This document shows, in pieces, positions 1 to 64,000 of a DNA stretch of 64,000 bases. Numbering within the stretch: position 1 is the first letter of the stretch; every line of letters begins with the position of its first letter. A program made the translations under genes and the position numbers. The notes beneath the pieces are model-generated. The model was given only the letters and a program-made list of their open reading frames with translations. It did not search any database and had not been told where the DNA came from. The stretch comes from Rhodothermales bacterium (GTDB taxonomy: Bacteria > Bacteroidota > Rhodothermia > Rhodothermales > Bin80): positions 772,819 to 836,818 of the forward strand of contig OX638318.1 of NCBI GenBank assembly GCA_951812585.1, in the 5' to 3' direction.

Positions 1-2
1 TG

Positions 3-3000
3 CGCTCGCTCGGCGTGCGGCATGTGTTTAACAGCCGGACCACAGAATTCGGCAGGGAAATCATGGATGTGACCGGGGATGCGGGCGTCCATGTGGTGCT
101 GAACAGTCTGACAGGACCCGGCTTTATCGATGCAAGCCTGTCCTGTCTCAAGGATCAGGGTCGTTTTGTGGAAATGGCCAGGGTGGATATCCTGAGCAAG
201 GAAGAGATGGCGTCGGTTCGCCCGGACGTATCCTATTTCATCCTGGAACTGGACGTTCTCAAGGAAGACTTTCCAGAGCAGCCCGGCGACGCCTTGCGGG
301 ATGTGATGGCGCTCTTGGCTGATGGCCAGGTAACCCCTATGGTCCACACGCGGTGGGCATTGGCCAAGGCTGGCCCGGCCATGATGTTTATGCGTGCGGC
401 GCGGCACATCGGCAAGATCATACTGGCAGCTTCGCCCCTTGAAAAGGGGCACCTGCGCACAGATCGAACCTATCTGGTGACCGGCGGCCTGGGAGGAATC
501 GGATCGGCCCTCGCCAACTGGCTTGCGGAACGCGGGGCGGGTATGATCGTGCTGAATGGACGACGCCCACCCGACCCTGAGGTGGCCGAATCTATTGCAT
601 CGCTGCAAAGCCGCGGCCTAAGCGTCCGAGTCGAACTTGCAGATGTGACGGACTTTGCTGCGGTAGATGCCATGATCGGGCGAATAGATCGGGATCTGCC
701 TCCGCTCGGTGGAGTGATCCACGCTGTCGGCGTCTTGTCGGATGCGTCGCTGTCGAATCAAAGCTGGGAGCGTTTTGAAAGCGTGCTCTGGCCCAAAGTG
801 CTGGGCGCATGGCATCTACATCGCAGCACGGTTGGAAGGGACCTGGATCTGTTTGTGCTGTTTTCGAGTGCCGCAGGGGTCATGGGTAATCCCGGTCAGG
901 CGAATCACGCGGCAGCCAATGCGTTTCTGGATCAACTCGCTGCGCATCGACGGGCCATGGGACTGCCCGGGCAGGCGATCGCTTGGGGCGCGTGGTCGGG
1001 CATCGGCGAAGCGGAAGAACAACGGGAACGCATCGAAGAGCGTTTCGCTGCCCGCGGCGTCCGATGGATCACGCCACAGCAGGGCTTTAAGGTTTTTGAG
1101 TGGCTGATGCGTCAGGATATGGTGACCGGTGTGGTCACGGCCGTGGATTGGCCCGTGTTTCAGCAGTCTGTCGAGCGCCCGCTATCCTTGCTGGATGAGC
1201 TATTGTCGGAGGTCCCCGACGCAGAAGCCGCACAGCCAGCGTTGTCGGATGAGTTGATTGCCAGGCTGAGCGAGACGCCCATGGCGGACCGCGAAGGACT
1301 GATGGTGTCCTTCCTGCAGCAGGAGCTGCAGGCGGTGCTGCGCCTGACGAATCCGCCTGCGCCTTCCGTAGGCTTTTTCGACCTGGGGATGGATTCCCTT
1401 ATGGCTGTGGAGCTTAGAAACCGTCTCAATCGCGCCCTTGCCGGCGAGTATGTGGCCCCCAACACGGTGGTGTTCGACTATCCCGACATAGCCAGCCTTT
1501 CTCGCCACCTGATCGACGCGCTAGGAAAGGGGGATGCTGCTCCTTCAAGAGCCGTGCAGCCAAGCCAGCCGCCTGTGCAAGAGCACGACGGGAATCACAT
1601 TGCGGTAGTAGGCATGGCATGCCGCTTTCCCGGTGCTCCAGACCTTGCCACATTCTGGAGCCTGCTCGCTGCGGGCGGCAATGCGGTGACCAATGGACGG
1701 CCCGACCCCGGGCCTTGGCAAGGCGTCGCAGGGAACCCGTCCGCGGAAGATCCCGCGCTGCGGCAGGGCGGCTTTGTCGAGGGGCTGGACCAGTTTGATG
1801 CACGATTCTTCGGAATCAGGCCCATAGAGGCGCGGATGATGGATCCGCGCCAGCGAATGCTGCTGGAAACAAGCTGGCAAGCCCTTGAGGATGCCGGCAT
1901 AAACCCGGACCTGCTTGTCGGAAGTCGCGCTGGGGTGTATGCCGGGCTGGGCAGCAGTGAATACAGGGACCTCATCCCGCCCGCTGACAGGGAAAACGGC
2001 TACCTAGGCACCGCTGGCAGTGTGGCCATTGGACGCATCGCGTTTGCACTGGGTCTGATGGGACCCGCAGTGCCGGTCGACATGAGCTGCGCATCTTCGC
2101 TTGCAGCGGTGCATCAGGCGGCGGCCGCGCTCCGACAGGGCGAAGTGGACCTGGCCTTGGCGGGAGGTGTCCACGCGGTCCTGTCCCCTGAAATCACACG
2201 GTTCATGGCTGAGTTCGGGATGCTGTCCCCCAGTGGATGCTGCAAAACCTTTGATGCCAGTGCAGACGGCTTCGTGCGGGGCGAAGGCTGCGGCATGGTA
2301 GTGCTCAAGCGGCTGCGTGATGCGGAAGCAGATGGTGATCGTATATGGGGCCTGATCCGGGGTTCTGCCATCAACCAGAACGGAGCGAGCGCAGCACTGA
2401 CGGTGCCAAAGGGTACTGCGCAGGAAGAGGTTCTGGCGGATGCATTGGCCCGTGCCGGCGTTCCGCCCGCGGATGTCGACTACCTTGAAGTGCATGCAAC
2501 GGGCTCGCAGCTAGGAGATCCTATTGAGGTGCATGCATCGGCAGCCGTCTATGGCGCCGGTCGTGATGCGACTCGACCGCTCCTGCTCGGCACCGTGAAG
2601 ACGAACATCGGCCATCTCGAGTCGGCGGCAGGCATGGCAGGCCTAATCAAAGTGCTGCTGGCCATGCATCAAGGACAAATCCCCAAGAATCTGCACTTTG
2701 TTGAGCCCAATCCACACATGGACTGGGAGCAGCTGCCTGTGCGTGTAGTGTCGGAGTCGATGGCATGGCCCCGTGTTTCCGGTCGCCCTCCGCGCGCCGG
2801 TGTGAGTGCGTTCGCGCTTTCGGGAACTAACGCGCATCTGGTAGTGGAGGGATATGATGGATCCGAGGATAGTGCTCCGGCGGAAGCGGTGTGCCGCACT
2901 GCGACGGGCGCGTCAAAACGAGTGGGTGTGAAACTGCCCGACTCCGTTTCGGACTTTGTTTCGGAATCCGGGATGCCCCAGGCGGTGCGTCCGCGCCAGG

Positions 3001-4166
3001 TGCGGCTATTGCCGCTGTCGGCAAAATCCAGCGGTGCACTCTGCGACCTGGCGCGCTCCTATCTGTCTTGGCTAGGCGAGTACGGCGCAGCGCTGAACTC
3101 CGACAGCCCCGGTGCACCCGCAATGCTGGCGGACTTGTCATGGACTGCCGGTATTGGGCGATGCCATTTTCTGCATCGCGCGGGCATCGTTTTCGACAAT
3201 GCCGCTTCTTTGCAAAAACAGCTTCGTGTGCTTGCATCGGTGCACAATCGCCCTGCCGCAGGACCGAAAGCTGTAAAGGTAGCCTTCGCGTACAGCTCGG
3301 CTCACGACGCATCGGTTGGCTTGGGAGCAAGCCTCTATGAGCGCGAGCCCGTGGTCAGGGCAGTCCTGGACCATTGCAACGAAAAGCTGCGGACGGATCA
3401 TGGTATCTCGCTGCTGGATGAAATGTTTGGGCCGGGCGGAGGTCCAATGAATCCGACATGGCTGGGGCCAGCGGCATTTGCGCTGCAAAGTGCGCTGACT
3501 GCACTTTGGTCCAGCATCGGAGTACGTCCTGGTGTCGTAGTAGGCGCCGCTATCGGTGAACTGGCAGCGGCGCATGCGGCGGGCGTATTCACGCTGGACG
3601 AGGGACTCAGGCTGGCCGTTCACCAAAGCGCATTGACGCAGGATTCGCACGCGGCCCGTAGCGGAGCACCGACAGAGCACACGCTGCAATCACTGCTGGC
3701 GGATCTGTCATGCTCACAGCCCACTGTGCCGCTGATTAGCGGGACAACGGGCCAGGCTGTGGAGTCCAAACAGGTCCTTGACGCAGACTACTGGCTGCAA
3801 CGTGCAGGCCGTTCATCGATGCCCCGTGAATGCGCTAGGACGCTTGCCCAGGCGAATGTGGAAATCGTAATAGATATCGGTCCCTGGACAAGTCTGGGGG
3901 CAAAAGTCGTTGCCACCTGGCCGGATAGCTTACAGCCGGGCAGGCAGGGTGCCAATGCGCCGGTGCTGCTTAAAAGCCCCATGCACACTGCGACCGATGG
4001 CAACCGGGCATTCGTTGAGGCGGTTGCCCGGGCGTACGAGGCGGGAATGGCCATTGATTTCGCGGGGATGTTTTCCGCAGAGGAACGACGCCGGATCTCC
4101 CTGCCTGGTTATCCCTTCCAGCGCGAGAAATTCTGGGTCGAATCGTCCCCAAAGGTTGACCACTAA
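3..4166 (+). CDS. Modular type I polyketide synthase, C-terminal part (ER-KR-ACP-KS-AT remnant)
   Basis: The frame is already open at the window edge, so this is the 3' part of a longer gene. Counting residues from the GTG at 15, I see the end of an enoylreductase (1-145), a ketoreductase (about 150-330, GGLGGIG nucleotide loop, FSSAAG with the active-site Ser), an ACP (about 425-505, GMDSL with carrier Ser461), a ketosynthase (527-950) and an acyltransferase-like region (about 1085-1330). The KS keeps Cys692, His827 and His867, in the unusual context MSCASS. In the KR, His298 occupies the usual Tyr position (ANHAAAN), a variant I believe occurs in other PKS ketoreductases. The AT is decayed: the GHSxGE box reads GAAIGE, the GQGSQ box is gone, and about 100 residues are missing. 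The protein ends in a normal post-AT linker (YPFQREKFW). It should extend and reduce an acyl chain in the cytosol; the extender unit probably comes from elsewhere. Confidence 0.93.
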
Positions 4167-4232
4167 GCCAAAAGATATTAACTTGGCCGCAGGTTAAATT
4201 CTTGTGCACCTAACCCAACTACTATTGTTACT

Positions 4233-4463
4233 ATGGCCTCTGTTGAAGATCGCGTAGGATCACTTGTAGAAAAGCATCTGGGCATCACAGACCGGGCGCT
4301 GCTTGATGCTCACACCAGCGAACTGGGCGTTAATTCCATGGACGGCGTAGCCTTTCTGAAGGCCGTAGGTCAAGACTTTGGCGTAGACATCGCTCCTGAA
4401 GTGGCTGCAGGGTTTGCCAGTATGCGCGACCTCATTAACCACTTGGAAGCGAACGCAGGTTGA
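4233..4463 (+). CDS. Free-standing acyl carrier protein
   Basis: A 76-residue protein with the size and fold pattern of an acyl carrier protein. Ser35 in the motif GVNSMD is the expected phosphopantetheine attachment site. It lies 66 bases after the PKS gene. The PKS protein ends in a KS-AT-type module without its own ACP, so this small protein may serve as the carrier for that last module (inference). It is followed by the transferase that would activate it. An ACP for an independent fatty-acid-like step is the alternative. Confidence 0.85.
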   Translation: MASVEDRVGSLVEKHLGITDRALLDAHTSELGVNSMDGVAFLKAVGQDFGVDIAPEVAAGFASMRDLINHLEANAG

Positions 4464-4611
4464 GCGCCACCGGCAGGTCCTGATCAGTCTCAGTGAATCC
4501 GTCGGGCGCACCTGGGGCGCGCGCCTTGATGCTGTGGCCTGTCGCGGCCCCGATTTATTCAATTACCTGCGCCGCCGTTGTGTTCGGCGGGCAGGGGTGC
4601 CGTGGGCCGTT

Positions 4612-5355
4612 ATGCTTAGTGAGGCGGCGGGCTCCTGGTTTCGGCTGTTCTACGAGTCCGGCGACATCATTGTCACGCATGTCGACCTGGCTCCGCATGC
4701 ACAGCGCGAGGCGCGCGCCCTGGCGTGGCTAGACGATACTGAAAAGGATCGTTGGCGGCGCTTCCGGTTTGACCGCCCCAGGCGGGAGTTTGCCCTTTGC
4801 CGAGCAGCATTGCGCGCGGTGTTGTGCCATCGGCTTGGCTGCACCAACACGGAGTTGGCTTTTGGTGCCGCTGCTTATGGAAAGCCGTTTGCAGTGGTCG
4901 GTGGTACAGCACTGCCGTTCAACTTCAACGTCAGCCACAGCGGCAGGCATGGCTTGGTAGCCTTCGCGCGGGGCAGGAGGTTAGGTGTCGACGTGGAGGA
5001 CCGTTCGCGGAGCCCGGATATTGGCGCAGTGGCAGGGGCTGTATTTGGGCCCAACGAGCAGGCCGAGCTAAGAGCCGCAGGAGTATCCCAGAAGGCGCGC
5101 CTGTTTCTGAGACTCTGGACGCAGAAGGAAGCGCTGATCAAGGCCTGCGGCACGGGATTCTCTATGGATGTATCCGAGTTCGAGCTTCCTGAAACCATGC
5201 GACGCGGAATGCGCAAGGGTGTTTTTCGCTTGCCCCGCGTGCCGAACTTTGTATGGTGCCTGGAAAACATCGGATGCGCCGATTTTGCCGCTGCCATCGC
5301 ATATGAATTGGATCAACGCCGTGCATTGCAACTGGAAGCGGGTCATGTCTTATAG
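4612..5355 (+). CDS. 4'-phosphopantetheinyl transferase, Sfp type
   Basis: This enzyme transfers phosphopantetheine from CoA to the serine of carrier proteins. The family signatures are clear: FNVSHSGRHGLVAFA, then GVDVE (magnesium-binding Asp and Glu), then WTQKEALIKACGTGF. The frame is open from a TTG at 4414 inside the ACP gene, but homology begins only around the ATG at 4612, which gives 247 residues, the usual length for the family. The gene follows the ACP and PKS directly, so it is the natural activator of the PKS carrier domains. It could also serve the cell's fatty-acid ACP if no AcpS is encoded elsewhere. Confidence 0.9.
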   Translation: MLSEAAGSWFRLFYESGDIIVTHVDLAPHAQREARALAWLDDTEKDRWRRFRFDRPRREFALCRAALRAVLCHRLGCTNTELAFGAAAYGKPFAVVGGTALPFNFNVSHSGRHGLVAFARGRRLGVDVEDRSRSPDIGAVAGAVFGPNEQAELRAAGVSQKARLFLRLWTQKEALIKACGTGFSMDVSEFELPETMRRGMRKGVFRLPRVPNFVWCLENIGCADFAAAIAYELDQRRALQLEAGHVL

Positions 5356-5447
5356 CATCACGGTTTTAGCCCACTGCCTGCAGATGTGGCCTTTGAATCG
5401 GCAGAGGATCCGCGCTTGAGTGATGCCTGCAAACAGGGCTTAAGGCC

Positions 5448-6359
5448 GTGACAACTGAGAGAATCTGGGAAGTCCCTGCGCCGCTTTCCGTCCACGAAGT
5501 TTGCATGGATGATGGCGCGTCGATCCTAGTGCGACGTCACGGTAATCCAAACGGGACGCGACTTGTAATCAGCCACGGCAACGGCCTGGCGATTGATCTT
5601 TACTACCCGTTCTGGACTTTGCTCGCGGATGAATTTGATTTGATCACGTATGACCTCAGGAACCACGGTTGGAACAGCCTCGGTCCGCTCCGTAATCACA
5701 ACCTGCCAACCTTCGCTGCCGACCACGCGCGGGTTTTCGAAGCAATTGATCGCCTGTACGGGAAGAAACCGAAGGTCGGCGTTTTTCATTCCATCTCGGC
5801 GCTATCGGTAGTCTTGTCGCCGGACACGGCCAGCCAATACGCGGGGCTTTTCCTGTTTGACCCTCCTATATGCACCCGCGGCAAGACGTACGAGGAGTTT
5901 GAAGCTGCTGCACAGCGCATGTCCAGATTTGCCGAGGTTCGAACGCCCTGGTTTCGGTCAAGAGCCGAGATGGCCGAGCTTCTTCCCTACTCATCCACTT
6001 TCCGGTGCGTGGTGCCAGGTGTGTACGACCTTGTGGCCAAGACAACGTTGCGCAAGTCATCCAAGGGAGCGGGCTACGAACTTTGTTGCCCTCCAAGTTA
6101 CGAGGCACAGATTATTGCCTATGCCGGCAACTTTGCCGTGCTGATCGACCTTGACGCGGTTCGGTGTCCCGTAAAGGTACTGGGGGCCGACCCATTGTGC
6201 CCTTTCTCGTACCTGCCCACGTTCGATCTGACCTATCTCGTAAAGGTGGACTATGACTTTCTGCCTGATGCGACGCACTTTCTGCAGCTTGAACAGCCGA
6301 AGGCATGCGCCGCAGCAGTTCGAGAATTCCTGGCGCTCCATAACCTTGGGTCTTCATGA
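5448..6359 (+). CDS. Alpha/beta hydrolase
   Basis: A 303-residue alpha/beta hydrolase. It has an oxyanion-hole segment ISHGNG near residue 42, a nucleophile elbow VFHSIS with Ser115, and a late His in DATHF. The elbow has Ser where the usual GxSxG has its second Gly. The predicted start is GTG; I see no strong ribosome binding site. It sits 92 bases after the phosphopantetheinyl transferase, in the same direction as the PKS. A role in releasing or editing the polyketide (type II thioesterase-like) or hydrolysing an ester in the product is possible, but this rests on position only. Confidence 0.75.
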   Translation: MTTERIWEVPAPLSVHEVCMDDGASILVRRHGNPNGTRLVISHGNGLAIDLYYPFWTLLADEFDLITYDLRNHGWNSLGPLRNHNLPTFAADHARVFEAIDRLYGKKPKVGVFHSISALSVVLSPDTASQYAGLFLFDPPICTRGKTYEEFEAAAQRMSRFAEVRTPWFRSRAEMAELLPYSSTFRCVVPGVYDLVAKTTLRKSSKGAGYELCCPPSYEAQIIAYAGNFAVLIDLDAVRCPVKVLGADPLCPFSYLPTFDLTYLVKVDYDFLPDATHFLQLEQPKACAAAVREFLALHNLGSS

Positions 6360-6551
6360 TGCTGTGAGCCGCCAGCAGCAACCACGCAAGGGACCGGCTC
6401 ATGCTGCGCAGCTCTACGGATCGCCCTGGTGCACCACAAGGGGTTGCCGCCAAGTACGCCGCCAGGCAGGGAGTGCGACGAGCAGCGCCAATGCATGGCG
6501 GCATTGCTCCAGCCGCTGTGCGCGCGCCTCTAAACGCTTGTACCCACCCTT

Positions 6552-8321
6552 ATGAGTCCTGACAAGTCAGCGCACGCCTCCGGTATCCAGTTTGAGCCCC
6601 CTGACAAACTGCCGGTGGCCGTTGCTTTTGGGCTGGGGCTGCAGCTGACCGCCCTGAGCATTTCCGCTACGGTACTGATCACGACGATCGTGATGAGGGC
6701 CGCGGGTCAGAGCGAAGCCTACCTTGCGTGGGCCGTATTTGCTGCTGTTGCCATTGGAGGCGTGTCCTCCATGCTCCAGGCGGCGCGCATGGGTCGCCTT
6801 GGTATGGGTCATGTGCTCATGATGGGAAGTTCTGGTGCTTTCATTGCCGTTTGCATAGAAGCGCTGAAGATGGGTGGTACGGGTACGCTCGCGGTGCTGG
6901 TTGTCGCTGCGGCGCTTTTTCAGTTTGTCATTGCGGAGCGCCTTTCGCTCTTCCGCCAGATCCTGACTCCGACGGTTTCAGGTACTGTCCTGATGCTCAT
7001 ACCGATTTCGGTAATGTCGGCCATCTTCAACATGCTGGGTGATGTGCCGGATGACAGTCCGTCGCACGCTGCTCCGCTGATCGCCGTAGTAACCGTCGCC
7101 ATCATTTGCGGGCTAATACTTAAGACGACCGGAGCATTGCGACTGTGGGCACCGGTCATTGGTATTGGCGCAGGCGCGATTGCGGCTGCATTCTTTGGGG
7201 TCTACGATACGGCGCGGGTCGCCGAGGCATCGTGGGTCGGCATCCCGGCAGCGAAGTGGCCTGGCCTGAATCTTTCGTTTGGTTCGACTTTCTGGACGCT
7301 TGTTCCGGGATTTATGCTTGCAGCCATGATTGGCTCCATCCGGACCATCAGCAGTGCTGTTGCCGTCCAGCGCATTTCGTGGCGCCGCCCCCGGGCCATA
7401 GACTTCCGCGCGGTGCAGGGTGCGGTTTCGACCGACGGCCTTAGCAATCTGCTTTCTGGTCTGTTGGGCACGATTCCGAATACAGCGTACTCAACCGGCG
7501 CATCGCTGGCTCAACTTACCGGTGTTGCAGCCCGTGCCGTCGGGTTTGCCGCAGGCGCAATCTTTTTAGCCCTGGCCTTTCTGCCCAAAGCGCTCGATCT
7601 ACTTTTGGCTATCCCAGGGCCGGTACTTGGAGCTTACCTGGTAGTCATGATGGCCATGCTCTTCATGATCGGCGTGCAGATGGTCATGCGGGATGGCCTG
7701 GACTACCGCAAGTGCCTGATCGTGGGCGTTTCGTTCTGGATTGGCCTTGGCTTTCAGAGCGGCATGATCTTCCCGGAATTCGTTACCGGCTTCGCTGGCG
7801 GTCTCTTGAACAACGGGATGACCGCCGGCGGCCTCGTTGCTATCCTTTTGACCTTGTTTGTCAAGATGACGGAACCACGCGCGAGGCGCCTCCAGATGGA
7901 TCTGAATCTGTCAAACCTGCCGAAGTTCCAGGCATTTCTTGCGGACTTTAACAAGCGAAGCAGTGGGGGCGAGGCCATGGCGAAGCGGCTCGACGTCATC
8001 GGGGAAGAGGTTCTGGCGACGCTGTGCCAGGATGGTGCACGCGACCGCCGGAGTCCCCGGCGGCGCCTTTTTGCAAAAGCACGTAAGGACGGCCGCTCGG
8101 TGGTGCTGGAAATCATAGCGGGACGAGGGGAAAGCAAGAACCTGCAAGACCAACTGGCCGCCCTAAGTGAGTCTATTGACGAGGATCAACTCGAGCGGGA
8201 ACTATCGCTTCGCATCCTGCGCCATCTCGCGGCCTCCGTGCGCCATCAGCAGTACCACGAAACGGATATTATCACCGTCCGCATTGATCCGCCCAAAGCG
8301 TTCTCAAGCACCCTGGTCTGA
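6552..8321 (+). CDS. NCS2-family xanthine/uracil-type permease with a C-terminal cytosolic domain
   Basis: Residues 20-445 are a membrane protein of the nucleobase-cation symporter 2 family, with about 12-14 hydrophobic segments and the conserved loop GTIPNTAYSTG. It should import a purine or pyrimidine base with a proton or sodium ion; the exact base cannot be told. Residues about 455-589 form an extra soluble domain that standard NCS2 permeases lack. Its pattern (EEVLATLCQ, VVLEIIAGRG, then SLRILRHLAASVRHQQ) recalls a degenerate RsbW/anti-sigma HATPase fold, which is only a suggestion. It starts 192 bases after the hydrolase and is probably unrelated to the PKS cluster. Confidence 0.88.
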   Translation: MSPDKSAHASGIQFEPPDKLPVAVAFGLGLQLTALSISATVLITTIVMRAAGQSEAYLAWAVFAAVAIGGVSSMLQAARMGRLGMGHVLMMGSSGAFIAVCIEALKMGGTGTLAVLVVAAALFQFVIAERLSLFRQILTPTVSGTVLMLIPISVMSAIFNMLGDVPDDSPSHAAPLIAVVTVAIICGLILKTTGALRLWAPVIGIGAGAIAAAFFGVYDTARVAEASWVGIPAAKWPGLNLSFGSTFWTLVPGFMLAAMIGSIRTISSAVAVQRISWRRPRAIDFRAVQGAVSTDGLSNLLSGLLGTIPNTAYSTGASLAQLTGVAARAVGFAAGAIFLALAFLPKALDLLLAIPGPVLGAYLVVMMAMLFMIGVQMVMRDGLDYRKCLIVGVSFWIGLGFQSGMIFPEFVTGFAGGLLNNGMTAGGLVAILLTLFVKMTEPRARRLQMDLNLSNLPKFQAFLADFNKRSSGGEAMAKRLDVIGEEVLATLCQDGARDRRSPRRRLFAKARKDGRSVVLEIIAGRGESKNLQDQLAALSESIDEDQLERELSLRILRHLAASVRHQQYHETDIITVRIDPPKAFSSTLV

Positions 8322-8635
8322 CAGGGCAGCACTGCGCGTGAAATGCGTGCCGCTTGGAGCATCCGCGGGATTGCTCCTGCCTTGGTGGCTGCGCACCCCG
8401 TACGTGGGCGGACTGCCTGCCGCCGAACACGCGTGATACGCCCCATCAAGACTCCGCGGACCTGTGCTCGTCATGCATGTCGTACGACATGTGCCGTGCG
8501 GCTGCCCAGTCGCACCCCAAAGGCTGGATACGTGGGCGGGGCCGGGCATCGCAAGGCGGGACCGTGGCACTGGCAGCGTGCACCCGCGAGGCGAAGGGGA
8601 GGCAGGCCAAGCCTTCCTCCTGTGGGACCGGGCCC
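8322..8635. other. Intergenic region between convergent genes
   Basis: I see no gene here. The region holds a short hairpin directly at the permease stop (CCCTG, 6 bases, CAGGG), a perfect 16-bp palindrome at 8476-8491, and two copies of the 10-mer ACGTGGGCGG about 130 bases apart. None gives a clear intrinsic terminator with a T tract. Confidence 0.5.
8476..8491. repeat. 16-bp perfect palindrome
   Basis: The sequence CATGTCGTACGACATG is its own reverse complement. It lies between the convergent permease and ABC exporter genes, so it is not an obvious promoter operator. It could fold as a short hairpin or bind a dimeric protein. Confidence 0.6.
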
Positions 8636-10405
8636 TTACGCCAAAGCGCCTTCTTCCTGCTCCTTGTACTGCAGCGCATACAACGTGCGGTACAGCCCTT
8701 CTTCAGCCAGGAGCTCCTCATGCGTGCCGCGCTGCCGAAGCACCCCCTTGTGCAGTACCAGGATCATATCGGCATGGCGAATGGTGGAGAGGCGATGCGC
8801 GATGATGAGCGACGTCCGGTTGCTGAGCAGCGTGCCCATAGCGCGCTGGATCGTATGCTCCGTCTCGGTATCAACGCTGGAAGTAGCCTCGTCCAACACC
8901 AGCACGTCGGGATCGTAAACCAGGACGCGCACAAACGAAAGCAGCTGCCGCTGCCCGTGCGATAACGACTGCCCCCGTTCATGCACTTCGTGCTGGTACC
9001 CACCAGGGAGCTGTCGGATGAACTCATCCGCACCAATCAGCGCTGCGGCCTGGTGCACCTCGTGCGAGGTGACGCCAGGATGATCCAGCGAGAGATTGCG
9101 CTCAACGGAGCCTGAAAACAGATAAACATCCTGCAGCACCAATCCTATGCGCCAACGCAAGTAACCCAGCTTGTAGGTGCGTATGTCCCGACCATCCAGC
9201 AATATCTGGCCCTTCTGGATGTCGTAGAAACGCATGAGCAGGCTGATGATGGTCGTCTTGCCACTCCCCGTTGCCCCTACGATGGCGGCCGTCTGGCCCG
9301 GGCGAATCTCAAACGACACGTCGCGGAGCACCCAGTTCGGATCCTCATCGTAGCTGAACCACACATTGCGAAACTCAATCAGCCCGGAGAGGTGCTCGGC
9401 CGGGATGACGCCCTCCGGCTCGACGAGTCCATAGTCATGATCCAGTACATCAAAGATGCGCTCCGCTCCAGCCATAGCGCCCTGAAGCGTGTTGAACTGG
9501 TCGGACAGGTTCCGTATCGGCTCAAAAAACTGGCGCGCATACTGAACAAAGGCGATCAGCACGCCGACCGTCAGGCCTCCCGCTATGGCACGCACGCCGC
9601 CGACCCACAAGACCAGCCCGATGGCTGCGGTGGCCAGTATGTCCACCGCAGGCCAAAACAATGCATGAAAAAACACAGTCTTGAGGTGCGCGGCTCTGTG
9701 TAGGTCATTAATTCGCGTGAAACGCTTCATCTCCTCCTGCTCCCGCCCGAACAGCTGCACGATGCTCATGCCCGTGACATGCTCTTGCAGAAAAGCATTG
9801 AGGCGAGCCACCTGCTTGCGGACCTGGCGATACTGCGTGCGCACGTTGCGCTTGAACCAGAACGTGACCCATAGCATCAGCGGCATCACCGCCAACGTTA
9901 CAATGGCCAGCGTCCAGTCCAGCGAAAACATGAAGGCCGTGATGAAGATCAGCCGGAACAGATCCCCCATGATCAGAACGATCCCCGCAGACAACACGTC
10001 GCTCAGCGATTCCACATCGCTGGTCGTTCTGGTGATGAGTCGGCCAATGGGCGTGCGATCAAAAAAGCTCAACGACTGCCGTTGAATGTGCCGATAGACG
10101 CGAACCCTGAGATCGTAGATGGCACTTTGGCCGATCCACTGCGTGAAGTAGGAGTTGACGAAGCCAAGTATCGATTCAATTGCCACCGCGCCCATCAAAA
10201 ACAAGATGATCACATACATGCCATCCAGCTGATTCGGCACGATGTAATCGTCGATAGCGAGCTGCACCAGCTTGGGACGCAGCGGTCCCAAAAACGCCGC
10301 AATCATCACAAGCACGAAGGCCAGCAGCACCCAGTGCTTGTAGGGCATCAGATACCCCACGATGCGACGCAAGAGGCGCCGGTCAAATCCCTTTTCGTCA
10401 GCCAT
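8636..10405 (-). CDS. ABC exporter half-transporter, subunit with consensus Walker B and degenerate signature
   Basis: A 589-residue ABC exporter half with six membrane helices (about residues 20-320) followed by a nucleotide-binding domain. It has Walker A GATGSGKT (377-384), a Q-loop, and Walker B VLVLDE with the catalytic Glu506. The ABC signature is changed from LSGGQ to LSHGQ (481-485). This is the expected partner of the half-transporter at 11334-13133, which carries the complementary defect. It is the last gene of a three-gene minus-strand operon; its start overlaps the stop of the RNase Z gene by one base. Likely substrates are lipids or drugs (family knowledge); none can be named. 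Confidence 0.93.
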   Translation of the reverse strand: MADEKGFDRRLLRRIVGYLMPYKHWVLLAFVLVMIAAFLGPLRPKLVQLAIDDYIVPNQLDGMYVIILFLMGAVAIESILGFVNSYFTQWIGQSAIYDLRVRVYRHIQRQSLSFFDRTPIGRLITRTTSDVESLSDVLSAGIVLIMGDLFRLIFITAFMFSLDWTLAIVTLAVMPLMLWVTFWFKRNVRTQYRQVRKQVARLNAFLQEHVTGMSIVQLFGREQEEMKRFTRINDLHRAAHLKTVFFHALFWPAVDILATAAIGLVLWVGGVRAIAGGLTVGVLIAFVQYARQFFEPIRNLSDQFNTLQGAMAGAERIFDVLDHDYGLVEPEGVIPAEHLSGLIEFRNVWFSYDEDPNWVLRDVSFEIRPGQTAAIVGATGSGKTTIISLLMRFYDIQKGQILLDGRDIRTYKLGYLRWRIGLVLQDVYLFSGSVERNLSLDHPGVTSHEVHQAAALIGADEFIRQLPGGYQHEVHERGQSLSHGQRQLLSFVRVLVYDPDVLVLDEATSSVDTETEHTIQRAMGTLLSNRTSLIIAHRLSTIRHADMILVLHKGVLRQRGTHEELLAEEGLYRTLYALQYKEQEEGALA

Positions 10406-11337
10406 CAGGATTCATCTGCGTAAGGCTCCAACGGATACGACCGGAGCTCTTCGGCCGCTTCTGCGGGTTCGAATACAGCCCGTGCCTCTGCCACCAGTGT
10501 GTCCAATTCGCGGTACCGCGAACTGAAGTGGCAGAGGAGCAACCGCCTGGCCCCGGCCCGCTTGGCTACCATTGCGGCCTGGCGGGCCGTGCTGTGTGCC
10601 GTATCGTGCGCCCGCTTCCGCAGTGCCTCGGAAAAGGTGGCCTCATGCATCAGGAGCGTTGCATTTCTCGCCAGCTGAACCGCGCCCTCGCACGGCCGCG
10701 TGTCCACGACATAGGCAAAAGCGCGCGGTGCTGAGCCCGGAATCAGCACCTCCTCCGGCGTAACCATTTGAGCATGCGAGCCTTGCACGGCCTGTCCCCG
10801 CTTAAGCGCCACGAAGTCGGTGTAGTCTGTGACACCCAGCATGCGCGCGCGCGCCGCATCGATGCGCGGTGGTCTGGGCTTTTCCTGGACCCGATATCCG
10901 ACGCTGAACACGCGGTGGTCCACTGCGCGCGCTTCTACGTACAAATCTGGGCGGTCGTAGACCACGGCTTTTGCCATTCCTTCGCGCAGCGGAACGTACT
11001 CCACCGGAAACGGCAGCTCCTCCTCTCTGATGCCGGGCAACAGATGCACAAGGCGCGACAGCGCTTCGGGGGCCACGATCACAAGCCGCGCCGTACGACG
11101 TGCCAGCGCCATCGAAGACAACAGACCCATCAGGCCAAAATAGTGATCACCATGAAGATGCGTGATGAAGATAGCCTCGATGCGACTGTGCTTGAGCCTG
11201 CATTGCTGCAAGCGAAGCTGCGTACCCTCGCCACAATCAAAAAGCAGAATGTACCCCTGATTGACGAAGGCCGTAGCGGAGAGGTGCCGCGTAAGTGTGG
11301 GCGCGGCTGAACTCGTTCCCAGAGGGACAACTATCAC
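10405..11337 (-). CDS. rnz: Ribonuclease Z (tRNA 3'-end endonuclease)
   Basis: A 310-residue metallo-beta-lactamase-fold nuclease that removes 3' trailers from tRNA precursors. The zinc site HLHGDH (His60, His62, Asp64, His65) and the later segments HEATFSE and CHFSSRY match RNase Z/ElaC. The length is normal for the short form. Its start overlaps the stop of the upstream ABC gene (ATGA-type overlap) and its stop overlaps the start of the next ABC gene, so all three are probably translated from one mRNA. Its position between two transporter halves looks accidental to function. Confidence 0.92.
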   Translation of the reverse strand: MIVVPLGTSSAAPTLTRHLSATAFVNQGYILLFDCGEGTQLRLQQCRLKHSRIEAIFITHLHGDHYFGLMGLLSSMALARRTARLVIVAPEALSRLVHLLPGIREEELPFPVEYVPLREGMAKAVVYDRPDLYVEARAVDHRVFSVGYRVQEKPRPPRIDAARARMLGVTDYTDFVALKRGQAVQGSHAQMVTPEEVLIPGSAPRAFAYVVDTRPCEGAVQLARNATLLMHEATFSEALRKRAHDTAHSTARQAAMVAKRAGARRLLLCHFSSRYRELDTLVAEARAVFEPAEAAEELRSYPLEPYADES

Positions 11338-13133
11338 AGCGCTTCCAATTCGGATTCCAGTTGCTGGCGGCGATAGAGGCTTGCATACAATCCGTCGCGC
11401 CGGATAAGCTCCTGATGCGTGCCGCGCTCGGTGATCTGGCCGTGCTCTAGAACGAGTATGTGATCCGCCTCCTGCACAGTCGAAATCCTGTGGCTGACAA
11501 TGACCAGGGTCTGCTTGCCAAAACGTTGTCGCAAATGACCCAGGATGCGGTGCTCGGTGTTGGTGTCCACGCTGCTCAGCGCATCATCAAAGATCAAGAC
11601 CTTTGGACTGCGGATGAGCGCCCGCGCGATGGTGGTGCGCTGCTTCTGGCCGCCGGAGAGCGTCACTCCGCGCTCGCCCACTGAGGTTTCAAACTGCTTC
11701 GGAAAATCCAGCACATTGTCCAGCACCTCCGCTTCGTATGCGGCCTGCATGATGGAATCATGGTCGGCACCCATGCGCCCGAATGCGATATTGCTGCCCA
11801 CGGTGTCGCTGAAGAGAAAGACATCCTGGGGCACGTAGCCCATGGTGCTTCGGAGCGCGCTGAGCGGCACCGTGCGCAGATCATGCCCGTCAATCCGAAC
11901 CGTGCCCTTCGTCGGGTCCAACAGGCGCACCATCAGCTCCAGCAGCGTCGTCTTGCCTGCTCCTGTCCGTCCGATGATGGCCAAGGTCTTGCCCGCCGGA
12001 ATGTCAAAAGAGACATCCCGGAGCACCCAGGGATGGTCGTCCTGGTATCTAAACCAGACGCCCGAAAATGCCAGACGCCCGCGGAGCGCGGACAACTGCC
12101 GGTTGGTGCGTGCACCATCAGCCACAGAGGGCTGCTGGTCGAGGACCGCGCTGATCCGCTCCATTGACGCTGCGGCGCGCTGCACCATCGACAACACGAG
12201 TCCCACGGTCGCCACAGGCCAGGTCATGAGTGCTACGTAGATGATGTATTCGGCAATGTTGCCGATGGTCACAATGCCCTCGACGACCAGGCGCCCGCCG
12301 ATCCAAACCACCAGGATCTGGGACAGCCCCACCACCAGAATAAAGACCGGGCGGTATGCCGCGTCCATGATGGCCACGCCCAGCATACGCTTCTTGTAGG
12401 CAGCACTTTCGGCCTCAAAGGCCGCGGCCTCTGCTTCCTCCCGCGTGTAGGCCTTGAGCACGCGAATGCCTGCCAGCGCCTCCTGGACGCGACTGGTCAG
12501 CCTGGAATACTGGCGCTGGAGCTTCTCGCTGCGTACGTGGATGTACTTGGACAAGAAAAACACGGCCATCGCCAAGAGCGGCATCGGCAACAGCGCATAG
12601 AAGGCCAGTCTGGGCGAAATCACCAGCATCGCTGCAATCGCTACCACGATGATCACCACGGTCCGCGTGATGTACATGATCGCCGGTCCTATGTACCGAC
12701 GCACATGCTCGATGTCGCTGGTGCTGCGTGTGATGATGTCGCCGGTTGCTACGGTGTGATAAAAATCTCTGGACAGCGATTGCAGATGGCTGTACAGCCG
12801 GTTGCGCAAGTCAAATTCAATGTGGCGGGACGCAACGACCACAGTCTGGCGCATCATGAATGAAAAGAAGCCACTCAACAGGCTCAGGCCCGAGACCACT
12901 AGCCCGAAAACGCACAGGCCCCAAAACAAATCCTGAAAAAGCTGGCCCTGAAGCTCGGTGCCATGAAAATGTCGATACAGCACCACATAGCGTGGTATGC
13001 TATCGACCGCCTGCCGAATAACCACTGGCACTGCGATGGCGAAGCCAGCGGCGATGACTGTGTAAATGAGGCCTGGTATGAACAGCCGGCGGTAGACAAC
13101 GAAGAAGTGGTTCAGACGGACTAATGAACGCAT
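11334..13133 (-). CDS. ABC exporter half-transporter, subunit with consensus signature and degenerate Walker B
   Basis: A 599-residue ABC exporter half. The membrane part spans about residues 15-320; then come Walker A GRTGAGKT (388-395), an intact LSGGQ signature (492-496) and Walker B VLIFDD, in which Asp517 replaces the catalytic Glu. Together with the product of 8636-10405 this gives one hydrolytic and one degenerate ATP site, the arrangement known from heterodimeric exporters such as TM287/288. It is the first gene of the operon with rnz. The next gene upstream (arginase) is divergent, so a promoter should lie in 13134-13281. Confidence 0.93.
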   Translation of the reverse strand: MRSLVRLNHFFVVYRRLFIPGLIYTVIAAGFAIAVPVVIRQAVDSIPRYVVLYRHFHGTELQGQLFQDLFWGLCVFGLVVSGLSLLSGFFSFMMRQTVVVASRHIEFDLRNRLYSHLQSLSRDFYHTVATGDIITRSTSDIEHVRRYIGPAIMYITRTVVIIVVAIAAMLVISPRLAFYALLPMPLLAMAVFFLSKYIHVRSEKLQRQYSRLTSRVQEALAGIRVLKAYTREEAEAAAFEAESAAYKKRMLGVAIMDAAYRPVFILVVGLSQILVVWIGGRLVVEGIVTIGNIAEYIIYVALMTWPVATVGLVLSMVQRAAASMERISAVLDQQPSVADGARTNRQLSALRGRLAFSGVWFRYQDDHPWVLRDVSFDIPAGKTLAIIGRTGAGKTTLLELMVRLLDPTKGTVRIDGHDLRTVPLSALRSTMGYVPQDVFLFSDTVGSNIAFGRMGADHDSIMQAAYEAEVLDNVLDFPKQFETSVGERGVTLSGGQKQRTTIARALIRSPKVLIFDDALSSVDTNTEHRILGHLRQRFGKQTLVIVSHRISTVQEADHILVLEHGQITERGTHQELIRRDGLYASLYRRQQLESELEAL

Positions 13134-13281
13134 ACGCGGCTGCAGGCAACCCTATACAAACGAATTTCGCGCATATGCGGATCCGTGTTTGGACGAGACG
13201 GGTTGACTGGCCCAGCGGCTGCGGCGACTGGCCCGCGCCGCATCGCTTGATCGGGACCAAGTGAACAATCATGTCGCGGCA

Positions 13282-14175
13282 ATGACCCAGCAAACTGTAC
13301 GGCTTATCGGCGTGCCGATGGATCTCGGGCAAAGCTTGCGCGGCGTAGATGTGGGCCCGAGCGCCGTGCGCAATGCGGGATTGGCAGAACGATTGCAGAA
13401 TCTCAACTACCAGGTGCAGGATCTGGGCAACATCCTGGTGCCGGTGCGCGCCGCGCTGCCGGCGTGTCAAGGCATGGACTTCGTTCGGCCCATCCGCGCC
13501 GTTTGCGACCTGCTGTATCAGGCGGTAGCTGAAACCATCGAAGCAGGAGAACTGCCTGTGGTCTTGGGCGGCGACCATTCCATTGCCATCGGGAGCGTAG
13601 GAGGCGCGTCCGATGCCGGTCCCGTCGGCGTGCTTTGGATAGATGCCCACGCGGATTACAACACGCCCGAAGCATCGCCGAGCGGCAACATCCACGGCAT
13701 GCCCCTGGCCATACTTACGGGACGGGGGCCGCGGGCCCTGGTCGATGTCGGGCGACCCGGTCCAAAGGTGGCACCGACCGATGTGGTGCTCATCGCCGTG
13801 CGGGACCTTGACAGAGAAGAGCGCCGCATACTTCGCGAAAGCCAGATGGGCATCTTCACCATGCGCGAGATTGACGAAAACGGCATTGCTTCCGTCACGC
13901 GCATGGCGCTGGATCGCCTAAGCCATGTGCCGCGACTCCATGTCAGCCTGGACATCGACAGCCTGGATCCGCTCTATGCGCCCGGCGTCGGTACGCCCGT
14001 AGCGGGGGGACTCAGCACCCGTGAAGCCCACCTGCTTATGGAGATCGTCGCCGAGGATGGGCGCGTTGGCTCAGTGGATGTCGTGGAGATCAACACAATC
14101 CTTGATGTGCGCAACAGAACCGCCGTCCTGGCCGCCGACCTGCTCGCCTCGCTTCTGGGCAAGACCATCCTATAG
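13282..14175 (+). CDS. rocF: Arginase (ureohydrolase family)
   Basis: This enzyme hydrolyses L-arginine to ornithine and urea using two manganese ions. The metal-binding motifs are intact: GGDHS (His99), DAHADYN (Asp121, His123, Asp125) and SLDIDSLDP near residue 220. The segment SGNIHGMPL matches arginases better than agmatinases. I take the ATG at 13282 (297 residues); a GTG at 13261 is in frame. The gene is convergent with an MntR-type regulator, which is suggestive for a manganese enzyme but not proof of control. Confidence 0.88.
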
Positions 14176-14207
14176 GTCATCCCTACAGTTCGTCCCTATA
14201 GGTCATC
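14169..14207. repeat. Pair of 13-bp direct repeats over two convergent stop codons
   Basis: CCTATAGGTCATC occurs at 14169-14181 and again at 14195-14207. Each copy contains the 8-bp palindrome CCTATAGG. The first holds the TAG stop of arginase and the second, read on the other strand, the TAG stop of the regulator gene. A small local duplication is the simplest origin. Confidence 0.7.
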
Positions 14208-14852
14208 GGCCAGCACAAACACATGGCTGGCAGCGTAATGACCGATCACCTGATTCTTGCCGTTCAGAGTAATTGTGAGGGGACCATCAAAGGGCGCTTT
14301 GGCGCACACCGTCACCTCTACGTCGGGCATCAGGCCAATCGAATCGAGATAGTCCAGGAGCTCTGTATTGGTGTCCGCAACGCAGTGCACCTGCAGGGCC
14401 TTGCCGAGCGTGGCCGCCGGCAGCGGCACCGTGACTTCCTGATCGATAACCAGCTCTGCATTGGGGATGGGGTGCCCGTGCGGGTCGCGCGTAGGAAAAC
14501 CCAGGAGCTTGTCTATCCTCTGCTCAAACTCTTCGGAAATATGATGCTCCAACTGCTCCGCTTCCTCGTGCATTTGCGCCCATGAATACCCTAGGACTTC
14601 TCTGAGATAGGTTTCCAGAAGTCTGTGGTGCCGCACGATTTCCAGGGCGATCTTCTTGCCGGCCGGGGTCAGACTGACGCCCTTGTACCGCTGGTGTTCG
14701 ACCATCTGCAATCGTGCCAAACGTTTGACCATGTTGGTCACTGAAGCTTGAGACACACCCAGCGACTGCGCAATGCTCGACTTGGAAACAGTACCTTCGC
14801 CTTGGAGCTTGTAAATGGTCTTGAGATAATCCTCGACCGCTACACTCAGCAT
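14196..14852 (-). CDS. Metal-dependent transcriptional regulator, MntR/DtxR family
   Basis: A 218-residue protein. The N-terminal 60 residues form a winged helix-turn-helix (SIAQSLGVSQASVTNMVKRL). The middle is the DtxR-type metal-binding and dimerisation domain, including HEEAEQLEHH. The last 75 residues are a FeoA/SH3-like domain. Such proteins repress metal uptake genes when manganese or iron is sufficient. No transporter for these metals is in the window. It is divergent from mnmD with only 20 bases between them, so the two starts share control DNA. Confidence 0.88.
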   Translation of the reverse strand: MLSVAVEDYLKTIYKLQGEGTVSKSSIAQSLGVSQASVTNMVKRLARLQMVEHQRYKGVSLTPAGKKIALEIVRHHRLLETYLREVLGYSWAQMHEEAEQLEHHISEEFEQRIDKLLGFPTRDPHGHPIPNAELVIDQEVTVPLPAATLGKALQVHCVADTNTELLDYLDSIGLMPDVEVTVCAKAPFDGPLTITLNGKNQVIGHYAASHVFVLADDL

Positions 14853-14872
14853 CTTAGAAGCGTCTGATCAAA

Positions 14873-15616
14873 GTGGTGCAACAGAATCCTGCGGCTTGTG
14901 ATCCCATCCCTCGGCGCGTTCTCGTGACACGTGTAAAGACCCAGGATGGGACGTACACGCTCTATAGCGCACGGTATGGTGAGACCTACCACTCCACCTT
15001 CGGTGCACGTACAGAGGCCCAACATGTGTTCCTGGGAGGAGCCAGCGTGCACCAGTTGATGGCACGCAAGCCCCTGCTGCGTGTCCTTGAGGTCGGATTC
15101 GGCACCGGACTCAATTTCCTGCTGACCGCAGCCGCGGTGCGCGCAGCCGGCACCGCACTGGAATACGCTGGACTTGAACAGGCGCTGCCGACCTACGACG
15201 ATCTGAAATCACTCCGCTATGCGGACTTGAATGCACTGACGGACGCCGCCGAAGCGCTGCTGGCATGGCGGCAGGAGATTCCGTCTATCGTGCCGGTCGG
15301 ATACTACGCGCGGGAATTGTTGCCATGTTGCACGCTGCGTTTGCACATAGGCGATGCGACAACGCTCAAGCTGCAGCCCGGACACTTCGACGCCATCTAC
15401 CTGGACGCATTCAGTCCGCGCAAGAATCCAGCGTTGTGGACGCCTGCCTTCCTCACCAGACTCTTCGAGGCTACGGCGCCTGGCGGCCGGCTCGCAACCT
15501 ACTCCGCGGCCGGACACGTGCGGCGCGCGCTAGCCCAGGCGGGCTACAGGATCGTGCGACGAGCGGGGCCGCCTGGCAAGCGAGAGGTCCTGTCTGCTGC
15601 AAGACCCGCCGCCTAG
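14873..15616 (+). CDS. mnmD: tRNA 5-methylaminomethyl-2-thiouridine methyltransferase, MnmD type
   Basis: A 247-residue SAM-dependent methyltransferase of the DUF752/MnmD family, acting in the last step of wobble-uridine mnm5s2U synthesis in tRNA. The SAM motif LEVGFGTGLNF (about residues 70-80) and the family motif DAFSPRKNPALW are clear. It lacks the FAD-dependent MnmC1 half found fused in Escherichia coli, as is normal for stand-alone MnmD. The start is GTG. Its tail overlaps the convergent aconitase X small-subunit gene by four bases. Confidence 0.9.
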   Translation: MVQQNPAACDPIPRRVLVTRVKTQDGTYTLYSARYGETYHSTFGARTEAQHVFLGGASVHQLMARKPLLRVLEVGFGTGLNFLLTAAAVRAAGTALEYAGLEQALPTYDDLKSLRYADLNALTDAAEALLAWRQEIPSIVPVGYYARELLPCCTLRLHIGDATTLKLQPGHFDAIYLDAFSPRKNPALWTPAFLTRLFEATAPGGRLATYSAAGHVRRALAQAGYRIVRRAGPPGKREVLSAARPAA

Positions 15617-16032
15617 TCTGCGATCAGGACCTGCCCATCGGGCTGAATGGAAATGTGCTGCCCGCTCTTCATCAACGCAAAGTCATGCTGGCTCAACGCC
15701 ACAACGGGAAGAACACTGCCAAAGAGCTCATCGGCAACGATGGCCGCAAGTGACAGGAACGTATCAGCCCCGACGGTGAGCAGTGCTGCGGGTGCCGTAC
15801 CGCGGTGAACGGCTTCCAGCAGCACGGCCGTTGTGGTGCTGGATCCGCGCGTTCCCGGGATTGCCAGTATCCTGTGACGAGCATTCTTGCCCGAAAGCGC
15901 GTGGCGGCGATCAATGATCTCGCCGGTGTGCTGATCGTACCCGCCCCAAAAACTCAGTGGCTCCGTGCCTACCAGCGCGATGCCTTCGGCAGTACCCGGC
16001 ACCAGCGATCGCCCTTGGATTATGACTTCCAT
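15613..16032 (-). CDS. Aconitase X small (swivel) subunit, DUF126
   Basis: A small swivelling-domain protein of the AcnX/DUF126 type. Recognisable segments are GRSLVPGTAEG at the start and PGTRGSSTTT in the middle. The frame is open upstream, but the ATG at 16032 gives the family's usual N-terminus and about 139 residues. It overlaps the stop of the large-subunit gene by 13 bases, so the pair is co-translated. The pair forms one dehydratase. Known AcnX activities are cis-3-hydroxy-L-proline dehydration in bacteria and mevalonate 5-phosphate dehydration in archaea; the sequence does not let me choose with certainty. Confidence 0.85.
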   Translation of the reverse strand: MEVIIQGRSLVPGTAEGIALVGTEPLSFWGGYDQHTGEIIDRRHALSGKNARHRILAIPGTRGSSTTTAVLLEAVHRGTAPAALLTVGADTFLSLAAIVADELFGSVLPVVALSQHDFALMKSGQHISIQPDGQVLIAD

Positions 16033-17285
16033 AGCGTGTTGTCTCGAACAATGTGCCCGCAAATCGCAGAGCGAACACAGTCTTTGAGGTCGCCATAAAC
16101 GATCTGCGCGCCTAGCAGACCGGGCGCGTAGTACGCGTATTTTGCGGAGTTGGTCATCAGCATCTTGACGCTGCGCGGAAGCATGGGCGTCGTCAGGATA
16201 CAGGTGTCTACGGTGATGGTACCGCCAAATTGCTTAATGGCCGCGAGGTACCCCGCGCGCGCCGCCATCGCCTTGACAACGCGACTGGCAGTTATCAGAA
16301 ACTGCACGTCAGGATGCCGTCGGTGTCCTTCCACCAGCGGCACAAGGGCCTGAAATTCAGTCAGCGAGAAGTGCGGACTCCCTAGCACCACCAGGTCGAG
16401 GGCCGCTCCGGTGATGGTTGACAGCTCCTTGCGCGCTGCGCGCAGCTTATCTAAGGTCACCGTGATCTCTGCCAGGGGTCTGCGCCCCTGCAATGCCGCA
16501 GACTCGGTGCGCGCCTCAGGCGTGACGCCAACGATATGAAACAGCGCCACCGCCCCACTCGACGCTGCTGCTGCACCCAGCGCTTTGAGCTGATCTTCCG
16601 TAGGACATACCTCGAGCCCCTGAATTACAGGGATTCGCCGCGCCACGGCTTTGCCGACAAAGTGACCCAGCACGCCATAGAAGCTTTCGGATGCTTGCAG
16701 TGCGGGAGGGATGCCGCGCAAAGTCAACAGGACCTGTCCGGCCCTGTTGGCGTCAAGGTGTAGACCCGCTGCGGGCACTCTGCCGGTGATGGCGGCACAA
16801 ATGTCCATGAGGTCAGGGTAGCGCTCGGTACGCGCACCCAGAACGGAATTGGCAAACACCACGGCACTGGACTCTCCCCAGGCTACCTGATCGCCCAAAC
16901 TAGGCCGCTGGGACTCCTGATACGGCGCACATGTCCAGGTCGGCTTGCATCCCATGGACTGGTAGGCCGCCATCTGCCGTCGGGCCTTGTCCGCCCAGTC
17001 CGGCGGCACCGCCCAGGCGCGCCACCCGTGCTCATCCACGCCGCTAACGTTAAGCGTCGTGGGTACAACCACCTGCGCACCTAATGCTGCCAGGCGCTCC
17101 GCATACGCCAGTGTAGCGTCCCCCTGGAAAAGCGCGCTATCAATGTGTGCGGCAGATATATCCAGAAAGGATTGCGCACCCACGATGGGCCGCATGCGCT
17201 CCAGGATGCGCATAGCCATTTGTGCTGCAAGCCCACATTCGCCCGCCAGCATCGCCCGATCCTGCAGGCTTAGGCCCATGGACAA
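16020..17285 (-). CDS. Aconitase X catalytic large subunit, DUF521
   Basis: A 421-residue AcnX catalytic subunit. Family segments include TWTCAPYQ with a conserved Cys near residue 138, a long central region containing VKAMAARAG, and a C-terminal stretch TNSAKYAYYAPGLLG. Cysteines in this family bind an iron centre. It is followed by its small subunit on the same mRNA. A bacterial AcnX with separate subunits is most likely a cis-3-hydroxyproline dehydratase (family knowledge plus inference). No other hydroxyproline gene lies next to it. Confidence 0.85.
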   Translation of the reverse strand: MSMGLSLQDRAMLAGECGLAAQMAMRILERMRPIVGAQSFLDISAAHIDSALFQGDATLAYAERLAALGAQVVVPTTLNVSGVDEHGWRAWAVPPDWADKARRQMAAYQSMGCKPTWTCAPYQESQRPSLGDQVAWGESSAVVFANSVLGARTERYPDLMDICAAITGRVPAAGLHLDANRAGQVLLTLRGIPPALQASESFYGVLGHFVGKAVARRIPVIQGLEVCPTEDQLKALGAAAASSGAVALFHIVGVTPEARTESAALQGRRPLAEITVTLDKLRAARKELSTITGAALDLVVLGSPHFSLTEFQALVPLVEGHRRHPDVQFLITASRVVKAMAARAGYLAAIKQFGGTITVDTCILTTPMLPRSVKMLMTNSAKYAYYAPGLLGAQIVYGDLKDCVRSAICGHIVRDNTLWKS

Positions 17286-17704
17286 AGTACCTGCGCCATG
17301 TGTCCGTCTGTTTACGTCCTGCTGAGATACTCTGCTGAGACATTACCCAATGATACGGCACAACGGGCGGGCATTCACGGCCCCTGCCGGCCAAGTGAAC
17401 GTTGGCTGCTGCCCGCCCATGCTCTTGCTCGCCGCATATGCCTCAGTTGGTGCAGGCAGCGTGATGCCCATCTATTTGCAGCACCAGCCTGCTGCGGCCG
17501 CGAATGCAGGGCCGCCTCTAGGCCCAGCACCGCGCAGCGCTCGGGCTAACGCGCCCGGCCATGGAATGACAAACGGAAGGATAAGCTCTGGCCAGCGGTT
17601 GGGCATGCACAAGCAGCCCGCTGGCGCTACCATCGACCGGGCGCCGGTTGCGTTTCCATTGGGTAACTTGTCCTTTCCCCTCCTGAATTTCGGAACCTGG
17701 TGTT
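17286..17704. other. Intergenic region between divergent genes, no gene recognised
   Basis: This 419-base stretch should carry promoters for the AcnX operon (minus strand) and the haem/propeller lipoprotein gene (plus strand). Frames are open here, but none has the composition or motifs of a real protein. I found no convincing -7 box, terminator or riboswitch. Confidence 0.4.
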
Positions 17705-20398
17705 ATGCGTGCGCGGCCTGTCCTGTACTTCACCCTTATGGCCACGGCGCTGGCAGCCTGCAATCGTGCGGCCCCCGATGCACCGGTCGCGGACTACGAC
17801 TATCTGCTCGAAGAGACCATGCTGCCCGATTACGAGCTGCGCCTCGATCATGCAGCGCTCGCCGAGCGGCTCAGTGAGGAGTTTTACCACCAGGGCGTGG
17901 CAACCTACCGCCGCGCGTGCTTCAGCTGCCATGGCAACATCGAGCAGCCTGGGTCGATCCCGCACTCTCGACAGTTCTGGACAGAGCCCCTTAAAGGTGG
18001 CTCGGATCCGTATCAGATATACCAGACCCTCACACGCGGCCGGGGCCTTATGCCGCCGCAAGTCAACCTGACGCCGCGAGAGAAATACGCAGTCATTGGC
18101 TTTATCCGCGAGGAATTTCTTCGCGAACACAACCCGACGCAATACTTCGAAGTGAACAGGGCGTGGCTCAGGTCCCTGCCCAAAGGTGATACGCTCGGCC
18201 CAAGGCCTACGCGGCAACGACCCTGGCAAGCCATGGATTACGGCAACTTCCTGATGCGCACCTACGAAGTTGCCGCTGCGGATGCGGGTCCTAAAGGGAT
18301 CACCAACAGAGGACCCAGCCCGCTCAAGAATGAGGACTTTCGGGATCGCAACTTTGCCTACAAGGGCATCGCCATCCGGCTGGACGAAGGCCCAGGCGGC
18401 GTATCTGAAGGGCAAGCCTTCGTGCTCTTTGACCACGACCTGATGCGGGTCGCTGCGTTCTGGACAGGCAAAGGATTCATAGACTGGGAGGACATCCTGC
18501 TGGACGACCAGCATAACGTCTTTCCGCGCATCGTCGGAAATCTGGAATTTGAACTCCCCATAACACCCGGATGGGCAAATCCGGAGACAAACGCCTACGA
18601 CGATCCGCGCTTTACGGCTGTGGACGGACGCCAGTTTGGGCCACTGCCCAAGGAATGGGCCCAGTATCGCGGTGTGTACTTCCATGACGGACGCCTTGTC
18701 ATCCACTACACCATCGGCAGCGCCACTATCCTGGAAATGTTCGCCGTCCATGAGGGCAATGTGCTAAGCCGCACACTCAATGTGAACGGGGCCAGGCGGG
18801 CGCTGCAGATGCGGGCCGCGCCCGAAACGGTCGACATTGCCCTGCAAGGCGTGGGCGCTTCGTCAGGTACCGAAGACGGGTATCATGTTGTTCACTTCGA
18901 TGCCGATACCCCGGCGCAGGTCACGCTCTGGATCGGCGACGCGGCGCGTGTTAATGCACTGGCAGCAGGCGACGCGGTGCCACAAGACCTTGCTCAGTTC
19001 ACTCGCGGAGGACCGATGCAGCATGACACTGTGCTGACCACCCCTATCTTTCGGGGCGAGGGTGAAGGATATGTGGTGGATGTGCTGACGCTGCCGCAAG
19101 ACAACCCATGGAACAGTCGAATGCGGCCTACGGGCATCGACTTTATGGACGATGGCAGAGAGGCCATTGTCACGACGATAGACGGCGAGGTGTGGCGCCT
19201 GGAAGGCATCACCACTAGCGAGGAATCCGTTCGCTGGCACCGCATCGCCACCGGGCTCTTTCAGCCGCTAGGTATCAAGGTCCATAACGGGGACATCTAC
19301 GTAGGGTGCCGCAACCAGATCGCAGTGCTCAGAGACCTTAATGGAGATGGCGAAACCGACTACTACGAAGCTTTCAACAGCGACCATCAAGTTACGGAGC
19401 ACTTTCACGAATTCGCGATGGGGCTTCAGACGGATGCGGACGGCAACTTCTATTACGCCAAGAGCGCGCGGCACGCGCGCTCATCGCTCGTGCCCCAGCA
19501 TGGCACGCTCATACGCGTCAGCAGCGACGGGACCCGCTCGGACATCATTGCCCATGGGTTCAGAGCAGCCAATGGCGTGCTGCTCAACGACGACGGATCG
19601 TTCGTCGTAACCGATCAGGAAGGGCACTGGAATCCCATGAACCGCATCAACTGGGTCGAAGAAGGCGGATTCTACGGCAACATGTTCGGCTACGGCGCGC
19701 CCGAGGATTCCACCGATGAGGGCATGATGCCGCCCTTGGTGTGGATTGACCAGAAGTACGACCGTTCCCCGGCGGAGCTCCTCTGGGCTAGCAGTACACG
19801 CTGGGGACCGCTTGACGGCCAGCTTCTCAGTCTCTCCTACGGATACGGCAAAGTCTTCGTCGTCATGCCGCACTTCTTTGGCGACACGCGGCAGGCGGCC
19901 ATCGTGGAGCTGCCCGTGCCGCAGTTCCCTACCGGGATACAGCGTGGACGCTTTAATCCCAGGGACGGGCAGCTGTACATCGCAGGCATGTCGGCTTGGG
20001 CAACCAACCAGATGATCCAGGTCGGCGGCCTGTATCGCATCCGCTACGCTGGAGGCCCGGTGCATCTGCCAACAGCCTTTGAGGCCCGCGCGTCAGGCAT
20101 CAAGCTCACCTTTGCGGCCCCGCTGGACCGCGCCGCAGCCGCAGAACCATCCCGCTATACCATCACCACATGGGAGCTTGTGCGAAGCCGGCGCTATGGC
20201 TCTGGCCGCTACGATGTAAAGGAGCTGCCCATTGAGCAGGTCACCGTTGCCGATGATGACACGTCCGTCCTGCTGCACATCCCCAATCTCGCGCCGACCT
20301 GGATCGTAGAGATACGGTACGACCTGAAGAACCGAAGCGAGGCGGCCGTACAAGGCACGGTGCAGGGCACCATCTACGCCCTTGAGCCGGACGCGTAG
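17705..20398 (+). CDS. Lipoprotein with cytochrome c motif, DUF6797-like and beta-propeller domains
   Basis: An 897-residue exported protein. The N-terminus is a lipoprotein signal (ATALAAC, Cys19). A c-type haem motif CFSCH lies near residue 75. The middle resembles DUF6797, and about residues 460-770 form a glucose/sorbosone-dehydrogenase-like propeller (RPTGIDFMDDG, NGVLLNDDG). A final beta domain follows. Such proteins are thought to be periplasmic or outer-membrane oxidoreductases; the substrate is unknown. It is convergent with the second haem/propeller gene, and the stop codons are three bases apart, so the two may work on related compounds. Confidence 0.82.
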   Translation: MRARPVLYFTLMATALAACNRAAPDAPVADYDYLLEETMLPDYELRLDHAALAERLSEEFYHQGVATYRRACFSCHGNIEQPGSIPHSRQFWTEPLKGGSDPYQIYQTLTRGRGLMPPQVNLTPREKYAVIGFIREEFLREHNPTQYFEVNRAWLRSLPKGDTLGPRPTRQRPWQAMDYGNFLMRTYEVAAADAGPKGITNRGPSPLKNEDFRDRNFAYKGIAIRLDEGPGGVSEGQAFVLFDHDLMRVAAFWTGKGFIDWEDILLDDQHNVFPRIVGNLEFELPITPGWANPETNAYDDPRFTAVDGRQFGPLPKEWAQYRGVYFHDGRLVIHYTIGSATILEMFAVHEGNVLSRTLNVNGARRALQMRAAPETVDIALQGVGASSGTEDGYHVVHFDADTPAQVTLWIGDAARVNALAAGDAVPQDLAQFTRGGPMQHDTVLTTPIFRGEGEGYVVDVLTLPQDNPWNSRMRPTGIDFMDDGREAIVTTIDGEVWRLEGITTSEESVRWHRIATGLFQPLGIKVHNGDIYVGCRNQIAVLRDLNGDGETDYYEAFNSDHQVTEHFHEFAMGLQTDADGNFYYAKSARHARSSLVPQHGTLIRVSSDGTRSDIIAHGFRAANGVLLNDDGSFVVTDQEGHWNPMNRINWVEEGGFYGNMFGYGAPEDSTDEGMMPPLVWIDQKYDRSPAELLWASSTRWGPLDGQLLSLSYGYGKVFVVMPHFFGDTRQAAIVELPVPQFPTGIQRGRFNPRDGQLYIAGMSAWATNQMIQVGGLYRIRYAGGPVHLPTAFEARASGIKLTFAAPLDRAAAAEPSRYTITTWELVRSRRYGSGRYDVKELPIEQVTVADDDTSVLLHIPNLAPTWIVEIRYDLKNRSEAAVQGTVQGTIYALEPDA

Positions 20399-20401
20399 CG
20401 C

Positions 20402-23014
20402 CTATTCGTCTCTGGTGTTGCAGCCCTTGTCACCTGCAAAGCACTGGTGGTCCTCGCCACCACCTGCGATCAGAAAGGCCAGCAGGTCGAGGACCTCGTC
20501 GCCATTCAGGCGATTGAGGAGACGCGATGGCATGGTGGACACGGGAGAGATGGCGCGTCGCACGACGGCCGCCTCTTGGACTTCGACGCGCTGGTTCGGG
20601 TCGTAGGGATTCTGATTCAACGCAATCACTCCGCCCTCCTCTTCCACCACGCGCCCCGTGATGATCGTGCCGTCCTCAAGCTCAAACAGCGTCGCGGCGT
20701 ACTGATCCGAAATGGCGTCGCTGGGAGAATCGAGAGCCTCCAGGAGCTCGCCCCGACCAAAGCGCGTTCCCACAGTGGTGAGGTCGGGGCCAATACCGCC
20801 GCCCGTAGCACCCAGACGGTGGCACGCGCTGCATAGGGCACCCGCATACATGCGCGCACCCTGCGCGTAATCCCGCGGCTTGTCGAATCCCTCTTGCATG
20901 AGCTCAAAGAGCTCTTGGCGGTTCCAGTTCTTTCCTGGCCCTTCGGGCTGCGGCAGCGCGGCCAGCAGCGACGAACGGTCGGAGAAGGCATCCACCAGAC
21001 CTGCCAGCGCGGCTTTCTCGTCCTCCGTAAGATGCTCTACGGCATCATCGCGCATGTCTTCTATGAAGCCGATATAGCTGCGTCCGCCGCTCTTGCGCAG
21101 CGCGTCGTAAAACCACTCGAAGTAGGCCCGCCGATCCTCTATCGTCCAGCCCGTGCGCATATTCCGGAGGCTCAGGACCACATCGATCTCCTGCACGCCT
21201 GGCATGTTTGCGCGCATGTCCGTGATGGCACCGCCGTACTGCTCACTCCGCTCCGCAACGGTTTCTTCTAGCAGCAGGCCTTCCCGCGGGCCCCGGGCCG
21301 TGAGCGATGCGAGGTGGTCCAGCATCAACCCCACGATGCCGGGTGCCTCCAAGACGGCGAGCAGCCGACCGCGCTCGCGGTTGATGACCTCATCGGCTTC
21401 AGGATAACCGCCCATCAGCTTCTGTGTAAGCAGCATCTTCTGCTCGCCTTCCGGCATGCCCATGCGCGTGATGACAAGCCCGTACGCTCGAAACAGATCC
21501 AACTGCTGCGCCCTTGACAGATCGCGCTCGTCAATAGCCATAAGAGCACTCAGCGCGGCCTCCCGGTAGGTAACGTCGCCGTGCCGCGCAAGCGCTACGA
21601 TGGCATAAAGCCGGCGCAGGGGATCCGATTCCGACAAGGCTCTCCGTGCCCAAGAGGAAACTGGCTGGTGCTCAACGGCTGTCCGCGCAGCCCACCGCAC
21701 GAAGCGGTCTCCATGCGCGAGGTGCGACCACGCCGCCGTTAAGGCCGCTTGATCTTCAACGCCATGAAACGCTTCCAGGCGTCGACGCAAGGCATGCTGC
21801 ACACCCATGCGACGCGTTTCCACGGGCCCCGCGGCTGTTTCACCCTCGTACCATACGCGATACAAAAACGAGTTCAGGCGTCGCCCGCCTGTAGCAAAGT
21901 ACAGCGCGCCATCTGGCCCAACGACGCCATCGGTGACCGGCAATGGCACGCCGGAAAGGAATTCCTCCGCCGTCCCTTTGTATGTGCTTCCGCTCGGCCG
22001 CAGATCCACCCAGTAGATCGTGCCAAAGCTCCAGTCAAACACAAAAATGCCTCGTCGGTAGCGCACAGGGAAGTGCGTGTTGGCGGCAGACACGACGCCC
22101 GTAGGAGAGCCTTGTCCAATGTCCACCACACTCGGCAGATTGTCCGGGTAGTACGCAGGCCACTTGCCCGAGCCGGTGCGCCAGCCAAACTCGCTGCCAC
22201 TGGTTACATGGACCACTCGGATGGGCCGATACCAGGGCATTCCGAGGTCCCATTCCATATCTGAATCAAACGTAAAGAGATCGCCTTCGGCATTGAAGGC
22301 GAGGTCATATGCATTGCGGTAGCCCACGCTGAACAGGTCGCGCTGCGTGCCCAACTCGTCGGTGCGCAGGATCCACCCGCCGGGGGCGCGGCGATCTGCA
22401 GCGTGGCCGCGCGGATCGCGCAGTACCGGCAGGAGCTGATCCTCCTGCCAGACCGGCGGCACCAGTGATCGAAATGAATCCGGGAGCTCCGTATGGTTCC
22501 CCGCAATGAGATACAGGCTCGCGCTGTCTGGACCCAGGACCACGCCGTGCGGGCCATGTTCGCCCCACCCGTCAAAGCCCATGAGTGAGTCCACGGCATC
22601 AAACTGGTCGTCGCCATCGGTGTCGGTGACCCGATACAAGCCACTCTGGCGCCCTTCCTTGGCGTCTTCCGAATTGTTGACCACCACGTACAGGCTGTTG
22701 AAGGCCCAGAGTATGCCCTGTGCGCGCCCCACATCTATGTCAAGCTTTTCCACCTGTGTTCCCCGCGGATCGCTGCCCAAAGGTGCCGGCGTAATGCGGT
22801 ACAAAGCGCCATACTGGTCGGACGCAATCAAGCGTCCACTGCCATCAACGGCCAGGGACACCCAGGAACTGCTGTCCGTGGCCATGGGGCTGTGAAGCAC
22901 CTCGTAACGAAATCCTTCGGGCAGTGACAATGCTGCGGGCCTCGAATCAGACCCTCGCTGCGTACAGCCGAGCAGCATGCAGGCGAATGCCGATACAACA
23001 ACTATTTTACGCAT
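20402..23014 (-). CDS. Lipoprotein with beta-propeller and C-terminal haem-binding domain (PVC-type CxxCH)
   Basis: I choose the ATG at 23014, which gives a clean lipoprotein signal (ACMLLGC) and 870 residues; the frame is open a further 22 codons upstream. Residues about 30-380 form a six-bladed sugar-dehydrogenase-like propeller (GEHGPHGVVLGPD). The middle is helical and HEAT-like (about 400-640). The C-terminus is a cytochrome c domain with CSACH and a later Met-containing loop (STMPSR), as in planctomycete-type haem proteins. Electron transfer from an oxidised sugar-like substrate is likely. It ends three bases from the convergent partner gene. Confidence 0.85.
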   Translation of the reverse strand: MRKIVVVSAFACMLLGCTQRGSDSRPAALSLPEGFRYEVLHSPMATDSSSWVSLAVDGSGRLIASDQYGALYRITPAPLGSDPRGTQVEKLDIDVGRAQGILWAFNSLYVVVNNSEDAKEGRQSGLYRVTDTDGDDQFDAVDSLMGFDGWGEHGPHGVVLGPDSASLYLIAGNHTELPDSFRSLVPPVWQEDQLLPVLRDPRGHAADRRAPGGWILRTDELGTQRDLFSVGYRNAYDLAFNAEGDLFTFDSDMEWDLGMPWYRPIRVVHVTSGSEFGWRTGSGKWPAYYPDNLPSVVDIGQGSPTGVVSAANTHFPVRYRRGIFVFDWSFGTIYWVDLRPSGSTYKGTAEEFLSGVPLPVTDGVVGPDGALYFATGGRRLNSFLYRVWYEGETAAGPVETRRMGVQHALRRRLEAFHGVEDQAALTAAWSHLAHGDRFVRWAARTAVEHQPVSSWARRALSESDPLRRLYAIVALARHGDVTYREAALSALMAIDERDLSRAQQLDLFRAYGLVITRMGMPEGEQKMLLTQKLMGGYPEADEVINRERGRLLAVLEAPGIVGLMLDHLASLTARGPREGLLLEETVAERSEQYGGAITDMRANMPGVQEIDVVLSLRNMRTGWTIEDRRAYFEWFYDALRKSGGRSYIGFIEDMRDDAVEHLTEDEKAALAGLVDAFSDRSSLLAALPQPEGPGKNWNRQELFELMQEGFDKPRDYAQGARMYAGALCSACHRLGATGGGIGPDLTTVGTRFGRGELLEALDSPSDAISDQYAATLFELEDGTIITGRVVEEEGGVIALNQNPYDPNQRVEVQEAAVVRRAISPVSTMPSRLLNRLNGDEVLDLLAFLIAGGGEDHQCFAGDKGCNTRDE

Positions 23015-23043
23015 GCATACAAAGAGGAATAGAGAGCACACTG

Positions 23044-23051
23044 CAAAGGTA
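23044..23051 (-). promoter_or_regulatory. Possible Bacteroidota -7 element
   Basis: On the minus strand this reads TACCTTTG, a full match to the Bacteroidota -7 consensus TAnnTTTG. It lies 30 bases before the ATG at 23014. I could not find a good -33 TTG at the usual spacing. Confidence 0.35.
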
Positions 23052-23078
23052 TAAAACCGGACCCATGATTCTAATACC

Positions 23079-24254
23079 ATGATTGCCTGCCAACGACACG
23101 CCTTTGCGCTGCCGCCGGATGCGCACTACATCAACTGCGCCTACATGTCGCCTTTGCTGAAGGCAGCAGAGGAGGCCGGCATCGCCGGCATGCGCCGCAA
23201 GCGGGATCCTTCGGGGATCAAGCCCGCAGCATTCTTCGAGGACTGCGACCGGGTGCGCCGCCTCTTCGCCCGGATCGTGAACGTGCCCAATCAGCAGGTT
23301 GCGCTCATTCCTTCGGCATCCTACGGCATCGCCACCGTGGTTCGCAATATCCATGTGGCCAAGGGGCAAAACATGGTGGTGCTGCACGAGCAGTTTCCCA
23401 GCAACGTGTATTCGTGGCGGCGTCTGGCGAAGGAATCGGGTGCAGCGCTGCGAACCGTAGTGCCACCAGAAGCGCCGAATCGCACCGAAGCGCTCAATGC
23501 GCGACTCCTGGAGTCCATTGACGAAGACACCGCTGCCATTGCGGTCGGCCCAGTGCACTGGGCCGACGGGACGGAGCTTGATCTGGCAGCGCTCGCGAAG
23601 CACGCGCATGCCATGGGAGCCGCGCTGGTGGTTGACGGGACGCAGTCCGTGGGTGCCTTGCCTATGGATGCGCAAGCTCTCGGCGTGGACGCGCTGATCT
23701 GCGCGGCATACAAGTGGCTCCTAGGGCCGTATAGCATAGGCGTAATGTTCCTGGGACCACGGTTCCTGGATGGCATTCCGCTGGAAGAGACCTGGACCGC
23801 ACGCCAGGGTAGCGAGAACTTCGGCGCACTAGTCCGCTACAACGACCGATACCAGGATGGTGCCCTGCGCTACGATGCCGGGGGCCGGAGCAACTTCGTC
23901 CTGGTGCCCATGCTGATCGAGGGCCTTAAGCAGGTCCTGGCCTGGGGACCAGCGAACATTCAGGCTTACTGCAAGGCACTGATGCATGAAATGCTGCAGG
24001 AAGCGCAACAACTGGGTTACCGCGTCGCCAAAGGGAGCAGCGCCCACCTGTTTGGACTGCATGTGCCCGGTCATATTGCGCGCGATCGGCTGCAAGCGGA
24101 GCTCGCACGCAGAAGGGTTTCTGTCTCTGTTCGCGGCGAGGCCATTCGGATTTCTCCGCACGTATACAACAACGCCGAGGATGTGGCGGCTTTGGGCGAT
24201 GCGCTGTTCGCAGCGTCACGTGCACCGCGGCCTGCCGTGTCGCTGCCTGCGTGA
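23079..24254 (+). CDS. Class V aminotransferase-fold PLP enzyme
   Basis: A 391-residue PLP enzyme of the cysteine desulfurase/isopenicillin N epimerase-like group. Lys212 in AAYKWLLGPY is the expected cofactor lysine and Asp186 in VVDGTQS the pyridine-nitrogen ligand. The conserved Cys loop of true NifS/SufS desulfurases is not evident, so sulfur mobilisation is doubtful. The substrate is unknown. It starts 64 bases from the divergent haem/propeller gene and is convergent with the next gene. Confidence 0.85.
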   Translation: MIACQRHAFALPPDAHYINCAYMSPLLKAAEEAGIAGMRRKRDPSGIKPAAFFEDCDRVRRLFARIVNVPNQQVALIPSASYGIATVVRNIHVAKGQNMVVLHEQFPSNVYSWRRLAKESGAALRTVVPPEAPNRTEALNARLLESIDEDTAAIAVGPVHWADGTELDLAALAKHAHAMGAALVVDGTQSVGALPMDAQALGVDALICAAYKWLLGPYSIGVMFLGPRFLDGIPLEETWTARQGSENFGALVRYNDRYQDGALRYDAGGRSNFVLVPMLIEGLKQVLAWGPANIQAYCKALMHEMLQEAQQLGYRVAKGSSAHLFGLHVPGHIARDRLQAELARRRVSVSVRGEAIRISPHVYNNAEDVAALGDALFAASRAPRPAVSLPA

Positions 24255-24266
24255 GCCGCTGCCGCG

Positions 24267-24752
24267 TCACTGTCTGCATAAGTCTCCCTGCGAATACAAG
24301 GCGGTCAGCAGCGCATCCAGAAAGCGGCAGGTGGACGCGTAGGCATCAGGCGCTTCGCTTGCCCTGGGGCCTGCGACGTTCAGCTTGTTGATGCGGTGTT
24401 GCCGAATCCATTCGGCTACGCTGGCAGAATCGCTTGCCTGGTGCGGATCGGCTGAGTAGCAAGGCTTCGCCAATGCCTCCGCGGCCTGCACGGTAGCTGC
24501 GGTGCCGTGCGAGGTGGCCTCGGCGAAGAGTATCAGCGTGGCACCACTGTCTCGAACGTTCCACTTCGTCCTTTGCTCATAATGTGCTGAGGGCGTTTCC
24601 TTTAGTGGATATCGCGCATCTATAGGTCCATCTTCCGCGCGCCTGCCCGCCGGACACCAGCCGCACACGGGCAGGCCCCACGCCAGAGCCGTATCCAGCG
24701 CGGCCCTGTCCACACCGGTCTGTCCGCCAGAGATTATGGTAATCCTCTCCAT
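24267..24752 (-). CDS. Putative molybdenum carrier / Rossmann-fold nucleotide-binding protein
   Basis: A 161-residue protein beginning ITIISGGQTGVDRAALDTA, the signature of the putative molybdenum carrier family (LOG/SLOG-like Rossmann fold). The segment LNVAGPRASE near the C-terminus is also typical. The biochemical role of this family is not settled; the name comes from a cyanobacterial or algal molybdate-binding protein. Its neighbours give no molybdenum context here. Confidence 0.78.
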   Translation of the reverse strand: MERITIISGGQTGVDRAALDTALAWGLPVCGWCPAGRRAEDGPIDARYPLKETPSAHYEQRTKWNVRDSGATLILFAEATSHGTAATVQAAEALAKPCYSADPHQASDSASVAEWIRQHRINKLNVAGPRASEAPDAYASTCRFLDALLTALYSQGDLCRQ

Positions 24753-24798
24753 GGCACTGGTACGTGAACATCACACGGCAGGCTTGGTTTGATGCGCC

Positions 24799-25431
24799 AT
24801 GCTAGCAAAGGATGCCCCCTTGAGAGCAAAAATATGCATGCTGATGTTGTCGGTCCTAGTCGCCGAAGCCGTCAGCGCGCAGAGCCTGGCGAGCATCAAA
24901 GCACTTGCGCAGTCCGTGCAGCACTTTCGGGCCAGCTTTACATATACAGTGTCGTCCCCATACTGGGACGACGAAGAGGAGCACACAGGCAGCCTCGCCG
25001 TTCAGGGTGCACAGTACCGCGTTGAAACCGGCACGGACGTGATCCTTTCCCATGGGCCTGACACCTATGTCTACCGGCCCGCGGAGAATCAGGTGCTTAT
25101 CACCACAGGCGAGCCTGCGTTCTCTCCCGTGACACTCTTTGGCAACTTTGAAGCATTCTACGAAGCGGTTGCGATGGAGTCTGTCCAGTATGTGGGCGTT
25201 CGGCACCATACGGTGCTGCTCAGGCCTCGCGATCCCGATGCATCGGTGCAGGAAGTTGCGGTCTGGCTGCGCGCAGGTGATGGCATGATCACGCGTGTTC
25301 AGTCAGTAGACGTCAACAGCACCACCATGGACATCAGGCTGGTCGATATTGACCTCAATCCCCGGTTCGCGCCCGACGCTTTTGACCTCTCGTTTCCAGA
25401 GAGTGCCGAAGTAATTGACTTACGGTCCTGA
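24799..25431 (+). CDS. lolA: Outer-membrane lipoprotein carrier LolA
   Basis: A 210-residue periplasmic protein with a signal peptide (hydrophobic stretch ICMLMLSVLVAEAVSA, cleavage before Gln28). The body has the LolA beta-sheet pattern: FRASFTYTV, GSLAVQGAQYRVETG, and a C-terminal stretch with VDINL-like strands. LolA carries lipoproteins from the inner to the outer membrane, which fits the many lipoproteins in this window. The next gene follows at once and may overlap its end. Confidence 0.85.
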   Translation: MLAKDAPLRAKICMLMLSVLVAEAVSAQSLASIKALAQSVQHFRASFTYTVSSPYWDDEEEHTGSLAVQGAQYRVETGTDVILSHGPDTYVYRPAENQVLITTGEPAFSPVTLFGNFEAFYEAVAMESVQYVGVRHHTVLLRPRDPDASVQEVAVWLRAGDGMITRVQSVDVNSTTMDIRLVDIDLNPRFAPDAFDLSFPESAEVIDLRS

Positions 25432-25435
25432 CGGC

Positions 25436-26491
25436 GTGCAGCGAGCGAGTTTGCGTCGCCTTGCCATTTGGATTGCATCCCTGGCGCTAGCCGGCCTCCT
25501 CATCTATCTCACGCTGCGCAGGACCAATCTGGTCGAAATCGGCGAGGCCTTCCGCCAGGCGAATTATTGGTGGTGCGTGCCGATGGTGCTGATCACATTA
25601 TTCAGCCATGTCGTGCGTGCGTGGCGGTGGCAAGCCATGCTGGAGGTACTGCCAGAGGCTCAGCGGCGCCCCAGCCTTTTGACGGCCTTCGGTTCTGTCA
25701 TGATCGGATTCATGGTCAACTATCTGCTTCCGCGTGTGGGCGAATTCGTGCGGGCCGGCAACTTGGCGCGCAGGGAAAAGCTGCCCTACAGCGGGGTGCT
25801 GGGCACGATCGTCACAGAACGCGCCATAGACCTCGGCACCTTCGCCATCGGCGCGGCGCTATCGGCCTTTGCCTTGACCGGTGCGCAGCGTGCGGGTCTG
25901 CGTGAAAACATGCTGCGGCCCGCAATAGAGCGTGTGGTATCGATCCCCTCCTTGGGCCTTCTGGCAGCCGCACTGCTTGGTGCGGCTGTGGTGTGGTGGA
26001 TACTGACCAGGACACCGCTCAAACGAACGCTCTCCCGTTTCATCGCACCGCTGTGGTCCTCTTTCCTAGGCGGCGTGGGTGCCGCGTACCGTTCTCCGCG
26101 CAAGTGGATGCTAGTGCTTTCGACCGTTGGAATCTGGCTTCTGTACGGCCTGATGGCCTATCTGCCCCTCGTAATGTTCGACATCGCAGGCCCCTACGAC
26201 CTTGGGCCCGTTGATGCCATGGTGATCATGTTCATCGGCGTGCTGGGCGTCATTGTGCCATCGCCGGGCGGCGCGGTGTCCTTCCATTATGTCACCGTGC
26301 TTGCCCTCACGTTGTTCTACGGCGTGTCTGCGTCTGCGGCCGCCACCTATGCCGTGTTTGTGCACGGGGCGCAGCTTATGCTCTACCTGGCGACGGGCCT
26401 TCTGGTAATCACACTCGAAGACACAAAGCTGGCCCAGCTGCGCGCGTATGCACGCAACACCGGCACCAATTCTGCGCCCACGGATCGCTAG
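25436..26491 (+). CDS. LPG synthase transmembrane-like protein (UPF0104 family)
   Basis: An integral membrane protein with about eight helices, matching the lysylphosphatidylglycerol synthase/flippase transmembrane family. Typical segments are RAWRWQAML near residue 65, NYLLPRVGEFVRAG and VPSPGGAVSFHY. It lacks the C-terminal GNAT aminoacyltransferase half, so it is unlikely to make aminoacyl lipids; a lipid-transport role is inferred. The frame opens at a TTG (25415) inside lolA; the GTG at 25436, four bases after the lolA stop, is my preferred start. Confidence 0.82.
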   Translation: MQRASLRRLAIWIASLALAGLLIYLTLRRTNLVEIGEAFRQANYWWCVPMVLITLFSHVVRAWRWQAMLEVLPEAQRRPSLLTAFGSVMIGFMVNYLLPRVGEFVRAGNLARREKLPYSGVLGTIVTERAIDLGTFAIGAALSAFALTGAQRAGLRENMLRPAIERVVSIPSLGLLAAALLGAAVVWWILTRTPLKRTLSRFIAPLWSSFLGGVGAAYRSPRKWMLVLSTVGIWLLYGLMAYLPLVMFDIAGPYDLGPVDAMVIMFIGVLGVIVPSPGGAVSFHYVTVLALTLFYGVSASAAATYAVFVHGAQLMLYLATGLLVITLEDTKLAQLRAYARNTGTNSAPTDR

Positions 26492-26868
26492 CGCTGCCGT
26501 TTACCCATAACGGGCTATTGACTTTGGAAATCTTGCCGTGTAGTTCCACGGCATGCTTCAACAGAGCCAGACCTTGCGGACGATCCGTGCGCCCGCTTCC
26601 CGGGACGTTTTGGAGCAGGTTCTCAGCGACCCGAGCCTGAACAATCGTACGGCCATAGCACATCGTGTGTGTGTGCAGGGTGCAAGAAAACCGCACGCCC
26701 GGTTCGGAAGGCGGCGGGAGGAAACACGGTTATGGGAGCCGGAGTCTGCGGCCCGGAGCGAACGCGACGGATAGATGCCACCGGATCTTCCTACGGCAGG
26801 TGCGCCTCCCGCCGACCCTACACCAGGCTCCTTGCCATGCAATTATGGCGTTTCCGCGTTCCGTATGA
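26492..26868. other. Intergenic stretch at the left edge of the accessory island
   Basis: No gene recognised. It contains a 7-bp stem (TGCCGTG 26534-26540, CACGGCA 26547-26553) without a T tract, a short GT repeat near 26665, and a stretch at about 26675-26705 that looks like a group II intron domain V (GGGTGC, loop with GAAAA, GCACGCCC, GGTTC). Confidence 0.45.
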
Positions 26869-27528
26869 TCAGTAGTCCATGTCGGCATAGTGCGCACGCA
26901 GCTCGGCTGCCCAGGGGGGGGGGGGCTCTTTGCCATCCAGATAGCCCTGCAGGGTTTCACGCTCCCAATCCGAAGTTACCTCCTGCGACCGCTGTTGCGC
27001 CAGCTCTTTCAGCTCTGCATCCCAGCCGAGCGCGAGCGCCAGCCTGGCAACGACCAGAAGAGGAAATCCCGCTGGCTGCTTCAAGTGCTCTACCGCCACA
27101 TTGCGTATGCGTGCCAGCGTAATCGAGTCTATGGACTCGCGCCATACCATTACGATTGCGACCAAAGTTCGGATGCAGCCCACCCGATGGTTTTCAAGGG
27201 TCTCCATGGTGGAAGCACACGAAAGCGCATGGGGCATTACAGCGCGAGGACCGAATGACATGATTCCTGATCCCACTGCCACGTTCACCGAAGTCTTCAG
27301 AAGTGCAGGGATAGCACGCGTGTCTCGCAGCTCGGGGTACCATGTCATTAGGTCGGCGGTGCTACGCGCCACGGTCATCGCCAGCCCATCCTCGCCTAGC
27401 AAGCCGGGCCGAGTATCGTAATCCAAGCCTGCGAAAGAACGGTTCTTCTGTTCCCACGCGTAGTCCAGTGCCCTGATCATTGCGGTCACCACTTCCGGTG
27501 TTACCTGTTTACTCGCTCGCATTCCCAT
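26869..27528 (-). CDS. Hypothetical helical protein with C-terminal poly-proline tract
   Basis: I do not recognise this family. It is predicted to be mostly alpha-helical, with repeated Leu/Ala-rich helices that could be HEAT-like, and no signal peptide from this start. The start is uncertain (ATG at 27546, 27528 or 27522). Near the C-terminus (KEPPPPW) the gene contains a run of 12 identical bases (26914-26925), so a slip of one base would change only the last 16 or so residues. It overlaps the end of a small secreted-protein gene and is probably translated together with it. Confidence 0.6.
   Translation of the reverse strand: MGMRASKQVTPEVVTAMIRALDYAWEQKNRSFAGLDYDTRPGLLGEDGLAMTVARSTADLMTWYPELRDTRAIPALLKTSVNVAVGSGIMSFGPRAVMPHALSCASTMETLENHRVGCIRTLVAIVMVWRESIDSITLARIRNVAVEHLKQPAGFPLLVVARLALALGWDAELKELAQQRSQEVTSDWERETLQGYLDGKEPPPPWAAELRAHYADMDY
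26914..26925. repeat. Homopolymer tract of 12 G (12 C on the coding strand)
   Basis: Twelve consecutive G bases on the plus strand lie inside the coding region at 26869-27528, where they encode four prolines. Such tracts are prone to polymerase slippage, and also to sequencing error. Confidence 0.95.
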
Positions 27529-27724
27529 AGGACTCCCATACCGCATCCAGCGCAGGCAAGGCTTGCGCCGGATCCAAGCTGGAGATGCGTGCCGCCATCT
27601 CCTGAGAGGTGAAGACAGCGCGCTCGCCGGGAGAATGCTGGGGCCGGTGTTGCGCGGACGCGGACGTATACGGAGCCAAGCTTAAAGCGCTGGCGAAGAC
27701 AAGAATTGCGGATACTTTGTTCAT
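27509..27724 (-). CDS. Small secreted protein of unknown function
   Basis: A 71-residue product with a good Sec signal peptide (MNKVSAILVFASALSLAP, cleavage near SASA-Q). The mature part is about 45 residues and has no motif I know. It lies between the frameshifted gene at 27752-28328 and the helical protein gene, all in the same direction. Confidence 0.6.
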   Translation of the reverse strand: MNKVSAILVFASALSLAPYTSASAQHRPQHSPGERAVFTSQEMAARISSLDPAQALPALDAVWESYGNASE

Positions 27725-27751
27725 AGCGTTTCGGAGGAGTGGACAGCTTCA

Positions 27752-28328
27752 TTACCACGGAAATCCCAGATGCATGTGAGTTCTTCCGTCTGTGTTAAAA
27801 TCCGCCTCTATCATTCTCGGGGAGCTCGAGTATGCCGACAATGCCCATCTGATTATCTCCTGTTTTGCTGGATTCGAGCCTGTGCTCCATGATACTCGTA
27901 CAGAGTCCCTTGTAACGGGATCGACAACCCCGTGATAGCCGGTAAAGTCCACGGCATACCCGCGTACATGCCGGCTTGGCAGGTACTGGAATGTCGAATG
28001 AGCCAGCGTATAGTTGTTACAGACGAACCGAAAAGAGAGGCTGCCCTGGACGGCATACACAAGATTGCGACTCGACAAAAGGCTCTTCGTATAGCCGTAC
28101 AACAGTAGCACCAGCCTCATTGGTGGAGGGTAGACAGACCACCGAGCCTCGGTCCGCGTACGCCGACTGAAAAGGCCGTAAATCCGACTTAGCAACCAGG
28201 TCCACTATGAAGCTGGCATCGTGGTCATCCAGTACATACTCACGTACCTCCCGTGGAAACAGCCCCAACTGATCGCTATTCATCGAAGCAAATCTGAGTG
28301 CATAATCAAAGGTGAGCTTGGGGTCCAT
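27752..28328 (-). pseudogene. Hypothetical gene split by a frameshift
   Basis: Two overlapping minus-strand frames fit together as one protein. The first part runs from the ATG at 28328 (MDPKLTFDYALRF) to about VRLYEEPFVES; the second continues from about SRNLVYAVQGSLS to the stop at 27752 (HMHLGFPW). A one-base shift near the A4 run at 28077-28080 joins them into a protein of about 190 residues. I do not recognise the family. It starts 30 bases after the propeller lipoprotein gene and was probably in its operon. A sequencing error is a real alternative to a true mutation. Confidence 0.6.
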
Positions 28329-28358
28329 GACGTAACCGCTAGATAGCCCGACAGGCTC

Positions 28359-29486
28359 CTAGAGGTGAGTTACCTCCTCCCTCACCAATAAATATGAATA
28401 CATAACGACTTCCGGATTCGATTCCTGCGTACCCTGATCGGTGACATAGTAGAGGAAGTCCTTGTCGGCAAAAAGAAGTACCCCCGGTGATCTTATGTCG
28501 GATGCAATCTTGAATCCGTCCGTAGACCACAGCTCCAATGAAAGCTTGACCTGGCGCTGTCCTGGCACACGAGTAACGAACATCTGGAACAAGAGCTCCA
28601 TCTCAGGAACCACGAACAGCCTAGCAACTTGGGATCGTCTCATGAAATAGCGCATTCGATCGAAGCTTCCAGTCGGAGTCCCGTCAAATTTCCTTAGCTC
28701 GTCCTCGTCAGGGCCTCTATAATAGGACGGCTGATCGTCAAAAACGGTAAGGACTGTACCATCGGAGGTCATTTTCCAAATCCTGTGATCTGAGATGAAT
28801 CCGTAATAAATATTGCCTTCGTTATCAACGTCAATACCACCACCAACAAGGTTCTCCTGGACTATTGCCGAATAGGGAGAGTGGCCCCAGTTACCAAGGG
28901 GATTTCCTTTGGAGTCGTAAGCACGAACAGCATGATCCCCTTTGCTTCTGCTCCGCTGCTCAGGCAGGAAGTAAACCTCTTCATGGAGACCTAAGGCCAT
29001 ATTTCTCAGTCGACCTACATTACTTACAGGGTAGCTGTCGACAAACTCATAATCCGGGCTGTAGATGCTGATACGCCTGTTATCCCCATCGTACACGTAG
29101 ATAGTGCCATCGGAGGCAATGTCAAACACATCTATGAAGCCGATCTCTCCGGGCCCACTACCACGCCGGGCAATGGCTTCAATGAGAACACCCCTCGAGT
29201 CGAACACATATAGAGGTGGTCTACTCTGCGACCAGACTATGCCTCCACCGGAAGTAGAACGAAGAGCGATAGGAATAGTAAGTGCAGTTCTTGACGAGAA
29301 CCTGGGCCTGAACGAGTGCGCACGCTCCAACGTCACTTGCGCGGTGTACGGAGTTACCTCAGAAATCCCGAAGGTATCCGATTCTTCTGATTTTGGATCA
29401 ACCTTGTCCGACGAAGCGCACGCTGCAATCAACATCAACAAGGCACACAAGAGCGCTCTAATTCTGCATCCGCTATGAGGACGCAT
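28359..29486 (-). CDS. 6-bladed beta-propeller lipoprotein
   Basis: From the ATG at 29486 the product is 375 residues with a lipoprotein signal (LLMLIAAC). The body shows repeated propeller blades: PPLYVFDSRGVLIEAIARRGSG, then FIDVFDIASDGTIYVYD, then IDVDNEGNIYYGF. This is the pattern of the 6-bladed propeller lipoproteins common in Bacteroidota, whose genes often sit next to genes for small Cys-rich NVEALA-type peptides. Here a small Cys-rich peptide gene lies directly upstream in the same direction, which supports the assignment. The function is unknown; it is presumably outer-membrane attached. Confidence 0.8.
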   Translation of the reverse strand: MRPHSGCRIRALLCALLMLIAACASSDKVDPKSEESDTFGISEVTPYTAQVTLERAHSFRPRFSSRTALTIPIALRSTSGGGIVWSQSRPPLYVFDSRGVLIEAIARRGSGPGEIGFIDVFDIASDGTIYVYDGDNRRISIYSPDYEFVDSYPVSNVGRLRNMALGLHEEVYFLPEQRSRSKGDHAVRAYDSKGNPLGNWGHSPYSAIVQENLVGGGIDVDNEGNIYYGFISDHRIWKMTSDGTVLTVFDDQPSYYRGPDEDELRKFDGTPTGSFDRMRYFMRRSQVARLFVVPEMELLFQMFVTRVPGQRQVKLSLELWSTDGFKIASDIRSPGVLLFADKDFLYYVTDQGTQESNPEVVMYSYLLVREEVTHL

Positions 29487-29697
29487 AGTGCCACCACTTC
29501 TACGTCCAGATGCCCCACATGAGCCCATGGTGTCGCCTTGCAGGGCCTTGCCGCGGATGTTGGTGTTAGTTGTCTTGTCTCCGATCATAGACATAGGCAT
29601 AGACATAGGTCAAATATTCCAAGCTTGCCGGAATACCGCAAACTGCTCGCTCGCTGACAAGCTTGGACGATATACGCCCACCACGCGTGCGGGTTCG

Positions 29698-29967
29698 CTA
29701 TGAATCCGAATCGTCTTCGTCATCATCGCCACAAGGCGGACATGTCAGACATTCCTTATCACCGTCCGATACGCAAAGGCGTCCAAACGCAATCAAATTC
29801 CCCTCTGCGTCCCATTGGCATAGGCACTCAGTCGTCCAAGTGGGCGCGCTGGCAGGTACATCTTGAACTATCGAGGTTGAGACTACCAATCCAATTACAA
29901 CAGCAGCAACCAGGGCGGTAGCCTTAAGGAGGTTGACCAAGGATCCTGCAGTAAGTCGTATAGACAT
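29698..29967 (-). CDS. Small Cys-rich exported peptide, NVEALA-like
   Basis: An 89-residue product with a membrane or signal segment (about residues 13-32, ALVAAVVIGLVVSTSIV). A short mature region follows with six cysteines (ECLCQW, RLCVSD, ECLTCPPC) and a very acidic tail (GDDDEDDSDS). The plan of signal, short linker and Cys-rich end resembles NVEALA-type peptides, although the literal NVEALA motif is absent. Its position before a 6-bladed propeller lipoprotein matches the usual context of those peptides. The gap to the propeller start is 211 bases. Confidence 0.6.
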   Translation of the reverse strand: MSIRLTAGSLVNLLKATALVAAVVIGLVVSTSIVQDVPASAPTWTTECLCQWDAEGNLIAFGRLCVSDGDKECLTCPPCGDDDEDDSDS

Positions 29968-30232
29968 GGGTGTTTAGACGCTGCCGCGCCGATTAGTTCC
30001 TAGTTCACAGTGGCCACGGGGTACGGAAATACTATGAGAAAAACAACTATGACTACTTGGATGCATATTCTGATTGAAAGTGCCACGCCTGGCGGCCGGA
30101 TTTTGCCGGGGTGTGTTCTACCGAATGAGGGCGTCTTGTGGGGCGCTGGAGCTTTGCCGAGTCTGAGGGCTTTCGTTGCACCCTTTCACCAAACGAGCGC
30201 ACAACGATGCCCCGAGCGCGAACCTCGGTATG

Positions 30233-30249
30233 TGTCAACGTTTTTGACA
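30233..30249. repeat. Short inverted repeat beside the IS110 remnant
   Basis: TGTCAA (30233-30238) and TTGACA (30244-30249) form a perfect 6-bp inverted repeat with a 5-base spacer. It lies exactly where the IS110 reading frame ends (30250) and may mark the edge of inserted DNA. Confidence 0.45.
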
Positions 30250-30771
30250 TCAATTTAGGGGGCAATTAGGGATTTGTAGGTCTAAATTGCACCCCTGCGG
30301 TTGTATGCGTCCGGCATCTATTCCGGACTGCCTCATTTGCCGCCGACAAGCGTCTGGGTTCGGTGGTTTGTTGATCCGCACATTCTTTGGCGGCAAGCAA
30401 CGCCCTGTCAGGGATGTGAAGCGGGCCAACTTTTCCGCGTCACGACGGTCCGTCTTGACTCGATCACCGGCACGCCGTGGAATCGACGAGGGCGCAATGA
30501 CCGCACAGGAGATACCGTCGTCACGGAGCGTTCTATAGAGCGTGTAGCCACACGAGGACGCTTCGTAATAACACCGGGGTTCGCCAAAAGAACCACGAAT
30601 ACGGGCCATAACCTTGCGCAGCTTGGCCCTGTTGTCGCTGGGCAGCTCCACTTCAAGACAGACCGCCTTGGAAGCCGGATCGTATGCGCACGCTGCGATC
30701 GTGTCTCTATGTACGTCCAGCCCGACGAAGACCGACTTCTGGGTAGGGATGGCACCAATGGTGGGGTTCAT
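30250..30771 (-). pseudogene. IS110-family transposase, N-terminal fragment
   Basis: The first 115 or so residues match the RuvC-like DEDD domain of IS110 transposases (FVGLDVHRDTIAAC, YYEASSCGYTLYR, VKTDRRDAEKLARF). After about 30425 the similarity fades and the frame stops at 30250. The C-terminal transposase_20 domain with its catalytic Ser is missing, so the element is dead. The likely start is the ATG at 30771. The fragment lies immediately beside the truncated group II intron, with a C14 run between them. Confidence 0.82.
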
Positions 30772-30841
30772 GGGATTGTAAGGTCTATGGAGAAGGATGA
30801 AGTCCAGGCGCCTGCGCCTCGCAGCCAAAATAGCCCTTCGT

Positions 30842-30855
30842 CCCCCCCCCCCCCC
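30842..30855. repeat. Homopolymer tract of 14 C
   Basis: Fourteen consecutive C bases lie between the IS110 fragment and the truncated group II intron reverse transcriptase. The reading frames on either side do not cross it, so it marks a junction between two mobile-element remnants. Confidence 0.95.
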
Positions 30856-30875
30856 AAACCTTACTATAGTATCTA

Positions 30876-31604
30876 CTACAGCTTACAGGCGCCCCACCCA
30901 AGCCACGGAGTCAACAGAATGTTACTCAACAAGGGAGAGAGCACCCCGCCTTGCGGGGTACCGTGCGTCGTCGCTACGCGCTTGCCTTCTACTACACACC
31001 CGGCCTTGAGCATCTGCTTGAGCAGGCCCAAGATGCGACCATCCGATACTCGCTGCTGAACTAGTGCCATCCGCTTGTCTTGATCGACCGATCCGAAAAA
31101 GTCTCTCAGATCCGCATCCACCACCCACCGGCTGCCCGCGTTTAGCTCTCTCCACACCTTGCGAAGTGCATCCCATGTGGATCTCCCTTTCCGGTACCCG
31201 AAGCTGGCTGCACCGTATACCGGCTCGAAGATCGGTTCCAACCGGTTCAGTATCGCTTGCTGGACTACCCGATCGTAAATCGTCGGGATGCCCAGGGTGC
31301 GGTACGCCCCCGGCTGGCCCGCCTTGGGAATACGGTGCGCGCGGACCGGCTGGGGCGTGTAAGTGCCGTCTTTGCGCTCCTGATGCATACGCTCCAGGTT
31401 CGCTTCAAGCGATGCCTCGAACATCGCCAGGGTCTCTCCGTCCACACCGCCCGCACCCTGGCCTTGCTTCCCCTTCTTCCAGGCCAACTCCAGGTTCTTC
31501 CGCTTGTACACCTTGTCCACTAACGAGTGGTCCTTCCGCTCTCCTGTTGGATTGAGCCAATGTGACCGTCGCCTGGGTCGATGATGTACGGGCCTTTCAC
31601 GCAT
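30876..31604 (-). pseudogene. ltrA: Group II intron reverse transcriptase/maturase, truncated
   Basis: The product matches the N-terminal half of group II intron-encoded proteins: VDGETLAMFE (RT0), YTPQPVRAHRIPK, RTLGIPTIYDRVVQQA, ADLRDFFGSVDQ and GTPQGGVLSPLLSNI. After LSNILL (about 30945) the sequence diverges and stops at 30876. The catalytic YADD block, the maturase domain X and any endonuclease domain are all missing, so it cannot work. The start is probably the ATG at 31604. It lies in the presumed domain IV of the intron RNA read on the minus strand. Confidence 0.9.
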
Positions 31605-32247
31605 GGAACTGTTCCTCCCCACCGACTTTACTCGCTGCTTACCATTACCCCGCTACAAACCACCTTGGCCGACTGCCTGCCCCGACCCACCCGGCCGCCC
31701 CTTGCGCGGTCACCCGACTTTCGACGGGCTTGTGGTACTATGCAGTCGTCCGACGACTCGCCACGCTTCCGTTCCCACTTCCCCTTACGGGTTATAGGGG
31801 CTGTTATCCCGGTGCCACCCGGGAACGTGACGAGTCCCCTGGGGTCACATCCAGATCTTCCGTACCGTGCCGTTCGCACACACCTTGGTACGACGGGTGG
31901 ATAAGAACGCCTTCGCCGAAATACTGCCGGCAAGACCTTGCCCCGTCTTTGGCCGACCGATTCGTCCGTGGGGTCGCCCCCTTGACTACGGCCCGTACTG
32001 CTCCGCAAGCCCTTCAGATTCCATCTCGCGGTGGACACCCTGCCCTCCGGTTGTCTCGCCGACAATGTCCCGACTTAGCGCCTGTCTTGGCTGTTTCCGT
32101 CGTTTCCTACTCGGTGCCCGTTTAGACCTTTGCGTATCGGTACATCCCGGCCGACGAGGCATTACCCCCGCCTTTGGATATGGCACCCCCTATCCGGGCA
32201 CCAGTGGGATTTGATCCCACCTGATCTGGGCGCTACCCAGCACACAC
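30940..32247 (-). mobile_element. Group II intron, inner copy, 3'-truncated
   Basis: Read on the minus strand, sequence upstream of the reverse transcriptase frame has the look of group II intron domains I-III. It starts near 32236-32247 with GTGTGCTGGGTAGCGCCCAGA, and contains segments such as GATGGAATCTGAAGGGC and GGAAGTGGGAACGGAAGCG before the frame begins. The roughly 620 bases from this start to the frame are normal for such introns. The 3' half, with domains V and VI, is missing. The exact 5' base is uncertain. Confidence 0.6.
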
Positions 32248-32594
32248 TTTGCCCTCTGCTGACTTCTGCGTTGTGATCGCATGTCTTACGACACGTTCAG
32301 TCCGGCTTGGCCGGACACAACGCAGATCTCCCAGGGTAAGACCAACCGCCTTCCCCGCACACCCGCCGAATCTATCACCCCGACGCATAGATGACGCGGA
32401 CTTCGCGATAATCCGCTCGCTCGTCCGATCGGGTAGGCCTCGTATTCGGTTCTTGTTCATCAGGTCGCGGGTTTGCTCCACGCTTCCTTCAGACCCCGCC
32501 TCGCGGCGACGCCCTTGCGCCTCGCTAATCCTTCGCCGTCATCTGGCTGGATAGAGGACTTTCACCTCCAAGCTGTTGGCCATGCCTGGCACAC
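32248..32594 (-). mobile_element. Group II intron 5' segment, outer copy
   Basis: On the minus strand this begins GTGTGCCAGGCATGG, a good match to the group II 5' end consensus GUGYG. It continues with GGAGGTGAAAGTCCTC and GGGTCTGAAGGAAGC, familiar domain I segments, and reaches GTCAGCAGAGG (about 32253-32263). In related introns that last element shortly precedes the reverse transcriptase frame. Instead, a second intron 5' region starts here. The segment itself lies directly after the remains of an IS66 tnpA frame. Confidence 0.6.
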
Positions 32595-32671
32595 GGATAA
32601 AGAGGGGCCTCACGGCCCCTCTCCGCCCAACCACCGTGCGTATGGGGTAGTCTACCTTGCGGAGTAGACCA
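32595..32671 (-). mobile_element. Hairpin region resembling a group II intron 3' end
   Basis: Read on the minus strand, ACGCACGGTGGTTGGGCGG is followed by a strong hairpin (GAGGGGCC, GTGA, GGCCCCTC) and TTTATCC, immediately before the GTGTG of the outer intron. The first part resembles the 3' strand of domain V and the hairpin resembles domain VI. I cannot find the 5' strand of domain V. The alternative is an intrinsic terminator-like hairpin, which is a known type of insertion site for class C introns. Confidence 0.35.
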
Positions 32672-32977
32672 CACTTCCGTTACCACGCGCTCATCCGCAG
32701 CAGGCGCACTAACCTTGAGAAATGCCGCACCTTGCGAGGCAGCGACCTTACGTGGATACTTGCCCTGCCAGTGGTACAACTGACTTGCGGACAGCCTGTG
32801 CGCTGCACAGAAGGCATTCCGGGTCTGGCCACTTTGATGGTATCGCTCAACCTGCGGAAATATCTTCTCCGCCGTACGTCTTGGCTTACGCAGAGGTCGT
32901 TCTTGAGCCCTTATGTGCGGACTACAAGTTCCGACCTGACTATGCTCCCACGCATGATGTAGTTTGATAAACGACAT
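32672..32977 (-). pseudogene. tnpA: IS66-family TnpA-like accessory protein, interrupted
   Basis: About 100 codons encode a TnpA-like helix-turn-helix protein (QVERYHQSGQTRNAFCAAHRL, then SASQLYHWQGKY). The similarity stops near VVTEV (about 32672), where intron-like sequence begins, so the gene was broken by the intron insertion or by a deletion. No IS66 tnpB or tnpC follows. In an intact element TnpA helps the large TnpC transposase. Confidence 0.65.
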
Positions 32978-33274
32978 TGTTTACTACCGTACAGCGATAG
33001 AGTATTTACCGGTTGAACGCTGCCGAACTGGGCGTGCAGCGGGTGCCCTGCCGGCCGTACATTGCCGTATTCCGGGGCCTAATACATTTCCGAAAATGTC
33101 ACGTCTGGAGGAAGGATTAGCCGCCGTCAGCCCCGCGTCATGTCCTCAGCCGCCCTCATCCGCGGGCATGTGTCACTGGCGACCAGCAGCAGCTACACCC
33201 ATGCCCGGCCGGCCCCAGTAGCGCGTCCCCTCCAATAACCGGTACCTTCAATTGTCGCAGACTGGGAAAGACTT
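32978..33274. other. Non-coding stretch between IS remnants
   Basis: No gene recognised. The sequence links the IS66 fragment and the IS1595 fragment and shows no terminal inverted repeats that I can assign to either. Confidence 0.4.
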
Positions 33275-33735
33275 TTGGCATTCATCAGCGGGCCAGCAAA
33301 CAAGACAGTCGTGGCCGCTATGAAGAACCGCGCAACGGGCAAAACCAATGCGAAGGTTGTTGAAAGCACGGACGCGGCTACGTTGCAAGGCTTTGTTTAC
33401 GACAACACGGAGAATGGTGCGGAATTCTACACGGACGAGGCGGCTGCTTACAAGGGCATGGTCGGCGTGGAGCATGAAACCGTCAAGCACTGCGCTTCGG
33501 AATACGTGAACGGCATAGCGCACACCAACGGCATGGAATCCTTCTGGGCGGTGCTAAAGCGCGCCTGCCACGGCACGTACCACCAATTCAGCAGGAACAA
33601 TAGCAGCGCTATGTGGCTCAATTCGCCGACAAGTTCAATCCTTGTCCGGTGAGCGCGGAGGTTCATATACAGCACTTAGTGGCTGGCAAGGTGGGGCGGC
33701 GACAAGTATCAACTGAAGCGTATAAGCCCCAATAA
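33275..33735 (+). pseudogene. IS1595-family (ISXO2-like) transposase remnant with a frameshift
   Basis: The frame from 33275 matches the second half of ISXO2-like transposases: NKTVVAAMKNRATG, KVVESTDAATLQGFV, YTDEAAAYKGM and GIAHTNGMESFWAVLKRA. Near 33600 a shift of frame is needed; the correct continuation reads RYVAQFADKFNPCP and ends at the stop at 33733-33735. The N-terminal part with the zinc-binding region and first catalytic Asp is absent. The element is therefore inactive. Confidence 0.85.
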
Positions 33736-33740
33736 TGTCG

Positions 33741-33926
33741 TTATGCTGCCTTCCTAAACTCCCTCAAGCGTTTAAGAACGTAATCCATACCACGGTTGCC
33801 CTTAATGCAGTTGCAACTACTGCAAAGCAATTGAAGGTTTTTGAGCGGATCGGTACCACAGTGAAACGCGACCAGGCAGCGGCGCCAGCCTGCGCGTATG
33901 CGCTGTACCTGCGGCCTGATGCGCAC
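33741..33926 (-). pseudogene. C-terminal fragment of an HNH nuclease-type domain
   Basis: A 61-residue frame contains DPLKNLQLLCSSCNCIKGNRGMDY, the second half of an HNH zinc-finger nuclease motif (NLQLLCxxCN then KGNR). The preceding residues do not look like the first half of an HNH domain, so the gene is truncated. Similar ends occur in HNH proteins tied to restriction or phage systems. It lies at the right edge of the island. Confidence 0.5.
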
Positions 33927-33958
33927 CGGGTCGCACGTCGCAGCGGCGGTTGTACCAC

Positions 33959-36900
33959 TTATCCGAAGAGGGCCCGATCTGGCCGGGCAACATAGTCTTC
34001 GTGCAGGATGCTGTCCAGAGTGGCTGTCAACTGATCCGCATCGGCCTGGTTGAAGGCCAACGGAGGCTTGATCTTGAGCACATTGTGGAAAGGCCCATCG
34101 GTCGAAATCAAGACGCCGCGATCGCGCATCCTGTTGGTCACATACGCCGCCACGTCCGAGGCCGGTGTGCGCAGCTTTCGATCCAAGACCAGCTCTACGC
34201 CCAGAAATAATCCGCGGCCGCGTACATCGCCCATGACCGGGTGCACCCGCTGCAGTGCCTTCAGGCGCGCAAAGAGATACCGGCCCGTGTTCAGAGCTTT
34301 CTCTTGGAGCCCCTCGTCTTCAATGACATCCAGCACAGCCATTCCTATGGCGCACGACACCGGGTTGCCGCCAAAGGTGCTGAAGAACTCCATCCCGTTG
34401 TTGAAGGAGTCGGCAATGGCGCGCGTGGTCACAACGGCCGCTAGGGGATGCCCGTTGCCCATGGGCTTGCCGAGCACGACGATGTCCGGGACAACACCCT
34501 GGGTTTCGAAGCCCCAGAAATGCGTCCCCACGCGCCCAAAGCCTACCTGTACCTCGTCCGCAATGCAAACCCCGCCCCGCTGCCGCACATGATGATATAC
34601 CTGCTGCAAATAGCCCGGTGGAAACTCAATCTGTCCGCCACATCCCAGCAATGATTCGCAGATGAACGCGCACAGTGGCTGGCCGAGTTCGTCCGCAGCA
34701 TCACGGACGCTTTCAGCGTAGCGTACCGCCGCATCCGGTCCCCGGTACGGCCCGCGATACGTATCGGGAGCCAAGGCGACTTTCCCATGCGGAGGAGCTC
34801 CCTGGCCGCCTGGGCCATCAAACTTGTAGGGACTGATGGCAATAAGCGAAGTCAGATGCCCGTGATACGCACCGTCCAGAACAACAATACCAGCCGCATT
34901 GGTATGCGCATGCGCTAGACGCAGCGCCAAATCGTTGGCCTCGCTCCCCGAATTGACAAAGAAGCACACCTCCAGCGGATCGGGCAAGAGCCCCGCCAAG
35001 CGCGCGGCATACCGTACGAGCACCTCATGCAGATAACGCGTATTCGTATTGAGAACACGCTGCTGCCGCTCCGCCGCGCGCACCACCCGCGGATGGCAGT
35101 GTCCAACATGCGGCACGTTGTTGACAGCATCCAGGTAGGATCGGCCCGTAGCGTCGTACAGGCGCTGCCCAAAGCCTCGCACGATGTGCAACGGCGTGCG
35201 GTAGCTGATACTGAGGTTTGCGCCGATGTGCTTGTGACGACGCTTTTGAATCTCGTCCAACGCCCAGCCCCGGGCGGACAAGCATGAAGCAGGAATCCCC
35301 AGCAAAAGGTTGGGGTCCGGGCAGATTCCCAGCCAGACAGCGCGCTGACTCACCGGTGCCACACCGAACCATTCGCCATCCTCGTCCAAAAGGTCGCCCA
35401 ACAGCTGAAAATGGAGATGAGGGACCCAGCCGCCATTCTCTTCTGGCGCGCCCAGCGCAGCGAACTGCTGCCCCAGGCATACTACCGCCCCAAGTTCCAG
35501 CGCATCTACGGATTGGTGGCTCAGATGGCCGTACAAAGTATAGAATACGCCATCTGGTATGTCGTGTCGCAGGATCACGAGGCCACCGAAGTCGAGCGGC
35601 GCGGTACACTTTTGCAACGCATGAACAGTGCCGTCCAACGGCGCAAACACGGGCGAACCCGCTTCCTGAAAAAGATCTATGCCCAGATGAATGGTCCGCC
35701 GCTCTTCAAAATCGTTGTGCGCGTGCAGAAACTGCGCCGCTGTATAGGCGAGGCGCGGCTCGTCATAGCACCCGACGCCTACCGCTGCACCCGCGTTGCG
35801 AATCCGTGTAAACAGCGTCTGGGCCGCTTGACCTATGTCTTGTGCGGGCATCCCCAGCGTGGGACTCGCTACGCTTGCGTCTATCACTAGCGGAACGACC
35901 TTTCGGACATCCGGCAATACTACGGGCGCAAACGTGTCGGCCCGCTGCTTCAGCCATGTGACTGCGCGCGCTGCGGGCGGGCACACGGTCAGTCCGCAGG
36001 CCTCCCTGAACCGGTACCATGCCAGCCGCCGCGACCCTGCGGCCAAACGCTCCAGGAGTGCCCAGGCAGGCTCCTCGCTGATGTTCAGGTATGCGTTGTC
36101 CGGCTCCATGGACGCCCGATGGGCCGACATCAGCACGCTGGTGCACAGCCTGGCGACCACAAGGTCGTACAAGCACGCGACCTCAGATTCATGAAGCGGG
36201 AATACACGATGATACCCGCGAAGCACCGACGCTGCAGCACCCACCGGATCGGCCTTGTCGAGCATCACATATGTCGCAGCAATCGCAACCTCGCACACGA
36301 CAGGCGTGCGCACCATATCCCCAAAGTCGATGAGCCCCGTAACGCGCGCGTCGTACCCTGCGCCACCAACGAGCACATTGTAGTCGTTGGCATCATTGTG
36401 GATGACAGCCTTGCGCAAAAATCGCAATAACGGCAAGACAGTGTCTTCAAAGTAGTCCAGGCAACGGGCCACAAGCGCTTGCCTTGTGCCCTCAGCCAGG
36501 TAGGGCAAATAGCTTCGCAGCGCCGCGGCATGCTGCAAATCCCAAGCGAAACGGCGATCCGCGTGGGGGTGCTCAAATCCTGCCAGATCAGTATCCAGCC
36601 CGCCTAGAAAAGCCCCCAGCCCTTCCAGAAGAGAGGGCAATTGCGGCCGAACGCTGCCTAACGTGCGGCCCTCGATAAAGGTGACCATCCAGACGTGATG
36701 GCGCCGTCCGGTCGCCGCGGCAACCTGCGCTGTGCACGCCCCGGTTCGCGTACGCTGTACCTGGGCGAAGTCGGTGCGACGCTGGGCCAAATGTGCCAGC
36801 GCCTCCTGCTGCATGTCAATCACAGCAGGATCAGCGGCTTCATTGGCACACTTGAGCACAAAGCGACCCTGATTGCCGCGGATCAGGAAGTTCTGATCCG

Positions 36901-37042
36901 CATAACTGGGCAGGCGGTGGGCTGTGCCTTCGATGCCAAAATACTCCCTGGCGATTCGCTCTGCTTCGGCGGCACGAAGCGCCGGGGCCCTGCTCTGCTG
37001 CAGCCCGCCGCAGATAAGGTCAGGATTCGGTGGGCTACGCAT
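33959..37042 (-). CDS. Fusion of APH-type kinase, M23 peptidase-like domain and class III aminotransferase-fold enzyme
   Basis: From the ATG at 37042 (1027 residues; the frame is open 17 codons further) three domains follow. Residues about 28-360 are an APH/hydroxylysine-kinase-like phosphotransferase (HNDANDYN with His215, Asp217 and Asn222; then LIDFGD). Residues about 440-550 are an M23/LytM-like domain with intact zinc ligands (HLGID, HLH; His452, Asp456, His544). Residues about 595-1015 are a class III PLP enzyme ([10 protein letters not shown], Lys859 in VLGKPMG). Related fusions are considered to phosphorylate an amino alcohol or hydroxy amino acid and then cleave it like ethanolamine-phosphate or phosphohydroxylysine phospho-lyases (family knowledge). 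Its start overlaps the stop of the aldolase gene by eight bases. Confidence 0.88.
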
Positions 37043-37952
37043 GGCGCAAGGACCGGGCCACCTGCATAGCCACCGGTGCCAGCGCGCGGGCACCCGCTGC
37101 GCCGAGCGGCATGTGGGGTGGTCTGACCTGACGCCACTTCGGCTCGCGCGAAAGCTGCGCCATGATGCTCTTGAGCCCTGGTATCACCGGATGGGCCTCC
37201 ACAGCCCGGCGGATGCCTGTGATCTCTTCAAGCAGCGCGGACGAACCCGTGCCGTGCCCGTGCCGGTAGAGCCGCTGGGCAAGGCTGCAGGTGATATTGA
37301 TCGTTGCGCTGATGCACCCCGATCCGCCCGCCTCCAGCACCGGCAGCAGAAACTGTTCCGTACCTGCAAAAAAGCGGAGGCCCGGAAATTCGGCCATCAC
37401 CGCCAGCATATGGCGCAAATCGCCGCTTGAATCCTTGAATCCGGCAATGCAGCGTGGATACGCCGCGCGCAGCCGCGCAATGAGCGCATTGCTCAGCGGC
37501 ACCGCACTCATCTGAGGAAAATGGTACAAGTAAATTCTGAGGTCCGCATCGCCCGCAGCCTGAATCTGCTGATCGAAGGCCGCATACAGCCCGTCATTCG
37601 AGGGCTTTTTGTAGTAGAACGGCGGCAAGGTGAGCACATGCTTGATGCCGCAGGCCAAGGCATGGCGCGTTAGCGCGATGGTGTCGGACACGGCCGCACA
37701 TCCCGTGCCGACCATCAGGCGATCCCGCGGTAGCCCAGACGAGAGCAGCCGCTCTATGGCCGCTTGCCGCTCTGAAACGCTGAAGGAGGTGGCCTCGCCG
37801 GTAGTGCCCATCAGCACGACGCCGTCGCATCCGTGTGACAGCAGCCATTGCACATGCTGCGCAAAAGCCTTGTGGCATATGGACTGATCCGCATTAAGCG
37901 GCGTAAGGCTGGCCGCATAAATGCCATCAGGTATCTGATAATCCATAGCCAT
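37035..37952 (-). CDS. DHDPS/N-acetylneuraminate lyase-family class I aldolase
   Basis: A 305-residue TIM-barrel protein. Lys173 in GFKDSSGD is the Schiff-base lysine and Tyr143 in YLYHFP the conserved tyrosine; GTTGEATS at about 49-56 binds the pyruvate carboxylate. It condenses or cleaves a pyruvate-containing compound. It is probably not the biosynthetic DapA, because it is encoded in a catabolic-looking operon between galactokinase and the kinase-phospholyase fusion. A hydroxyproline- or sugar-acid-type aldolase/dehydratase is more likely (inference). Confidence 0.88.
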   Translation of the reverse strand: MAMDYQIPDGIYAASLTPLNADQSICHKAFAQHVQWLLSHGCDGVVLMGTTGEATSFSVSERQAAIERLLSSGLPRDRLMVGTGCAAVSDTIALTRHALACGIKHVLTLPPFYYKKPSNDGLYAAFDQQIQAAGDADLRIYLYHFPQMSAVPLSNALIARLRAAYPRCIAGFKDSSGDLRHMLAVMAEFPGLRFFAGTEQFLLPVLEAGGSGCISATINITCSLAQRLYRHGHGTGSSALLEEITGIRRAVEAHPVIPGLKSIMAQLSREPKWRQVRPPHMPLGAAGARALAPVAMQVARSLRHA

Positions 37953-37964
37953 AGATGGGTAGCG

Positions 37965-39152
37965 CTATGCTGGTCGAACCATACCTGCTTGCAGGCTGTC
38001 CCTAAGCTCGTATATGCGGGGCTCACGCTTAAACGCCTGCTGGTAGGCCTGGGTCGCCGCTTCGCGAAGATCCTCACAGGTATCTTCTCGAACAACATTG
38101 ATGGTGCAGCCGCCAAAACCGCCGCCCGTCATACGTGCGCCAAGCACGCCGGGCACTGCAAGCGCTGTCTCCACCAGAAAGTCCAGCTCAGCGCAACTGA
38201 CTTCGTACAGATCGCGCAGGCTGACATGCGATGCGGTGAAGAGCCTGCCCAGTGCGGCCCAGTCCCGTTGCGTCAGTGCTGCTGCTGCTGCATGCACACG
38301 CGCATCTTCGTCCACCGCATGCACTGCGCGATTGCGCAGCACGGCTGGCTTCAGACGCTCTGCCATCTTGCGATCCATCGCACAGAGGGATCGCAGCGAA
38401 GCCCCATGCCGGCGACCCAGCGTCAACGCCGCACTGCATTCCTGGCGGCGCTCGTTGTACCGGGAGGCAGCCAAGGCTCTGCGCACACCACTGTCAATAA
38501 GCATCAGGCGCGCCCCGTGGGCCGGGATAGGGACCTGTTCGTATGCCAGCGTGTCGCACGACAGCAAAAGCGCATGATGCGGCCTGCCGAGTCGGGACGC
38601 CATCTGATCCATGATGCCGCACTGCACACCCGCGTACACCTGCTCCACGCGCTGGGCCATGCGCGCCATCTCAATGGGATCAATGTCCGTCCCGGTGACC
38701 GCTTCGAACGCCAGCCCGGTCGCTATGCACAGCGCTGCAGAAGAGCTCAGCCCCGCGCCTAGCGGAATATCCCCGTATACGTCGAGGGCTAGCGCCGGTG
38801 CAAACGCTGCGTGCCGCGCCATTTCGCACAGCATGCCCGCCACGTAGCGCACCCAGGAGCCCGCTGGCGCTGTGGGCACGGTGCCAACCGCAAACGTGCA
38901 GCTTTCACGGAAATTCAGAGAGGTGATCCGGTGCTCCCGATGTGCGCGCTTGCGCGCGGCTATGCCTACGACCCTGCCAATCGGAATGGGCAATACATGC
39001 CCGCCGTTGTAGTCGATGTGCTCGCCGATGAGATTCACGCGGCCGGGAGCCTGCACCATGCTGAAGCGGGATAAAGACGCCCTGCCGCCGACCGCGTCAC
39101 GCAGCATGCAGACCACCGGTGTACGGCCTTGAACATATTCAACCATAGGCAC
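37965..39152 (-). CDS. galK: Galactokinase (GHMP kinase family)
   Basis: A 395-residue GHMP kinase with the galactokinase signature GRVNLIGEHIDYNGGHVLP near residue 37, the ATP loop PLGAGLSSSAAL and the C-terminal GGFGGCTI. It phosphorylates D-galactose at C1 at the entry of the Leloir pathway. The other Leloir genes (galT, galE) are not adjacent. It is the first gene of a minus-strand operon with the aldolase and the fusion enzyme, and it diverges from the GcvT-like gene. Confidence 0.9.
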   Translation of the reverse strand: MPMVEYVQGRTPVVCMLRDAVGGRASLSRFSMVQAPGRVNLIGEHIDYNGGHVLPIPIGRVVGIAARKRAHREHRITSLNFRESCTFAVGTVPTAPAGSWVRYVAGMLCEMARHAAFAPALALDVYGDIPLGAGLSSSAALCIATGLAFEAVTGTDIDPIEMARMAQRVEQVYAGVQCGIMDQMASRLGRPHHALLLSCDTLAYEQVPIPAHGARLMLIDSGVRRALAASRYNERRQECSAALTLGRRHGASLRSLCAMDRKMAERLKPAVLRNRAVHAVDEDARVHAAAAALTQRDWAALGRLFTASHVSLRDLYEVSCAELDFLVETALAVPGVLGARMTGGGFGGCTINVVREDTCEDLREAATQAYQQAFKREPRIYELRDSLQAGMVRPA

Positions 39153-39214
39153 TGGATTCCCAGATGCATTTGGCAGTCCGTACCTTACGGCTTGGTGCCC
39201 CTCGCAATGGATCC

Positions 39215-40417
39215 ATGGTCAAGTCACCCTTCTTTGCGCGTCAGATGGCACTCTGCAAAAGCATGCGCTGGAAGCTGTGGTCCGGCTTCTACGCAGTGGA
39301 CTCCTACCGCGTGCAGCACGAGCTGGAGTATTTCGCCGTGCGCAGCGCAGCAGGGCTTTTGGACGTAACGCCGCTGTGCAAATACCGGGTGTACGGCAAA
39401 GATAGTGCGGCCTTCCTTGCCCAGGTTGTGGTACGCGACATCACCCGGTTGCAGGTCGGACGCGTTGCCTATACATGCTGGTGCGATAATGACGGAAAAG
39501 TCGTCGGCGATGGCACGGTAATGCGGCGCGGCGAATCAGAGTTCTTTGTCACCACGACCGATCCATGCTATGACTGGTTGTGTGCCTTCTTGCCGGGCTA
39601 CGAGGCCCACGTGGATGAGGTCACGGATCAGGTCGCAGCGCTGGCGCTCCAAGGCCCCTACGCGCGTGAAATCCTGCAGGCCGCTGCGGAAACTGACATC
39701 ACACGCATGCGGTACTTTGCTACGCAGGCGGCCACGATCAGCGGCTGTCCGGCCTGGGTGTCGCGCACTGGGTATACCGGCGACCTGGGCTACGAAATAT
39801 GGACGGATCACGCATTTGCACTGCGCATATGGGATGCACTTATGGCCACTGGCGCAGACTATGCGCTCAGGCCTATTGGCCTGATGGCGCTCGACATGTG
39901 CCGCCTGGAAGCCGGCCTCGTCCTAAAGCATGTCGACTATCACAGCGCAATACATGCGCTGATCGATGCGCGCAAGTCCTCGCCCTACGAGCTCAGCTTA
40001 GGCTGGACCGTGCATTTGGACCGCATACCCTTTAATGGGCAGGCCGCGCTTCGAAGGGAAAAGGAGTCTGGGCCCCGATGGGCGCTAGTCGGTCTTGATA
40101 TCGACTGGTCCGAAACAGAAGCCCTCTACACGAAGGCCGGCTTGCCGCCATCACTTTGCACGGAACCGTGGCGCACTTCGGTCCCCGTATATCGTGATGC
40201 CGCGCGGCAGCACCAGGTAGGCTACGCTACCAGCGGCACCTGGTCTCCACTGCTGAAAAAGAACATCGCGCTCGCCAGCATCCGCGCAGGGCATGCAGCA
40301 CCAGGCACCCAGCTTCAGTTCGTCCTGCAGGTGGAGCATGTACACCATTCCGTGACCGCCACCGTGGGGCCGCCGCGATTCTTCAACCCCGCCCGAAAAA
40401 CCAGCATGCCGCCATGA
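39215..40417 (+). CDS. GcvT-like folate-dependent aminomethyltransferase family protein
   Basis: A protein of about 400 residues of the GcvT/DMGDH-C/YgfZ superfamily. Typical segments are GLLDVTPLCKYRVYGKDS, ALQGPYAREIL, SRTGYTGDLGYEIW and RLEAGL. In glycine cleavage the family transfers a methylene group to tetrahydrofolate; relatives demethylate betaine-like compounds. No gcvH or gcvP is nearby, so a catabolic C1-transfer role is more likely than the glycine cleavage system (inference). I prefer the ATG at 39215. Its stop overlaps the ATG of the next gene (ATGA). Confidence 0.85.
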   Translation: MVKSPFFARQMALCKSMRWKLWSGFYAVDSYRVQHELEYFAVRSAAGLLDVTPLCKYRVYGKDSAAFLAQVVVRDITRLQVGRVAYTCWCDNDGKVVGDGTVMRRGESEFFVTTTDPCYDWLCAFLPGYEAHVDEVTDQVAALALQGPYAREILQAAAETDITRMRYFATQAATISGCPAWVSRTGYTGDLGYEIWTDHAFALRIWDALMATGADYALRPIGLMALDMCRLEAGLVLKHVDYHSAIHALIDARKSSPYELSLGWTVHLDRIPFNGQAALRREKESGPRWALVGLDIDWSETEALYTKAGLPPSLCTEPWRTSVPVYRDAARQHQVGYATSGTWSPLLKKNIALASIRAGHAAPGTQLQFVLQVEHVHHSVTATVGPPRFFNPARKTSMPP

Positions 40418-41997
40418 AGGCAAACCACCGCTACGATGCCATCGTCGTCGGTGCCGGCCACAACGGGCTGATCTGTGCGGCGTACCTCGCCAAGGCCGGA
40501 CGCCGGGTCCTGGTGGTCGAACGGCGCCATGTGCTGGGTGGTGCTGCAGTATCCGAATCACTTTACCCTGGGTTTACGTTTTCGGTAGCGTCGTATGTCG
40601 TAAGCCTTTTCCGGCCGCACATCATCCGGGAGCTTGACTTGGCCCGGCATGGCTACCATGTCATCCCGATAGACTGCGCCTTCCAACCCCTGCACGACGG
40701 CCCCGGCCTAGCCCGCTGGGCCGATCCAGAGCGGACGCGACGAGAGATCGCGCATTTCAGCCGCAAGGACGCAGAAGTATATCCTGAGTTCAGCCGCGTG
40801 ATGACCCGCATGGGCCAGTTGGCCAAAGCAGTTATTGATGGCCCGCCTCCTGCACTGGGATCATTGCATCCGCGCGATATCGGCACGCTGGTGAGGCTGT
40901 GGCGGGCTTTCAAGCGCCTCGGCCCCGACCTGCAGCGCGCGGCTATCAAGCTCTTCACCATGAGCGCAGCGGATTTTCTGGACTTGTGGTTTGAGTCGCC
41001 GATCCTTAAGGGCCCCCTCGCGGCCAGCGGCGTCATCGGCACCTTCAAGGGGGTCCGCACGCCCGGTACGGCCTATGTCCTCCTGCACCACTACATGGGC
41101 GAGATTGACGGGGCCTTTCGGTCGTGGGGCTTTGCGCGCGGCGGTACCGGCAGCGTAAGTCTGGCCTGCGCCAACGCTGCACGCACGTACGGCGCGGAGA
41201 TCCGGCTTTCGGCTCCGGTATCAGCGGTACTGCTCCAGAACGGGCGCGCCACGGGCGTGGTGCTCGAAAGCGGCGAGGAAGTGCGGGCAGAAACAGTGGT
41301 ATCCAATGTGGACCCGCGTCGCACGCTGTTTGACCTGGTAGGAGAAGCAAATCTGCCTTCAGAGACCGCTACACAGCTGCGCCGCTATACGTATGAAGGC
41401 AGCTCAGGCAAGGTCAACCTTGCCTTGGATCGTGCGCCCGAGTTTGCGTGCCGACCAGGCATTGGGGACCACCTGCGCGGCGATATTGCCATTGCACCCG
41501 ACGTTGACTACCTGGAGCGCGCCTACGATGAAGCTAAATATGGCGAATACTCTTCGCGACCCTTCATCAATGTCGTAATTCCGTCTCTGACCGATCCCTC
41601 GGTGGCCCCGCCAGGCAAGCATGTGCTCTCGTGCTTCGTTCAGTATGCACCCTATCGCCTCAACGAGGGCACCTGGGAAGAACGACGCGAAGCCTTCGGC
41701 GATACGGTTGTAGACACACTGGCAGAGTATATCCCCGGACTCAAGTCCAGCATACTCTTTCGGCAGGTTCTGACGCCTTGGGACCTTGAACAGGAGTTTG
41801 GGCTGACCGAAGGCAATATTTTCCATGGGGAGTTGAGTCTGGAGCAGCTGTTCTTTCAGCGGCCTACCCCGGAGCTTGCACATTACCGCACGCCCATCCG
41901 CAACCTCTGGCTGTGTGGATCGGGCACACATCCAGGGGGCGGCATCATGGGTGCCAGCGGTGAACTGGCGGCCAAGACCATACTTCGCCGGTCGTGA
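40414..41997 (+). CDS. FAD-dependent oxidoreductase, PYROXD2/phytoene-desaturase-like
   Basis: A 527-residue flavoprotein with the N-terminal dinucleotide fold VVGAGHNGLICAAYLAKAG and the ERR acid residue at the end of strand 2. The C-terminal segment GSGTHPGGGIMGASGELAA is the family's second FAD-binding motif. The overall pattern fits PYROXD2-like amine/phytoene oxidoreductases rather than carotenoid CrtI. It overlaps the next, related gene by four bases. Oxidation of an amine or unsaturated chain is likely; the substrate is unknown. Confidence 0.87.
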   Translation: MKANHRYDAIVVGAGHNGLICAAYLAKAGRRVLVVERRHVLGGAAVSESLYPGFTFSVASYVVSLFRPHIIRELDLARHGYHVIPIDCAFQPLHDGPGLARWADPERTRREIAHFSRKDAEVYPEFSRVMTRMGQLAKAVIDGPPPALGSLHPRDIGTLVRLWRAFKRLGPDLQRAAIKLFTMSAADFLDLWFESPILKGPLAASGVIGTFKGVRTPGTAYVLLHHYMGEIDGAFRSWGFARGGTGSVSLACANAARTYGAEIRLSAPVSAVLLQNGRATGVVLESGEEVRAETVVSNVDPRRTLFDLVGEANLPSETATQLRRYTYEGSSGKVNLALDRAPEFACRPGIGDHLRGDIAIAPDVDYLERAYDEAKYGEYSSRPFINVVIPSLTDPSVAPPGKHVLSCFVQYAPYRLNEGTWEERREAFGDTVVDTLAEYIPGLKSSILFRQVLTPWDLEQEFGLTEGNIFHGELSLEQLFFQRPTPELAHYRTPIRNLWLCGSGTHPGGGIMGASGELAAKTILRRS

Positions 41998-43457
41998 CGC
42001 ACTACGACCTCATCGTTGTCGGCGCAGGCCTCAACGGGCTTGCCGCAGCGGCCCTTTCGGCGCGGGCGGGCCGCCGCACGCTCGTCGTTGAGCAGCGGGC
42101 AACGGTCGGCGGGCTCGCAGCAGCACAGACCATTCACCCTGGCGTGAACGCGCCCGGTCCCCTGCATGACACGGGCAGCTTGGCTACCCGTCTCCTGGCA
42201 CCTTTGCGCTTGGAGAGCCACGGCCTTGCACTTAGCAACGAGCGACCCGCGCTGCATGTGCTGCTGGAGGATGGCCGGCGCATCACATGGTCGGCGAACA
42301 CTGCCGATACCCAGGCGGCCATCGCTAGGATTTCGGCCAGAGATGCCGATAGCTTCGGGCGTTATCGCGCCTTTTGCGAGGCGGTTGCGCCCGCATTCCA
42401 GAAGCTGCTGCTAAGGCCTTTGCCGGCGCGGCGGCGGGACTTTTTGCCGCTTGTGCCGCACGCCTTGGCGTGGTGGCGAAGCCGCGCGATGCATGAACTC
42501 GCGCGCATCGCACCGATTAGCGCCAAGGCATTCCTGGACCAGTATTTCGAAACCGATGCACTGAAGGCAGCGCTCGCCATTCCCGCCCTCCAAGCCGCTT
42601 TTGGCGGCCCCTTTGCGCCCTTTGGCGCGTTGCACATTCTCACACGAGAGGCGCTGGCCCGAACACAAATCGTGGACGGACCCTCGGCGCTTGCAGCCGC
42701 GCTTTTGAGCGCGGCGATGCGCCATGGCACAGAGGTCCGGACCCAGGCCCGGGTGACTGCAATCCGCCTGTCACCGACCGGTGCGGCCTGCGGCGTTCGT
42801 CTGGCCTCCGGTGAACGGCTAATAAGCGCTCACGTCGCCGCCGCATGCAGCCCGCGGGAGCTGTTCGAATCCCTTCTTCCCGACCGCAGCCACCGAAGCC
42901 GCTTTGCGCGATATGCGCACAATCCCAGAAGTCGCGGTACGACCGCCTATCTTGCTTTGGCACTGGGGGCACCGGCACCGCTACTGGCTCCCTTCGCACG
43001 CATGGCACCCGGCGTTGAAGTGCTCGAACGCGCATTCGACCACATCAAAAGCGGCGCGCTGCCAAGACAATTCGCATTGGAGATTGCTACCAGCCCCGAT
43101 GCGACGGCGCTTTCTGTACTGGTCCACCCGGTCCCTGGTAAGGGACAGATTGATTGGACAGAGGCAGCAAGGTCCGCGCTAAAGCGGCGCGTTGTCCGGC
43201 AGCTTGCTCCGTTTCTGCCGGGCAAGATTGCAGAAGCACTGCTTTTGACCCCGCAGGACATCGAAGCGCAGTATCGCCTGCCGGGCGGCCACCTGCAGCA
43301 CATCGAGCAAGCGCCCGATCAGATGCTTGTGCGGATCGCGCCGCGCTATGCTACTGCGATCACCGGGCTAGACCTCTGCGGCAGCGGCGCGCATCCAGGG
43401 GCTGCCGCAATGTGCGCCCCGGGTGCGCTCGCCGCACGTGCATTCTTGTCGCGCTAG
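41994..43457 (+). CDS. Second PYROXD2-like FAD oxidoreductase
   Basis: A 487-residue paralogue of the preceding gene, with VVGAGLNGLAAAALSARAG at the N-terminus and GSGAHPGAAAMCAPGALAA near the C-terminus. The two proteins are clearly related but far from identical, so this is an old duplication, and they may act as a heterodimer (inference from the coupled GTG start overlapping the upstream TGA). It shares the presumed catabolic operon with the GcvT-like gene. Confidence 0.87.
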   Translation: MTHYDLIVVGAGLNGLAAAALSARAGRRTLVVEQRATVGGLAAAQTIHPGVNAPGPLHDTGSLATRLLAPLRLESHGLALSNERPALHVLLEDGRRITWSANTADTQAAIARISARDADSFGRYRAFCEAVAPAFQKLLLRPLPARRRDFLPLVPHALAWWRSRAMHELARIAPISAKAFLDQYFETDALKAALAIPALQAAFGGPFAPFGALHILTREALARTQIVDGPSALAAALLSAAMRHGTEVRTQARVTAIRLSPTGAACGVRLASGERLISAHVAAACSPRELFESLLPDRSHRSRFARYAHNPRSRGTTAYLALALGAPAPLLAPFARMAPGVEVLERAFDHIKSGALPRQFALEIATSPDATALSVLVHPVPGKGQIDWTEAARSALKRRVVRQLAPFLPGKIAEALLLTPQDIEAQYRLPGGHLQHIEQAPDQMLVRIAPRYATAITGLDLCGSGAHPGAAAMCAPGALAARAFLSR

Positions 43458-43493
43458 AAACCACGCGCGCAGGCTATCCGTACTACCGCATCC

Positions 43494-44654
43494 ATGAATC
43501 CACGCGTAAAGATGCGCTGGCCTGCCTACTTGCTGGTTCTGCTATGCATGGGTTGCGGCAACCGTGCCCGATCGCAGGAACAGGGGGGGCAGCCCACGGC
43601 AACAGTGCAGCACGCTGCGCTCGCGGTGAGCGACTCGCTGATGGCCAGTCGCCGGAATGCCATCACGCGTGCGGTCCAGATTGCTGCCCCGGCCATTGTC
43701 AGCATTAACGTGATCGAGCTGCAAAGAGTCGTTTATCGCTCGCCCCTGGCCGACTTTTTCAATGATCCCTTCTTTCGCTTCCCCGACCAGGAGCGCATTC
43801 GCCAGGTGCAGAACCTAGGCAGCGGCTTCATCATCTCTGCAGACGGATATATCGTAACCAATGATCATGTCGCAGGCAACGCCAGCCGCATCAGCGTATC
43901 CCTGAACGACGGTCGCACGCTGGATGCGCAGCTCGTCGGTTCGGATGCGATTTCAGACCTTGCACTGGTGAAGGTCGATGCGCCGGAACCGTTGCCATAC
44001 CTGTCTTTTGCCGAGACGCAGTCTCCCATCGTCGGGGAATGGGCCATTGCACTGGGAAACCCGTTCGGACTCTTTGAAGCCACCGAGCCTACGGTCACCG
44101 TGGGCGTCGTGAGCGCCGTGGACCGTGATCTGGGGCGTGAAAACAATCACTTCTACTATGGCATGATCCAGACTGATGCTTCGATCAATCGAGGCAATTC
44201 AGGCGGGCCATTGGTCAATGCGCTGGGGGAAGTTATTGGCGTCAATACGGCAATCTACAGCGAAGGCGGCGGCTCGGTTGGCCTAGGCTTTGCCGTACCG
44301 GCAACCAAGGCCCTCCGGATCATCGATGAGCTGCGGATGCATGGAGAGGTCAATCGCACCTATTACTCCGGCCTGCGTTTTCTGGATGTACGGGCGGATG
44401 CGATGGCGAATCAGGACCTGGCGCGCATGCGCGGCGTCATTGTCGGGCAAATAGACCCGGGATCTCCCGCGGATCAGGCGGGGTTTATGGTGGACGATAT
44501 TGTCATCGCAGTGGAGGGCGAACGCGTTACAGACTTTAATGATTACGTCGCGCGCATCTACGACTTCTTGCCAGGGGATGTGCTTACATACCTGGTAATA
44601 CGCAACGGTCAGCACGCGGAGCTTGCTATGCGCATTGTCCGCAGCGCACGCTGA
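43494..44654 (+). CDS. HtrA/DegP-type serine protease lipoprotein with PDZ domain
   Basis: A 386-residue trypsin-fold protease. The lipoprotein signal ends LLCMGC (Cys21), so the protein should be membrane-anchored in the envelope. The catalytic triad is intact: His125 (TNDHV), Asp155 (SDLALVK) and Ser236 (GNSGGP). A single PDZ domain follows (about 290-385, GQIDPGSPADQAGFMVDDIV), as in DegS-like forms. It degrades or senses misfolded envelope proteins. It lies 36 bases after the flavoprotein gene and 7 before the next lipoprotein. Confidence 0.9.
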   Translation: MNPRVKMRWPAYLLVLLCMGCGNRARSQEQGGQPTATVQHAALAVSDSLMASRRNAITRAVQIAAPAIVSINVIELQRVVYRSPLADFFNDPFFRFPDQERIRQVQNLGSGFIISADGYIVTNDHVAGNASRISVSLNDGRTLDAQLVGSDAISDLALVKVDAPEPLPYLSFAETQSPIVGEWAIALGNPFGLFEATEPTVTVGVVSAVDRDLGRENNHFYYGMIQTDASINRGNSGGPLVNALGEVIGVNTAIYSEGGGSVGLGFAVPATKALRIIDELRMHGEVNRTYYSGLRFLDVRADAMANQDLARMRGVIVGQIDPGSPADQAGFMVDDIVIAVEGERVTDFNDYVARIYDFLPGDVLTYLVIRNGQHAELAMRIVRSAR

Positions 44655-44661
44655 TTCGCAT

Positions 44662-45693
44662 ATGCCGGACCGCGCGGCGTTGTGGTTTGCTGCTCTTATC
44701 ACGCTCTGTGCGGGATGCCTGCCCTCGTCCTGCCAGCGTATCGCGTCCCGTGCCGTTTCATCGTCCGACTCGCTCTCGAGGCAGATTGCTGCGCAGGTCC
44801 TGCCCGATACGCTCGAGGTCGAAGGCGCGCTGCGCGGCTCTGATGCGGCGGACCTGGCGTACCCGCGAACCGTGCTCTTTACCGCCTCTGATGGTATCGT
44901 CGTCAGCGACGCTGAGCGCAACAGCCTTTTCTATTTTGATGCTCATGGCTTTTTCGTGCGCGAAGTGGACTGGGAGGGGGCTTCAGTTCCATATCTGGCG
45001 GAGCTTCGCGGCGACACGGCCATTGTGTTCAGTCCAGGAAGCCGCCGCATTGATTACATCGTGAACGATGGACCAGTGCATGCGCAGCCAACGCCGGACG
45101 ACTTGGAAGCCGCCGCGCTCCAATACGTGACGACCGCCCGCGCCGGCACGTTCCTTAAGGTGGCGGGCAAGGACATTGTCCCGTTTTTGGCGCAGCTCGG
45201 AGCCGATGGCACAATTACACAGCGGGTACCGCTGAAGGGAAGCGCCTGGCGCCATGCGGGACCGTTGCGCGTTTCGGGTGATTCGCTGCTGAGCTTTTCA
45301 GGGTTTTTTCCCGTTGTCGATGTGCATATGTTGCCCCTGCGCAACGCGGCGGACTCGGTGGTGCTGAAAGGGTTTGACTCCCCAATGCTTGCGCGGACCT
45401 ATGCATTTACGCAGGGCGAAGGGCGGGGCGCACCCCTGCTCATGAGCGCTGCCGCCTTGGCAGGACCGTACCTGTTCGCCTTGAACCTGCGGCCGGGCTG
45501 GCTGCGAATTGATGTGTACGGCCACGCTGGACTGCTGCAAAACGTGCTGATCGAGCCCGATCCCGGATACAACAGGAATTACTATCCCGTAGATATTGCC
45601 GTCCAGCAGCATGCCTCCGGGGCGTACCGCATTGCGGTCGCAATCGTAGAACCAGAACCCGTCGTCCGGCTTTACAGGTGGCGACCACACTAG
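44662..45693 (+). CDS. Lipoprotein with propeller-like repeats, function unknown
   Basis: I take the ATG at 44662, seven bases after the HtrA stop, giving 343 residues with a lipoprotein signal (LITLCAGC). The body has repeated beta-strand units, such as RTVLFTASDGIVVSDAERNS and SLFYFDAHGFFVREVDWE, consistent with a beta-propeller. I do not recognise a named family. It is probably co-transcribed with the protease and the following ATPase. Confidence 0.7.
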   Translation: MPDRAALWFAALITLCAGCLPSSCQRIASRAVSSSDSLSRQIAAQVLPDTLEVEGALRGSDAADLAYPRTVLFTASDGIVVSDAERNSLFYFDAHGFFVREVDWEGASVPYLAELRGDTAIVFSPGSRRIDYIVNDGPVHAQPTPDDLEAAALQYVTTARAGTFLKVAGKDIVPFLAQLGADGTITQRVPLKGSAWRHAGPLRVSGDSLLSFSGFFPVVDVHMLPLRNAADSVVLKGFDSPMLARTYAFTQGEGRGAPLLMSAAALAGPYLFALNLRPGWLRIDVYGHAGLLQNVLIEPDPGYNRNYYPVDIAVQQHASGAYRIAVAIVEPEPVVRLYRWRPH

Positions 45694-45713
45694 GCAGCTC
45701 AACGCCATAACTC

Positions 45714-47204
45714 TTGAAGCATACGAAACCAGGAGCGCTGGGCGCGCTCAAAGCCAGCGGCTATGTGCGCCGCAGCGTCAAGGACGAGATGCGCAGCAAC
45801 CTGCTGCGCAGGCTGCGCAGCGGACAAACGATCTTTCCAGGCATCCTCGGGTTTGATGAAACGGTTATCCCGCAGGTGCAGCGCGCTATTCTGGGACGCC
45901 ACGATATGATACTCTTGGGGCTGCGCGGCCAGGCTAAGAGCAGGCTCATTCGTATGCTGCCCAACCTTCTGGACGAGTTCTTGCCCGTGATAGAAGGCAG
46001 CGAGGTCAATGACGATCCGTTCGCGCCCATCTCCAAGTACGGACGGGATCGCCTGGCCGCAGAGGGAGACGATACACCGATTGCCTGGGTGCATCGGTCC
46101 CTGCGGTACGCTGAGAAGCTTGCTACGCCCGACACCGCCATCGCCGATCTCATCGGCGATATAGACCCCATCAAGGCGGCGCATAGGAGACTGACGTATG
46201 CCGACGAAGCGGTCATCCACTTCGGCATCATTCCGCGCACGAATCGGGGCATTTTCGCCATCAATGAACTACCCGACCTGCAGGCACGAATCCAAGTGGG
46301 GTTGCTCAACATTATGGAGGAGCAGGACATCCAGATCCGCGGCTTCAATGTCCGCTTCCCGCTGGATTTGATGATGGTCTTTTCAGCCAATCCCGAGGAC
46401 TATACAAACCGGGGCAACATCATCACGCCGCTCAAGGATCGAATTGACAGCCAGATCATCACGCATTACCCCCGCTCGATAGCGGTGGGCGTTGCCATTA
46501 CGCAGCAGGAAGCATGGCAACAGCGCGGGGACGATGCCCCCAAGGTAGTCGTGCCACGGTTCGTGTGCGAAGTGATCGAACAGGTCGCATTCGAGGCGCG
46601 GAGCAGCGAATTCGTGGACCAGAAATCGGGCGTTTCGGTTCGTATGACCCGTTCTGCGCTGGAAGAGGTGATCTCCACGGCAGAGCGCCGCTGCATACTG
46701 GCGGGAGAATCATCCACGGTAGCGCGCATTTCTGATCTGGAATGCATTGAACCCGCCATCACGGGCAAGATGGAACTCGTGTACGAAGGCGAGCAGGAAG
46801 GCCTCCAGACAGTCGCACGCGCCCTTACAGGGCGTGCCGTACGCGCCATCTACACGCGCTACTTTCCGGACCCTGGGGACAAGGACGGCGGTCGTAAATC
46901 GTACAAGCAGATTCTGCAGTGGTTCGCAAGCGGCTGCTCTGTCACGATACATCCGCAGGCCAATGAACGGTCTTATCGGCGCACACTCGCCACAGTCGGC
47001 GGACTGCAAGCGTTCGTGCAGCAATTCGCACCAAAGGCGCGCGGCGCTGCGCGTGCCTCCCTCATGGGCTTTGTTCTTGAGGCTCTGCACCAGAACTCGC
47101 TCTTGGGCAAGGAGCAGGAATCCAGCACCACGACAACGTACAACGACCTGGTCGGCAGCGTGCTGTCTTCGCTTGGTTCACCGGATGATGAAGAAGACTA
47201 CTGA
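45714..47204 (+). CDS. MoxR/ChlI-like AAA+ ATPase
   Basis: A 496-residue protein resembling magnesium chelatase ChlI and MoxR ATPases. The nucleotide site is GLRGQAKSR (about residues 79-87); the Walker B region reads GIFAINELPDL, with Asn in place of the usual Asp before the Glu. Later segments are VFSANPEDYTNRG and PLKDRIDSQI (sensor and arginine-finger regions). The start is TTG; the region right after it is in keeping with the family. Many relatives are encoded with a von Willebrand factor A protein; none is adjacent here. The role is unknown. Confidence 0.8.
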   Translation: MKHTKPGALGALKASGYVRRSVKDEMRSNLLRRLRSGQTIFPGILGFDETVIPQVQRAILGRHDMILLGLRGQAKSRLIRMLPNLLDEFLPVIEGSEVNDDPFAPISKYGRDRLAAEGDDTPIAWVHRSLRYAEKLATPDTAIADLIGDIDPIKAAHRRLTYADEAVIHFGIIPRTNRGIFAINELPDLQARIQVGLLNIMEEQDIQIRGFNVRFPLDLMMVFSANPEDYTNRGNIITPLKDRIDSQIITHYPRSIAVGVAITQQEAWQQRGDDAPKVVVPRFVCEVIEQVAFEARSSEFVDQKSGVSVRMTRSALEEVISTAERRCILAGESSTVARISDLECIEPAITGKMELVYEGEQEGLQTVARALTGRAVRAIYTRYFPDPGDKDGGRKSYKQILQWFASGCSVTIHPQANERSYRRTLATVGGLQAFVQQFAPKARGAARASLMGFVLEALHQNSLLGKEQESSTTTTYNDLVGSVLSSLGSPDDEEDY

Positions 47205-47231
47205 CGACCCGTTGCCTTTGGCTGCTTACCG

Positions 47232-47474
47232 CTACCTGGGTACTACGCGGCCGTCCGGCAGTATTACTTCGTCAGGGCCAGGGGGCTGTGTCGGAAAATT
47301 GCTCAGATTCGTACCATCCCAGCCGCGGGGGACATAATGCGAATGGTTACCATGCGAAATCTCGAGCCACTCACGGTCTCCGTAGGGATTGAGCACCGTG
47401 CGCATGACCAAGACGAACAGGAGTGCCAATAGAAGCAGTATGCCCCAACGTAGTCGCCTTCGCATGTTCTGCAT
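47232..47474 (-). CDS. Small single-pass membrane protein
   Basis: From the ATG at 47474 the product is 80 residues, with one membrane helix (LRWGILLLLALLFVLVM). An exposed tail follows, rich in His, Pro and Gly (HGNHSHYVPRGWDG, then FPTQPPGPDEVILPDG). I do not recognise a named family, but the ordered tail looks conserved rather than random. It is convergent with the ATPase gene and divergent from the TonB receptor. Confidence 0.6.
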   Translation of the reverse strand: MQNMRRRLRWGILLLLALLFVLVMRTVLNPYGDREWLEISHGNHSHYVPRGWDGTNLSNFPTQPPGPDEVILPDGRVVPR

Positions 47475-47594
47475 GGTTTCTATGCCTTGGATGGAATCCA
47501 TTCGACCAGTGGAGTGTTCCATGGGGACCTGTCCGCTTACTTGTAATCACCAAGGGCGCCACACACCGGTACCCCTCCAAAAGAAGCGAAGTCC

Positions 47595-49871
47595 ATGATG
47601 CGCCGTATCTGCCTGTTGGCTGTGATTTTGCTGTGCGCTGCGGAAACACTTGCCCAAAACGCAGTCCTGCGCGGCTATGTCACCGATGACGATGATGGCC
47701 AGCCGCTGCAGGGTGTCAATGTCGTTCTAACCAACGATGACGACGCACTCCTGGGTAACGCCAGCAACCGTGATGGCCTCTTTGCCATATCGGGCATTCC
47801 GCCGGGACTATACTACTTGAGAGCGACCTACATTGGATACCAGACACGTTTTGATACGCTGACGCTGGCGACCGATGAAATCGTGCCCTACAACTTCGCG
47901 TTGTCCACCGGAGGCGAAGGCGTGGAGCTAGATGAACTTATGGTCGAGACAGAGCGGGCCGGTGCGGGTGCCGCGGGCATAATCGCCGGGCTCCAGTCCG
48001 TTCGCCCTGCCGATATTCAGCTCATTCCTGCACCGGATCTTTCGGGGGACTTGGCCAGCTACCTGGTGACGCTGCCTGGAGTGGTAGCCAGTGGGGACCA
48101 GGGTGGACAGCTGTTCATCCGCGGCGGCGAGCCCACGCAGAATCAGGTGCTCATGGATGGCATTCTGATCTATCAGCCGTTCCATCTGATTGGATTCTAC
48201 TCAGCTATCCCTTCGGCCATCCTGAACGTTTCCGATGTGTATGCAGGCGGTTTCGGAGCCAAGTACGGCGGCCGCATGTCGTCCGTTATTGACATCTCTA
48301 CGCGCAACGGCAACAAGCGGCGCTTCTCCGGCGAATTCTCCGCGGCACCCTTTATCAGTGCGGGCATTCTGGAAGGGCCATTAATCCCTGATAAGGTATC
48401 GATCCTGTTGTCGGGTCGTTTCGATGTGATCGACCAGGGGGCTTCGCGGATCATTGACACGCAGCTGCCCTATTCTTTCAACGACCAGTTCTTCAAGGTG
48501 CACGCGATAACCTCCGAGAACACGCAAGCCTCGGTGACAGGATTGCGCTCCTATGATCGCGGCATTCTGGGTGCATTGACGCAGGCCGAAGCCGACAGTG
48601 TAAAGAACCAGGTGCTCTGGAAAAACAGAGCAATTGGCGGGCGGTTTATCCTGTTGCCCACGCGCATCCCCGTGCAAGCGGAGATTCTGACGTCGTACTC
48701 CTCCATAGAGAACTCCTTCGGTCCCGAGCTGGAGCCCACCCGCTATTCAAAAGCGCAGGAAATCAGTGCTGCCGCCAACGTTACCCACTTCACCGGGTTT
48801 ACCGACATCGCGTGGGGAATGTATTTCAAGTTCAATACGCTGGATGCGGAGCTGTCGGGGATTTTCCAAGACATTTCTGATGAGACTGAATTCGTAAGCG
48901 AGGCAGGCGGGTATATCCAGACGGAGGTTCCTGTGATGGAGGGGGATGGAGTGAACTTCCATGTTGAGCCAGGGCTCAGGCTGTCGTCATTTCCGAGCAA
49001 GGGCCGCAACTTTATCGAGCCACGCGTCAGGGCGATCTTGAGCTACGGCATACATCGCCTTAGCGGCGCAGCCGGCATCTATCACCAGGAGTTTGTGGGA
49101 CTCGCTGATCGCCGCGACGCCGGGGATGTCTTTACGGCATGGACTTCCTCACCTACAGGCGAAGTGCCTCGCGCAATTCACTTTCTGGGCGGTTATCAGA
49201 TTCGCCCCTGGAACTGGCTCACCGTTGCCGTTGAAGCATTTTACAAAGACCTGGACAACCTTTCCGTGGCCGAGTGGACATCCTTCCCGCGCTTTACGGT
49301 GGCTATACAACCTGCAGAGGGCACGGTGCGGGGCGGAGATGCCCGCTTGGAGGTGGACGCGGGGCCATTCTACGGATTCATCAACTACGGGTATGCCAAG
49401 GTTGAATACGTGGCCTTCCAGACCGAAATAGAGTACTGGTTTGGCCCAGGCGGATACGCCTATGCCCCGCCCCATGACCGGCGGCATCAGGTCAATGCAC
49501 TGGGTAGTTTCACCTTCGGCGGATTCACAATGAACGGCCGGTGGCAGTACGGCTCCGGGCTGCCCTTCAGTGAAGCTTTGGGATTTGATGAGTTCGTCCT
49601 TATGGACGGCCCCAAGGACCTGTTCAACGAGCCCGGCGAAACGCGCGTGCTGTACACCTATCCGTATGGCGGCCGCCTGCCGGATTATCACCGTCTGGAC
49701 GTGTCGGCGGAGTACAAGTTCGAATTCGGCGAGAACACGGCGCTTACAGTGCTGGGTAGCGCAACGAATGCGTACGACCGCATCAACTTGTTTTACATCG
49801 ACCTATTCACGCTTGAGCGTTTGGACCAGCTGCCGTTCATTCCGGCTGTTGGTTTGAAGCTGGAATTCTAG
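47595..49871 (+). CDS. TonB-dependent outer-membrane receptor
   Basis: A 758-residue outer-membrane transporter. A signal peptide (about 1-20) is followed by a carboxypeptidase-regulatory-like beta domain (RGYVTDDDDGQPLQGVNVVL, about 25-105), then a plug domain (DLASYLVTLPGVV, LFIRGGEPTQNQVLMDG) and a beta-barrel ending in Phe (VGLKLEF). Such proteins import large or scarce nutrients using TonB energy. The DUF4249 lipoprotein encoded 15 bases later is its usual partner. The ligand cannot be told. Confidence 0.9.
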   Translation: MMRRICLLAVILLCAAETLAQNAVLRGYVTDDDDGQPLQGVNVVLTNDDDALLGNASNRDGLFAISGIPPGLYYLRATYIGYQTRFDTLTLATDEIVPYNFALSTGGEGVELDELMVETERAGAGAAGIIAGLQSVRPADIQLIPAPDLSGDLASYLVTLPGVVASGDQGGQLFIRGGEPTQNQVLMDGILIYQPFHLIGFYSAIPSAILNVSDVYAGGFGAKYGGRMSSVIDISTRNGNKRRFSGEFSAAPFISAGILEGPLIPDKVSILLSGRFDVIDQGASRIIDTQLPYSFNDQFFKVHAITSENTQASVTGLRSYDRGILGALTQAEADSVKNQVLWKNRAIGGRFILLPTRIPVQAEILTSYSSIENSFGPELEPTRYSKAQEISAAANVTHFTGFTDIAWGMYFKFNTLDAELSGIFQDISDETEFVSEAGGYIQTEVPVMEGDGVNFHVEPGLRLSSFPSKGRNFIEPRVRAILSYGIHRLSGAAGIYHQEFVGLADRRDAGDVFTAWTSSPTGEVPRAIHFLGGYQIRPWNWLTVAVEAFYKDLDNLSVAEWTSFPRFTVAIQPAEGTVRGGDARLEVDAGPFYGFINYGYAKVEYVAFQTEIEYWFGPGGYAYAPPHDRRHQVNALGSFTFGGFTMNGRWQYGSGLPFSEALGFDEFVLMDGPKDLFNEPGETRVLYTYPYGGRLPDYHRLDVSAEYKFEFGENTALTVLGSATNAYDRINLFYIDLFTLERLDQLPFIPAVGLKLEF

Positions 49872-49886
49872 GAACGGCCCCGACCT

Positions 49887-50849
49887 ATGCGATCTGTCTA
49901 CATAGTGCTCGCGCTGCTAATCGCGTTCACCCTGGTGAGTTGCGATGAAGGCATCAACCCGATCTTGGAGACCGACCGGCAATTCACGCTGTTCGGGGCG
50001 CTAGATATGGCCCAGGATACCCAATTTGTGCGCGTCATTGAGATTCGACCAACCTTGACCACGCCCGGAGAAAAGCTGGACGCTACCTTTACGTCGCGTC
50101 AGCTGGATACCGACACCACCATTACATGGAAGGATTCTGTGTACACGTTTGAGGACGGATCGGTCGGGCACATCTTCTACGCTCCCACGCGTGTGCTAGC
50201 CGGGAAGACCTACAGGATTAATGTGCGCAAGCCAGGATCTAGCCTCGTCACCAGCGCCACAACCCTGGTTCCGTTCCATCTGGAGCCCTCGGTGCAACTG
50301 GAGAAGGTATTCCGGGTCCTTACCACGCAGTTGGTGGCTACGCAGCGCATCCTGTGGTGGTCACTCGAAGAAGAGCCGTACGATGTTGCGCAGTGGTACC
50401 GATTCTTCATCTTCGACGACTATGGGTTCAATGACATTCGCCTGAGCCACAAGCCTGCGAGCCGGGCTTCGGAAACACATGCGGGCTTCTGGGAAACCAG
50501 TATTGATCTGGTTCGTGATCGCGACTCCCTGCTGGTCAACTATCCAGAAATGTTTGTGCGCGGCTACCTGGTTGGTCTGGGTATGACGATGACGGTTCTT
50601 GACGACAAGTTTACGCCGCCAGGCGGCGTATTCACCCTGGAAGCACTAGGGCAGCCCGGTACGCTTTCCAACGTATCGAACGGCTTTGGTTACATCGGCT
50701 CTATTGGGAGATTTAGTGCGGAATGGCGGATCCAGGACACCACCGCTACTTCGCTCGGGTATAAGCTCCTTGATAATCGCGCCTATCCGGAGATCGCCGC
50801 GCGCGTGTGGGATGCGCCTATCGGAACGCTGGAAAGGCCGCGGGAGTAG
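49887..50849 (+). CDS. DUF4249-type lipoprotein
   Basis: A 320-residue exported protein with a lipoprotein signal ending FTLVSC (Cys19). It has the beta-rich pattern of DUF4249 proteins, including a segment DGSVGHIFYAPT and a lengthy Thr/Asp-rich strand region. These proteins are encoded directly after TonB receptors in many Bacteroidota and are thought to sit on the cell surface as partners in ligand uptake. The spacing of 15 bases implies one operon. Confidence 0.82.
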   Translation: MRSVYIVLALLIAFTLVSCDEGINPILETDRQFTLFGALDMAQDTQFVRVIEIRPTLTTPGEKLDATFTSRQLDTDTTITWKDSVYTFEDGSVGHIFYAPTRVLAGKTYRINVRKPGSSLVTSATTLVPFHLEPSVQLEKVFRVLTTQLVATQRILWWSLEEEPYDVAQWYRFFIFDDYGFNDIRLSHKPASRASETHAGFWETSIDLVRDRDSLLVNYPEMFVRGYLVGLGMTMTVLDDKFTPPGGVFTLEALGQPGTLSNVSNGFGYIGSIGRFSAEWRIQDTTATSLGYKLLDNRAYPEIAARVWDAPIGTLERPRE

Positions 50850-50868
50850 GGCACCTGGACGCGGCTCT

Positions 50869-51621
50869 ATGAGTGCACGCATCCTTGTCATCATTCCGGC
50901 TTTCAACGAAGCCCGCGCGATCAACCGCGTCATTGGCGACATCCCCAGAGGATTGGCCAGTGAGGTTTTGGTTGTCAACAATGCTTCGACTGATACTACG
51001 GCAGCCAACGCGCGGCAGGCCGGGGCTACGGTCGTGGACGAGAGTCGGCGCGGGTACGGCTCTGCCTGCTTGCGCGGTTTGGAGCATGCAGCGAAAGTGG
51101 ATCCCGACATCGTGGTCTTTCTGGACGGCGACTATAGTGATCACCCGGATGAAATGGCATTGCTGGTCAATCCCATCCTGCAGGGCGACGCTGACTTCGT
51201 GGTTGGGAGTCGTACGCGCGAGCTGAGAGAACCAGGAGCCATGCTTCCCCAGGCCGTGGTCGGCAACCGTATCGCGTGCTGGTGCATGCGCTGGCTGTGG
51301 AAGGTTCGCTACACGGACCTTGGACCGTTTCGTGCAATCCGATTCAAAGATTTGACACGCCTGCAGATGCAAGACAAGACCTTTGGCTGGACCATCGAAA
51401 TGCAGATCAAGGCGCAGCTGGCAGGGCTGCGTATCGCCGAGGTTCCGGTGTCTTATCGCCGCCGCACCGGCGTGTCCAAGATCACGGGCACGGTGACGGG
51501 TACGGTCAAGGCATCGGCGAAAATACTTTGGACCCTGCTCCGCTTCGCCGTCCTTACGCACATGCTGGTGCGCTCGTTCAATCCATCCGAAGGCACCGCC
51601 GGAAGAACAACTCACTGCTAA
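50869..51621 (+). CDS. Family 2 glycosyltransferase
   Basis: From the ATG at 50869 (the frame is open earlier) the protein has 250 residues of GT-A fold: VIIPAFNEARAI, VVNNASTDTT, the DGDYSD metal-binding motif and GSRTREL. The lineage resembles dolichol/undecaprenyl-phosphate sugar transferases (DPM1-like), which load mannose or glucose onto a lipid carrier. One amphipathic C-terminal helix may bind membrane. It starts 19 bases after the DUF4249 gene, which does not prove a functional link. Confidence 0.88.
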   Translation: MSARILVIIPAFNEARAINRVIGDIPRGLASEVLVVNNASTDTTAANARQAGATVVDESRRGYGSACLRGLEHAAKVDPDIVVFLDGDYSDHPDEMALLVNPILQGDADFVVGSRTRELREPGAMLPQAVVGNRIACWCMRWLWKVRYTDLGPFRAIRFKDLTRLQMQDKTFGWTIEMQIKAQLAGLRIAEVPVSYRRRTGVSKITGTVTGTVKASAKILWTLLRFAVLTHMLVRSFNPSEGTAGRTTHC

Positions 51622-51628
51622 TCGCGCC

Positions 51629-52591
51629 ATGCACCCCGACATCTGGTTTAACGGCAAGCTAATCCGTCACGAGGATGCCACCATTCATGTGCTCTCCCAT
51701 GTAGTGCACTATGGCTCGTCTGTTTTTGAAGGCATCCGATGCTACAACACAGCCAGGGGCTCGGCTGTTTTCAGGCTGCAAGACCATATGCGACGCCTGA
51801 TGGACTCAGCAAAAATCCATCGTATGGTTCCGGAGTATGGCCAGGCTGTGCTGGAATCGGCTGTACTGGAAACGATTCAGGCCAGCGGGCTAGCTTCATG
51901 CTACATTCGCCCAGTAATCATGCGGGGTACCGGTTCGCTGAACGTGAACCCGCTGGGAAACCGTATAGAGACGTTTATCGCGGTGTTCGAGTGGGGTGCC
52001 TATCTGGGAAGTGATGCGCTGGAACAGGGCATTGATGCGCATGTTGCCTCTTGGAATCGAATGGCACCCAACACGCATCCGTCCATGGCGAAGGGAGGCG
52101 GCAATTACATGAATGCAAGTCTGGTGAAGATGGATGCGGTCATGAACGGCTATGCGGAAGGCATCATGCTGAATGTGGATGGGTACCTAGCCGAAGGCAG
52201 CGGCGAAAACCTGTTCCTGGTCCGCAATGGCGTGCTCTACACGGCGCCGCGCGGCATGTCCATCTTGCCTGGCATCACACGGGCTTCCGTGATGCAGCTG
52301 GCTCTCGACCTTGGACTCGAGGTCGTTGAAGAACGCCTGCCGCGCGAAGCCCTGTACATCGCAGACGAACTTTTCTTTACGGGCACCGCGGCTGAGATCA
52401 CGCCCGTACGCTCCGTAGACAAGCACACCATCGGCACGGGTAGTCGAGGCCCGATAACCGCCAGACTCCAGCGCGCCTTCTACGATATCGTCCACGAAGG
52501 CAATGATCCGTACAGCTGGCTTACGACCGTGCCCGCACGAACAGGCGCTTCAGCCCACGCTGGCCTGCCAGCACACGCCAAGGCCCTCTGA
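51629..52591 (+). CDS. ilvE: Branched-chain amino acid aminotransferase
   Basis: A 320-residue class IV PLP enzyme that makes or degrades leucine, isoleucine and valine. The family segments are HYGSSVFEGIR near residue 27, AKGGGNY with the cofactor Lys155, and EGSGENLF. Normal IlvE proteins end soon after the SWL region; here about 18 extra residues (ARTGASAHAGLPAHAKAL) follow. The last 13 codons lie in a 40-bp sequence repeated 72 bases downstream, so the tail is probably a recent addition. It starts seven bases after the glycosyltransferase gene. Confidence 0.92.
   Translation: MHPDIWFNGKLIRHEDATIHVLSHVVHYGSSVFEGIRCYNTARGSAVFRLQDHMRRLMDSAKIHRMVPEYGQAVLESAVLETIQASGLASCYIRPVIMRGTGSLNVNPLGNRIETFIAVFEWGAYLGSDALEQGIDAHVASWNRMAPNTHPSMAKGGGNYMNASLVKMDAVMNGYAEGIMLNVDGYLAEGSGENLFLVRNGVLYTAPRGMSILPGITRASVMQLALDLGLEVVEERLPREALYIADELFFTGTAAEITPVRSVDKHTIGTGSRGPITARLQRAFYDIVHEGNDPYSWLTTVPARTGASAHAGLPAHAKAL
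52551..52590. repeat. 40-bp direct repeat, copy 1 (in the ilvE end)
   Basis: The 40-base sequence beginning CAGCCCACGCTGGCC is identical to 52623-52662. It covers the last 13 ilvE codons and two bases of the stop codon. Confidence 0.95.
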
Positions 52592-52822
52592 CACGATTTA
52601 CTGGGAGCTGAGCGACAGAGACCAGCCCACGCTGGCCTGCCAGCACACGCCAAGGCCCTCTGGCGCGCACCAAGCAATCGAGTATGGCCTCGGGGCACAA
52701 CAGAAGCCACACTGCACAGGTCAGAGATTTGAGTTGGCATAGAAATTTTGGGGAGCCCGAGGCAGCAGATTGCCAGTGATGATTCTATTGTAATTATTTG
52801 TTAACAATTTAGTAATATTGGC
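52592..52822. other. Spacer between ilvE and the CAP gene, with an AT-rich segment
   Basis: This holds copy 2 of the 40-bp repeat (52623-52662) and then an AT-rich stretch (about 52780-52822). That stretch stands out from the GC-rich surroundings and includes the palindrome TTGTTAACAA at 52798-52807. It is a plausible promoter for the CAP-domain gene, although I see no perfect TAnnTTTG. Confidence 0.5.
52623..52662. repeat. 40-bp direct repeat, copy 2
   Basis: Identical over all 40 bases to 52551-52590, offset by 72 bases (a multiple of three), and not followed by the stop codon. Confidence 0.95.
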
Positions 52823-52880
52823 CTGTTCGGCAGTATCGCGTGCTGCCCGATTCCGGGAATCGATCGCGGAGGTTCAGCGG

Positions 52881-53525
52881 ATGTACAGGGTACTGTGTCT
52901 GGTTTGGGTCTTGGCGGGTTGTGCGAGCAACCTCGCGCTGGAGCGGACGCGCGCGCTTTTGGAAGCGCCGGCGTGGCCCGAGACTGCCGTCGCGGACGCG
53001 CCAGCATTGAACACGGACGAATTAGCCTGGACGATCCACGAAGCCGTCAACCGTGTTCGCCAAGAGCATGGGGTGGCAGCGCTTGATTGGGCAGATGGTC
53101 TTGGGCGCATTGCGACCGGGCACAGTCGCGACATGGCGCAGCATCCGTTCTTCGGCCATGTCAGTCCAGTCGGGTCCGCTCCCTTGGACCGTGCGCGCAC
53201 GGCTGGACTGCCTGTGCATCTAGATGGAGCAGCGTTTCTAATGGAGGGGATTGGTGAGAACCTCTTTCTGACGCACCGTTATGCCGCGTACTACGTTATT
53301 GAAGATCCCGGTGATGTGCATCGTTTCGAGTTTGAATGGAAGACCGTTGCGGACTTGGCTGATGAAGCTGTGGCCTTATGGATGGCCAGCCCCGCACATC
53401 GCGAGAATCTGCTTAGCCCATTGTATCGCACTGCAGGTGTAGGTGTCGTCCACACGGAACACGAGACGTTATTCGTTACACACAACTTCGCAGCAATCGC
53501 TCTGGACCGGTTCGCGTCGCTTTAG
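52881..53525 (+). CDS. CAP/SCP-domain lipoprotein
   Basis: From the ATG at 52881 the protein has 214 residues. GGAGG at 52868-52872, eight bases before the start, is one of the few clear Shine-Dalgarno sequences in the window. The lipoprotein signal ends VWVLAGC. The CAP domain (about 50-205) has HEAVNRVRQEHGV, GHSRDMAQHPFFGHVSP and GEN, then WMASPAHRENLLSP. CAP proteins are widespread secreted proteins with varied roles (lipid binding, proteolysis); the function here is unknown. Confidence 0.85.
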   Translation: MYRVLCLVWVLAGCASNLALERTRALLEAPAWPETAVADAPALNTDELAWTIHEAVNRVRQEHGVAALDWADGLGRIATGHSRDMAQHPFFGHVSPVGSAPLDRARTAGLPVHLDGAAFLMEGIGENLFLTHRYAAYYVIEDPGDVHRFEFEWKTVADLADEAVALWMASPAHRENLLSPLYRTAGVGVVHTEHETLFVTHNFAAIALDRFASL

Positions 53526-54181
53526 GTGGGCAGCCTGCCCTATACCTGCTCCAGCCCCTGGGGGTAGCCATTGCATGTGCCCTTCTACATGCTGCGCGGC
53601 AGCAGCCAATGCCGCGCCTTGATGGCGGGCCTTGATTCTGTGCCGAACAATACCCTGTGCGGCAAGTCATTTGTCGGTGCGCCAGGCGTTTTTGGCACGG
53701 GAGGCTCTGTAATCCGCCGTCGGTGCCCCAGACCTAATAATCCGGATACCACCCGGCGGATTCGGTTCACCTGGTCGGAGCATCGCCACCCTACCGGACG
53801 CTCAAACGCTCCCGTTGGAGCGCAGGGCCACCACGATCAATCGCCGACGACGGACCGGCATCTCTGGAGCGTCGTGCCGTAATATTCGGGTAGGTACCTG
53901 GGCCCCAGACAGATCCGGACGTGACCGTTAAGGCATCCATCTCCTCTCTCGGGCTGCACTGCGCCCCGGCCTCAACCCATAGCTGAATCGCAGAGATCAA
54001 ATCCCGTACCGTGCTTCGCGCAGTGTGGGATTCGTTGGTGCAACCTTGAAGACTTGTACACCAAACTGCAGCCGCTGGCCGAGACCGGTGCCGCACACAG
54101 TCAGCGACTGCCGCTCATGATTTTTCCTTCGCCCGTGCCACGACGCAAATCACCACCATTATGCTCGAGTACGTCGGTATT
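53526..54181. other. Long stretch without a recognised gene
   Basis: Both strands hold only short frames with no clear family. It lies after the CAP gene and after the end of the FG-GAP protein gene (minus strand). I looked for a lost T9SS sorting domain in the minus-strand frames downstream of that gene and did not find one. Confidence 0.4.
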
Positions 54182-55819
54182 CTACTCGACGGTAAAGGTG
54201 TGCTCCTCCGAGAATGGTGAGGGCGTAAACGTCTGATCAAGCGCCTGAATAGCCCAGTAGTACGTGCCCGGGCTCAGGTTGTACAGCTTCCAAACGCGAC
54301 CGGTGCCCACATTGCCTGGACCCGTAACGAGACGCCGGCCATTCGACAGGTTCGACAGAGGTGGCAGGACGTTGCCAGCCCCTGGACTGGTGCCCATTCT
54401 GATGTTGTAGCTCAAACCGTTGATAGGAGTCTGGCGGTCAAGTCCTGGGGTCCAGTTCAAGGTGACCGAGCGCCCGCTGACCGTCGCGTCAATTGACTCG
54501 GGCGCGATAGGCGCACGTTTGGCGATAATCAGATTATTTCGCAGGATCCTGATCCGCGCACCCTCTCCGGGCAAGCCAGGCTTTTCGCCGAAGACAACCA
54601 GGTCCAAGTCGCGATCCGAGTCATAGTCTGCGATGATGGCACGCCCCCGGAATCCCCCTTCAAACCGGTCTGCACGCGATTTCTCCAGGTAGTGGACATC
54701 GTGATTCAAATAGATCTGCGTTGCATCAAAGCTGCGCGGAGATTCGGATCCGGTCACTACAAAATCCATGAATCCGCTGTTGTCCAAATCGCCCCATGCA
54801 ACCCCGCCGAGGTAGCGCCCAATCACCGGGTCCCCATCAAATGCTCCTATGATCCTATGCGTCGCGTGTTCAAAGTTGACGTTGGTAGTGTCATACCGGT
54901 ACAGCTCCAGGTCACCTTCCATAATCAGCGGCGTAAACCGTGCACCGGTGATAATGAAATCCATGTAGCCATCGGCATCGTAATCGCCCCAGGCGCTGGA
55001 CGAAAACATGAGATCCTCAAAAGCCTGGGGGTAGCGACTGAACTGGCCCATACCGTTGTTCTGGTAGACACGGGTCAGCGTTTCACCATCATCATCGGTA
55101 CCGGTTATCAAGAAGTCCATGTCGCCATCTATCTCAAAGTCCGCGAGATCGAGCGAGCAGTGCGCCACATCGACAAGGACATCCGTAATGGGCTGAAAGC
55201 CAGTGCCCTGCATCGTGTTATTGACGTATATCGTCGTCAACGGCTCCCCGCTTTCCTGCACGCCGCATACCGTCAGGTCCAAGTCGCCATCGTGGTCTAC
55301 ATCGGCCCAGATCAAATCTCCCGAGTGCACAGGCGTCTGCGATTGATACTCCGGGGAAAAATTACCATTGGTATTGAGCAGCTCATACACCGCCGTGACG
55401 ACATTTCCTTGCGCGTCTACGCCCATGATGGCTACGTCCAGATCGCTGTCTCCATCGAAGTCCCCCCAATTGGCGGTGCTCCTCCAAAGGTTGGGAATGC
55501 CCGCCCCCGGAACGACCCGCATGTGGACTGCGTCCACCTCCACGAGCACACTGTCGACTTCAACGAATAGCGTTGTATCACCCTCAGACCGATACAATAT
55601 GGTGGAAGGGTTCGGATTGGAGGGACCGCCGCGCGCCCCCGTCAGCAGCAAATCAAGATCATTATCCTGATCGAAGTCTCCTAGGGCGGCATCCCCGTGG
55701 CGCACAGGCAATACATCCGTGAGCAGAATCTCCTGAACGATCGGTAGCGGATCCGGAATCTGCCCATAAGCAGACGCCGCCATCCCTGCCAGCATCACGT
55801 AACAAAGCGCTCGCCTCAT
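54182..55819 (-). CDS. Secreted FG-GAP/VCBS-repeat protein with fibronectin III-like domain
   Basis: A 545-residue exported protein (signal MRRALCYVMLAGMAASAYG). It carries at least six FG-GAP-type calcium-binding repeats (DFDQDNDLDLLLTG, DFDGDSDLDVAIMG, DVDHDGDLDLTVCG and others), then a fibronectin III-like domain ending FSEEHTFTVE. It is a paralogue of the next gene upstream but stops where that protein continues into a T9SS sorting domain. It may be truncated or may use another route. The likely role is adhesion or a surface structure. Confidence 0.82.
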   Translation of the reverse strand: MRRALCYVMLAGMAASAYGQIPDPLPIVQEILLTDVLPVRHGDAALGDFDQDNDLDLLLTGARGGPSNPNPSTILYRSEGDTTLFVEVDSVLVEVDAVHMRVVPGAGIPNLWRSTANWGDFDGDSDLDVAIMGVDAQGNVVTAVYELLNTNGNFSPEYQSQTPVHSGDLIWADVDHDGDLDLTVCGVQESGEPLTTIYVNNTMQGTGFQPITDVLVDVAHCSLDLADFEIDGDMDFLITGTDDDGETLTRVYQNNGMGQFSRYPQAFEDLMFSSSAWGDYDADGYMDFIITGARFTPLIMEGDLELYRYDTTNVNFEHATHRIIGAFDGDPVIGRYLGGVAWGDLDNSGFMDFVVTGSESPRSFDATQIYLNHDVHYLEKSRADRFEGGFRGRAIIADYDSDRDLDLVVFGEKPGLPGEGARIRILRNNLIIAKRAPIAPESIDATVSGRSVTLNWTPGLDRQTPINGLSYNIRMGTSPGAGNVLPPLSNLSNGRRLVTGPGNVGTGRVWKLYNLSPGTYYWAIQALDQTFTPSPFSEEHTFTVE

Positions 55820-55871
55820 GCTGTTGCCTATCGTGTTTGGGTTTGCAAAGTTGTGTTATCGCTGATGGGAA

Positions 55872-57773
55872 TCAGCGCATCAACACCATTCGCTGCATTC
55901 GCTCCTGTCCACCGGCAGTCAGGCGGACAAAGTACACGCCGGCCGCCAGGTGATTTCCGCTGTCGCTGATGCCTCCCCATACGACCTGATGCCGGCCCGC
56001 GGCCTGCTCCGCTGCCACCAACACACGTACCCGCTGCCCAAGCGTATTGTAGACATCTATTCGCACCGGCCCGAACGCCTGGAGCGAATAGTCAATAGTC
56101 GTGCTCCCCAGGAAAGGATTGGGATATCCCGGCTCCAGCGCAAAGTCGAATGCCGCTTCATCTTCCGCAGCCGTACCCAAGTCGGCTGAGTTTGAGATCT
56201 CAAACGTGCCTTCTGGTGCAAACTTTGAGCCTGCATAGGCTTGGTCAATGGACTGGACAGTCCAGTAGTATGTGCCGCGTGGCAATTGCAAGGTGCGGCT
56301 TTTGGCCTGCCAGACATTTCCTGGACCCGTGCGATAGCGTTGTCCTGTGGTCGGATTTGAATACGCTGCCATCACGTCTCCAGCGATCGGCTTCGTGCCA
56401 ATGCGAAGATTGTACATCAAGCCCTCCGCCGGCGTTTGCGCATCACTACCTGCGTCCCATGCGAGCGTCACACGGCTGCCCAATACCTCGGAGCTGAGCG
56501 TCGTAGGTGGCAGGGGACGTGAATTGGCCGACCTTATTTCGTTGCGATAAAGCCTGGACATCGGTTGCAGGCTCCGGTTGCTGCCAGAAAGCAGCAAGTC
56601 CACCACGGCGTTTCCGTCGAAGTCTCCCCAAGTCGCAGATCCAGCCGCGATCCCCGGAAGCCAAATACGCTCAATGAAGTACCGATTCTCCTGACGAAAA
56701 ATGCGTGCTTCCCGCCCGCTCGTCATGTTCGTCGCCCCGGTCACCAACAAGTCCATATCGCCATCATTGTCGTAATCAGCCCAGCCCAGGCTGCCATAAA
56801 AGACCTGCGGCAACGCCACATTCGTTATCTGTTCAAAGCCTGTACCGTTGTTGCGGTAGATCCTGGTGGCGGGCACCAACAAGGCCAACGGGTCCAAAGA
56901 AGCGCCCGATATCGCTACGTCCAGGTCGCCATCGTTGTCGAAGTCGGCCCAAGAGGAGGCGCTGAACACATAAGCTGGCAAGGCATCCTCAACCTTCGTC
57001 ATCCGACCTATCCCATCGTTGTAGTAGATGTTGGTGCGCAGGACATTGGACCCGTTCACGCCCGAGTGCACAAGGTCCAAGTCCCCATCGCCATCAACGT
57101 CCACCCACTGCGCCTCCCCAAGGGACAGCGCTTCAAAGCGCAGATTTGTCCTTATGAAAGAACCGTTCGTATTGCGATACAACCGTGCAAAGGGCTCAGA
57201 TGGACTCAAGAGCCCTGAAATGAAGAGATCCTCGTCTCCGTCCGCATCGTGATCCCCTAAGGCAATGGAACCTCCGTAAATGTCGGGCACCAAAGTGCTG
57301 ACCTCCTCGAATGTGCCGCTGGCCGTACCCCGATACAACCGCGTATTGCCTTCGTACAGGCGGGTTTCATACTGGGCAGCAGAATGCGTGGTGCCAATGA
57401 CAACCAGATCCAAGATGCCATCCCGGTTGTAATCTGTCCATGCTGCATCACTGGCCCACAACCCGCCGCCGGGCAGGGCTCGCATCTCAAATTCCTGCTT
57501 CGGATCTTGATTGAACAGCGAGATTGGAACGATATCCCCGCCAAGGCCCACATAGGCCGCAGGCGTGAAGGGAATGGATGTCGACGTGTTGCCGGCACCC
57601 AGAATATCCAAGTCACCATCTCTATCCACATCAGCATAGACCATCTTGCCATAGTTGACATCTGGAAGGTCCAGCTGCACAGGAGTAAATGCGAAAGGCA
57701 CCTGAGCCTGTGTCGGCCAAGCCAGCAAGGCCAGCCCGGCGCAAATGAACAGCCACCGACGGAGTAGAGTCAT
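55872..57773 (-). CDS. Secreted FG-GAP protein with T9SS type A sorting domain
   Basis: The ATG at 57773 gives 633 residues with a signal peptide (LFICAGLALLAWPTQA). There are about seven FG-GAP/VCBS repeats (DVDRDGDLDILGAG, DHDADGDEDLFISG, DFDNDGDLDVAISG and so on) and a fibronectin III-like domain. The C-terminal segment of about 75 residues (YPNPF, TIDYSL, VRIDVYNTLGQRV, then LAAGVYFVRL) is a textbook type A sorting signal for the type IX secretion system. The protein is exported through T9SS and attached to or released from the cell surface. It is the strongest sign that this genome encodes T9SS. Confidence 0.9.
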   Translation of the reverse strand: MTLLRRWLFICAGLALLAWPTQAQVPFAFTPVQLDLPDVNYGKMVYADVDRDGDLDILGAGNTSTSIPFTPAAYVGLGGDIVPISLFNQDPKQEFEMRALPGGGLWASDAAWTDYNRDGILDLVVIGTTHSAAQYETRLYEGNTRLYRGTASGTFEEVSTLVPDIYGGSIALGDHDADGDEDLFISGLLSPSEPFARLYRNTNGSFIRTNLRFEALSLGEAQWVDVDGDGDLDLVHSGVNGSNVLRTNIYYNDGIGRMTKVEDALPAYVFSASSWADFDNDGDLDVAISGASLDPLALLVPATRIYRNNGTGFEQITNVALPQVFYGSLGWADYDNDGDMDLLVTGATNMTSGREARIFRQENRYFIERIWLPGIAAGSATWGDFDGNAVVDLLLSGSNRSLQPMSRLYRNEIRSANSRPLPPTTLSSEVLGSRVTLAWDAGSDAQTPAEGLMYNLRIGTKPIAGDVMAAYSNPTTGQRYRTGPGNVWQAKSRTLQLPRGTYYWTVQSIDQAYAGSKFAPEGTFEISNSADLGTAAEDEAAFDFALEPGYPNPFLGSTTIDYSLQAFGPVRIDVYNTLGQRVRVLVAAEQAAGRHQVVWGGISDSGNHLAAGVYFVRLTAGGQERMQRMVLMR

Positions 57774-57814
57774 CACCGAATGGGTTTTGATCGTGTGCAA
57801 CAGCAATACACCAC

Positions 57815-59389
57815 TTAGGGCGCTGTTATAGGCACAAGTACCTTTGTACGTTCCCAGGTCAAAGCGAGGCCGACCCCCCGGTCGAGTGCCTCAAAGCTCA
57901 AGGAGAATGCCTCGTGAATTTTCTCCAGCTGCGTTGGCAACACGCGGATACGGACTACATCGGCATCCTCGCGGTACGCGCTGGTCCCGTTCTGGCCCAG
58001 ATCACTGTTGAGGATTACCGTCCAAAACGCTTCGCCGGGGATCGTGAACAGCGCATACGTGCCAGCAGGCACCAAGTGCCCGTCAATTTGCACAGGCGCA
58101 GTGAAGGTGATTTCCGTAGCCTCGTTCGCTGCAGTGCGCCAGATTTCGCCAAAGGGCACCAGTTCTCCGAAAATCTTTCGGCCGCGCCGGCGCGGGGCAC
58201 TATAGTGAACCTTCACATATGCATCCCCTAGGCGTGTGCGCGCCAGCGCCATCGGGCTGAGGCGTCGCTCAGGGGCTTCCACAACATCCAGGTTCCAGTC
58301 ATCAGGAAACAGCAACGTATCCAGATTCGGTATGATGCGGAGTGCATTCTTGTAGTACACCTTGCGCAACACCTCGTCAGGCAGGTCCAGGCCATACATC
58401 ATCCACCAGGCATGGCGCTTGCGGTAGTAGGGAAAAAACTCATCGGCTGTTTCAAGGGTGCGGAAATACGTTTGGTACTCTAGAGGATTCCACGAATCCT
58501 TGCCCATCAGTACCCGGTCCTGGTACCGGATAAGCCAGGACCGGGCCGTGTGCGGCTGACGACCCAGTTCCGCAACCACGGCCCCGAGCTCCGTATACAT
58601 GTTGGGCAGCGAATCCATCAGCGCGCCCAGCTGCCAAAGGTCGTTGCCAAGCCAACCCAGATGTGCATTGATGAAAATGGTGCCCGGGTGCTTCCGAAAG
58701 ACGTTCCACTGCTCTTCAATGAGCTGCTCCCACGAAGGCTCTGGAGGCCGCTTGCGATTCGGGCGCTCCTTAAGCTCGAACCAGCGCTCGTTAAAGCGGT
58801 CGTGAGGCAGCCAAAACTGCGCAGGATCAGCCGTATGGATCAGTACGGGAATCCCCAGCTCGCCCGCCTTGGCCCAGATCGGATCCAGACGGACATCGTC
58901 GGTCGCCACGCGCGCGCCGGATGCATCGGTCACGTACATGCCCAGGTTCTTGAAAATCTTGAGCCCGCGCGCGCCATTCTCCACATCGCGTGCTAGCTGC
59001 GCCGCAGCCGCTACGCTGAAATCCGGTTCGCTGACGCGGCTGAAATCTACATTCGCAAAGTGAACGATCCGCCCCTGCGTAAGAGAATCTGTATTGCGAA
59101 CAGCCTGTGCTAAGGCCTCGCCACTGCCCCCGCTCAGGTTCACCATGACAGCCATGTTCATGGAGTCCATCGCTGCCACTATCTCGGCAACGCGCGCGGC
59201 GTCAGCCGCTCCCATCCGCCGCTGATGGCTGTGTACGTCCACAAATGCGTACTTGGCGCGGGTACGCAGATTTTCCTCTACAGACAGCGTGGAAACCGGT
59301 GCGTAGTCTTCCCACTGCATCGTCTGGGCCCACACGCCCGCAGGAAGCATGATCGCCAGCATGCATAGCATTGAACCGCAAAACCTCAT
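57815..59389 (-). CDS. Secreted amidohydrolase with C-terminal DUF2911 domain
   Basis: I choose the ATG at 59389 (524 residues) because it begins a signal peptide (CMLAIMLPAGVWAQ). Residues about 40-385 are an amidohydrolase_2-type metal-dependent hydrolase or decarboxylase (VDVHSHQ, LIHTAD, INAHLGW). Residues about 410-515 are DUF2911, a small beta domain common in Bacteroidota (GELVPFGEIWRTAANEATEI). The two usually occur as separate proteins or fused like this; the role of DUF2911 is unknown. It is divergent from uvrB. Confidence 0.83.
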   Translation of the reverse strand: MRFCGSMLCMLAIMLPAGVWAQTMQWEDYAPVSTLSVEENLRTRAKYAFVDVHSHQRRMGAADAARVAEIVAAMDSMNMAVMVNLSGGSGEALAQAVRNTDSLTQGRIVHFANVDFSRVSEPDFSVAAAAQLARDVENGARGLKIFKNLGMYVTDASGARVATDDVRLDPIWAKAGELGIPVLIHTADPAQFWLPHDRFNERWFELKERPNRKRPPEPSWEQLIEEQWNVFRKHPGTIFINAHLGWLGNDLWQLGALMDSLPNMYTELGAVVAELGRQPHTARSWLIRYQDRVLMGKDSWNPLEYQTYFRTLETADEFFPYYRKRHAWWMMYGLDLPDEVLRKVYYKNALRIIPNLDTLLFPDDWNLDVVEAPERRLSPMALARTRLGDAYVKVHYSAPRRRGRKIFGELVPFGEIWRTAANEATEITFTAPVQIDGHLVPAGTYALFTIPGEAFWTVILNSDLGQNGTSAYREDADVVRIRVLPTQLEKIHEAFSLSFEALDRGVGLALTWERTKVLVPITAP

Positions 59390-59434
59390 AGATTTTCTGA
59401 TTGGCTTCAGGAGCAACCGCTTGCGTACATAACA

Positions 59435-59463
59435 GCGAACGATGATCAATTTTATACGTTCGC
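59435..59463. promoter_or_regulatory. Inverted repeat over a possible promoter between the amidohydrolase and uvrB genes
   Basis: GCGAACG (59435-59441) and CGTTCGC (59457-59463) form a perfect 7-bp inverted repeat with a 15-bp spacer. Within the spacer, on the minus strand, TAAAATTG (59447-59454) is one base from the Bacteroidota -7 consensus. A dimeric regulator could bind here and affect the amidohydrolase gene, and perhaps uvrB. Confidence 0.4.
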
Positions 59464-59564
59464 TTCCGCCCATAGGTCCTTCCCGCCGCTGGAAATTACT
59501 GGGCCCGTGCGCAGCATAGCGACTGTGCGAGCCGCAAACGGCCTCCACCTGAACCCCAACAGTG

Positions 59565-61640
59565 ATGAACGCCGCCTCCGAAACACAGTCCTTTAGTCTT
59601 TCGGCGCCCTTTGTCCCCTTTGGCGATCAGCCCGCTGCCATCGCGGAGCTGACCCATGGCATCCAGCGCGGCGATCCTTATCAGACACTCCTTGGCGTCA
59701 CCGGTTCGGGCAAGACTTTTACCATCAGTCATGTTATCCAGAACGTCGGCAAGCCGACGCTGGTGATGAGCCACAACAAGACCCTGGCGGCGCAGCTCTA
59801 TGCCGAATTCAAGCAGTTCTTTCCGAACAACGCTGTAGAGTTCTTCATCTCGTACTACGACTACTACCAACCTGAATCCTACATTGTCAGCAGCGACACC
59901 TATATCGAAAAGGACCTGTCCATCAACGACAGGATTGATCGCCTCCGACTGCGGGCAACCAGCGCACTGGTCTCTGGCAGAAGCGATGTGATCATTGTCG
60001 CGAGCGTTTCGTGCATCTACGGCCTGGGCTCACCGGAGGAATACAAGTCTAAGATTGTGCAGGTGAGACCTGGACAGCGGTTGGATCGCAACGAATTGCT
60101 GTTGCAGCTGATCGACGTGTTCTACCGGCGCAACGACGCCGACTTCAATCCGGGCGCATTTCGCGTGCGCGGCGATGTTGTGGATGTCTTTCCGGCCTAT
60201 CTGGAGGACTGTGCCTACCGCATCACTTTCTGGGGCGATGAGGTTGAATCCGTGCAGGTAATTGATCCTGCCGACGGGCGCGTGCAGCGGGAAGAGTCCC
60301 TGCTCACAATTTATCCGGCAAAGATTTTCGTCACGCCCGAAGACCAGATTGCGCGCGCACTGGAGTCCATTGACGAAGAGCTGCGCTGGCGTGTAGCCAC
60401 GCTCCGTGCAGAGCGCAAACACCTGGAGGCAGAGCGCCTGGAACGACGTACGCGTTTTGATATGGAGATGCTCCGAGAGCTTGGCTACTGTTCGGGCGTG
60501 GAGAACTATAGTCGCCACCTGACGGGGCTGCCGCCGGGACAACGGCCCTGGTGCCTTATGGACTACTTCCCGGACGATTTTCTGTTGGTGATGGACGAAA
60601 GCCACGCGACCGTGCCACAGGTGCGGGCCATGTACAACGGGGACCGCGCCCGCAAATTGGTGCTCGTTGAGCACGGGTTCCGGCTTCCATCCGCGCTCGA
60701 CAACCGCCCCATGACCTTTGAGGAATTCGAAACACGGCAGCGCCAGGTCATTTTCTTGAGCGCCACCCCCGGAGACTATGAGCTTGAGCGCTGCGGAGGC
60801 GCGTTTGTGGAGCAAGTAATCCGGCCCACGGGTATTCCCGACCCTGAGGTCATAGTACGCCCAAGTGCAAACCAGATTGACGACCTGCTGGCAGAGATTC
60901 GGGTGGTGCAGCAGCGCGGTGAACGCGTGCTGGTCACCACGCTGACCAAGCGCATGGCCGAGGACCTGGCAGATTACCTGCACTCTTTTCGTATCAAGGT
61001 GCGGTACCTCCATTCCGATATTGATGCCTTGCAGCGGGTGGAGTTGCTGCGCAATCTGCGCTTGGGAGTCTTTGATGTCCTGGTGGGCGTAAACCTGCTC
61101 CGGGAAGGCTTGGATCTGCCGGAAGTATCGCTCGTGGCCATCATTGACGCGGATAAGGAAGGCTTTCTGCGCAGTGACCGCGCCCTCATTCAGACCGCAG
61201 GTCGCGCCGCCCGCAATATCAACAGCCAGATCATACTGTACGCAGACCGTGTCACCGGCTCCATGCAGCGTATGCTGGAGGAAACGGGCCGACGGCGCGC
61301 ACTTCAGATTGCCTACAACGAAGCGCACAACATCACGCCGCGGACGGTGCGAAAAGACGAACAAGATATCCGCCGTGGCACCGTCATCGCTGAAGAGCAC
61401 CAAGATGCTAGGAGCGCATCACGTCATGTAGACGACCGTGCCCTTCAGCAGGCTGCCTATCTCGATCCGCTGCTCAAGATGCTGACAGATGACGAGAAGA
61501 AGAAACTCATTGCCCAGATGAGGACAGAAATGCTGGAAGCAGCGGAGAACATGGACTACGAACGGGCCGCAACGCTGCGCGACAACATCGCAATGGCAGA
61601 GGCCACTCTGACCACCGAGGAACCTGCGCTGGATGCCTGA
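59565..61640 (+). CDS. uvrB: Excinuclease ABC subunit B
   Basis: A 691-residue UvrB that loads onto DNA damage with UvrA and then recruits UvrC for incision. All family features are present: helicase motif [11 protein letters not shown] (about 45), the beta-hairpin region [11 protein letters not shown], motif [22 protein letters not shown] (motif V/VI region) and a C-terminal UVR motif ([14 protein letters not shown]). A GTG directly upstream (59562) could also start it. The large open frames on the opposite strand are shadows of this gene. Confidence 0.97.
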
Positions 61641-61669
61641 CGTTGGAGCCTGAAAACCAGAGTACTGCC

Positions 61670-61894
61670 ATGAAGAACGGGATCCATCCCAAGTACAAGC
61701 TGCTTACCGTGCGCCTGGCGGATGGCACCGAGTTCCAGACGCGCTCTACGATAAATACGGATACGTACGTATCCGAGGTAGACAGCACCAATCACCCATT
61801 CTATACTGGCCGCCGCCAGTATGTGGACACAGCAGGCCGGGTTGAGAAGTTTCGGAGACGGTACGGTCAGCGCGATGCGAAACCGCGCAGCTAA
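61670..61894 (+). CDS. rpmE: Ribosomal protein bL31
   Basis: From the ATG at 61670 the product is 74 residues, the usual length. It begins MKNGIHPKYKLLTVRL and contains TINTDTYVSEVDSTNHPFYTG, typical of bL31. The four zinc-binding cysteines of the C+ form are absent, so this is a zinc-independent form. The stop codon lies in the loop of a terminator hairpin. Confidence 0.93.
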   Translation: MKNGIHPKYKLLTVRLADGTEFQTRSTINTDTYVSEVDSTNHPFYTGRRQYVDTAGRVEKFRRRYGQRDAKPRS

Positions 61895-61912
61895 CGCGGC
61901 GCGGTTTTCAGT
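61880..61912 (+). terminator. Intrinsic terminator of rpmE
   Basis: A perfect 9-bp stem (AAACCGCGC at 61880-61888, GCGCGGTTT at 61899-61907) with a 10-base loop is followed by TCAGTTTT. The loop contains the TAA stop of bL31, so the stem uses the last codons of the gene. Confidence 0.6.
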
Positions 61913-62012
61913 TTTGGGTCACCAATCGTCTGGATCGGCCGCAAGTGTGCGCCGAGTTTCCCAGGCTTTGCGAGGCGACTTGGGTATGCGGGATTCCCCA
62001 CCGCGATAGTCG

Positions 62013-63353
62013 ATGTCCGCCATCCTAGATATTATCACGGCAAAACGCGACGGCAAGAAACTTACGCAGCATCAAATCGCCGCATTCGTAGATGGCTGTA
62101 CGCGCGGCACCATTCCTGACTACCAGGCGAGTGCATTCCTGATGGCTGCCTTCTGCCGCGGAATGGACGCAGATGAGACCGTGGCGCTGACACGCAGCAT
62201 GCTGAAGTCAAGCGCAACCTTCGACTTGTCCGACATTGATGGGCCGAAGGTCGACAAGCACTCTACAGGCGGCGTTGGAGACAAGATTTCACTGATACTG
62301 ACCCCGCTGGTCGCTTGTTGTGGACTTAAGATCCCGATGATCTCGGGCCGGGGCCTTGGCATAACCGGTGGGACCAAGGACAAGATGGATTCCATCCCGG
62401 GCGTGCGCACAGACCTGTCCATTGCGGAGCTGCGCGCGCAGCTTTCCGATGTAGGTGTAGCGATCATCGGGCAAACAAGTGCCATAGCCCCGGCAGACAA
62501 GCTGCTGTACGCACTGCGGGATGTGACAGCCACGGTCGACTTCATTCCGTTCATCAGCGCCTCCATCATGAGCAAGAAGCTCGCCGAAGGCCTGGATGGG
62601 TTAGTGTTGGATGTCAAGTGCGGGCGCGGCGCATTCATGAATACGGAGCCGGAGGCACGGCGACTCGCAGAGTCTCTGGTCACGATCGGGTTGGACTATG
62701 GGGTGCACACCTCCGCATTGCTCACCCGTATGGATCAGCCCCTAGGGCGCGCCATTGGAAACTGGATAGAAGTTGAGGCAGCCATCCGTTTCTTTGAAGG
62801 TGATTACGAGCCGGATGTCGCCGAAGTGACGTTCGCGCTGGCGGGCGAAATGCTTCATTTAGGCGGCCTTGTGGATTCTGCAGAGGCAGGACGGGCCATG
62901 GCAAGAGACACGATGAAGCACGCGCGGGTTGCAGACAGGTTTGCGGCAATGGTGGCCGCACAGGGCGGCAATCCCAAGGATGTGTTGCTGCCTGGAATCC
63001 GGCCGATCAGCGCTGCGCCGCACCTGGTGCGCGCCCCGGCGAACGCCGGCGGTTACGTCAATGATATGGATGCGGGCATGCTGGGCAGCATAGCGACGCA
63101 ATTAGGCGTGGGCCGCGCAGTCAAGGAGGACCCCATAGACCCGGACGCCGGTATCATGCTGCGCAAGAAGACGGGCGATGTGATAACACCCGGAGCGGTG
63201 CTTGCGCACTTCTATACCAAAAAGATCAGCCAGATCCAGGAGTTCCGCGATGACATCCTGGAGGCATACCAGTTCTCACCGAACCCGCCTGCCCAAAAGT
63301 CCGCAGTTATGGACAGGCTCACTGCCGACGGGTGGCAAGGATGGCCGTCTTGA
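62013..63353 (+). CDS. Pyrimidine-nucleoside (thymidine) phosphorylase
   Basis: A 446-residue family 3 nucleoside phosphorylase that splits thymidine and/or uridine with phosphate. The phosphate-binding motif KHSTGGVGDK (about residue 81), SGRGLGITGGTKDKMDSIPG and the C-terminal domain are all present. The sequence cannot separate thymidine phosphorylase (deoA) from the broader pyrimidine form (pdp). It belongs to nucleoside salvage, with the NCS2 permease encoded far away as a possible source of bases. Confidence 0.93.
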   Translation: MSAILDIITAKRDGKKLTQHQIAAFVDGCTRGTIPDYQASAFLMAAFCRGMDADETVALTRSMLKSSATFDLSDIDGPKVDKHSTGGVGDKISLILTPLVACCGLKIPMISGRGLGITGGTKDKMDSIPGVRTDLSIAELRAQLSDVGVAIIGQTSAIAPADKLLYALRDVTATVDFIPFISASIMSKKLAEGLDGLVLDVKCGRGAFMNTEPEARRLAESLVTIGLDYGVHTSALLTRMDQPLGRAIGNWIEVEAAIRFFEGDYEPDVAEVTFALAGEMLHLGGLVDSAEAGRAMARDTMKHARVADRFAAMVAAQGGNPKDVLLPGIRPISAAPHLVRAPANAGGYVNDMDAGMLGSIATQLGVGRAVKEDPIDPDAGIMLRKKTGDVITPGAVLAHFYTKKISQIQEFRDDILEAYQFSPNPPAQKSAVMDRLTADGWQGWPS

Positions 63354-63450
63354 TTCCACACGCGCACGTGCATCTTTGCACGCTGAAATTCCGTCTTATC
63401 GTTCAAGTGCGTATATTTTGCGTTCATGCTAAACTGTTGAGGTAGGTCTT
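63354..63450. promoter_or_regulatory. Spacer before pspA with a hairpin and possible promoter
   Basis: A 6-bp stem (CGTGCA 63367-63372, TGCACG 63377-63382, loop TCTT) follows the phosphorylase gene but has no T tract. TATATTTTG at about 63413-63421 is near the -7 consensus, with one base too many in the spacer. GAGGTAGG just before the ATG at 63451 is a fair ribosome binding site. Confidence 0.35.
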
Positions 63451-64000
63451 ATGTCCATCTGGGCACGATTCAAGCGACTGGTTCGCTCGGTTTTCGGCGG
63501 CGCAATCTCCGCGATGGAAAACCCGCGGTTGATCCTGGAGCAGAACATTCGGGAGCTCAACGATCAGGTCCCGAAGATGAACGAAACGATTGCGCAGGTC
63601 AAATCGGCTGTCATCCGCTACGAAAAGGCGCTGAGGCGGGTACAAAGCATGGAGGCAGGCTTGACGTCCAAGATCAAGGCCGCCATTCGTGGGGGTCGGC
63701 AGGACCTGGCACGGGAGTACGCCATGCGATTGGAGCGGGCACGCACCGAGGTAACGGAAACCTCGACGCAGCTAGGGCAGGCCAAAGCGGCCTATGAGAA
63801 AGCGTTGCAGGTCAAGGATGTGTTCATGCGTGACCGCAAGCGCAAAATCGAGGAGGCCAAGCACGCGTTGCGCGCGCATGAGCGTGCCAAGGTGCAAGCG
63901 GAGGTTGCCGGTGTGTTGGAGCAGTTTGAGGTGGCTGGTGTAGACCAGACCCACGGAGAGATGATCTCCCGGATTGACGAGGAGACTGCCCGTAATGAGG
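63451..64000 (+). CDS. pspA: Phage shock protein A / IM30-like (PspA), partial at window end
   Basis: The frame runs from the ATG at 63451 off the end of the window (183 residues seen). The N-terminus MSIWARFKRLVRSVFGG is the amphipathic membrane-binding helix. The rest is a long charged coiled coil (ILEQNIRELNDQVPKM, IKAAIRGGRQDLAREYAMRLE), as in ESCRT-III-like PspA/Vipp1. It protects the inner membrane under stress. No pspF, pspB or pspC gene is visible. Confidence 0.88.
   Translation, partial: MSIWARFKRLVRSVFGGAISAMENPRLILEQNIRELNDQVPKMNETIAQVKSAVIRYEKALRRVQSMEAGLTSKIKAAIRGGRQDLAREYAMRLERARTEVTETSTQLGQAKAAYEKALQVKDVFMRDRKRKIEEAKHALRAHERAKVQAEVAGVLEQFEVAGVDQTHGEMISRIDEETARNE

Follow-up and report, generated by a model that had tools for sequence, protein, structure and literature searches.

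What is the minus-strand sequence between positions 30876 and 32594 of the window (the whole 64,000-nucleotide stretch of a Rhodothermales contig analysed here), for which the initial annotation proposed one group II intron lying within another, and does the arrangement belong to this locus alone? Sequence comparison argues that it is very probably a decayed twintron, whose inner intron would belong to a reverse transcriptase (RT)-encoding lineage with an EBS1 matched to the entrance of domain IV in many group II introns. Many genomes have nested pairs with the insertion at the same site, and the window copy is a remnant (Table 1).

Table 1. Features of the window locus and of the complete nested pair on Paraburkholderia hospita pmHSR1_P (L015).
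Feature	Sequence	Positions	Strand	Details or evidence
Terminator-like hairpin	Window	32600..32623	-	10-bp GC-rich stem, GUGA loop; fold and shuffle test
Outer group IIC-type intron, 5' part (domains I-III and domain IV entrance)	Window	32246..32594	-	RF02001, RF01998
IBS1, the inner intron's target in the outer intron	Window	32246..32251	-	CAAAGT (most copies CATAGT/CGTAGT)
Inner group II intron remnant	Window	30903..32245	-	GTGTG 5' end to part of RT, without D5/D6; covariance model, P. hospita match, tblastn
EBS1 region of inner intron	Window	31920..31925	-	AGTATT (ACTATG in intact copies)
Inner intron's own DIII/DIV motif	Window	31737..31742	-	CATAGT
Inner RT/maturase	Window	30903..31604	-	N-terminal ~234 of 434 residues; TIGR04416, tblastn
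IS110-family transposase remnant	Window	30250..30828	-	NF033542 6.8e-18, N-terminal third only
Outer 5' part	L015	from 6001		
Inner intron	L015	6349 to ~8373		with RT and D5/D6
Inner RT	L015	6988-8292		434 aa
Inner D5/D6	L015	8291-8373		RF00029, 36.8 bits, E 5e-6; gathering score of 40 just missed
Outer RT	L015	8435-9814		
Outer D5	L015	9819-9891		

The outer intron opens with GTGTGCCAGGCATGG on the minus strand at position 32594. Its domain I (32510-32341) matches RF02001 in Rfam with 129.5 bits (E = 2e-26), and its DIII/DIV entrance (32298-32229) matches RF01998 with 34.5 bits under a laxer threshold, narrowly missing the gathering score of 35; the coordinates initially annotated are correct to within a few bases. 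A segment in G015, from the same family, shares 86% identity with the outer 5' part, and relatives of this intron that lack the insert are present on plasmids. A hairpin ends 5 nt 5' of the intron and is followed by UUUAU; the 46-nt stretch folds at -24.9 kcal/mol (z = -2.9), a value equalled by 1 of 200 shuffles, and was not listed by our pattern scan for terminators, its T-run being short. Group IIC introns insert after terminator-like stem-loops (PMC4424553), which is where the window's outer intron stands, with the hairpin as the 5' exon expected for a IIC intron; an IIC-type RT is seen only in the P. hospita relative described below, the window having no outer RT. The intron's surroundings form a cluster of broken mobile elements, with an IS66 TnpA-like remnant (minus strand) that adjoins the outer intron, and an IS1595 transposase remnant (plus strand), at 32525-33652. 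Further along, at 33959-37093, a 1044-aa open reading frame appears, as judged by sequence, to fuse phosphotransferase-like, peptidase-like and class III aminotransferase-like parts.

A second intron start, GTGTGCTGGG, lies at 32245 on the minus strand, within the RF01998 match of the outer intron. The first 102 nt from this point score 105 bits in the window against our covariance model R1, whose training set includes the window copy; the model also finds further inner copies outside its training set. In the Rfam consensus, GcCAUAGU opens domain IV, with three paired bases first by our own reading of the structure line, so the inner insertion falls just inside domain IV, upstream of the ORF, in agreement with the placement first proposed. 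The inner RT frame starts at the ATG at 31604 and matches the group II RT/maturase model TIGR04416 at 5e-67 over its N-terminal half only. The second intron has RNA segments of its own, with a domain I, besides this frame, and the earlier description of a second 5' region with its own segments and RT frame is confirmed.

That frame breaks off after QGGVLSPLLSNILLTP, before the YADD region, and similarity to intact relatives ends at about 30903 (tblastn). Rfam found no D5 or D6 in the window. The copy is truncated at both levels, the 3' halves of inner and outer intron being gone, and of the twintron structure the 5' junction alone survives. Its EBS1 and IBS1 form only 3 of 6 pairs, so it has decayed at the guide too. 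Because of the missing 3' halves and the unpaired guide it can neither splice nor move: the window copy is dead, and taken by itself it tells little. The IS110 remnant begins some 75 nt beyond the inner intron's truncation point, and its insertion is a possible cause of the truncation; a run of 14 Gs (minus strand, 30842-30855) lies between the two remnants. IS110-family transposases also lie in or adjoin several group II intron loci (L016, L023, L025, L022), as in the window, possibly through a shared target preference. There is no second copy of the window locus in the genome, whose other three group II RT fragments match neither the inner nor the outer RT at 1e-5 and which carries one further D5 elsewhere.

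What an undamaged version looks like is seen in P. hospita. In a search of distant plasmids, pmHSR1_P aligned to the window composite as one 1.6-kb piece with 72% identity, the sole match to the whole stretch, and this match is itself a complete nested pair, with the outer 5' part, a whole inner intron carrying an RT and D5/D6, then the outer RT and the outer D5; no single covariance match spans both segments of the window. The outer intron is here broken by a complete inner intron with precise ends, as a twintron requires. The fold of the inner D5/D6 has a z-score of -6. Both RTs carry RVT_1 and maturase domains, RVT_1 and GIIM being present in the inner RTs of P. hospita and Desulforhopalus, and the inner RT reaches 375.7 bits against TIGR04416 (cut-off 300). 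The nearest solved structure to the outer RT is that of the GsI-IIC RT (PDB 6ar1), at 517 bits, against only 222 bits for the inner RT.

Uninterrupted relatives of the outer intron exist as well, the counterpart that a twintron calls for, and they fix the junctions to the base. In Burkholderia anthina, an intron without the insert (L019) shares 93% identity with the outer 5' part of P. hospita and 82% with the outer sequence beyond the insert; the comparison sets the junctions at CATAGT|GTGCG...CCCAAC|AGGGCG, and the inner ends are therefore GUGYG...AY. Introns on Klebsiella and E. coli plasmids (L022 and L018) carry uninterrupted CATAGTAGG. In L019, L018 and L022 the RF02001 and RF01998 matches are unbroken and an RT of their own is present; continuity is weaker in L020. 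Together with the near-identical inner introns found in outers of another Rfam class (below), the complete pair and the empty outers uphold the twintron-like nesting that had been suggested for the window.

Nineteen inner copies were recovered, and all 19 begin directly after the outer-intron motif AGTC-R-G-n-YRTAGT or a variant of it with one or a few bases different. Their hosts are Pseudomonadota, Desulfobulbaceae and relatives, Bacillota (Alicyclobacillus), a Neomarinimicrobiota MAG, an IMG/VR contig and the window's own phylum. Several were found with the covariance model of the first 102 nt, which was built without flanks (one diverged copy at 47.6 bits). Most have an Rfam-supported outer domain I upstream, and domain I or DIII models match upstream in the Rfam-scanned copies with enough flank, a set that excludes L053 and L054 (contig ends) and L117. 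Inner introns run from GTGCG (in a few copies GTGTG, as in the window, or GTACG) to CCCAAC or CCCGAC; their 3' ends and D6 are similar across copies and their 3' flanks differ. The lineage has the GUGYG/AY ends, the domain IV-encoded RT with maturase X, the D5/D6 and the EBS1-IBS1 pairing of group II introns, and no Rfam D1-D4 model matches its ribozyme above threshold.

No lone inner copy, outside another intron, was found among the copies recovered. Among the matches listed in a plasmid-wide tblastn with the inner RT, the records at 58% identity or more are these same loci, and the next best, an ordinary single intron of Sulfobacillus, has 41.5%. Between 244 and 398 genomes per group were sampled in the genome searches, under strict filters; the inner 5' RNA was absent from all E. 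coli genomes searched. In viral contigs, only L117 among 84 pattern matches is a clear inner intron, and an RT-based viral scan gave none. A weak model match (L055, 28.8 bits) was dropped, having no intron context. All 19 copies were found with probes from this lineage, which a diverged member at another target could escape. Two loci show further rearrangement. In an uncultured Desulfobulbaceae (L013, 4770-6160), the inner RT seems to be interrupted close to its YADD codons by a third group II intron (RF02005, then D5), beyond which the sequence resembles the outer RT, an arrangement that recombination between two insertions, with loss of what lay between, could give; in L053, the start of the inner RT (residues 5-68) directly adjoins the end of the outer RT (residues 297-457), a deletion within the nested pair.

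The constancy of the site has a counterpart in the guide. The inner EBS1 could be read in 15 copies and is ACTATG in 13; as ACUAUG it complements the conserved outer IBS1 (CAUAGU), pairing fully with CATAGT and with one G-U with CGTAGT. Across 12 scripted EBS1-IBS1 comparisons all six pairs form, G-U included, except in the window copy. The copy whose IBS1 is CATATT has the EBS1 AGTATG, again giving six of six pairs with one G-U, and L056 (IBS1 AATAGT) gives five of six by eye. We make no claim of a conserved IBS2 pairing, as outer positions -8 to -13 vary in the flank comparison of inner copies. Where the inner introns' own DIII/DIV motif was seen outside the window, it is AATAGT or AGTAGT, and most outers have C at -6; this correlation hints that A for C at -6 may spare the inner intron from self-insertion.

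Inner RTs form one clade, separate from all outer RTs tested (SH-aLRT 97; some branches are long). On the inner RNA tree, the class of the outer intron (D1D4-3 or D1D4-6) switches five times, at least three of these switches being forced by supported branches, and clusters no more than shuffled labels do. The inner RNAs of P. hospita and Cupriavidus necator are 92% identical, and their outers match different Rfam classes. Since outer classes do not track the inner tree and inners this similar sit in different classes, the inner intron appears to move between unrelated outers, with repeated entry.

An alternative is that the two introns form a fixed composite, an old twintron that is inherited, and mobilised by the outer intron, as one piece. 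The whole layout is indeed common to P. hospita and the window, at 72% identity, as a composite would have it; the class switches, with no more clustering than shuffled labels, the 92%-identical inners in outers of different classes and the occurrence of near-identical outers in an empty state speak against it, and we regard it as improbable. Far less credible still is that two truncated pieces of group II introns came to lie together by chance in a graveyard of transposons: IS66, IS110 and IS1595 remnants do surround the locus and both introns are broken, but the junction is base-precise, coincides with a GUGYG intron start and is shared by 19 copies, and a complete version exists, so that the conserved junction refutes this reading. 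We give equally little credence to a single intron of unusual build, its 5' region duplicated and its RT the only one. In favour of this, the window retains a single RT fragment, and the stretch aligns to P. hospita in one piece; that match, however, holds two RTs of different clades and two D5 matches, and empty outers with an RT of their own exist, and the two-clade RT pair together with the empty outers refutes it.

Under the decayed-twintron reading, an outer group IIC-type intron situated just after a terminator-like hairpin would have been invaded, just within domain IV, by a second group II intron that encodes an RT. The inner intron would retrohome into outer introns using its own RT, and would be spliced out first, or else tolerated since domain IV carries the ORF loop; the restored outer intron would then splice and move. 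We favour, with moderate confidence, a broader account: an RT-encoding bacterial group II lineage that lives only inside other group II introns, whose guide reads the near-invariant domain IV entrance, and which enters unrelated classes and spreads across phyla as an obligate hyperparasite, the A for C at -6 of its own target perhaps averting self-insertion. On present sequence data the family looks like a parasite of parasites.

Bacterial twintrons have so far been regarded as rare accidents; if this family is always found at the same conserved ribozyme position, they would be a regular strategy. The target is a part that the host intron probably cannot easily alter, at a site that tolerates insertions. 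The family would offer a testable system for intron-on-intron parasitism, for the stepwise splicing of two complete retroelements that each have their own maturase, and for the choice between self and non-self targets by a 6-nt guide. For annotation it is a caution that tandem RT pairs can be nested introns.

Several known twintrons resemble this one in part. In Thermosynechococcus elongatus, where TeI3 lies inside TeI4 (Mohr et al. 2010, PMC2882425), group II introns likewise occupy a constant domain IV site of other group II introns through independent inner insertions; those inners, however, are ORF-less close kin of their outers, confined to one genome, placed between the first two ORF ATGs and mobilised by the outer RT (PMC2882425), whereas the inner lineage here encodes an RT from a different clade, invades outers of two classes, lies beside DIII ahead of the ORF and occurs in several phyla. 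The nested introns of Methanosarcina acetivorans (Dai and Zimmerly 2003, as described in PMC4424553) share the repeated site-specific homing of group II into group II introns and the recombination deletions, and the third intron near the YADD codons in L013 resembles their pattern; their homing is into intron ORFs (PMC4424553), while the target here lies upstream of the ORF, in a conserved segment of RNA structure. In Porphyridium plastids (Perrineau et al. 2015, PMC4476101) a single inner intron occupies the same domain IV target site in two different outers, but these are close relatives (78% identical) within a single species, and atpB holds a lone copy of the inner (PMC4476101); here the outers are of different classes and no lone inner is among the copies found. 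The Trichodesmium twintron Tr.e.I7-Tr.e.I8, for which sequential splicing has been demonstrated (Pfreundt and Hess 2015, PMC4649490), also has an RT-bearing inner in a bacterial group II intron, but that inner sits in domain I of its host intron and no homologous twintron is known outside the genus (PMC4649490). To group IIC introns such as GsI-IIC the likeness is that of the P. hospita outer RT (517 bits) and of the hairpin before the window's outer intron; the inner RT (222 bits) is of another clade. Searches of openly licensed papers turned up no account of RT-encoding introns that are specialised, as a lineage, for the DIII/DIV entrance in unrelated classes of intron. Twintrons themselves are known from bacteria and archaea; what is new, provisionally, is a widely scattered lineage with its own RT that is specialised for the domain IV entrance of unrelated group II introns.
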